A DNA stretch of 26,830 nt from a virus. The DNA lies in the IMG/VR virus record IMGVR_UViG_3300042865_000417, positions 1 to 26,830 of that record; one strand, written 5' to 3'. The notes beneath the pieces are model-generated. The model made no database searches and had not been told where the DNA came from. It was given only the letters and a program-made list of their open reading frames with translations. Position 1 is the stretch's first letter, and the number at the start of each line of letters is the position of its first letter. Below, one piece after another: positions 1-26,830 of this stretch. The position numbers were made by a program, and so were the translations under genes.

Positions 1-1
1 G

Positions 2-76
2 GATTTGCCTGGTCAGGACTTTATCCCTAACAATGCATTTTTATCAATAGTGCTTTCACAATTTCTTCACGTTTAA
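2..76 (+). CDS. C-terminal end of an unidentified upstream gene (partial)
   Basis: Reading frame 2 is open from the left edge to a TAA at 74-76 and encodes about 24 residues ending in FLHV. The next gene starts 22 bases later, a gap typical of this operon. The fragment is too short to assign a family, and a short chance open frame cannot be excluded. No start codon is in view, so the gene, if real, begins outside the window. Confidence 0.45.
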   Translation, partial: DLPGQDFIPNNAFLSIVLSQFLHV

Positions 77-98
77 TAATAATTAATAAATAAATCAA

Positions 99-413
99 AT
101 GACAATCAAAGGAACAATCAAGCGCATTGGCGCAACAGTAACATTAAGTGATGGTAAGTTTTCCAAGAGGGAACTTATCTTAACTACGGCAGACCAATAC
201 CCTCAAGTGGTTTCAATTGAATTACAACAGAAAGCCTGCTCACTTGCAGATTCATTGACAATTGGTCAAGACATTGAAGCTCACATCAACATCAGAGGGC
301 GAGAGTGGACATCGCCACAAGGTGAGGTTAAGGTGTTCAATACCATTGCGTGTTGGAAGATAGACTCAAACCCATTTACCGAAGCAGCACCTGATCAAGA
401 AGTTCCATTTTAA
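99..413 (+). CDS. DUF3127-family OB-fold protein, probable ssDNA-binding
   Basis: The 104-residue product matches what I know of DUF3127, a small Bacteroidota family thought to adopt an OB fold like single-stranded DNA-binding proteins. Visible hallmarks are the FSKRELIL strand (residues 21-28), the RGREW block (66-70) and the FNT...W block (80-86). The last residues, DQEVPF, form an acidic tip with terminal Pro-Phe, very like the C-terminal tip by which bacterial SSB recruits repair and replication proteins; that functional reading is inference. It leads the recombination and replication genes, with an unknown phage protein 24 bases downstream followed by a nuclease, which fits a role in coating phage ssDNA. 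The ATG follows an A/T-rich leader without a Shine-Dalgarno sequence, normal for Bacteroidota. Confidence 0.85.
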   Translation: MTIKGTIKRIGATVTLSDGKFSKRELILTTADQYPQVVSIELQQKACSLADSLTIGQDIEAHINIRGREWTSPQGEVKVFNTIACWKIDSNPFTEAAPDQEVPF

Positions 414-437
414 TAACATTCAAAAACAACTAACAAC

Positions 438-902
438 ATGAACACAAAAACACATTTCAAAAAATTACGAAACCCCAACTACATCGGTGGTTGGGATTTA
501 ACCGATGCAGATAAGACTGTAACCATTACCAAGGTTGACAAAGAAAAGGTTCACGATGGCAAAGGTGGTGAAAGTGAATGCTGCATTGTGCATTTTGCTG
601 AATGCAAACCGATGGTGGCTAATGCTACCAACTTAAAGCGCATTTCAAAGCTATTGGGCAGTCCATTTATTGAAGACTGGACAAACAAACAAATAGTGCT
701 AACAACTGAAAAAGTTCGCGCATTCGGTGAGATTCACGATGCAGTTCGTGTTTCAACAAAGCCAGTAGTTAAACCGACATTGACCGGTGAAGCAATCGAA
801 AAGGCCAAAGCGGCCATCGCAGCAGGATCAGTTACAATAGATGCAATAAAGAAAAAATATAATGTTACTAACGAGGTGGAGGCTCAATTGACCAATGGAT
901 AA
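438..902 (+). CDS. Conserved phage protein of unknown function, recombination module
   Basis: This 154-residue protein resembles a phage family that opens with a KLRNPNYIGGWDL-type block (residues 9-21) and is commonly encoded next to PD-(D/E)XK exonucleases. The central part is beta-rich, including an ATNLKRISKLLGSP stretch and a later WTNKQIVL strand. The C-terminal 45 residues form a separate piece with EKAKAAIAAG followed by a short helical segment, possibly a small DNA- or protein-binding domain. It has no catalytic motif I can recognise. Its stop overlaps the nuclease start by 8 bases, implying translational coupling. A role as partner of the nuclease in recombination is inferred from position only. 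Confidence 0.75.
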   Translation: MNTKTHFKKLRNPNYIGGWDLTDADKTVTITKVDKEKVHDGKGGESECCIVHFAECKPMVANATNLKRISKLLGSPFIEDWTNKQIVLTTEKVRAFGEIHDAVRVSTKPVVKPTLTGEAIEKAKAAIAAGSVTIDAIKKKYNVTNEVEAQLTNG

Positions 903-1518
903 AATATTCAGAATACACTGCTCTCAAATCGGTAAGATTATGAGCAACGCAAAAACTAAAGGCGAACTTTCAGCAACCTGCAAAACATTCTTGGCCGAAT
1001 GGTATGCAAATGACCGCGAACAAATTCATTCCAAGTACATTATGAAAGGTAACCTTGTTGAAATTGACCTTATAGACTTTATGGCCGAGCAAATCGGTTT
1101 GGGTATGGCTGAAAAAAACGAGGTAACTGTGCATAACGAATGGATGGTTGGCACTTGCGATGTAATCACTAATCATTTAATTGTTGATGTTAAGGCAGCA
1201 TGGTCGCGCAAAACATTGCAGCAACAAGCTATTGAGGGAATGAATAGCGACTACGAATGGCAAGGCAGAGGTTACATGGCACTTTATGAAAGGCCTACCT
1301 TTATCGTGTTTCATGGACTAATGAACACACCAGAGGAGGCGAATTACGAAGGAGAAGTTGTGTATGATGACTTGCCTGATAACGAAAGATGGGTAGCCTA
1401 TCAGGTGCAGCGCGATGTAACTATTGAGCAACAAATAATTCAACGTGTGATTCAATGCCGCGAATGGCTCGAGGAATATGATAAAAAAATGCTTGCGACT
1501 TTAGGTAAGATTCATTAA
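895..1518 (+). CDS. YqaJ-like PD-(D/E)XK exonuclease
   Basis: The 207-residue product carries the lambda-exonuclease/YqaJ type nuclease core. There is an early acidic residue in KGNLVE (E56), then GTCD with D89, then IVDVK with D98 and K100, and a helix YEWQGRGYM with Q123 that matches the motif usually contacting DNA in this fold. Enzymes of this family digest one strand of linear duplex DNA 5'-3', leaving ssDNA for annealing. Together with the SSB-like protein and the unknown protein upstream it makes a recombination cassette. The ATG lies inside the end of the preceding gene. A promoter candidate overlaps its last codons and serves the next gene. Family assignment is firm; exonuclease rather than endonuclease activity is inferred. 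Confidence 0.85.
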   Translation: MDKIFRIHCSQIGKIMSNAKTKGELSATCKTFLAEWYANDREQIHSKYIMKGNLVEIDLIDFMAEQIGLGMAEKNEVTVHNEWMVGTCDVITNHLIVDVKAAWSRKTLQQQAIEGMNSDYEWQGRGYMALYERPTFIVFHGLMNTPEEANYEGEVVYDDLPDNERWVAYQVQRDVTIEQQIIQRVIQCREWLEEYDKKMLATLGKIH

Positions 1519-1523
1519 TTTTG
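1493..1523 (+). promoter_or_regulatory. Bacteroidota-type promoter upstream of the primase-helicase
   Basis: TTG at 1493-1495 is separated by 20 bases from TAATTTTG at 1516-1523, matching the -33/-7 consensus (TTTG, about 19-21 bases, TAnnTTTG) of Bacteroidota housekeeping promoters. Transcription would start near 1530, some 100 bases upstream of the primase-helicase ATG at 1632, and would read through the inverted repeat at 1564-1614. The -7 element is a perfect consensus match; the -33 element is partial. Confidence 0.5.
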
Positions 1524-1563
1524 TAAAAGAAATAACCGCCAACTTGAAAATATTTAACAACAT

Positions 1564-1614
1564 AACCCCTACTTTAGTGTGGCCTCTTGGCGGTGGCGCA
1601 CTTTAGTAGGGGTT
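1564..1614. terminator. Imperfect 16-bp inverted repeat, terminator or leader hairpin
   Basis: AACCCCTACTTTAGTG (1564-1579) pairs with CACTTTAGTAGGGGTT (1599-1614), 14 of 16 positions complementary with two central T-T mismatches and a 19-base GC-rich loop. The right arm runs into TTTCTTT, so it resembles an intrinsic terminator after the nuclease gene. It also lies downstream of a promoter candidate, so it could instead be an attenuator or a structural element of the primase leader. Confidence 0.55.
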
Positions 1615-1631
1615 TCTTTAATAATAAAATT

Positions 1632-3743
1632 ATGATATCAGTATTTAATAGCGCAAAAAGTAATACATCAGAAGCCAGCATTGAGGTTGATGAATATTTT
1701 GATGGCATAAAAAATGGCAGATGGCAAGATGAGGTGCTTAACTTTCGTGCCGGGCGCACACAAAAAGAGTTAACAACTTGCGTTACTGCTTCAGGTAGCT
1801 TTAAACAAAGAGCAGCTAATAAATTGCTTGAGCATAGTGGTTTCATTTGCCTTGACATTGATGCGAAAGACCAAATAGCTGAAGTTGATATTGAAAGAAT
1901 AAAACGTAACGAATATGTTTACTCGGTGCATCGTTCATTGAGTGGTAATGGGTATGCAGTCTTTATTCGCATTGATGGGACAAGGCATTTAGATGCATTT
2001 CTTTCACTTGAAAATTACTTTATGGTGCAGTTTTCAATTGTGCTGGATAAATCGTGCAAGGACACATCTCGATTACGTTTTGTGTCTTATGATCCAGACA
2101 TCTACATTAATAAAAAAGCAAAATCATTTAAGACCTATCTCAAGAAAAAAGACAAACCCAAGGCAAAGCCTGTGGTGGTTAAAACTGATTTTGATGAAAT
2201 GGTAGTCAAGGCTGCACCTATGAATCTTTTCGATAACTACGAAGATTACATTCGCCTTGCATTTGCTTTAACCCAAGAATTTAGTGAAAGTGGTCGCAAC
2301 TACTTCCATTCACTTTGCCAATCATCGCCAAAATATTCGCATAGGCAAGCCGAAAAGGATTATAATGTAGCGTTGCAACGAAGTGGAACTGGAGTGAGCA
2401 TTGCATCTATCTACTACATTTTTCGCCAAGCAGGTATCAGCACAACATCTGAACGCACCGAGAAAATAAAGAGCATTGTCAAACTATCTGATAATCCAAA
2501 AGAGGAGCTTGCAAAGTTAAACATTACCGATGCCGATGAATTTCTTAAACCTAATTTAAAAAAAGAAAATACAGAGATTGATGAAATCATTGAACTTATC
2601 AAATTAAACAATGTAAAATTTAACGAAATTACACGAAATTTTGAATTCAATGGTGAAGAAATGACCGATCGAATATTGGCTAATTTCTACACCAAAGTTT
2701 GGCAGAAAATTGATGATGGAATTTCAAAGGATAAAGTGTTTACATTGATTCAAAATAAAGACAATAGCACATCTTATAACCCGATTAAAGATTGGTTTGA
2801 ACGTAATTTACATCTGCAAACTAATAATGAATTTGATAAGTTAAAAAAGTGCTTTGAAATAGAGCAATTGATTTATGAAAACGATGGTGTATACACATTT
2901 GATGACTATTTAGATACATACCTAAAAAAATGGTTATTAGGTATTATTGGTTCTGCCTATGGCACTTATTCGCTAATGATATTAGTGATTACTGGAGAAC
3001 AAGGTATAAAGAAAACAGAATTCTATAGAAACCTATTGCCGAAAGATTTGCGTAAATTTTATGCTGAAAGCAACTTGGATGAGGGCAAAGACTCTGAAAT
3101 TCTAATGACAAAAAAATTGCTTATTGTTGATGATGAGTTTGGCGGTAAGTCAAAAAAAGATGCCACAAAATTAAAGCGTATGAGTAGCCAGCAAACTTTC
3201 TCCATTCGTATGCCATATGGAAGAGTTTCTGAAGACCTGATGAGATTGGCAGTTCTTGGAGGAACTTCAAACGATGCCGAGGTAATTAATGACCCAACCG
3301 GAAACCGAAGAATTATCCCAATAAACCTGATTAGCTTTGATTTTGATTCATACATTAAGATTGATAAGGACAAACTATTTATTGAGCTTTACAACGAATG
3401 GAAAAGTGATAAAGAGGCTTGGTTCTTAACCAAAAGAGAAATTGAATACCTGAACAAAGCAAACGAAAAAAACATCGAAGTTATGAGCGAGGTAGAATTG
3501 ATAAACAAAAACATTATTTATGACCCAACAAGCAAAATGACAAACACCGATGTCATCCTTGAATTGCAAAAATTACATCCAACTTTCAAAACTAACACCA
3601 AACGAATGGGTCAAGCTTTAAAAAAATGTGGCTATTTTCAGCAAGTCATGAAGGTAGGTACAAAAGTAATTCGCGCTTACGAGATAAAAATCAAAGGATC
3701 TGTAACCTCTTATAGTATTGAAAATCAAAATGATACGTTCTAA
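1632..3743 (+). CDS. Primase-helicase (VirE_N/BT4734-like, PriCT-like and VapE domains)
   Basis: The 703-residue protein combines a primase-like N-terminus with a VapE-type ATPase. The N-terminal AEP-like domain shows CLDID with D75 and D77 as the probable metal pair, then SGNGYAVFIRID, then KDTSRLRFVSYDP. Residues about 198-270 look like a PriCT_2 helical linker. The ATPase has a Walker A position GEQGIKKT (455-462), Walker B LLIVDDE (D500, D501), a GTSN sensor (544-547) and PTGNRR (555-560) with a probable arginine finger. Such proteins prime and unwind phage DNA at the origin. The usual glycine before the P-loop lysine is replaced by lysine. I take the ATG at 1632 because a TTG at 1587 in the same frame lies inside the hairpin. 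An origin-like repeat cluster begins inside its 3' end. Confidence 0.85.
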   Translation: MISVFNSAKSNTSEASIEVDEYFDGIKNGRWQDEVLNFRAGRTQKELTTCVTASGSFKQRAANKLLEHSGFICLDIDAKDQIAEVDIERIKRNEYVYSVHRSLSGNGYAVFIRIDGTRHLDAFLSLENYFMVQFSIVLDKSCKDTSRLRFVSYDPDIYINKKAKSFKTYLKKKDKPKAKPVVVKTDFDEMVVKAAPMNLFDNYEDYIRLAFALTQEFSESGRNYFHSLCQSSPKYSHRQAEKDYNVALQRSGTGVSIASIYYIFRQAGISTTSERTEKIKSIVKLSDNPKEELAKLNITDADEFLKPNLKKENTEIDEIIELIKLNNVKFNEITRNFEFNGEEMTDRILANFYTKVWQKIDDGISKDKVFTLIQNKDNSTSYNPIKDWFERNLHLQTNNEFDKLKKCFEIEQLIYENDGVYTFDDYLDTYLKKWLLGIIGSAYGTYSLMILVITGEQGIKKTEFYRNLLPKDLRKFYAESNLDEGKDSEILMTKKLLIVDDEFGGKSKKDATKLKRMSSQQTFSIRMPYGRVSEDLMRLAVLGGTSNDAEVINDPTGNRRIIPINLISFDFDSYIKIDKDKLFIELYNEWKSDKEAWFLTKREIEYLNKANEKNIEVMSEVELINKNIIYDPTSKMTNTDVILELQKLHPTFKTNTKRMGQALKKCGYFQQVMKVGTKVIRAYEIKIKGSVTSYSIENQNDTF

Positions 3744-3931
3744 AGGTTACAGATTACACATAAAAAGCGAATTTCTATTATGCTGTATAAAATAATGTGT
3801 GCGTGTGTGTGCGTGTGTGTATAATGTATAGTAAGTTAAATAAATGATATAAATGTGTAAATCTGTAACTACCTTGCAAGAGTAAGTTACAGATTGAAAA
3901 AAAAGTGTAAACATCTGTAAAAACTGTAACT
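3698..3931. repeat. ATCTGTAAC repeat cluster, candidate replication origin or operator
   Basis: The 9-mer ATCTGTAAC or its complement occurs exactly at 3698-3706 (+), 3746-3754 (-), 3861-3869 (+) and 3886-3894 (-), with one-mismatch copies at 3913-3921 (+) and 3922-3930 (+). Three copies carry an adjacent GTGTAA, giving longer elements at 3745-3761 (complement) and 3853-3870 that face each other across a GT tract. The pair at 3860-3870 and 3885-3895 is a perfect 11-bp inverted repeat with a 14-base spacer. The cluster fills the non-coding gap between two replication genes and overlaps the helicase start. Iteron-type origin or repressor operator are both possible. Confidence 0.7.
3795..3823. 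repeat. Alternating purine-pyrimidine (GT)n tract
   Basis: Twenty-nine consecutive bases alternate purine and pyrimidine, mostly GT with two GC steps, including a perfect tandem decamer GCGTGTGTGT at 3801-3820. Such tracts can adopt Z-DNA or melt under superhelical stress. It sits midway between oppositely oriented copies of the surrounding repeat, in an otherwise AT-rich gap, which fits an origin or a regulatory region. Confidence 0.7.
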
Positions 3932-5425
3932 ATGTTGAGAGAATACCAAAAACAAGCAATAACATTAATTGAGAGCAATCAAAATAAAAACATCGCTCTA
4001 CAAATGCCAACCGGAAGTGGCAAAACTTTTACTTTTTGCGAAGTCGCTAAAAGGCATTACGCAGAAAATATTACAAGTGTGTTAATATTGGTGCATAGAC
4101 AAGAATTACTACAACAAGCAAAAAATAGTCTTGGAGAACGTTGTTTTTTAATCGAAGCAGGTGTTAAATCAATACCAAATGATTATGCCTACTATGTTGG
4201 TATGGTAGAAACTGTCGCAAGAAGAATAAATAAACTACCTAAATTTGGATTGGTAATTATTGATGAGTGTCACATCGGTAACTTTAAGAAAATGCCATTC
4301 TTTGAGCAAGAAAATTGCAAAGTGTTAGGAGTTACTGCAACACCAATAAATGAATACCCATTGGCAAACTATTATGCTGAACTATTGCAACCAGTTACCA
4401 TTACCGATTTGATTGATAATAATTATTTATTGAATTGTGATGCCTACGGATTTGCATCTGATTTAGTGGCAGCTCAAAAGTTTAAAATCAAAGGCGGTGA
4501 ATTTGATGAAAAAGAAATGGAGGAATTTTACTCAAGCGAAAAGATGGTTAACAATGTGATTGAAAGCTATTGGAAATTATCAGCAGGTAAAAAAACATTA
4601 ATATTCAATGTAAACTTAAAACATAACGATGCGGTTTATTCTGCGTTATTACTTGAGGGATTAAATGTGTATAGTATAACAGGTGAAACTGAAAAAAAAG
4701 AACGTGCTGAAATCCTACAAAAGTTTAAGCAAGAACCTGATGCCATAATTTGCAATGTTGGTGTGTTGACTGCTGGATTCGATGAACCAACCATTGAAAC
4801 CATTATTCTTAACCGGGCAACTAAATCTTTATCACTATACCTCCAAATGATTGGCCGAGGATCAAGATTAAGCGAAAACAAAAGCAACTTTATTGTGATT
4901 GATTTGGGAAAAAATACTGCAAGACATGGTCAATACACCGACTTTTTTGATTGGCAAACATATTTTAAAAATGGCACTAAAAAAGAAAATAAAAGTGTTG
5001 GAATGTCACCAGTAAAGGAATGTCCAAATTGTGGACATCTTCAGCATACAAGAAAAATAAAGTGCGAAAGTTGTGGTCACGATTTTGAAGAGGAGAGAAA
5101 AGCACAAGAAGCAGAAGAGCAAATAAAACAACTTGTAAAACTAACCAGAGAAAAACCTATTAATATACCTACACAACATTTATTTCAATTAGCAGAGGAA
5201 CGTTGTTGGAATCCATACGGAGTATTGCACAAAATAACTGAACACATCATTGCGTACGAGTTAAAACATTCGCCAATAACAACGCATGAGCTTTCAGTTA
5301 AAATGGCAGGTGAGCAGTTATCTGTTTGGTGTAAAAAATATCAGAAGCAAAATAATAGTTGGCATCAAGATTTTATTGTAAATTTGTTGAATGCAAAAAG
5401 AAAAAAAGCAACAATCGGAGGATAA
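3932..5425 (+). CDS. SF2 DEAD/DEAH-like DNA helicase with C-terminal zinc ribbon
   Basis: The 497-residue protein has the full SF2 set: LREYQ near the start (residues 2-6), Walker A PTGSGKT (26-32), Walker B DECH (111-114), motif III TATP (135-138) and motif VI QMIGRGSR (305-312). The arrangement is that of the RecG/UvrB/RAD25-like phage helicases (ResIII plus Helicase_C). A four-cysteine zinc ribbon follows at C364, C367, C378 and C381, then a charged helical tail. The likely role is ATP-driven unwinding or branch processing during phage replication. The ATG is at the end of the repeat cluster, so expression may be controlled there. The 3' end overlaps the VRR-NUC gene by 35 bases, suggesting the two act as a helicase-nuclease pair. 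Confidence 0.88.
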   Translation: MLREYQKQAITLIESNQNKNIALQMPTGSGKTFTFCEVAKRHYAENITSVLILVHRQELLQQAKNSLGERCFLIEAGVKSIPNDYAYYVGMVETVARRINKLPKFGLVIIDECHIGNFKKMPFFEQENCKVLGVTATPINEYPLANYYAELLQPVTITDLIDNNYLLNCDAYGFASDLVAAQKFKIKGGEFDEKEMEEFYSSEKMVNNVIESYWKLSAGKKTLIFNVNLKHNDAVYSALLLEGLNVYSITGETEKKERAEILQKFKQEPDAIICNVGVLTAGFDEPTIETIILNRATKSLSLYLQMIGRGSRLSENKSNFIVIDLGKNTARHGQYTDFFDWQTYFKNGTKKENKSVGMSPVKECPNCGHLQHTRKIKCESCGHDFEEERKAQEAEEQIKQLVKLTREKPINIPTQHLFQLAEERCWNPYGVLHKITEHIIAYELKHSPITTHELSVKMAGEQLSVWCKKYQKQNNSWHQDFIVNLLNAKRKKATIGG

Positions 5426-5750
5426 AATACAGAGTGATTGTTACGTATGGTTTCACAACACCTACCCACAACACAGAGGTCTATTGTGCTACAACCTCAA
5501 CAATAGCAAAAACAAAATTGATGGCGCAAGAAATAAGGCCAAGGGTTTGCAACCAGGTAGAAGTGATTTTACATTTTACTATAAAGGTCAAGCAATATTC
5601 ATTGAAATGAAAACAGATACAGGTAAGCAACATATTGAACAAAAAGATTGGGAGAGATTGGTCATCGAACACGGTTTTAAATATTACGTTTGCAGAAGCA
5701 TTTTGGAATTTATGGATATAATACATACCTTTGTACCAAAGTGCGTTTAA
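5391..5750 (+). CDS. VRR-NUC domain nuclease
   Basis: This 119-residue protein is essentially one VRR-NUC domain, the PD-(D/E)XK variant found in many phages and in FAN1. PGRSD (55-59, with D59), FIEMK (E72 and K74) and Q84 in the following helix form the catalytic set, and KAKGLQPGRSDF is the family signature. Stand-alone phage members are thought to act as structure-specific endonucleases, for example on Holliday-like junctions. The ATG lies 35 bases inside the helicase gene. A later start would remove the conserved N-terminal helix (EDKIQSDCYVWF), so I keep this one. A promoter candidate for the next block lies inside its 3' end. Confidence 0.85.
   Translation: MQKEKKQQSEDKIQSDCYVWFHNTYPQHRGLLCYNLNNSKNKIDGARNKAKGLQPGRSDFTFYYKGQAIFIEMKTDTGKQHIEQKDWERLVIEHGFKYYVCRSILEFMDIIHTFVPKCV
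5702..5733 (+). promoter_or_regulatory. Bacteroidota-type promoter for the packaging/structural block
   Basis: TTTG at 5702-5705, 20 bases, then TACCTTTG at 5726-5733 is a full match to the Bacteroidota -33/-7 consensus, with the same spacing as the candidate at 1493-1523. It lies inside the 3' end of the nuclease gene, and transcription would start near 5740, about 20 bases before the ATG at 5762, where the morphogenesis genes begin. Confidence 0.55.
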
Positions 5751-5761
5751 AATCAATATAA

Positions 5762-6001
5762 ATGGCAATAAAGAAAACTACAACTGGTAAAGGCAAACAC
5801 TTCTTGTCAGTAGCACAAGGTGCAGGGATGACAGAAGCAGGCCGTAAAGCTTATAATAAAGCAACAGGTTCAAATCTTAAAGCACCTGCACCTAACCCAA
5901 AGACCGATAGTGATAAGGCACGCAAGAAATCATTTTGCGCACGTTCGGAGGGATGGACAGGTGAGCGTGGTAAAGCAGCACGTGATCGTTGGAATTGTTA
6001 A
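5762..6001 (+). CDS. Small basic phage protein, DUF6321-like
   Basis: The 79-residue product is rich in Lys and Arg and ends in KSFCARSEGWTGERGKAARD followed by RWNC, a strongly conserved tail that I associate with DUF6321-type phage proteins. Two cysteines (in FCAR and the terminal C) and the aromatic/basic pattern suggest a small nucleic-acid-associated or virion-associated protein, but its function is unknown. It is the first gene after a good promoter candidate and precedes the terminase genes. Confidence 0.75.
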   Translation: MAIKKTTTGKGKHFLSVAQGAGMTEAGRKAYNKATGSNLKAPAPNPKTDSDKARKKSFCARSEGWTGERGKAARDRWNC

Positions 6002-6019
6002 CTATAAAATAAATACATT

Positions 6020-6196
6020 ATGCCACTTAAAAAAGGTTATTCGCAGCCAAGCATCGAAAAAAATATTAAAACCGAAATGAAAGCAGGTAAACCATACAAG
6101 CAAGCGGTTGCTATTTCGATGTCGGTTGCTAAAACTGCAAAAAAAGCAGCAAAGAAACGTTACACAACGAAAAAACAACGATATGGCTGGAGGTAG
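6020..6196 (+). CDS. Small basic phage protein (MPLKKG family), 58 residues
   Basis: A 58-codon gene from ATG 6020 to TAG 6194-6196 encodes a very basic peptide beginning MPLKKGYSQPSIEKNI, with KAGKPYKQAVAISMSVAKTA in the middle. Short phage proteins opening with MPLKKGKS and containing a GKPQKQAVAIA-type helix are common in phage packaging regions; their function is unknown. It begins 18 bases after the previous stop and overlaps the next gene by 14 bases, as expected for a translated gene here. Confidence 0.75.
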   Translation: MPLKKGYSQPSIEKNIKTEMKAGKPYKQAVAISMSVAKTAKKAAKKRYTTKKQRYGWR

Positions 6197-6473
6197 AGGA
6201 AAAATACAACCGAGGTGGAAAAAAGGCGAGTCTGGCAATCCCAAAGGTAGACCCAAATTGCCTGATTTAAAAGAGGCTATGGCCAATATATTAGGTGAGG
6301 AAAAAAATGGCAGAAATGCTCTTGAAGTAATACTTGCAGCGTTACAAGCCAAGGCAGCTAAAGGTGATGCGAAGGCTGCTGAACTATTGTTAAAATATAC
6401 CTATTCACAACCTGTGCAAAAAGTTGAGCAAAGTGGTTCAAGTGATGTTACTATTCGCGTTGTTCGTTCGTGA
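6183..6473 (+). CDS. DUF5681-like protein, probable small terminase subunit
   Basis: The 96-residue product starts MAGGRGKIQPRWKKGESGNP and continues KGRPK, the DUF5681 signature. The remainder is helical (LKEAMANILG, AALQAKAAKGDAKAAELLL) and ends in a short strand. DUF5681 proteins lie directly upstream of large terminases in many phages and are generally taken as DNA-recognising small subunits; here the stop TGA overlaps the GTG of the large subunit. An upstream in-frame ATG at 6108 would add 25 residues that overlap the previous gene and lack family resemblance, so 6183 is preferred. Role is inferred from family and position. Confidence 0.75.
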   Translation: MAGGRGKIQPRWKKGESGNPKGRPKLPDLKEAMANILGEEKNGRNALEVILAALQAKAAKGDAKAAELLLKYTYSQPVQKVEQSGSSDVTIRVVRS

Positions 6474-7711
6474 GTGAAATCATAATTAATTTAAAAAAAA
6501 GACATCCAAATCAAGAGCATATTATTAGTACTGCTAAAAGATTTAATGTTTTAAAGTGTGGCCGAAGATTTGGTAAGACATCTTTAGCTGAAGAATTGAT
6601 AATTGACCCAGCATTGGATGGTTTTCCGGTTGCCTATTATGCTCCAACTTATAAAGATTTGGAAGAATTTTGGACTGTCATTAAATCAATTGTTCACGAT
6701 ATAATTAAAAGCAAATCAGAGCAATTAAAGCAAATTAGATTGATTGGTGGAGGTGTGATTGATATGTGGTCAATGGATGATCCAGATTCTGGTAGAGGCC
6801 GAAAATATAAACGTGTTGTTGTTGATGAGTGCGAAAAGGCATCGCACTTGCAAACGGCCTGGAACGGAACAATAAGAGCAACGTTGACCGATTTTAAAGG
6901 AGATGCTTGGTTTCTTTCAACACCGCAATTCGGCAAAACTTATTTTAAAGAATTGCATTCACGTGCGAGTAATGATAAGTTTGAACACGAATGGCAATCG
7001 TGGAAATTTAGCACCTACGATAATCCATTCATTGATGCAAATGAAATTGAAAGTGCAAAGCTCACTACTGATCCATTGTTTTTTTTATGTGAGTACATGG
7101 CCGAAGATGTTAGCGTTGGGTCTATGTTGTGGGCATACGCTTACGATTCCAATAAACACATTGCTGATTTTGAACTGAACCCTGCACAAGAAACTATTTT
7201 AAGTTTCGATTTTAACCGAAACCCAATGACATGTTCGGTTGTACAAACTGACAGGTATAACTCGATAGATATTTACGAAACCATTAAGATACCAAACTCG
7301 GATATTTACCAAATGTGCGACTACATTAAAAATGTTTATGGCAACAGATTATTTATCGTTACTGGAGATGCTTCAGGCAAATCGGGAAGCGCAATGGTAG
7401 CTGATAACCTCAACTATTACAAAATAATAGCAACACAACTAAACTTGAATATGCGACAATTCCAAGTGCCTACTATTAATCCAAAAATTGCCGAGAATAG
7501 AGTGCTTGTCAATTCATTATTAAGCCGAGGCAATGTCCGATTAAATCGAAATAAAACCAAAGCACTTCAATTTGATTTGGATAACGTGTCGGTACTTGCG
7601 GATGGGACTATGAAAAAGCATGACCGAAATGATCCTGCCCAACAAGCCGATGCATTAGATACGTTTCGTTATGCATGTAATGTTTTTTTAAATAATTTTA
7701 TTACAACCTAA
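6470..7711 (+). CDS. terL: Terminase large subunit
   Basis: The 413-residue protein has both terminase activities. The N-terminal ATPase shows a Walker A variant GRRFGKT (31-37) and Walker B RVVVDE (D119, E120), followed by a coupling STP (150-152). The C-terminal RNase H-like nuclease has D247 in SFDFN, D300 in VTGDASG and D394/D397 in ADALDTF as metal ligands. It pumps DNA into the prohead through the portal and cuts concatemers. The start is GTG at 6470 inside the stop of the small-subunit gene. Length is normal for the smaller terminases. Unusually, the portal gene is about 9 kb downstream rather than adjacent. Confidence 0.93.
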   Translation: MSEIIINLKKRHPNQEHIISTAKRFNVLKCGRRFGKTSLAEELIIDPALDGFPVAYYAPTYKDLEEFWTVIKSIVHDIIKSKSEQLKQIRLIGGGVIDMWSMDDPDSGRGRKYKRVVVDECEKASHLQTAWNGTIRATLTDFKGDAWFLSTPQFGKTYFKELHSRASNDKFEHEWQSWKFSTYDNPFIDANEIESAKLTTDPLFFLCEYMAEDVSVGSMLWAYAYDSNKHIADFELNPAQETILSFDFNRNPMTCSVVQTDRYNSIDIYETIKIPNSDIYQMCDYIKNVYGNRLFIVTGDASGKSGSAMVADNLNYYKIIATQLNLNMRQFQVPTINPKIAENRVLVNSLLSRGNVRLNRNKTKALQFDLDNVSVLADGTMKKHDRNDPAQQADALDTFRYACNVFLNNFITT

Positions 7712-7734
7712 ACAAATATTATTACATTTGCATT

Positions 7735-8331
7735 ATGTATTCGGTTATAATTCCAACACTTTGGCGCAGCAATAGAACGTTACGATTAATATCGGAGCTT
7801 GTGCAATGCGATAAGGTTGGAGAGGTTATAATAATTGATAACAATCAAGGACACATTGCTGATGGGGGGAAGGTTAAAATATTATCAAATGGAAAAAACA
7901 ATTACGTTAATCCGAGTTGGAATATGGGAGTACACGTTGCTTCCAATTCACTTATCGCGATTTGCAACGATGATATCAACTTTTCTGCCAGCAAGATGTT
8001 TGAATTAGAACCAGACCATGGCGATATTTTTGGCATTGGTTCATCTTGTTATGATTGCGAATTTGAATTTGATTACCCAACTGTTTCGCCAATAAATTCA
8101 CGAGGTCACGGATGGGGATGTTTGATGCTTATGAGGAATGAGGACTATTTGCCTATCCCAAGTAACATGCGTGTAAGTTATGGCGATGACTGGTTATTTA
8201 AGAACGCAATGAATAGATACAACATAAACGGCATAAGAGTATCGACAGAAATGAGTACAACATCACGCGAGGCAGAGTTTATAGCTATTGCGGAACAAGA
8301 TAGCAAAATATGGCACACTTTGAACAAATAG
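7735..8331 (+). CDS. GT-A (family 2-like) glycosyltransferase
   Basis: The 198-residue protein is a compact nucleotide-sugar transferase. It opens with SVIIPTLWR (3-11), continues with EVIIIDNN (30-37) and NPSWNMG (59-65), and has a DxD-like NDD (78-80), RGHGWGC (123-129) and a GDDW acceptor-side motif (150-153). The pattern is that of short phage GT-A enzymes related to family GT2. It has no transmembrane anchor, so it would act in the cytoplasm. It follows the terminase and overlaps a methyltransferase by 22 bases, indicating a modification cassette. Substrate and acceptor cannot be read from the sequence; virion protein, DNA base or host glycan are all possible. Confidence 0.8.
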   Translation: MYSVIIPTLWRSNRTLRLISELVQCDKVGEVIIIDNNQGHIADGGKVKILSNGKNNYVNPSWNMGVHVASNSLIAICNDDINFSASKMFELEPDHGDIFGIGSSCYDCEFEFDYPTVSPINSRGHGWGCLMLMRNEDYLPIPSNMRVSYGDDWLFKNAMNRYNINGIRVSTEMSTTSREAEFIAIAEQDSKIWHTLNK

Positions 8332-8837
8332 AATGGTGCAACCTGATTAAGGTTGCACACCCGGAATACTTCGTTGGAGTTAGTGTTCTTGATGTTGGAT
8401 CGTTAGACATTAACGGCAACAATCGTTATTTATTTTATCATTCCGACATTACCGGCATTGACATTGGTGAAGGTGCAAATGTTGATGAGGTTTGTAGTGG
8501 TCACGAATATAAGAGTAAAACAAAGTTTGATGTGGTAATTAGTACAGAGTGTTTTGAACACGATGCCAATTATGGCGAAACTTTGAGAAATATTTGCAAT
8601 AAGCTCTTAAAAAAAGGCGGTCTATTTATATTTACTTGCGCTACCGATGGAAGGCCAGAACATGGCACAAAACGCACATCGCCAAAGGATAGTCCGTACA
8701 CAACTGATTACTATAAAAACCTAACCGAAGCCGACATACGTGCCGAGGTTGACATTGATAAGATATTCACACAATATAAGTTTAAGTCACGCACAACGTT
8801 TCCTCAAGACTTGTATTTTTATGGCATCAAAAAATGA
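8310..8837 (+). CDS. Class I SAM-dependent methyltransferase
   Basis: The 175-residue product has the Rossmann-type methyltransferase motifs: VLDVGS (26-31) for SAM binding, GIDIGEG (49-55) with the acidic residue for the ribose, FDVVISTECFEH (73-84) as the motif IV/V region, and LKKGGLFIFT (100-109). This looks like the Methyltransf_11 type that methylates small molecules or sugars, rather than a DNA methyltransferase, since no NPPY/DPPY motif is present. Its start lies 22 bases inside the glycosyltransferase gene, so the two may act on the same product, for instance an O-methylated sugar. The stop overlaps the next ATG by 4 bases. Confidence 0.8.
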   Translation: MAHFEQIEWCNLIKVAHPEYFVGVSVLDVGSLDINGNNRYLFYHSDITGIDIGEGANVDEVCSGHEYKSKTKFDVVISTECFEHDANYGETLRNICNKLLKKGGLFIFTCATDGRPEHGTKRTSPKDSPYTTDYYKNLTEADIRAEVDIDKIFTQYKFKSRTTFPQDLYFYGIKK

Positions 8838-9193
8838 TTTGTTCAACACATTACACGCAGTCAGTAAGTGGTTGCGTAAGTGACCTTAATTTCACTATAC
8901 CTGGTATAACATCTGCTAACGATTGGACTGTTAGATTTACTTTTCAATCAGGCGCATCAGTACAACAACCAATTGTATTTAATGGATATACTGATGAGTT
9001 TACCATTAGTAATGAAAACTATTGGCACATCGGCACAGGAGAGGTTGTGTTTGAGTTTTTTAACGATGAGGTCAATTGTGCTGCATTTGAGTTTACCCAT
9101 TGCGATGATACTTATAATGGTATAAACATTAATTTTACTAACATTCAAACAGAAAATGATTATGTCATTATTCCATGTAATTGCCCTGAATAG
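8834..9193 (+). CDS. Beta-rich hypothetical phage protein
   Basis: I do not recognise this 119-residue protein. It is rich in Thr, Asn and aromatic residues, with alternating hydrophobic strands (VRFTFQSG, DEFTISNENYW, EVVFEFFND) that suggest a small beta-sandwich, as seen in virion decoration or fibre-associated proteins. It contains several Cys (C3, C14 and a terminal CNC). It is coupled by ATGA to the methyltransferase upstream and overlaps the membrane protein downstream by 38 bases. A virion role is inferred from the operon only. Confidence 0.65.
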   Translation: MICSTHYTQSVSGCVSDLNFTIPGITSANDWTVRFTFQSGASVQQPIVFNGYTDEFTISNENYWHIGTGEVVFEFFNDEVNCAAFEFTHCDDTYNGININFTNIQTENDYVIIPCNCPE

Positions 9194-9449
9194 CCTTGTA
9201 ATTATTGGTGTTCATTTATTAACCAGAGTTGGTATGTTGCTTTATCCTTTTGTCAATGATGATTGGCATGAATACATTCGCAAACCATTGTATGACTGCC
9301 CACCTTGTATGGCTTCGGTGTGGGGTATTGCTGGTTGGTTTTACTTTGCACCTGATGTCAATATAATTATTTACTTACTTGCCTTATGCGGACTCAATGG
9401 TTTGCTATCAGCGATATTATACATTACATGGGAACACACGAACGAATAA
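9156..9449 (+). CDS. Small membrane protein with conserved CxxC loop
   Basis: The 97-residue product has a hydrophobic N-terminal helix (about residues 4-32), a polar loop with KPLYDCPPCMASVWG carrying CxxC, a short hydrophobic stretch after it, and a second hydrophobic helix (about 67-90). It should sit in the cytoplasmic membrane with two or three passes. A second in-frame ATG at 9162 is equally possible. Similar CPPCMASVWG-loop proteins occur, as I recall, in Bacteroidota phages and prophages without known function. A holin-like or superinfection-related role is conceivable, but nothing in the sequence proves it. It overlaps both neighbours. Confidence 0.65.
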   Translation: MIMSLFHVIALNSLVIIGVHLLTRVGMLLYPFVNDDWHEYIRKPLYDCPPCMASVWGIAGWFYFAPDVNIIIYLLALCGLNGLLSAILYITWEHTNE

Positions 9450-9604
9450 CGGCAGCAGGTTGGGTTTTTAAACGCGAGAGTTGTGGTTGTGGAGGTGCAG
9501 AGAAAAAGCGTTACTATGTTAAGGAAAGTGATCAGTTAGTATTTTATACACGAACGAAAAAAATAACTATAAACAATGTTATCAAAGATATTCAAGAAAT
9601 CTAA
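9428..9604 (+). CDS. Small Cys-containing hypothetical protein
   Basis: A 58-residue product starting MGTHERITAAGWVFKRESCG with CGCGG soon after, followed by KKRYYVKE and a strand-like KKITINNVI. The spaced cysteines could bind a metal, but only two are present. The in-frame ATG at 9386 would add 14 residues but would overlap the membrane protein gene by 64 bases, so I prefer 9428 (22-base overlap). It overlaps the tail chaperone gene by 29 bases. Function unknown; the context is the start of the tail module. Confidence 0.6.
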   Translation: MGTHERITAAGWVFKRESCGCGGAEKKRYYVKESDQLVFYTRTKKITINNVIKDIQEI

Positions 9605-10163
9605 ACCAACTTATAAAACAGATTATGCGTTGGAATTTGCGTTTAAATGTGGCGATGTTGACTACTTTGAGTTTGTAGATAAAAACAATCTTCCTTACGA
9701 ACGTGGACTTGAAGCTCTGACATTTTATCAAGAAATGCAGAATGGTGTAACCAATGATTACATTAAGAATTACAACGCAGCAATGAGCAAGTTGTTAAGT
9801 GATCCAAAAAAAATAAACCTCAACGAAATTATAAAGTTGCAATCACGATTTGAAGAACGATGCAACTATATCGTAAGCAAAGAAATAATTTACAAGGTTG
9901 CTTCGGTTGCGTTTGTGGATAAAAGTGAGCCATTGACACGTTATGACTTTAAGGCCAATGAAAAGAAGATAAAGAACTGGAAGGAGAATGCCGGAGATAG
10001 TTTTTTTTTGTCAATGCCAATAAAGAAATTAATTCCGTTTTTGCAACAATCAGAACACACTTCTCTGATGTATTTGAACGTGGTGGAAAAAATAGAGAAG
10101 ATACAACAGGATATTCTTTTATTGCAAACATTAGAGATGGAATTGCAAGCCGAGAACGATTAA
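9576..10163 (+). CDS. Tail assembly chaperone, zero-frame product (gpG-like)
   Basis: The 195-residue product lies directly before the tape measure gene, the place where nearly all long-tailed phages encode tail assembly chaperones. It starts basic (MLSKIFKKSKP), continues with TDYALEFAFKCGDVDYFEF and RGLEALTFYQEM, and is helical to the end. The 0-frame C-terminus after residue 144 (IKKLIPFLQ...EKIEKIQQDILL) has an amphipathic helix, so it looks like real coding sequence rather than random readthrough. In lambda, gpG and its frameshift form gpGT bind the tape measure and tube subunits during tail assembly and are absent from the finished virion. The assignment rests on position, architecture and the slippery site rather than on sequence identity to gpG. 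Confidence 0.75.
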   Translation: MLSKIFKKSKPTYKTDYALEFAFKCGDVDYFEFVDKNNLPYERGLEALTFYQEMQNGVTNDYIKNYNAAMSKLLSDPKKINLNEIIKLQSRFEERCNYIVSKEIIYKVASVAFVDKSEPLTRYDFKANEKKIKNWKENAGDSFFLSMPIKKLIPFLQQSEHTSLMYLNVVEKIEKIQQDILLLQTLEMELQAEND

Positions 10164-10288
10164 AAATAACCGTGCTAAAATATTTACCAGCGAATTATCC
10201 AATAAATTTATTATCTTTGTACGATTTCTTTTTCTTTGCTAATGAAGCGAAGAAGACACCACCTAAACCACAACAAACCAAGCGTTAG
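9576..10288 (+). CDS. Tail assembly chaperone, -1 frameshift product (gpGT-like)
   Basis: Joining 9576-10007 with 10007-10288 gives a predicted 237-residue fusion. The -1 frame is open from just after a TAG at 9998-10000 to a TAG at 10286-10288, and that stop overlaps the tape measure GTG (TAGTG). The 93-codon extension reads like protein: GIASRERLKITVLKYLPANY, then a hydrophobic LLSLYDFFFF block, then a basic KKTPPKPQQTKR tail. Without it, the 124 bases between the 0-frame stop and the tape measure gene would be an exceptionally long gap for this operon. The arrangement matches lambda G/T, where the minor fusion product recruits the tape measure protein. Frameshifting itself is inferred, not seen. 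Confidence 0.7.
10001..10007 (+). promoter_or_regulatory. Slippery heptamer T TTT TTT (programmed -1 frameshift site)
   Basis: In the chaperone frame the codons are AGT TTT TTT TTG, giving the X XXY YYZ heptamer T TTT TTT at 10001-10007 within a run of nine T. Slipping back one base enters the 93-codon extension. An AAGGAG at 9981-9986 lies 14 bases upstream, similar to the stimulatory Shine-Dalgarno of dnaX. No strong hairpin is evident at the usual 5-9 base distance downstream. Confidence 0.7.
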
Positions 10289-12669
10289 TGGAAAATGTAA
10301 TAATAAAATTTGTTGCCGACACATCTGGTCTTGAACCTGCGATTAAGCAGTTGCAATTATTAGGAAAAATTAGTGAGGAAGATGCAGCCAAGTTTAATCA
10401 GATAAATCAAGAGCAAAAAGAGTTCATTCAAAATGTGAACAAGTCAACTACTGAAATGGGCAAATTGTCTAATGAAGTAAGTGACCTGAACAAAAATATG
10501 TCGCAAAACGTTATCGGCAAGGCTGCTGCTGATTTGGAAGAGTTTACCACCAATAGCACTAATGCTATGACTGGTGCTAAAACATTAAAGGCAGAGTTAA
10601 GAGAACTGAAGCAACAAATAGCATCTGGTAATTTTACCGGAAAAGAGTTGGCTCAAATGACCAAACGTGCTGCTGAATTAACTGACCATTTAGGAGATGT
10701 CAATGAAAAAATTAAAGCTCTATCATCTGACACCAAGAGAATAGATGCTATGGTTGGTGCAATGAAAGGAGTAGCAGCAGCAGCATCAGTAGCAGCAGGT
10801 GCAACTGCATTGTTTGGAACTGAAAACAAACAAATGGCCGAGGCAGCGCAAAAGGCACAAGCAGCAATGGCATTGTTAGCAGGTGTTCAAGAGATAGCAG
10901 CATTAGTAACATCTGAAAATGCAACAAAGACATTGTTTTTAGATGGCGCACAGAAGCTTGCAACTGTATCATCAGCAATAATGGGTAGAACTATTGCTGC
11001 ATCAACTGCGGTTGCAACTGGTGGTATAAGTTTACTTCTTGCTGGGTTAGCTTACCTAATTATTACTATGGATGATGCGCGTGATACTGCAAATACTATG
11101 AATAAGGCTTTGGAGGGCGATGCAGAAGCAAGAAAGAAAGCAGTTGACATCAGAATTGCAATAATGAAAGATGGTCAAATAAAAGAAAGGCTTTTATTAA
11201 AGAATGAATATCAAAAACAATTAAACGACCTTTATGAGCAAGTAAGAACTGAAAAAGTAAGTAGAGCAGCAAGTCAATCGTTATCATTAGCATTAACTCA
11301 AAAATATTTTAAAGATTTACAAGATTTATCAGATAAGTATAAAAAAATAGAGGCCGATGCGGCAAAAGCATTGGCAGATAAAAAGAAAGCAGAGCAAGAC
11401 AAGTTAGATAAATTAGCAGAAGAATCACGCAAGAAAGCCGAAGCAGATGCTGCCGCACGTGCTAAACTTTTAGCAGATTTAACGCAACAACTTCAACAAA
11501 ATATGATTAGGCAAGAAGCAATTCAAACCGAATATTTAAAAAACGTTGATGAGATTGATGCGATGTATGCTGAACTTTCACAAGATAGAAGATTTACAAC
11601 TTCCGAGCAAATTTATGCTGAAATTGAAAAACGATTGCAAGCCGAATACGAAGCATCCGTAAAAAGGGCGCAAATTGATATGGCAGCAAATCAACAAATA
11701 AAGCAAAATTATTACGCACAAACCGACATACAAATTCAGTTTAAAAAAACACAAGCAGAAGTTGATGCTGAATATGAAAAAATTGCACAAGAAGGTAGGC
11801 TTACAACATCGGCTCAAATTTATGCAGAGATTGGAAAGCGTTATCAGGCAGAAGTTGATGCAACTAAAAAATCAATTGAATTAGAAAGACAAAAAGCAGC
11901 ATTTGTAATTGATCAAGCACGTGTAATTACAGACACTATATTTACACTAAATGAGCAAAACAGACAAGCAGAATTTGATGCACAAATGTCAAGACTTGAT
12001 GAAGGCCGTGAACGTGAACTGGATAACAAGAATTTAACTGAAGCACAACGATTGCAGATTGAAAAACGTTATAGTCAAGAAGCAGCGAAGTTAAAAAGAC
12101 AAGCATGGGAGCAACAAAAATCAGCCGATTTAGCACAAGCAATAATTAATGGTGCGCTTGCAGTTAGTAGAGCTTGGACTTTAGGATTACCAGCAGCCAT
12201 ACCAGCAGCTATTGCAGCAGGGGTAGCAACGGCAGCACAAGTGGCAATTATTTCTAATACAAAACCACCAAAATTTGCGGATGGAACTGAATTTTTAGTT
12301 GGTGCAGGTACAGGTAGAAGCGATAATAATCTTGCATATTTATCACACGGAGAACGTGTTGTGCCTGCATCGGTAAATAGTGATTACTTTCCGGCATTAT
12401 CAGCAATCCATAACAGAGAGGTTGAACCTACATTTGCCAATAATATATTGACTGCATTGGCTGATGGTACATTTAATCTTGCATCACAATACCATCAATC
12501 TCAAGGGCAAAATAAACCATCAATGGACATTGAAAAACTTGGCAAAGTGTTAGAGCGTAATAAGTCCAACGTGAATATAAACATTGACGAGAATGGCTTT
12601 AACAAGTATGTTGAGAAGATGAGCAGCAAAACTGAATTTAGAAACGCTAAACTTCGCATAAAAGTATGA
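10288..12669 (+). CDS. Tape measure protein
   Basis: The 793-residue protein is long, Lys/Gln/Ala-rich and largely coiled coil, with hydrophobic segments at about 159-180, 235-261 and 615-655, the pattern of tape measure proteins that fix tail length and form the DNA channel in the host envelope. Near the C-terminus GERVVPA (about 688-694) is a motif often seen in tape measure proteins. Two copies of an unusual unit, EIDAMYAEL and EVDAEYEKI, each followed by TTSxQIYAEI and separated by 69 residues (422 onward and 491 onward), show internal duplication. The lambda relation of about 0.15 nm per residue predicts a tail near 120 nm. The start is GTG, overlapping the stop of the frameshift product. 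No lysozyme or peptidase domain is visible. Confidence 0.88.
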   Translation: MENVIIKFVADTSGLEPAIKQLQLLGKISEEDAAKFNQINQEQKEFIQNVNKSTTEMGKLSNEVSDLNKNMSQNVIGKAAADLEEFTTNSTNAMTGAKTLKAELRELKQQIASGNFTGKELAQMTKRAAELTDHLGDVNEKIKALSSDTKRIDAMVGAMKGVAAAASVAAGATALFGTENKQMAEAAQKAQAAMALLAGVQEIAALVTSENATKTLFLDGAQKLATVSSAIMGRTIAASTAVATGGISLLLAGLAYLIITMDDARDTANTMNKALEGDAEARKKAVDIRIAIMKDGQIKERLLLKNEYQKQLNDLYEQVRTEKVSRAASQSLSLALTQKYFKDLQDLSDKYKKIEADAAKALADKKKAEQDKLDKLAEESRKKAEADAAARAKLLADLTQQLQQNMIRQEAIQTEYLKNVDEIDAMYAELSQDRRFTTSEQIYAEIEKRLQAEYEASVKRAQIDMAANQQIKQNYYAQTDIQIQFKKTQAEVDAEYEKIAQEGRLTTSAQIYAEIGKRYQAEVDATKKSIELERQKAAFVIDQARVITDTIFTLNEQNRQAEFDAQMSRLDEGRERELDNKNLTEAQRLQIEKRYSQEAAKLKRQAWEQQKSADLAQAIINGALAVSRAWTLGLPAAIPAAIAAGVATAAQVAIISNTKPPKFADGTEFLVGAGTGRSDNNLAYLSHGERVVPASVNSDYFPALSAIHNREVEPTFANNILTALADGTFNLASQYHQSQGQNKPSMDIEKLGKVLERNKSNVNINIDENGFNKYVEKMSSKTEFRNAKLRIKV
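11551..11880 (+). repeat. Internal duplication in the tape measure protein
   Basis: Protein segments from E422 and from E491 share the pattern E(I/V)DAxYxxxxQxxRxTTSxQIYAEIxKRxQAE, about 40 residues repeated at a 69-residue period. The DNA has diverged more than the protein, so the duplication is old. Repeats of this type change tail length by whole units. Confidence 0.7.
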
Positions 12670-14873
12670 TTTGGCAATTTAGATTAATAGACATAACCAA
12701 TATGTCGGTAATAGTTGATGAGCCAATAGGTTGGGATGGCATTGCGTGTAATTTTACACGCAATATGATGCATCACGGCATATTTACTAACGTAACTACA
12801 AACTCATTTGAATGGGTAGATGATGCCTACGATTTGTTGTATGCAGAATATCAAACCAATGGTGCTAACGGAACAATGGAGTTGTTAATTGAGTATGAGT
12901 GTGCAGATGGCGATGGGTATACTACTTATTTTCAAGGCAAATTTGACTTCAATACATTTGAAAGGCAATGTTTAGATTATTGTTTTATTAAGTGCGATGT
13001 AAGTGCAACAAAATGCACAGATATATTTTTATCACGCATGGGTCAAGATGTTGACATTTTAAGTACGCAAAACTTTGATGGCGATGCAATAAGTCCAATG
13101 AGTTATACTACATTGAATATTGAGGGTCAAGATATATTTTTGCAAAATACTGCAAACAATAAAGATGGAGCAAATTGGAGTGGACACCATGATGACAATA
13201 TTGGTATAGCTCCTGCTAATAGATACTACTACTTTCCAGTTTATTTGCCTAATAATCCGATAATGGAGTTTGGAGATAGCAACATTTCAAATGTATCTCC
13301 ATCACTTGTTTATATAGATAATGCACAATCTAATATAATAGTTTGGCCAATGTTACCCATTCAATATTTGGGTTATCAAAATTTATCATTTTATACGGCC
13401 ACAACATCTGAAAATATTATCAATACAATAGATGTTACATGGCGATGCAAAGGTACAATGACAATAACTTGCAGTTACGATGCAGACTTTGACCTTTATC
13501 TTTTTGCAGAAAAAGCATCAAACTTTGCATTTTTAACATCTTTAGGAAGTACATACATTGCAACAGGCTCAATAGCTGCAAATACACCATTAGTTGTATC
13601 TTTTGATGTTTCATTTACAGGAACTGTTACAAATCCAACGTTTGTGTTGCAGCAAATAAGTTATTATTTTAACATTGATATTGTAAAAATAACAACTTCA
13701 GGTCTTGATACATTCGATGTAAGCGTTGATTATGATGCAGGTGGTGTTAACTATTTCAATATGGAAGCGAATAGTAGTAATTCTGCATCTGTTACGCGTT
13801 CAGTTCCATTGCCTGACCTTTTAGAGTTTTTACCGACTGCATATTATTCAAATGAATGTCCAGCGGTAACAATTGAGAGTGAGCTTCGTGATTGTCTTAA
13901 TAGATATTCAATAACTAAAGGATCATTTATTCGCCAGGTAACAGAACCGAGTGTTCCGCAACTATTTACAAGTTTTGAATTTATGATTGAAAACTGCCGA
14001 AAGATATTTAATATTGGATGGGGTTTTGATAATAATGAAACAGATTTAATTATTGGCCGAATTGATGAATTTTATAAATCAACAATAGTTGCTGATGTTG
14101 GCTTGGTTAACAAAGCTACATTTACAAATGCTAAAGATTTAATTTACGGAACGATTAACGTAGGTTATAACAAGTGGGAAGCCGAGGAGTATAATGGACT
14201 TGATGAAATGAATACAGAGCGACAATATCGCAGAAACATCGACTCAAACCCATCAGAGTTAGACCTAATGGCCGACATCATTAGTGCCGGTTATACGATT
14301 GAAGTAACACGTAGGAAAAACCAAGCCGAAACTGGCACAAGTGATTGGAGATATGATGATGATATATTTATTATTAATTCAGAAACTATTGATGGTTTTT
14401 TATACGCAATAAGAGGTATTGATAATGGAGCTGCAAACATCTATTCACCATCAACACGAATGAATTACGTATTGACACCGGTAAGAAACTTGTTGAGGTG
14501 GTTTAAGTCATTGGCTGGAGCATCTCCAACAGTTGCTAATGAGTCGCAAATATTCACAAGTGGAACAGGTAATTACATTGCAGAAGGTGAAATGACTGCG
14601 ACCTGTCAAATAGAAAATCAACCTATTGCGGAAAACGTGACCATAAGCACCGCTATAATGGGCGATGTGTATTATGAAACTCCGATATGGAAAACAATTT
14701 ATGCAACATTTGAAGCACCTTTATCAATGGTGCAATTTGAAGCGATAAAAACAAACGTGTATGGTGCAATCAGGTTTCGTTGTGGGAATGATTTATACCT
14801 TGGGAACATTGTAACTTTAAGTCATGAACCAAACACCGGACTTGCAACATTTAAACTTTTAATAAGAAGATAA
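12666..14873 (+). CDS. Predicted distal tail / baseplate protein
   Basis: A 735-residue protein directly after the tape measure gene (ATGA overlap). In long-tailed phages this position encodes distal tail or tail-hub proteins. The sequence is beta-rich with many Asp, Asn, Thr and aromatic residues and scattered Cys (ECADGDGY, LDYCFIKCDV, TIESELRDCLNRY). The N-terminal part (WQFRLIDITNMSVIVDEPIG, FEWVDDAYDLL) is the sort of sequence seen at the start of Bacteroidota phage minor tail proteins. I see no lysozyme, peptidase or carbohydrate-binding motif. It carries a perfect 11-bp palindrome 75 bases after its start. Function is assigned from position. Confidence 0.65.
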   Translation: MIWQFRLIDITNMSVIVDEPIGWDGIACNFTRNMMHHGIFTNVTTNSFEWVDDAYDLLYAEYQTNGANGTMELLIEYECADGDGYTTYFQGKFDFNTFERQCLDYCFIKCDVSATKCTDIFLSRMGQDVDILSTQNFDGDAISPMSYTTLNIEGQDIFLQNTANNKDGANWSGHHDDNIGIAPANRYYYFPVYLPNNPIMEFGDSNISNVSPSLVYIDNAQSNIIVWPMLPIQYLGYQNLSFYTATTSENIINTIDVTWRCKGTMTITCSYDADFDLYLFAEKASNFAFLTSLGSTYIATGSIAANTPLVVSFDVSFTGTVTNPTFVLQQISYYFNIDIVKITTSGLDTFDVSVDYDAGGVNYFNMEANSSNSASVTRSVPLPDLLEFLPTAYYSNECPAVTIESELRDCLNRYSITKGSFIRQVTEPSVPQLFTSFEFMIENCRKIFNIGWGFDNNETDLIIGRIDEFYKSTIVADVGLVNKATFTNAKDLIYGTINVGYNKWEAEEYNGLDEMNTERQYRRNIDSNPSELDLMADIISAGYTIEVTRRKNQAETGTSDWRYDDDIFIINSETIDGFLYAIRGIDNGAANIYSPSTRMNYVLTPVRNLLRWFKSLAGASPTVANESQIFTSGTGNYIAEGEMTATCQIENQPIAENVTISTAIMGDVYYETPIWKTIYATFEAPLSMVQFEAIKTNVYGAIRFRCGNDLYLGNIVTLSHEPNTGLATFKLLIRR
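12741..12764. repeat. Perfect 11-bp palindrome inside the 5' end of the distal tail gene
   Basis: ATTGCGTGTAA (12741-12751) and TTACACGCAAT (12754-12764) are exact complements separated by two T. In RNA this gives a compact hairpin of about 9-10 bp with a short loop; in DNA it is a near-perfect operator-like palindrome. It encodes residues around IACNFTRN, so it is constrained by coding too. No U-run follows, so it is not an intrinsic terminator. Confidence 0.55.
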
Positions 14874-15766
14874 TGGCAGCAATATTAAACATACCTAATA
14901 GCTTTGTAACCTTTTACAACTTGGCGAATGATTTAGGCATACCCGAGTATGTAACTGATACCGAGTGCGGAATTCAGAAAGACTTTTGCTTACCGATTTA
15001 TGAGGTTAGCGATGTTGCATTTCAAACGCAAATAGTATCAAGTGAAGTAATAAGTAGCGTGACAGTTTATAAAGTGCCGACAAGTGGCACTGGTATAATT
15101 TTAAACGACGTAATAACAAGCATTGTAACTAATGGAACTCAAAGTGGAGTGCCGATTTACAATATTTATTTTTCCTTTGTGTTATCTGACTTACTTGATA
15201 ATACTTTTGATGGAGATTGTTTTCAGTTAGCGTTTGCGTGTGGTGTTTCTGAGCCAAGTTTTTTTATATCGAATCAATGCTTTAAAAAAATTAACGATAA
15301 ATGTTTGACAACTAAACTACAATATTTTAATAATGAAAACGCATTTGGTTTTCTTTATAGAACCGCAGTTGTTGTTATTAATCCACCACCTGCACCACCA
15401 TTGCTAATACCAACAACAAACTATATTCGCTTACCATTGTATCTAAAAGAACCAATAATAAGCAGCACAAAAAATGTTTATGTCCGTAGTGATGGAAGCC
15501 GTAAATTGTTATCTGCAAGGTTAGCAAAAAAATACAAGGCATTTGTTGATAATGTAACAGAGGAAGCTCACCAAAATATTGTTGTTGCTCTTAATCATGA
15601 TCAAATAACTTTGACACCGGAGAACTTAACAAATGGTATTCAGGTAAGATTTGAAGATGAGTACAACAATAATTTCCCAGAAATTATGCAGAACGTATCT
15701 GTTTGGTCGGCAGATTTTAGTATCTTTGAAACGCCATTTAACAATTTCAATTCAAACTGTTTATAA
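14873..15766 (+). CDS. Hypothetical tail-tip associated protein
   Basis: I do not recognise this 297-residue product. The first two-thirds are beta-rich (SSVTVYKVPTSGTGIILNDV, YNIYFSFVLSD) with paired cysteines in DTECG, KDFCLP and FACG. A proline-rich linker NPPPAPPLLIP starts near residue 170, after which RLPLYLKEP and a basic SRKLLSARLAKKYK segment follow. The stop-start TAATG overlap on both sides places it between the distal tail protein and a glycosyltransferase. A structural role at the tail tip is inferred from context. Confidence 0.55.
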   Translation: MAAILNIPNSFVTFYNLANDLGIPEYVTDTECGIQKDFCLPIYEVSDVAFQTQIVSSEVISSVTVYKVPTSGTGIILNDVITSIVTNGTQSGVPIYNIYFSFVLSDLLDNTFDGDCFQLAFACGVSEPSFFISNQCFKKINDKCLTTKLQYFNNENAFGFLYRTAVVVINPPPAPPLLIPTTNYIRLPLYLKEPIISSTKNVYVRSDGSRKLLSARLAKKYKAFVDNVTEEAHQNIVVALNHDQITLTPENLTNGIQVRFEDEYNNNFPEIMQNVSVWSADFSIFETPFNNFNSNCL

Positions 15767-16617
15767 TGAAAACTGGAATACTAATAATAGCAGTAGGTGC
15801 AAAGGGTTATGGACAATTAGCAGGTTCATTGGCAGCTTCATTACGTGCTAATAATGTTACATTGCCAATATGTTTAGCGCATCAAAAGGACACAATTACG
15901 CGACTTGATGAACAATATTTGAGTTTGTTTACCGACTTTGTTTTGATTGATGATAAACACATAACCTTAAATGACAATATTGAGTGTTTCATCAAAGCAA
16001 AGGCACACATGGATGAGTTGACACCATATGACTACACATTGTTTTTAGATGCAGATGTGCTTGCGTTAAATAATGGCACTATCAATGCAGAGATTGAAAA
16101 ATTAAAAGACATTGACTTTACAATCAAAAATAAAGGACTTAATAAAACTGTATCTATTTGGGCAGATATGAATGAGGTTGTTAAAGTTTATGAACTTGAA
16201 AATAAAGATGTGTATGAAATACATTCCGAGTTTATATGGTGGAAAAAAGGCCACCCTGCAATGGTAAAATGGGCAGAAAACTTTGAGAATTTAAAAGTTA
16301 AACCAACTAATTTCGCTGGTTGCGTTGCCGATGAATTACCATTGTTTATTTCAATGGCTCAAACGAACACCAAACCGCACATAGATAATTACAATCCCAT
16401 TTATTGGTTTAATCAGGATAGTAAACTGCAAAAGAGAATTAAGGATATGAAGGAGGAAGGATATTGCGGTTTAAGCATTGGAGGTAATGCAATTCCAACT
16501 GTACAACGTGAAGCCTACGATGTATTAGTTACGATTTATGCAAAGATTTTAAATTTGCGACAAACATTTAAAGCGCAACCAAAAAGAAAATGGCTTGCAA
16601 ATAGAACACATTTATAA
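15766..16617 (+). CDS. GT8-like glycosyltransferase with DxD motif
   Basis: The 283-residue protein begins with a Rossmann-like strand and turn (TGILIIAVGAKGYGQLAGSL) and carries YTLFLDADVLAL with D95-x-D97, the metal-binding DxD of GT-A enzymes. The downstream segment FIWWKKGHPAMVKWAENF and the acidic ADELPLF are compatible with a nucleotide-sugar transferase resembling GT8 or related phage enzymes. No membrane segment is seen. It is locked between a tail gene and the portal by 1-base overlaps on both sides, so it is co-expressed with virion proteins. It differs in sequence from the family 2-like enzyme at 7735. Acceptor unknown. Confidence 0.72.
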   Translation: MKTGILIIAVGAKGYGQLAGSLAASLRANNVTLPICLAHQKDTITRLDEQYLSLFTDFVLIDDKHITLNDNIECFIKAKAHMDELTPYDYTLFLDADVLALNNGTINAEIEKLKDIDFTIKNKGLNKTVSIWADMNEVVKVYELENKDVYEIHSEFIWWKKGHPAMVKWAENFENLKVKPTNFAGCVADELPLFISMAQTNTKPHIDNYNPIYWFNQDSKLQKRIKDMKEEGYCGLSIGGNAIPTVQREAYDVLVTIYAKILNLRQTFKAQPKRKWLANRTHL

Positions 16618-18566
16618 TGGATAAAAAATTCCCTATTATTGATGCCGGAATTGTTACGGAAATCATTAGACATCCACATATTGAGAGTGAAGAATATGAA
16701 CAATTTTTGATTTATTCAGATGATGAATATCCGCATAAATTAATTGATGAAAATAGACCTAATGAACATAACATTGCAAAGGAATATCGTAAGAAAACTT
16801 ATCAGCCAGTATTCAGCGAAGTGTTTGACCGAGTGTTAAATTCTTTAAATAAAATACAACGTGCAGATGGTTTTATGTTGAAATTCCCAGACCAATCTGA
16901 ATTTACTAAAATAAGCAAGGATGAAAAGTTAGATGTATATCTTAACTATAATTTTACTGCATCAAAATCTCTATTTAACTGGACTTTTCAAGTTGGTTTA
17001 AAACAAGCCGTAATAGATGTTAATGCCGTTATTATCTTATGGAATGAAGAAGAAGTATCAGACACAGAGTACACTAAACCTACACCATACATCATAAATA
17101 GTGACCGCATTATTTATTCGTATGAAGGCAACTCAATTGTATACAAGGATGATGATGATCGCAATATTTATTATTCAGTTGATAAGTATAGTTGGAATAA
17201 ATACAAACGTGATTATAGGACAAACAAGTATGTGTTAATTGAGCAATCAATTCACAACCTTGGAATATTTCCTGGCTTTACTATTGGTGGAATTGTTGAA
17301 GAAGAAGAGGAGCTTGGCCGCGAATATCAATCTGTATTTCGTGCGATGTTACCATGGCTAAATGTAGCAACTATCGAGTTTAGCGACTTACGTGCAGAGA
17401 TAACGCAACACATACATTCAACTGTTTGGATTTATCAAGATGAGCAATGTCCAACTTGCAATGGTAATGGATGGTTAATGCGCGAAAACGAACGTGTGCC
17501 ATGTTCTAATAGCAGATGTAGTAATGGTCAAATACCATTATCTCCTTACGAAACATTGAGAGTTAGACCTGCAAAGACATCTATGGGAGAAGTGCCAGCA
17601 CCTACACCACCGATGGGTTACATCCAAAAACAACCGGAGATAGCCGAGTTGCAAGATAAGCGTATAAATGAGATGCGTTATCGTGCCTTGGCTGCGGTAA
17701 ATATGCAGTTTTTAGAAAGCGCACCTGCTGCTCAAAGTGGTGTTGCAAAAGCTTACGATCGTGATGAAACTAATAACACATTTTATGCCGTTGCAACAAA
17801 CTTGGCATTGATGATGGAACGTATGTCTTTTTTAGTTGCAAAATGGAGATATGGTAATTTGTACGATGATAGTGATTTAAAACGTATGTGTCCGATTTGC
17901 ATCGTTCCTAATACATTTGATGTGTTAGGTTCTCAAACCATCGTAGAAGAGATAAAAGCAGCCAAAGATAGCACATTAAATGATGCGGTATTAAGTGAGA
18001 TGGAACTTGAGTTTATAAAAAAACGTTTCCCGAATGATATTCAAATGCAAAATAAATTACGAAATGCATTTGAACTTGATCCTGCATCAGGCAAGAGTGA
18101 TGAAGAAAAAGCTTTATTAGTTAGCAGCCGATTGATGTCAAAATTAGATGCTATAATAAGCACTTATATTTTTGATTTTGTTGATCGTGCCATTGCCGAA
18201 AATAAGGATTTTATAAATCAAACCAAGGCGCAGAAGTATGCTATTTTGGAACAATATGCAACAGAGAAATTAAAGAATATTGAGGTTAAAGATTCAATTG
18301 TAAACAAGATATTTAATATTTCAGATGCACAAGTATCTACTGGCAATGCACCATCTCCAGCAGATTTAAAGTACACAGTTGGAGGTTTAACCGGGATTAT
18401 CGAAATCGTTAAAGCGGTAAGTAGTGGAGTTTACGATTTAGAAGCAGCTATACAAATGGTTATGGATAGATTTGGATTAACCTATGAGCAAGCAAAAGCA
18501 CAAATTGGAACACCAAAAATTATAACATCTGAAGAACAATTGAATAAAATAACACAATTGACTTAA
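16617..18566 (+). CDS. Portal protein
   Basis: The 649-residue product has the length, mixed alpha/beta composition and position (before a Mu gpF-like protein, scaffold-like protein and capsid protein) expected of a portal, the dodecameric ring through which DNA enters the head. Suggestive parts are a wing-like region about residues 20-260 (SRIIYSYEG-type strands, LGIFPGFTIGG), the long helix around PWLNVATIEFSDLRAEITQH and a C-terminal helical crown region with EMRYRALAAVNMQF and ERMSFLVAKW. Inserted in the middle is CPTCNGNG (C278, C281) followed by C296 and C301 with SNGQ, a DnaJ-like zinc-knuckle pattern that is unusual in portals. The call is from context and composition, without an identified diagnostic motif. 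Confidence 0.72.
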   Translation: MDKKFPIIDAGIVTEIIRHPHIESEEYEQFLIYSDDEYPHKLIDENRPNEHNIAKEYRKKTYQPVFSEVFDRVLNSLNKIQRADGFMLKFPDQSEFTKISKDEKLDVYLNYNFTASKSLFNWTFQVGLKQAVIDVNAVIILWNEEEVSDTEYTKPTPYIINSDRIIYSYEGNSIVYKDDDDRNIYYSVDKYSWNKYKRDYRTNKYVLIEQSIHNLGIFPGFTIGGIVEEEEELGREYQSVFRAMLPWLNVATIEFSDLRAEITQHIHSTVWIYQDEQCPTCNGNGWLMRENERVPCSNSRCSNGQIPLSPYETLRVRPAKTSMGEVPAPTPPMGYIQKQPEIAELQDKRINEMRYRALAAVNMQFLESAPAAQSGVAKAYDRDETNNTFYAVATNLALMMERMSFLVAKWRYGNLYDDSDLKRMCPICIVPNTFDVLGSQTIVEEIKAAKDSTLNDAVLSEMELEFIKKRFPNDIQMQNKLRNAFELDPASGKSDEEKALLVSSRLMSKLDAIISTYIFDFVDRAIAENKDFINQTKAQKYAILEQYATEKLKNIEVKDSIVNKIFNISDAQVSTGNAPSPADLKYTVGGLTGIIEIVKAVSSGVYDLEAAIQMVMDRFGLTYEQAKAQIGTPKIITSEEQLNKITQLT

Positions 18567-19480
18567 TGGCCGTTGGCAATAAAGAAATACAAAAAGTATT
18601 AAATGCAGTTGATAATGGGTTGATTGACTTTAATGAGGCAATACCTGCTATTCAAGAGCAGATTTATCGAAGGTTATTACGTTTTCAAAAAGAGTTAATT
18701 GTTCAAGGCGATACTATCACGAATAGTGTTAAGAATATTCAGTTGTTATCAAGTTTAAAAAGTGATTTAGAATACATTATACTTAACGATACAGACTATC
18801 TTGAAAGTGTAACAAAACTTGGCAAGTTGTATGAGAAAGTTGACACATTAAATTACTCATATTTTAAGGCACTTGAAAAAAAGTTTAAGCCACCAAAAGT
18901 TATGGATGCTATTCGCAAGCAATCGGTTTCGATACTTGTAGATAGCTTGACCGAGAGTGGATTGAACACAGAGTTAATTACACCCATACGCGAAATGATT
19001 ACTGCGTATACAACAACTGGTGGTAGCTACTCAAAGATGACCAAAGAGTTGAATAATTACATTAACGGAACACCAGAGATTGATGGTGCATTGGTTAAGT
19101 ATACTAAACAGATTGCAACAGATTCAATAAATCAATACACGGCAACAGTTAATAGTGTACTTGCATCTGATTTAGGATGGGAGTGGTTTCGCTATGTTGG
19201 AAGTAACATTAAAACAACACGCACATTTTGTAAAGCTTTAACTAAAAAACAATATTACCACATTAGCGAATTGCCTCAAATTATCAAGGGTAACTTTGAA
19301 GAATTTAAAGCAATGAATGGACAAATTTATGATCGTACTAATTTGCCACAAGGGATGATTGAAGACACTAATACAAGTAATTTTCAAGTTTATCGCGGTG
19401 GTTATAATTGTGGTCATCAGGCATATCCAATACCAAAAATATTAGTACCAAAGAACATTATCAATTCACTAAATAAATAA
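18566..19480 (+). CDS. Minor head protein, Mu gpF / SPP1 gp7-like
   Basis: The 304-residue protein is helical at the N-terminus and ends with the conserved Mu F-like module: TRTFCKALTKKQYY around C222, GQIYDRTNLPQG, and FQVYRGGYNCGHQAYP with C282 and H284. Members are minor capsid proteins attached to the portal and present in a few copies, sometimes injected with the DNA. The paired C222 and C282/H284 are probably structural or metal-binding. The position directly after the portal is classical. It overlaps the portal stop by one base. Confidence 0.82.
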   Translation: MAVGNKEIQKVLNAVDNGLIDFNEAIPAIQEQIYRRLLRFQKELIVQGDTITNSVKNIQLLSSLKSDLEYIILNDTDYLESVTKLGKLYEKVDTLNYSYFKALEKKFKPPKVMDAIRKQSVSILVDSLTESGLNTELITPIREMITAYTTTGGSYSKMTKELNNYINGTPEIDGALVKYTKQIATDSINQYTATVNSVLASDLGWEWFRYVGSNIKTTRTFCKALTKKQYYHISELPQIIKGNFEEFKAMNGQIYDRTNLPQGMIEDTNTSNFQVYRGGYNCGHQAYPIPKILVPKNIINSLNK

Positions 19481-19484
19481 ACAA

Positions 19485-19847
19485 ATGGAAACAAATCCGA
19501 CACAAACACCAATTAAAAAGTTTAAATTATTATTAATTACTGACACAAGAGGCATTCAAAAACATGTGCCATTTAACAAAGCAAACAAAGATTACTACAC
19601 CGCTTACAAGTCAACATTGACAAAGGATAAGCGCGAAAAGTATTTGATTGAAGAAGTTGATTTATCAGTTGAAGAAGCCGCAGAAATTGGAATTGCCGAA
19701 GCCTATTCAGAACTCTATCCGGTACAACGCAAACAACAATCAAATCAATCAAATGACATTGTTGCTATGTTGCTAAAACAAAATCAAGAGCTTGCAGAGC
19801 GATTAGCAGTAATTGAATCAGTTAAAAAAGGAGGAAAAAATGGCTAA
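19485..19847 (+). CDS. Hypothetical head-region protein with helical tail
   Basis: This 120-residue protein is not recognised. It starts with a short strand-rich region (KKFKLLLITDTRGIQKHVPF) and continues into an acidic helix (DLSVEEAAEIGIAEAYSE), a Gln/Asn-rich linker and a terminal coiled coil (MLLKQNQELAERLAVIESVK) ending in basic KKGGKNG. Lying between the minor head protein and the scaffold-like gene, it may be a head accessory or early scaffold component. It overlaps a tiny gene at its 3' end. Confidence 0.6.
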   Translation: METNPTQTPIKKFKLLLITDTRGIQKHVPFNKANKDYYTAYKSTLTKDKREKYLIEEVDLSVEEAAEIGIAEAYSELYPVQRKQQSNQSNDIVAMLLKQNQELAERLAVIESVKKGGKNG

Positions 19848-19896
19848 AACAAGACCATCAAAACCACGTGGCGGTTGCTGCGGAGGAAGTCGATAA
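19840..19896 (+). CDS. Tiny ORF, 18 residues, RGGCCGG motif, strong Shine-Dalgarno
   Basis: ATG at 19840 to TAA 19894-19896 encodes MAKTRPSKPRGGCCGGSR. It is preceded by AAAAAAGGAGG ending 5 bases before the ATG, the strongest Shine-Dalgarno match I see in this window, where most genes have none. It fills most of the 74-base gap before the scaffold-like gene and overlaps the preceding gene by 8 bases. The basic, Gly-rich peptide with a Cys pair may bind metal or nucleic acid. It could also be a chance frame, because the preceding gene encodes KKGGKN through the same bases. Confidence 0.45.
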   Translation: MAKTRPSKPRGGCCGGSR

Positions 19897-19921
19897 TTAT
19901 TAATTTTAAAACAAAAACAAC

Positions 19922-20770
19922 ATGGCATTATTAGCTGAAATATTAGAACAATTATTGCCGAAAATCGGCATTCATCAAGGTACTGAAGAATTCAATGCAA
20001 TCGTACAAAATAAAGGAGTAGCATTTGAAGTACCAGACAAAGTAAGAGAAGCATTACCAACATTGCTTACAATAGATGAAGCAAAGCATAACCCATTATT
20101 AAAAGCACATTATTACGGCAATGCTCTTGATCCATTCAATAAAAAAGTTGAAACGTGGTTAACAGATAACGGAGTAAGTGAAGATGAAGCAAAAGCTATT
20201 AGCGAAAATAAAAATACATTTGAAAAGATTGAGAAAGCCATCGTAGCTATAGCAGCAAACAAGCCTCAAACAAAAACAAATGATGCTGAACTAAAGCAAA
20301 AAATTAATGAGTTAAATCAAATGCTTTCTCAACAATCTCGCGAACGTGATGAAGCGGTAAATAGTGTACGCAATGAGTATGAGAATAGATTTACGGAACA
20401 AGAAATCGATGCTATGATTGGTTCTAAACCATTGCCCGGACAGTTTGATAATGAAGTTGAGCGAAAGATTGCACGCGAATTTTTAAATAAAAAATTAGCA
20501 GAAAAAAATGCATCTATAAAAAGAATTGATGGAAAATTAAAATTAGTTGCAAAAGATGATGAAAAAATGTTTATATTTGACAACGGAAAGGAACTCGACC
20601 TGGACGCTCTCACGAACATGGCTTTGGCCGACAATAAGTTTATTAAAGTAAATGGTAATGGTAGCACAACACCGCCAAAACCGACACAAGGAGGCACACC
20701 TCCAAAACTTAATAACGCTGCGAATAACGCAATGGCTGATTTAGATAAAGCACTTGAAGGCTTTAATTAA
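19922..20770 (+). CDS. Predicted capsid scaffolding protein
   Basis: The 282-residue product sits directly upstream of the probable capsid gene and looks like a scaffold. It has a helical N-terminal region, a coiled coil about residues 120-155 (ELKQKINELNQMLSQQSRER), a middle domain with IGSKPLPGQFDNEVERKIAR, and a flexible Pro/Gly/Asn tail (TTPPKPTQGGTPPK) followed by a short helix DLDKALEGF that could bind capsid subunits. Scaffolds guide capsid assembly and leave before packaging. No protease catalytic motif is visible. A 6-bp hairpin (TGCCGA, AAA, TCGGCA) lies at 19956-19970 near its start. Assignment is from position and composition. Confidence 0.68.
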   Translation: MALLAEILEQLLPKIGIHQGTEEFNAIVQNKGVAFEVPDKVREALPTLLTIDEAKHNPLLKAHYYGNALDPFNKKVETWLTDNGVSEDEAKAISENKNTFEKIEKAIVAIAANKPQTKTNDAELKQKINELNQMLSQQSRERDEAVNSVRNEYENRFTEQEIDAMIGSKPLPGQFDNEVERKIAREFLNKKLAEKNASIKRIDGKLKLVAKDDEKMFIFDNGKELDLDALTNMALADNKFIKVNGNGSTTPPKPTQGGTPPKLNNAANNAMADLDKALEGFN

Positions 20771-20797
20771 TTTCGCAGCACAAAAAAACAAAATAAA

Positions 20798-21910
20798 ATG
20801 GCTTTAGGATATTGCCCTGCGATGTTAATGCACATGAAATATGTGATTGGACAAAACGCACCAGAACACAAAATCACTCCGAGTGGTTTATTACGTGCAA
20901 CTTTAGAAAAAGGCGCACAAGCGACACCTGTACAAGATGCGCTATCTTTGAGTAATACTGCTGGTCACATTAAAGACTTGAGATTAAAGTATTACAATCG
21001 TACCATCCCTGCACAAATGTCAACAAGCGACAATTGCGATGTTGATTTAGTTCAGGCTTATGATGAAATGACAATTGATACAACTTCAATTGTAAAGTTT
21101 GGATTGCATTTCGATGATGCTACAATCGCACGTTACTGCGATGAGGCTTCTGCTTCAGTTCAAATTGGTTCAGCACCAACTCCATTTATGCAAGAGCATT
21201 TAGCAGGTTTAATGGCTGCAATGAATGGCTTCGTTGGTAAGATTGACCAGACATTATTAGGTCAAATTACTTGGGGAACAAATGCCGTAACTGGTAACAA
21301 TACTGCGGTAACTGTTAACTTCAACGATGACAACACAGTAAATTCTTTTGCTGAAGGATGGACAAAAGTATTGTCAGATTACACAGTAAATGAAGGCCAA
21401 GGTAGACCAATTGTAATTGGTAGTGGTTTAGTTAATAGTGCAATGATACAAGCAGCTAATGGTGCTATGACTCAATATGCACAATTAAACAATAACGCTG
21501 CTGCTGGTAACATTGATTGGTATCATGACCTTTATGCTACATCAGCATGGGGATCAAATCAATTTGGTGTATTTATGCCGGGTACTTTTGGTTTGGTTGA
21601 ATTAGACAGATACAGAGGTTTTAGAGCAAAGAAGTTAGGAACTTCAACGTTTTGGAACATGGCAGTACCTGTTGATTTACCAGGTGCTGATGGTTTATTG
21701 GGTATGCTTAACATCGACTTCCAATTAAAAGAAATCGATTGCCCACAAGAAACAACAGTTGGATATTCAGAAACTACACTTGGAGCAGGTTACTCATTAA
21801 TTATGAGCAAACGTTTTGCATTGTGGCAAGTACCAAGTGATGCATTCTTATCTGCTGATCGCTTAACTGGCAACAATGGTTCATTACGTTATACTGCAAC
21901 AAACGTTTAA
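20798..21910 (+). CDS. Major capsid protein (probable)
   Basis: The 370-residue product has the length and gene position of an HK97-fold major capsid protein: after a scaffold-like gene and before head-tail connector genes. It has a helical N-terminal arm (PSGLLRATLEKGAQATPVQD), a central region of Asn/Thr-rich strands (TAVTVNFNDDNTVNSFAEGW), the RPIVIGSGLVNSAMIQAANG helix-strand segment common to A-domains, and a C-terminal part ending QVPSDAFLSADRLTGNNGSL. It uses a regular AT-rich codon set, consistent with high expression. I cannot see a family-defining motif, so the fold is inferred. The next gene begins 4 bases later. Confidence 0.72.
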   Translation: MALGYCPAMLMHMKYVIGQNAPEHKITPSGLLRATLEKGAQATPVQDALSLSNTAGHIKDLRLKYYNRTIPAQMSTSDNCDVDLVQAYDEMTIDTTSIVKFGLHFDDATIARYCDEASASVQIGSAPTPFMQEHLAGLMAAMNGFVGKIDQTLLGQITWGTNAVTGNNTAVTVNFNDDNTVNSFAEGWTKVLSDYTVNEGQGRPIVIGSGLVNSAMIQAANGAMTQYAQLNNNAAAGNIDWYHDLYATSAWGSNQFGVFMPGTFGLVELDRYRGFRAKKLGTSTFWNMAVPVDLPGADGLLGMLNIDFQLKEIDCPQETTVGYSETTLGAGYSLIMSKRFALWQVPSDAFLSADRLTGNNGSLRYTATNV

Positions 21911-21913
21911 CGA

Positions 21914-22924
21914 ATGGCCTGCTTACAAGGATTAATAAAACTTGCAGGTTGCCAAATTACCGAGATGTCGGAGGCTGTTTATTCATTAAACAGCCTACCC
22001 GGCATTTCTTTAAAATCATTTGAGCAAGTTGCTAATAGTGAGCAAGTGAACTACATGGGTGTGTGGAATGCCATCAATGAACGTGCAGAAGCTCGCATAA
22101 AGAATCAAATTATCAGCCATATGTCGACACGTTATGACATCAAACGTGTTCGCAGAACAGTATCAGTTACAGGTGCGCCAGAAGTGGTAGCAACAAGTGA
22201 TGATACATTTAAGGGGATGGTATTTGTTCAAGCTTGGACATTGAATGAAAATTGGGTAATTAGTCCATTTCAAACATTGCAAGTTGATAGAATATCATTT
22301 TACAAATCGGCCACAAACACGGCTACAACTGTTGACATAAAATTTGTCAACTATTTAACAAAGGAAGTTCTATTCACAAAGACCTTAACTATGGCAGATT
22401 TGTCAATAGGTTGGAATGAAATCAGCATATTAAAAGAATTTAATGCGCCATTATTGGCAATAGGTTTTACCGATACAAACATTAATGGTGTTACTTACCA
22501 AACTGTTGATGTAAATGCAAACTTTCAATCGTGCTTTTATGAGTGCTATGGTGTTGATGGTTGCGGTTACATTTATGGATTTGCTGAAAACAACGGCAAT
22601 TACATTCAAAATAACACCATCAATAGTTTACGTGCTACAGTAACACTTGGATGTAGTTATAACGCTGCCGTATGCAACAATAGACTATTATTTGCCGAAG
22701 CATATTGGTACTTATTAGGTATCGAATTTTTAGAAGAGCGACTTTACTCCGAGCGTGTAAACTTTTACACATCGATTAAAAGAGAAGAGGCAAAAGAATT
22801 AATCAATCTTTACAATGTTAGGTATGAAGAGGCTTTAAAGAATGCATTAGGTGGCTTAAAATTTGAATGTGATGGATGTTTAGAATGCAATAATTTAGTT
22901 CAAGTATTTAGTCAAATACCATAA
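21914..22924 (+). CDS. Head-tail connector-like structural protein
   Basis: The 336-residue product resembles Bacteroidota phage proteins that start MACxQG...GC and contain LNSLPGISLKSFEQVANSEQ; I recall these as conserved virion proteins of unknown role after the capsid gene. The middle part is beta-rich (VDIKFVNYLTKEVLFTKTL) and may be a carbohydrate-binding or decoration-like jelly roll; the ends are helical. Many cysteines occur in the last third (CFYECYGVDGCGY, CDGCLECNN), which may form a metal or disulfide cluster. Position suggests connector or head completion. A perfect 10-bp hairpin lies 58 bases into the gene. Confidence 0.6.
   Translation: MACLQGLIKLAGCQITEMSEAVYSLNSLPGISLKSFEQVANSEQVNYMGVWNAINERAEARIKNQIISHMSTRYDIKRVRRTVSVTGAPEVVATSDDTFKGMVFVQAWTLNENWVISPFQTLQVDRISFYKSATNTATTVDIKFVNYLTKEVLFTKTLTMADLSIGWNEISILKEFNAPLLAIGFTDTNINGVTYQTVDVNANFQSCFYECYGVDGCGYIYGFAENNGNYIQNNTINSLRATVTLGCSYNAAVCNNRLLFAEAYWYLLGIEFLEERLYSERVNFYTSIKREEAKELINLYNVRYEEALKNALGGLKFECDGCLECNNLVQVFSQIP
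21972..21996. repeat. Perfect 10-bp stem-loop just downstream of the capsid gene
   Basis: AGGCTGTTTA (21972-21981) and TAAACAGCCT (21987-21996) are exact complements with a 5-base loop TTCAT. It lies inside the connector gene, 62 bases after the capsid stop, and no U-run follows, so intrinsic termination is unlikely. It could protect the capsid mRNA 3' end or slow transcription/translation into the downstream gene. Confidence 0.6.
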
Positions 22925-23376
22925 TGCAAGTAACTGACAACATACCATTTGTTATAGGCACGATATTAGCCAAGTTTCGTGAGTTAGAAAACCCGGAAAC
23001 AGTTTCTCGAGCTGCTGCATTGGCAGTATTACCTGAACTACATGATCGAATACACGTGCAGGGTAAGAATAGCAAAGGAAGTAAGATAGGCACATATTCA
23101 AATAGTTATATGAAAGTGCGTGAGCGTTACAATAGAACATCGGACAAGGATGTTGTTGCATCGTTAACAAGGCAATTAGAGGGTGGATATACATTAAAAG
23201 CAACTGATAAAGGCTATACTATTGATAATTTTGGTAACACAATAGAAAACGATAGTAAAACAAAGATAGATTACTTAACTGAAAAGTATGGTGACATTTG
23301 GTTGTTAACAGAAGCAGAACTTGAAATAACTCGCATAGTAGCTGAAGCAACTGCACAAGAACTATTTTTAAAATGA
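22924..23376 (+). CDS. Tail/head completion protein (virion morphogenesis-like)
   Basis: The 150-residue product contains a pattern typical of small neck proteins of the phage virion-morphogenesis kind: PELHDRIHVQGKNSKGSKIG followed by YSNSYMKVRERYN, then VASLTRQLEGGYTL and KGYTIDNFGN, and finally YLTEKYGDIWLLTEAE. Such proteins help close the head or join the tail. It overlaps its upstream neighbour by one base and its downstream neighbour by four. The family name is a guess from pattern; the structural role is well supported by context. Confidence 0.62.
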   Translation: MQVTDNIPFVIGTILAKFRELENPETVSRAAALAVLPELHDRIHVQGKNSKGSKIGTYSNSYMKVRERYNRTSDKDVVASLTRQLEGGYTLKATDKGYTIDNFGNTIENDSKTKIDYLTEKYGDIWLLTEAELEITRIVAEATAQELFLK

Positions 23377-23930
23377 ACAATAAAGCAATTATAACTGAAA
23401 TAGACAAAGCTTTAATTGATGCTATTAAGGTAGAAAATAAACGTGCATTTGGTATGGCTGATTTTTATTTTGATAACGATAAAAAATATCCAGGTATCAT
23501 TGATAAAGAAGAAATAATTAATCCATTCTTGCAAGATCAATATAAATTAAGTTGGTATCATCGCAGTTCAACAAGTGTGTTGAGTGTAATGGAATATAAC
23601 TATGGTAATAAAATGGACAAAGTAGAAGAAACTACACCTGTTCAATTGATAATTTTTACTCGCGCTGCATTAAGTTTTGAAACAATAAAAGACTGGTTTG
23701 TTTCTGCGCTTCCAAGTGTGTTAAATAAAGCAATATGTGAGAGTTTGCAGATATTTAATTGCACTATCGAGGTTAGAGGTACAGAAATGAATAGCAATGT
23801 TGTTTTTAAAGAAGAATGCACCGAACCCAACGTGAGAGTTGGAGGTCAATATGGATTAATTGCAATCCGATACGAAATCAAAACAAGCTATCGCAGAGGT
23901 TGTCAAACATTCTGCGACTGCACAAACTAA
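23373..23930 (+). CDS. Tail completion / tail terminator-like protein
   Basis: The 185-residue product lies between a neck-type protein and the tail tube-like genes, the place of the tail terminator in siphoviruses. It is mixed alpha/beta: an N-terminal helix (IITEIDKALIDAIKVE), strands around TPVQLIIFTRAALSF, a helix FVSALPSVLNKAICESLQIF, then strands NCTIEVRGTEMNS and GLIAIRYEIKTSY, ending with CQTFCDCTN. The overall order resembles tail terminator folds, but no diagnostic motif is present. The next gene starts 8 bases later. Confidence 0.55.
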   Translation: MNNKAIITEIDKALIDAIKVENKRAFGMADFYFDNDKKYPGIIDKEEIINPFLQDQYKLSWYHRSSTSVLSVMEYNYGNKMDKVEETTPVQLIIFTRAALSFETIKDWFVSALPSVLNKAICESLQIFNCTIEVRGTEMNSNVVFKEECTEPNVRVGGQYGLIAIRYEIKTSYRRGCQTFCDCTN

Positions 23931-23938
23931 AAAAAACA

Positions 23939-24481
23939 ATGGCTTATTATCCATCGGGTTGCGACTCTAATATCGCAGACCACGTATGCGGAACTTGCGG
24001 AGTCGAATTATCGCGCGTACGTTCTGTCGCATTCGTAAACAAACAATACTACCCAACACTTATAACTGATCTTGAAGATAGTTCATTATGGGCTGCTGGT
24101 ATTGCATCTGGAAATATTTATATTTACCCGGAAGTGCAAGGTGAATTTGATGGCGGAACACCAAACATGGGTCAGGGATATGGTGATACTGAAGAGCAAC
24201 TAAATAGTTACACTTACATGTTATCATACAAAGACCCTAACTACGTTGGCAACCGCGACCATTTTAACACAATAAAAGGTTCACGTAATTTTCACGTTGC
24301 TTTCAGAAGCGAAACTGTGATTTCAATTAGTGATGAGCCTTGTACTATTGTACCAAAAAATCCAATTGCTAATGACTTAAAGTTAGAGCGTACATGGGAT
24401 ATTGAGGTAAAATGGACATCGGAAAACTTCCCTGCTGAAGCAATTACACCAGACAACGTATTTACCTGTTACGTACCATAA
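23939..24481 (+). CDS. Tail tube-like protein, copy 1
   Basis: The 180-residue product begins MAYYPSGCDSN and contains CGTCG, SRVRSVAFVNKQYY, GQGYGDTEEQLNSYTYMLSY, KDPNYVGNRDHFNTIKGSRN and a closing PDNVFTCYV. It is homologous along its length to the following gene. Position after the tail completion gene, size and beta-rich pattern suggest the major tail (tube) protein. I place the start at 23939 rather than at the in-frame ATG 23816, which would add 41 residues read through the previous gene in another frame and destroy the match with the second copy's start. A hairpin follows the stop. Confidence 0.68.
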   Translation: MAYYPSGCDSNIADHVCGTCGVELSRVRSVAFVNKQYYPTLITDLEDSSLWAAGIASGNIYIYPEVQGEFDGGTPNMGQGYGDTEEQLNSYTYMLSYKDPNYVGNRDHFNTIKGSRNFHVAFRSETVISISDEPCTIVPKNPIANDLKLERTWDIEVKWTSENFPAEAITPDNVFTCYVP

Positions 24482-24516
24482 ATTGATTTAGAAACCCCGT
24501 AAGGTTTCATCAATTT
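24480..24516 (+). terminator. Hairpin between the two tail tube-like genes
   Basis: AAATTGAT (24480-24487) pairs with ATCAATTT (24509-24516), and inside it GAAACC (24491-24496) pairs with GGTTTC (24503-24508) around a 6-base loop, with a three-base bulge TTA on the left. Four T end the element. The stem starts in the stop codon of copy 1. It could act as a weak terminator or as an RNA-processing site that sets the ratio of the two products. Confidence 0.55.
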
Positions 24517-24530
24517 TAAACTAAAAAAAA

Positions 24531-25124
24531 ATGGCTTACTACCCAAGTAACTGCAATGAAATACCAACACATCAATCTTGTACTTGCGAAGCAGAGATGG
24601 GTCGCGTTAGAGGTGTTGCGTTAATACATAAATCATTTTATAATCAAGTAGCAATTGATCCTGAAAATAGCATCGTTTGGCAAGCAGGTGTTAATTTGGG
24701 AATGATTGTATTATTACCGGAAACAAATGGCGAATATACTGCCGAACCAATCAATGGCCGAGGTTATGGATATAGTGAAGAAACATTTGTAGCATTTAAA
24801 CATCTTGTAACTTATCAAGACCCAGACTTTTATGGCAATGTAGAGCATTACAATGCGATAAATGGCAGCAGAAATTACTATCTTGCATTTATAACTGAAA
24901 CTATATTGCACTTGGCACAACGGCCTTGTAATTTAATAGTTAATTTACCTATAAAAAATAGTGTGAAAGATGATGTGTTGTACACTATTACTGCACGTTG
25001 GACACACGATTTATTACCTCAACAATATTTGAAGCCTGACAATGTATTTGTATGCAACATTAGCACTAATGTTTATGGAGCTTCATTTGACAATAGTTTT
25101 GATGATTCATTTGACAATCCTTAA
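24531..25124 (+). CDS. Tail tube-like protein, copy 2, with C-terminal extension
   Basis: The 197-residue product is a diverged paralogue of the preceding one, with matching blocks MAYYPSNC, GRVRGVALIHKSFY, GRGYGYSEETFVAF, YQDPDFYGNVEHYNAINGSR and PDNVFVCNI in the same order and spacing. It has an extra 20-residue end, NVYGASFDNSFDDSFDNP, made of a repeated SFDN/SFDD unit. A duplicated tube-like gene may supply two subunit types (as in phages with two tail tube proteins) or a tube and a decorated variant. A 49-base gap with a hairpin separates the copies; the fibre gene starts 2 bases after the stop. Confidence 0.66.
   Translation: MAYYPSNCNEIPTHQSCTCEAEMGRVRGVALIHKSFYNQVAIDPENSIVWQAGVNLGMIVLLPETNGEYTAEPINGRGYGYSEETFVAFKHLVTYQDPDFYGNVEHYNAINGSRNYYLAFITETILHLAQRPCNLIVNLPIKNSVKDDVLYTITARWTHDLLPQQYLKPDNVFVCNISTNVYGASFDNSFDDSFDNP
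25082..25118 (+). repeat. Direct repeat encoding the SFDN tail
   Basis: TTCATTTGACAAT occurs at 25082-25094 and again at 25106-25118, 24 bases apart, with a diverged third unit between them. The copies encode the SFDN repeats at the end of tail tube-like copy 2. Short acidic-aromatic repeats like this at protein ends are prone to expansion. Confidence 0.7.
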
Positions 25125-25126
25125 TA

Positions 25127-26830
25127 ATGTCGCAAAAAAATAGAGCGCAAATGCTCATAGATATTACAACTAATATCTTTAATAACGTAATCAATTTTAT
25201 TACCGGACAAAACGCGCAAGATAGGTTTGTAAATTTGCTCGACAGTAGTCCAAATATATTAAGTGATGCAAGTCAAGCAAATGGCTACGTGTCAACGGAT
25301 GCAAACAATGAAATGTTTTCAAGCTATTACGATGAGGAGATTTCAAGAGCCGATTTAATTAGTGACTTGACTGCGAACTTAGCGGTTGGTGGAAAGTTTT
25401 ACAGAATAAATGATGCGGTAGGATCAACTATAACATTGTTGGTTATTGCCGAAAGCAATATAAATTTATATTCAATAGGCACAGACATTACAACGGGTGA
25501 GCAAGGAACATATGATATAACAACTGATGTATTTACACCCATAGTAGTTAGTGGCACACCCGACCTCCAACAAGTAACTGATGTAGGATTTACAACAACA
25601 AATAGGTTGTTATCAGATGATGGGGCAGGCAATTATACTGAAATAGGCAATGGTGAAATAGAAATAGCAACGGGCAACATTGGAGATGTAATAATTGATG
25701 CATCGTTGGTAACTGCAAGTTACACAGCACAACTGCCCGATAAGCCAACAAGTCCACAAACATTTGCAATGTTAAGTGATGTAAGCACACCTAACATCCA
25801 ACAAGTATTAGATGAGGGGAATACCTCAACAACACCGATAATAATTGATGATGGTGCAGGGAATAGTGTAACAATAAGCACAGACTTGATAAAATTTATC
25901 AATACAACAGCAGGAGGCACTGCACAAATAAAATCAAGCGCATTAACTTCAAATACTGTTTTTGAAATACCAAACAAAGCAGCAGGAACAGAAACATTTG
26001 CGATGTTGAGTGATGTTGGTGCTGGTAGTGGAACAGTTACAAGTGTAGGTTTATCAATGCCAAGTGCATTCAGCGTTGCAAGTAGTCCAGTTACAACAAG
26101 TGGAACAATAGCGGTAACTGGTGCAGGTTTATCAAGCCAATATGTGAGAGGTGATGGTTCATTAGCTAACTTCCCATCAAGTGGTGGCGGTGGTGCATCA
26201 GTAAATTATTATCTTAATGGTTCAGTTTCTCAAGGCACATTTGGAGGTGTGGCAATGCGTGAGGTTAATAGAACACCTATTATTGGAACTGGGACTGATT
26301 TTACTATTGCAACAAATGGTTACATTCAATCATTTATTACTGATGCAAATGACCCAAATCAGTTAGTCATTCCAGCAGGCAACTGGAACTTTGAAACATA
26401 TTTCAGCGCATCAAGCGGAGGTGGTTCACCATCATTTTATATTGAATTACATAAGTGGGATGGTGCAACATTAACATTAATTGCAAGCAATTCAGCAACA
26501 CCCGAAGCAATAACTGGAGGCACTACTATTGACTTGTATTTAAGCGCTATTGCAGTTCCGCAAACAACACTTGCATTGACCGATAGATTAGCAATTAGAA
26601 TTTATGTTAACAATAGTAGTCGCACGATAACATTGCACACGGAAAATAGTCATCTATGCCAAGTAATAACAACATTCACAACTGGCTTAACTGCATTGAA
26701 TGGGCTTACTGAACAAGTTCAAACATTTGCAGTTGGAACAAGTGGAACTGACTTTGCAATAAGTTCAGCAAGTAGCACACACACATTTAATTTACCTACT
26801 GCATCTGCAACGAACAGAGGCGCATTGTCA
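25127..26830 (+). CDS. Tail fibre / receptor-binding protein (3' end outside window)
   Basis: An ATG at 25127, 2 bases after the previous stop, opens a frame without a stop to the right edge (568 codons), so the gene is partial. The start MSQKNRAQMLIDITTNIFNN suits a tail-attachment region. Two modules of about 78 residues follow (25559-26017), then GSGTVTSVGLSMPSAFSV and VTGAGLSSQYVRGDGSLA (from residue 302), a stalk motif common in Bacteroidota phage fibres. After a GGGG hinge (353-356) comes a roughly 160-residue beta-sandwich-like region (LVIPAGNWNFETYFSAS, DRLAIRIYVNN) and, at the edge, LPTASATNRGALS, usual before a terminal chaperone or tip. It should bind the host receptor. Where the protein ends is unknown. 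Confidence 0.82.
   Translation, partial: MSQKNRAQMLIDITTNIFNNVINFITGQNAQDRFVNLLDSSPNILSDASQANGYVSTDANNEMFSSYYDEEISRADLISDLTANLAVGGKFYRINDAVGSTITLLVIAESNINLYSIGTDITTGEQGTYDITTDVFTPIVVSGTPDLQQVTDVGFTTTNRLLSDDGAGNYTEIGNGEIEIATGNIGDVIIDASLVTASYTAQLPDKPTSPQTFAMLSDVSTPNIQQVLDEGNTSTTPIIIDDGAGNSVTISTDLIKFINTTAGGTAQIKSSALTSNTVFEIPNKAAGTETFAMLSDVGAGSGTVTSVGLSMPSAFSVASSPVTTSGTIAVTGAGLSSQYVRGDGSLANFPSSGGGGASVNYYLNGSVSQGTFGGVAMREVNRTPIIGTGTDFTIATNGYIQSFITDANDPNQLVIPAGNWNFETYFSASSGGGSPSFYIELHKWDGATLTLIASNSATPEAITGGTTIDLYLSAIAVPQTTLALTDRLAIRIYVNNSSRTITLHTENSHLCQVITTFTTGLTALNGLTEQVQTFAVGTSGTDFAISSASSTHTFNLPTASATNRGALS
25559..26017 (+). repeat. Two tandem modules of about 78 residues in the fibre
   Basis: Unit 1 (from 25559) and unit 2 (from 25790) share PxxQQVxDxG near the start, then DDGAGN, and close with TFAMLSDV (ending 25783 and 26017). 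The DNA is diverged but the order is identical. Such units form the shaft of phage fibres, and their number and sequence change fast. Confidence 0.72.

Follow-up and report, generated by a model that had tools for sequence, protein, structure and literature searches.

We identified, at positions 3698-3930 of the virus record IMGVR_UViG_3300042865_000417 (its 26,830 bases, referred to below as the window), an array of short repeats that is most probably a phage replication origin, iteron-based and of SaPI/PICI type, that would be read by the C-terminal winged helix of the VapE-type initiator encoded beside it. The original prediction, made from the letters of the window, had proposed a candidate origin between two replication genes; on comparative evidence this stands as the best-supported reading, given that the array is found beside the primase-helicase gene across its relatives. 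It is refined in two respects, as the inverted repeat turned out to be incidental and the array to go with the primase-helicase and not with the following helicase.

A word search found four exact and two near copies of a 9-mer within about 230 bases, exactly where they had been predicted. The exact copies of ATCTGTAAC occupy 3698-3706 and 3861-3869 on the plus strand and 3746-3754 and 3886-3894 on the minus strand (where the plus strand reads GTTACAGAT), and are joined by two plus-strand variants with one mismatch each, namely ATCTGTAAA at 3913-3921 and AACTGTAAC at 3922-3930. The first copy lies within the last codons of the primase-helicase gene, the second just past its stop codon, and the last stops one base short of the helicase start codon (ATG 3932), so that the array does run, as proposed, from the 3' end of one gene to the start of the other. 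All four exact copies of the word in the whole record fall within 3698-3894, and 11 of 13 related virus records carry it as well, with 37 of 41 matches inside the array (coordinates converted); the 9-mer is thus far from being equally frequent elsewhere. Four copies of any non-simple 9-mer within 240 bp were seen in none of 300 dinucleotide shuffles (three or more copies in 66 of 300). A search of the whole window that allowed one mismatch returned 12 matches against 7.1 expected, a count reached by 7 of 100 shuffles; as the near copies alone are not unusual, it is the exact cluster that carries weight. The perfect 11-bp inverted repeat of the original prediction is present on direct reading (AATCTGTAACT at 3860-3870 and AGTTACAGATT at 3885-3895), a repeat search with a minimum length of 12 not listing it. 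The GC skew is almost uniformly of one sign across the window and therefore uninformative.

The six copies form two sets (3698 and 3746 on one side, the four at 3861-3930 on the other) that flank an AT-rich gap of 106 bp (3755-3860, 73% AT), which we propose as the melting site on the grounds of its sequence and composition. Within it lies a 29-base tract of alternating purines and pyrimidines (3795-3823; TG, CG and TA steps), the sole such run of at least 16 bases in the window, and a run of at least 23 bases follows the initiator stop codon in all 39 close loci described below (in one of them, L049, partly recomposed, with TA and CA steps). Z-DNA formation or easy melting is conceivable for such a tract. 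We rejected the idea that no part of the window is less stable than the gap, since its computed duplex stability ranks 1334th among 26,750 80-bp windows.

The gene that leads into the array encodes a VapE-type primase-helicase, the likely initiator, on the plus strand (1632-3743; assigned from the open reading frame, Pfam, PHROGs, an AlphaFold2 model and a fold match to PriRep1). Its reading frame, as listed, spans 1587-3743 and opens at TTG 1587, ATG 1632 being the likelier start. A BT4734-like N-terminal domain (PF08800), PriCT-2 (PF08707) and a VapE-like helicase domain (PF05272) all score above the Pfam cut-off, and the staphylococcal initiator PriRep1 (7pds) is matched by both sequence and fold, which makes the protein a VapE/D5-type helicase with a fused primase. 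In the PDB sequence search 7pds was the sole strong match (E 5e-14), and it is also the nearest solved structure to the AlphaFold2 model (mean pLDDT 81, pTM 0.48), with a VIA-align Z of 22.2 over 358 residues, followed by NrS-1 (Z 13.3), the SaPI5 primase-helicase (Z 11.8) and vaccinia D5 (Z 11.4). The C-terminal end of the model consists of two helices (residues 638-648 and 656-665) and two strands (671-675 and 678-683), which we read as a winged helix (3543-3692, plus strand) and propose, from this modelled secondary structure and from the covariation reported below, as the iteron reader. K674 (model numbering; codon 3651-3653), in the first wing strand, is a candidate specificity residue.

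On the far side of the array lies a ResIII/DEAD-type helicase gene (3932-5425, plus strand; Pfam), followed by a VRR-NUC protein and, further on, by terminase and portal-like genes; genes for an SSB-like DUF3127 protein and for an exonuclease-like one lie upstream of the primase-helicase. The record represents the whole or part of a tailed-phage genome, with genes for the large subunit of terminase and for a portal-like protein (PHROGs); possessing these, it does not fit a PICI, a satellite that relies on the virion genes of a helper phage. Because its proteins have their best annotated relatives in phages of Nonlabens, Cellulophaga and Flavobacterium, its host is likely a member of the Bacteroidota.

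Among the 39 close loci (at least 82% identity, window included) the array is kept in every one, and the helicase gene follows it directly in 28. In the remaining 11 (e.g. L043, L016 and L024) another gene comes next and the array is still there, for which reason the helicase was rejected as its owner; comparison of these loci indicates that the array belongs to the primase-helicase (probably through its C-terminal winged helix, in view of the covariation reported below) and not to the helicase that follows. In one locus (L068) the initiator reading frame stops just upstream of the first iterons and the TGTAAC copies are nevertheless present, which suggests that it is the DNA of the array, and not the peptide encoded by it, that is preserved. 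Two different primase loci (L019 and L025, 91% and 95% identical to the window) occur in a single 39.6-kb contig (IMGVR_UViG_3300042310_000167), which is either a chimeric assembly or a double element.

These observations also bear on the reading of the repeats as an operator, bound by a phage repressor or activator, or by the primase-helicase itself, in control of the helicase operon. Such a role would suit an array that reaches the helicase start codon, cooperative 9-mer sites can be operators, and autoregulation by the initiator would be compatible with an origin; on the other hand, the array persists where a nuclease gene or some other gene comes next, and the stretch 3500-4100 shows neither a terminator-like site nor an excess of sigma-70-like promoters. 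We consider an operator improbable, an alternative that the original prediction had put beside the origin and that is weakened by the persistence of the array with the initiator as well as by the covariation described below.

The two inverted pairs of the array differ in their conservation. The left-hand pair (TGTAAC...GTTACA), which brackets the initiator stop codon and comprises the first two iterons, occurs in all 39 close loci, and the right-hand pair in 15 of 39 (11 of 29 distinct downstream sequences). As the latter is missing from 24 loci in which single iterons remain, we rejected the inverted repeat as a functional unit. The same loss counts against RNA hairpins, i.e. inverted repeats serving as a terminator, attenuator or processing site, a reading that gains something from the intergenic RNA folding better than most shuffles (z -2.4) and that we regard as highly improbable: a terminator or known RNA was rejected, as 3500-4100 holds no terminator-like site and no RNA family came near threshold.

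Beyond the close loci, alignment-based scans reached relatives down to 31% identity (a scan of genome contigs gave 4 loci), from which we assembled 45 loci with distinct C-terminal tails (31-100% identity; identical tails merged, and loci with less than 330 bp past the stop codon dropped) and computed a blind 7-mer cluster score along each of them. In 35 of the 45 relatives the highest score along the locus fell in the 400 bp at the 3' end of the initiator gene. Six more (L050, L051, L053, L054, L057 and L058) carry the array just upstream of the initiator gene, and one (L064) has the array together with a different, higher-scoring second cluster (at least nine copies of TTAATAC about 2.1-2.3 kb past the primase stop codon, outside the origin region). 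By the same score three loci (L080, L086 and L088) have no array adjoining the gene; L086 bears a seven-copy AGCAACA array away from the primase, about 3 kb upstream of the gene and some 5.5 kb ahead of the primase stop codon. The putative origin thus sits immediately 3' of the initiator gene, with the exception of the L050-L058 clade, in which the helicase gene comes almost directly after the initiator gene and the array lies upstream of the latter, an arrangement that speaks against an operator of the helicase operon.

Among further, more distant loci (12 taken, L138 having no stop codon in the available DNA), an array lies no more than about 440 bp from the stop codon in 10 of 11, with other iterons again; the eleventh (L142) shows none in the 244 bp that follow the stop. 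No array was found in Cellulophaga phage phi46:1, and Nonlabens P12024S gave weak matches only. From the 19 loci of another scan we took the L206 genome (via L091) together with L207, L213, L214, L218, L220 and L223: repeat clusters follow the gene in L218 (11 copies of GTAGTAA), L207, L213 and L214, and no repeat cluster was seen after the gene in L223 or, on the wrong strand only, in L220. The search for the same element at this locus in related genomes, proposed with the original prediction, thus returned it beside the primase-helicase gene in the majority of relatives, including some as distant as about 31% identity, the opposite of the lack of enrichment that would have spoken against an origin.

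TGTAAC arrays are also met in other viral contigs, beside unrelated genes. At least 80 viral loci contain the 15-mer formed by two iterons, and among the matches listed 29 have four or more TGTAAC/GTTACA copies within 300 bp; as some arrays among these listed matches adjoin unrelated genes, the 6-mer TGTAAC alone was rejected as diagnostic. In L290 (a 5.6-kb contig) a TGTAAC array lies upstream of a tyrosine integrase gene, and in L279 upstream of a terminase gpA gene. Symmetric TGTAAC/GTTACA arrays that overlap small ORFs were noted in the related contigs L241, L276, L227 and L263 (the one ORF scanned, under the L227 array, has no Pfam match). Arrays beside a terminase or an integrase gene in unrelated contigs would be in keeping with another kind of phage DNA site, such as a partition, packaging or recombination target; across many different iterons, however, the array goes with the initiator and not with terminase or integrase, which leaves such a site a distinctly improbable explanation.

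The iterons differ by lineage: TGTAAC in the window clade, TGTAAAC in L036, L056 and L061, TGTAAT in L051, L057, L058, L062 and L064, CTGTTCC in L060, GTAGTA in L076, L082 and L092, GGTAAG in L137 and L157, TGTTGCA in L132, and others. Given the rest of the protein, iteron similarity correlates with C-terminal domain identity (partial rank r 0.41 over 40 loci, reached by 0 of 999 permutations; the L091 protein was entered as a 412-residue part); for pairs with less than 50% body identity the correlation is not significant (r 0.16, reached by 69 of 999 permutations). Iteron words are shared by L137 and L157 (36% body and 48% C-terminal identity) and by L076 and L092 (32% and 35%). As judged from these sequence comparisons, the iterons track the winged helix at the C terminus more closely than they do the remainder of the protein, a covariation that is a further point against the operator reading.

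Closely related pairs illustrate the same coupling. The primases of L051 and L053 are 98% identical and their iterons read GTGTAAT and TGTAACC, respectively; their C-terminal differences comprise C682K, V688T and one extra residue, and C682K also separates L051 from L050, which bears TGTAACC iterons and K682. Since the array of L051 and L053 lies about 2 kb from codon 682, linkage by adjacency does not explain the pairing. L132 and L144 differ at 7 of 716 residues, with 6 of these differences falling within 693-711, and at the DNA level they match at about 97-100% along most of the gene but at about 70-74% from around codon 688 through the array, so that wing and origin likely moved together by recombination. 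In a switch tree built on the protein minus its last 105 residues, with C or T after TGTAA scored against a basic or non-basic wing residue, each character changed three times and the changes coincided in three of three independent pairs (sign test p 0.25). The iteron labels were set by hand (L066 having T 4 and G 5); L036 was absent from the tree, and no label was given to L056, L061 and L059 (TGTAAA), L060 (CTGTTC), L016 (mixed) or L055 (array not wholly within the stretch read). This pattern carries the suggestion that the wing residue may set the base after TGTAA (basic with C, non-basic with T). L016 departs from this, a basic wing residue going with a mixture of iterons (C 3, T 5), and the newly scanned loci that were looked at bear other iterons, except for L201, where the C-terminal domain has the same sequence as in L069.

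The array stays with its initiator, its iterons follow the C-terminal domain and PriRep1 is the nearest structure, which together point to a PICI/SaPI-type origin in ordinary phages of Bacteroidota. According to PMC6092414, PICI origins lie directly downstream of rep and always consist of two iteron sets around an AT-rich region; a PICI rep-ori module is reported there to sustain the replication of a plasmid in E. coli. The resemblance lies in the position 3' of a primase-helicase initiator, the two iteron sets, the AT-rich region and iterons that vary between elements (PMC6092414). Unlike those satellites, the elements described here are phages with terminase, portal and other structural genes; moreover, the gap in the window clade holds the alternating purine-pyrimidine tract, and one clade has its array upstream of the gene. 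The original prediction had pointed to the iteron origins known in many phages, and the SaPI/PICI origin is the closer known design. The C-terminal domains of SaPI Rep and of Cch2 recognise or bind repeats just downstream of their genes (PMC7581432). SCCmec Cch2 is likewise a helicase of the D5 family, and its C-terminal domain in isolation binds the direct repeats of the putative origin next to the 3' end of its gene; it differs in using a separate primase pair and three 5-nt iterons (PMC7581432), as opposed to one fused protein and iterons of about 9 nt here. PriRep1 of Staphylococcus (7pds, 'similar to D. nodosus vapE') is the best structural match, the C-terminal part included, albeit at 18% identity over the aligned part. 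P4 alpha, named in PMC6092414, is likewise the replication protein of a phage satellite and has its own cognate origin there.

Taking SaPI Rep and Cch2 as models, we envisage that the primase-helicase would bind the ATCTGTAAC iterons through its C-terminal winged helix, and that two hexamers would assemble on the two iteron sets that flank the gap. These could open the AT-rich gap with its alternating tract and, once opened, load themselves on the single strands, after which the N-terminal primase domain would prime synthesis.

In some relatives a nuclease gene adjoins the array. The 196-residue gene between array and helicase in L016 (7407-7997) matches MUG113 and T5orf172 above cut-off (a GIY-YIG-type nuclease), and its C-terminal part matches the profile of the primase C-terminal domain with E 2.9e-7 among 5200 ORFs (0 of 1000 shuffles), the remaining matches of that profile being primases or pieces of primases; a scan for further relatives of this nuclease returned its own contig only. 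The cultured Flavobacterium phage mumin6-4 (MN812223; L039, 5170-6090) has an annotated nuclease gene (gp039) directly after the primase gene; two GTTACC iterons precede it and the remainder of the GGTAAC array follows, at about 16.9-17.2 kb of the genome. The C-terminal half of this nuclease aligns with the C terminus of the phage's own primase (BLASTP E 0.002 in a single comparison; 0 of 1000 shuffles). The layout equals that of L016, with a weaker similarity to the winged-helix domain. In L080 the start of such a nuclease gene follows the primase.

The L016 gene is possibly an origin-directed nuclease. Odn of ICP1 offers a parallel for the L016 and L039 nucleases, for it joins an endonuclease domain to an initiator-like DNA-binding domain and cuts the satellite origin at its iterons; Odn targets the origin of a satellite from another genome (PMC8263062), whereas the genes in L016 and L039 adjoin the phage's own putative origin. 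Rather tentatively, we suggest an origin arms race in Bacteroidota phages, in which GIY-YIG nucleases equipped with the initiator's iteron-reading domain would cut competing origins and thereby drive paired changes of iterons and wing, single wing changes (K/R versus C/L/Y) switching the base read after TGTAA.

According to PMC6092414, the PICI origin layout is absent from every other known bacterial replicon, and we found no earlier description of such an origin in Bacteroidota phages in the open-access literature (most subscription journals lying outside it). Contrary to that statement, the phages of this family, judging by their sequences, do appear to have it. This bacterial virus would thus very probably start the copying of its DNA at nine-letter words read by the tail end of the adjoining enzyme, words and tail changing together in its relatives, and the presence of a nuclease beside the array suggests that such origins may be targets in phage-phage conflicts.

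Follow-up and report, generated by a model that had tools for sequence, protein, structure and literature searches.

Predicted -1 recoding at a conserved run of nine Ts upstream of the tape measure gene in related uncultured phages

The gene immediately upstream of the tape measure gene in an uncultured phage genome appears to encode a tail assembly chaperone pair of the gpG/gpGT type, made by a ribosomal -1 shift and with a long, dual-coded alternative C-terminus on the unshifted form. For this reading as a whole we estimate a probability of about 0.58. The window, i.e. the whole stretch of DNA that was analyzed, is an entire IMG/VR virus record of 26,830 bases. The features of the locus are as follows.

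9576..10163, + strand: 0-frame ORF, 195 aa; residues 1-144 in both products, followed by a 51-residue alternative C-terminus
9998..10000, + strand: -1 frame TAG directly 5' of the T run, in the main clade only
10001..10009, + strand: predicted slip site, a run of nine Ts (T9) with in-phase heptamers T TTT TTT (10001-10007) and T TTT TTG (10004-10010)
10007..10288, + strand: -1 extension, 93 codons plus TAG; fusion residues 145-237
10008..10163, + strand: dual-coded overlap, 53 codons from the slip to the 0-frame stop, about 159 bases
10286..10290, + strand: TAGTG, overlap of the extension stop with the tape measure GTG start, from the sequence and the relatives
10288..12669, + strand: tail length tape measure protein, 793 aa (phrog_9483, E=6.9e-4)

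Structure of the locus and predicted products

A first-pass annotation of the window described a -1 frame open for 93 codons from the TAG at 9998-10000 to the TAG at 10286-10288, overlapping the tape measure GTG. These coordinates are correct, and the last G of the second TAG is the first base of the GTG. In many relatives TAATG or a near overlap replaces TAGTG at this junction, and the TAG before the T run is absent from the more distant clades. The slippery sequence had been given as T TTT TTT at 10001-10007, which is in phase but incomplete, the run really being nine Ts from 10001 to 10009. It is flanked by AG on the 5' side and GTC on the 3' side, is read in the 0 frame as AGT TTT TTT TTG, and is unique in the window by a count of runs across all 26,830 bases. 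The fusion would be read as 9576-10007 followed by 10007-10285 (144 + 93 = 237 aa). Small ORFs at 8834-9604 lie directly upstream of the 0-frame ORF.

In the model that we propose, most ribosomes would stop at 10163 and yield the 195-residue form, while a fraction would shift back one base at the T9, on one or both of the tandem heptamers, and read on to 10288 to yield a 237-residue fusion that ends differently. By analogy with lambda gpG/gpGT and P2 E/E+E', the short form would coat the tape measure protein and the fusion would recruit tail tube subunits. The sequences themselves show the conserved run, coding in both frames and the adjacent tape measure gene; that the shift takes place and in what ratio, that the products are chaperones, and that it is the ribosome that slips are the parts of this model that we infer.

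Conservation of the T9 run

Relatives were collected in five scans of IMG/VR, using as queries the 0-frame protein, alignments of it, and alignments of the extension. Seventy sequences were tallied, namely the window and 69 further contigs covering the site; contig L295 was added last, for a total of 71. In all 70 tallied sequences and in L295 the run is exactly nine Ts long and keeps its phase. Some of the scans used peptide patterns that did not include the run, and the T9 was kept in those finds too. Relatives are 81-97% identical to the window in the 0-frame protein, and identity falls to 28% in the most distant, L246, in which the extension is 15% identical. The immediate context of the run is variable, with AGT, GGT or GCT on its 5' side and TTG or TTA on its 3' side. 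The base preceding the two Phe codons is nevertheless invariably T, though the residue may be Ser, Gly or Ala; a T is needed there if the slip run begins at 10001. When 15 diverse relatives were compared over the 135 bases from -45 to +90, T9 was the sole invariant block of at least 4 bases. Exact T9 runs are also rare elsewhere: about 622 kb of the relatives' loci contain 77, of which 70 are at the slip site, and no longer run was found. Seven T9 runs therefore lie outside the slip site; three of them were examined, and each has a short -1 frame. Missequencing as the source of the nine Ts was rejected, as T9 agrees in 71 sequences from many separate assemblies.

In one subclade a second T9 run is located in the gene after the tape measure (L011:8894-8902, also in L010, L014, L016 and L017); its -1 frame is short and no second fusion is evident.

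The first-pass annotation had also supposed that a run of eight Ts in the DNA would leave only the fused frame. This is arithmetically wrong: T8 leads into the +1 frame, which stops within about 6 codons, and fusion at the DNA level requires T10 or T7. A contingency locus was also weighed, in which the length of the T9 would vary in the DNA and toggle the fused form within the population. Homopolymer runs in bacteria do vary in this way (PMC3711429), but T8 or T10 alleles were found in 0 of the 71 sequences and both frames are constrained within the same genomes (see below), and we regard this as the least probable of the explanations weighed here, with hardly any likelihood.

Coding in two frames

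The chance that the -1 frame would be open was estimated from the window sequence alone by keeping the 0-frame protein constant and sampling synonymous codons according to the codon usage of the window. The -1 frame stayed open through the 50 overlap codons in 1.1% of simulations. By itself this is modest evidence, and it is the relatives that decide the matter. Broken -1 frames or out-of-phase runs in relatives, which the first-pass annotation had held would count against a frameshift, did not occur: the frame is open and the run in phase in every relative that reaches the site.

A comparison of conservation frame by frame in relatives, also suggested at that stage, was done with pairwise pN/pS, calculated separately for each region of the locus in three clades. 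Upstream of the run, constraint acts on the 0 frame (pN/pS 0.08, 0.03 and 0.10 in the three clades), and many stops interrupt the -1 frame. Past the 0-frame stop it is the -1 frame that is constrained (0.18, 0.21 and 0.04), and the 0 frame contains stops. Within the overlap neither frame has stops and both have intermediate values, 0.33, 0.62 and 0.47 for the 0 frame and 0.91, 0.74 and 0.64 for the -1 frame, with bootstrap intervals that are wide in the two small clades. In the main clade 0-frame pS falls from 0.61 upstream to 0.23 in the overlap. The earlier description of this stretch as coding in two frames is borne out. Of 17 diverse sequences, 16 have 53 codons between the slip and the 0-frame stop; the exception, L246, has 77. 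None of the 17 has an ATG, GTG or TTG within the first 53 codons of the extension, which could therefore be reached only via the upstream gene, as a fusion.

The simplest alternative is that a single frame is real and that the other is a leftover, an artifact of a misread T run, or a gene with a start of its own. An open -1 frame is, at 1.1%, not very improbable for any one sequence. However, the T9 is agreed by many separate assemblies, each frame is constrained exactly where it is expected to be, the 0-frame stop is held at a constant distance, and the initial part of the extension has no start codon of its own; this alternative is very improbable. The strict conservation of the run, the switch of the constrained frame and the missing start codons instead uphold the proposal that the gene before the tape measure gives a -1 recoded fusion, and we are confident that the gene yields two products by -1 recoding. 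A conserved, dual-coded alternative C-terminus of 53 codons suggests a function for the tail of the unshifted form itself. In none of these genomes would the extension be seen by annotation confined to single-frame ORFs.

The extension had been described as having no homology that could be named. No homolog of known function was found, in agreement with this; it does have relatives, in about 70 uncultured phage contigs. In four of these a T8 run lies inside a conserved DFFFF motif of the extension, in 0-frame phase 2 (L235:3618, L241:3654, L108:4648 and L109:4603), possibly as a mere consequence of Phe codon use.

The tape measure neighbor and the chaperone assignment

The identity of the downstream gene is well supported in the relatives. 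In several of them it matches PHROGs tape measure families (phrog_18891, phrog_3336, phrog_9483 and phrog_25241, E 1e-6 to 3e-13), and in L246 it matches Pfam TMP_3 with E=4.4e-36. The recoded gene thus lies immediately upstream of a tape measure gene and has an in-phase slippery heptamer followed by a conserved open -1 extension, both of which characterize genes of the gpG/gpGT type. In that group, which includes lambda, P2 and HK97, the gene is found between those for the major tail tube protein and the tape measure, and the fusion, produced at a low ratio, binds both of these proteins and does not enter the virion. The first-pass assignment to a gpGT-like tail chaperone accordingly agrees with position and architecture, but no homology to a known chaperone family was found by profile searches (Pfam, PHROGs), sequence searches, or fold searches of PDB and BFVD, the latter giving no structure match with E below 0.05. 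Tail assembly chaperone families are very divergent, and missing homology therefore leaves a chaperone function possible.

For the fold searches the 0-frame product and the extension were modeled as separate pieces, with moderate to low confidence (pLDDT 75 and 62). The model of the 0-frame product has a small beta hairpin followed by helices, the alternative C-terminus forming a long helix (164-193), and the extension is modeled as three to four helices. Since the fold model is only of moderate quality (pLDDT 75), the null result of the fold search is weak evidence against a chaperone. No relative was found among the INPHARED phage records and 84,980 species genomes, and the proteins seem to form a previously undescribed family without recognizable homologs.

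A real recoding event need not involve a tail assembly chaperone, and the protein could be some other tail or head factor that precedes the tape measure. Consistent with this, neither homology nor fold links it to known chaperones, and candidate tail tube genes are not adjacent to it in this genome: no tube gene was recognized by profile, and the candidates, at 23816-25124, are in another module. Against it, in the relatives examined, among them L246 with its clear TMP_3 match, the gene comes directly before the tape measure, and a -1 extension of this design is typical of tail assembly chaperones. We consider such a role improbable and, by analogy of position and architecture, assign the gene as very likely a tail assembly chaperone. 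If this is correct, a protein family without recognizable homologs is added to those with which phages make two forms of the tail chaperone.

The tail protein gene after the tape measure (12666-14873) matches phrog_15220 (virion structural protein, E=2.9e-50) and is distantly related to proteins of Rhodobacteraceae, Tenacibaculum and Leeuwenhoekiella phages. The probable tail proteins encoded at 23816-24481 and 24531-25124 resemble each other and have no family match.

Ribosome or RNA polymerase

A -1 fusion encoded ahead of the tape measure is needed at a low level by lambda and many other tailed phages, and some tailed-phage ribosomal -1 shifts occur without stimulators (PMC5009743); the shift of P2 E/E+E' uses an in-phase TTTTTTG with no downstream hairpin (PMC3091744). 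In our sequences two candidate stimulators were rejected: an RNA structure (z-scores from -1.0 to +1.1, no covarying helix and no Rfam match), and a Shine-Dalgarno-like sequence at 9981-9986, which is not conserved in relatives.

A homopolymer of about nine A or T at the frame junction is also what characterizes transcriptional slippage of the mxiE type, and nine is the length for efficient slippage of bacterial RNA polymerase in vivo (PMC5009743); slippage of Shigella mxiE was measured at 20-30% (PMC4256274). RNA polymerase might thus add a U on the T9, so that the mRNA would carry ten Us; the same two products would result and the chaperone role would be unchanged. This explanation fits the occurrence of exactly nine Ts, never a lone heptamer, in 71 sequences, a number equal to the published efficient length. 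It also fits the near absence of T9 elsewhere in the relatives' DNA and the lack of ribosomal stimulators among those sought. Positions 1, 8 and 9 of the run are invariant, as a requirement for its full length would give. However, the two overlapping proteins also restrict positions 8 and 9: changing the T at position 8 to C keeps Leu in one frame and replaces Phe with Ser in the other, so that the overlap alone could hold bases 8 and 9.

Other considerations favor the ribosome. The run also contains two in-phase ribosomal heptamers, and those phage chaperone pairs with a studied mechanism that we found use ribosomal frameshifting; no case of transcriptional slippage in tail chaperones was found in the open papers searched. 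Slippage rates on such runs in other bacteria exceed the low ratio that lambda needs. Data on the polymerase in Bacteroidota phages were not found. On balance, we favor ribosomal slippage as the main mechanism, with some reservation, over polymerase slippage, which we rate as possible but rather unlikely; both may act on the T9. Were polymerase slippage responsible, the ratio of short to long form would be set at transcription. A clean T9, kept down to 28% protein identity without other signals, permits a direct test of ribosome versus polymerase.

Host and genome organization

Of 26 starts inspected in the window, 25 have no Shine-Dalgarno motif, and the nearest relatives of the primase are in phages of Nonlabens, Cellulophaga and Flavobacterium. 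From the two together we infer a Bacteroidota host; on this sequence evidence the window probably represents an uncultured phage infecting Bacteroidota.

The order of the modules between 6470 and 25124 is unusual. Terminase is followed by chaperone, tape measure and distal tail genes, then by portal, scaffold-like and major-capsid-like genes, with the probable tail proteins last. Glycosyltransferase-like and methyltransferase-like ORFs, judged by eye, lie within the structural block at 7735-8331, 8310-8837 and 15766-16617.

Comparison with known systems

The locus resembles lambda gpG/gpGT in its position just before the tape measure gene and in its single start, from which a -1 shift would give two products; no stimulatory structure is needed in lambda or was found here. 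The lambda slip sequence is GGGAAAG, in place of which there is a T9 run here; the dual-coded 53-codon 0-frame tail and the lack of detectable homology are further differences from lambda. In lambda the slip is near the 3' end of gene G, with the G portion binding the tape measure protein and the T portion the tube protein (PMC5009743). Annotated SEA-PHAGES chaperones have a mean slip-to-stop distance of 26 nt (PMC10885494); the 53 codons found here are far longer, which we counted against our preferred reading.

There is also similarity to P2 E/E+E' and to the corresponding genes of KS5, KS14 and KL3, which have TTTTTTG in the same phase and no downstream hairpin (PMC3091744). For P2 a simple heptamer is described, whereas here there are exactly nine Ts forming two tandem heptamers, and the searches made revealed no relationship to the P2 proteins. 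Slippage of the Shigella mxiE type shares the long A or T run and the second product (PMC5009743, PMC4256274), but mxiE is not a phage tail gene and its slippage is documented by RNA and protein data, where ours is predicted from sequence.

Seven phages related to this one through their tape measure, primase, terminase or tail protein were compared as well: Polaribacter P12002L, Nonlabens P12024S, Tenacibaculum JQ, Leeuwenhoekiella Arctus_1, Cellulophaga phi46:1, a Rhodobacteraceae phage and the uncultured ctUtU524. In their chaperone-like genes before the tape measure, neither T9 nor a comparable in-phase heptamer was present in the overlaps examined. In Tenacibaculum phage JQ (L317:1950-2965) and Leeuwenhoekiella phage Arctus_1 (L319:2964-4015), the tape measure is preceded by two annotated genes that overlap each other in the -1 frame, with no obvious slippery heptamer. 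Three features set the locus apart from the described cases: the strictly conserved T9, a new family of proteins, and an overlap of about 159 bases that is dual-coded.
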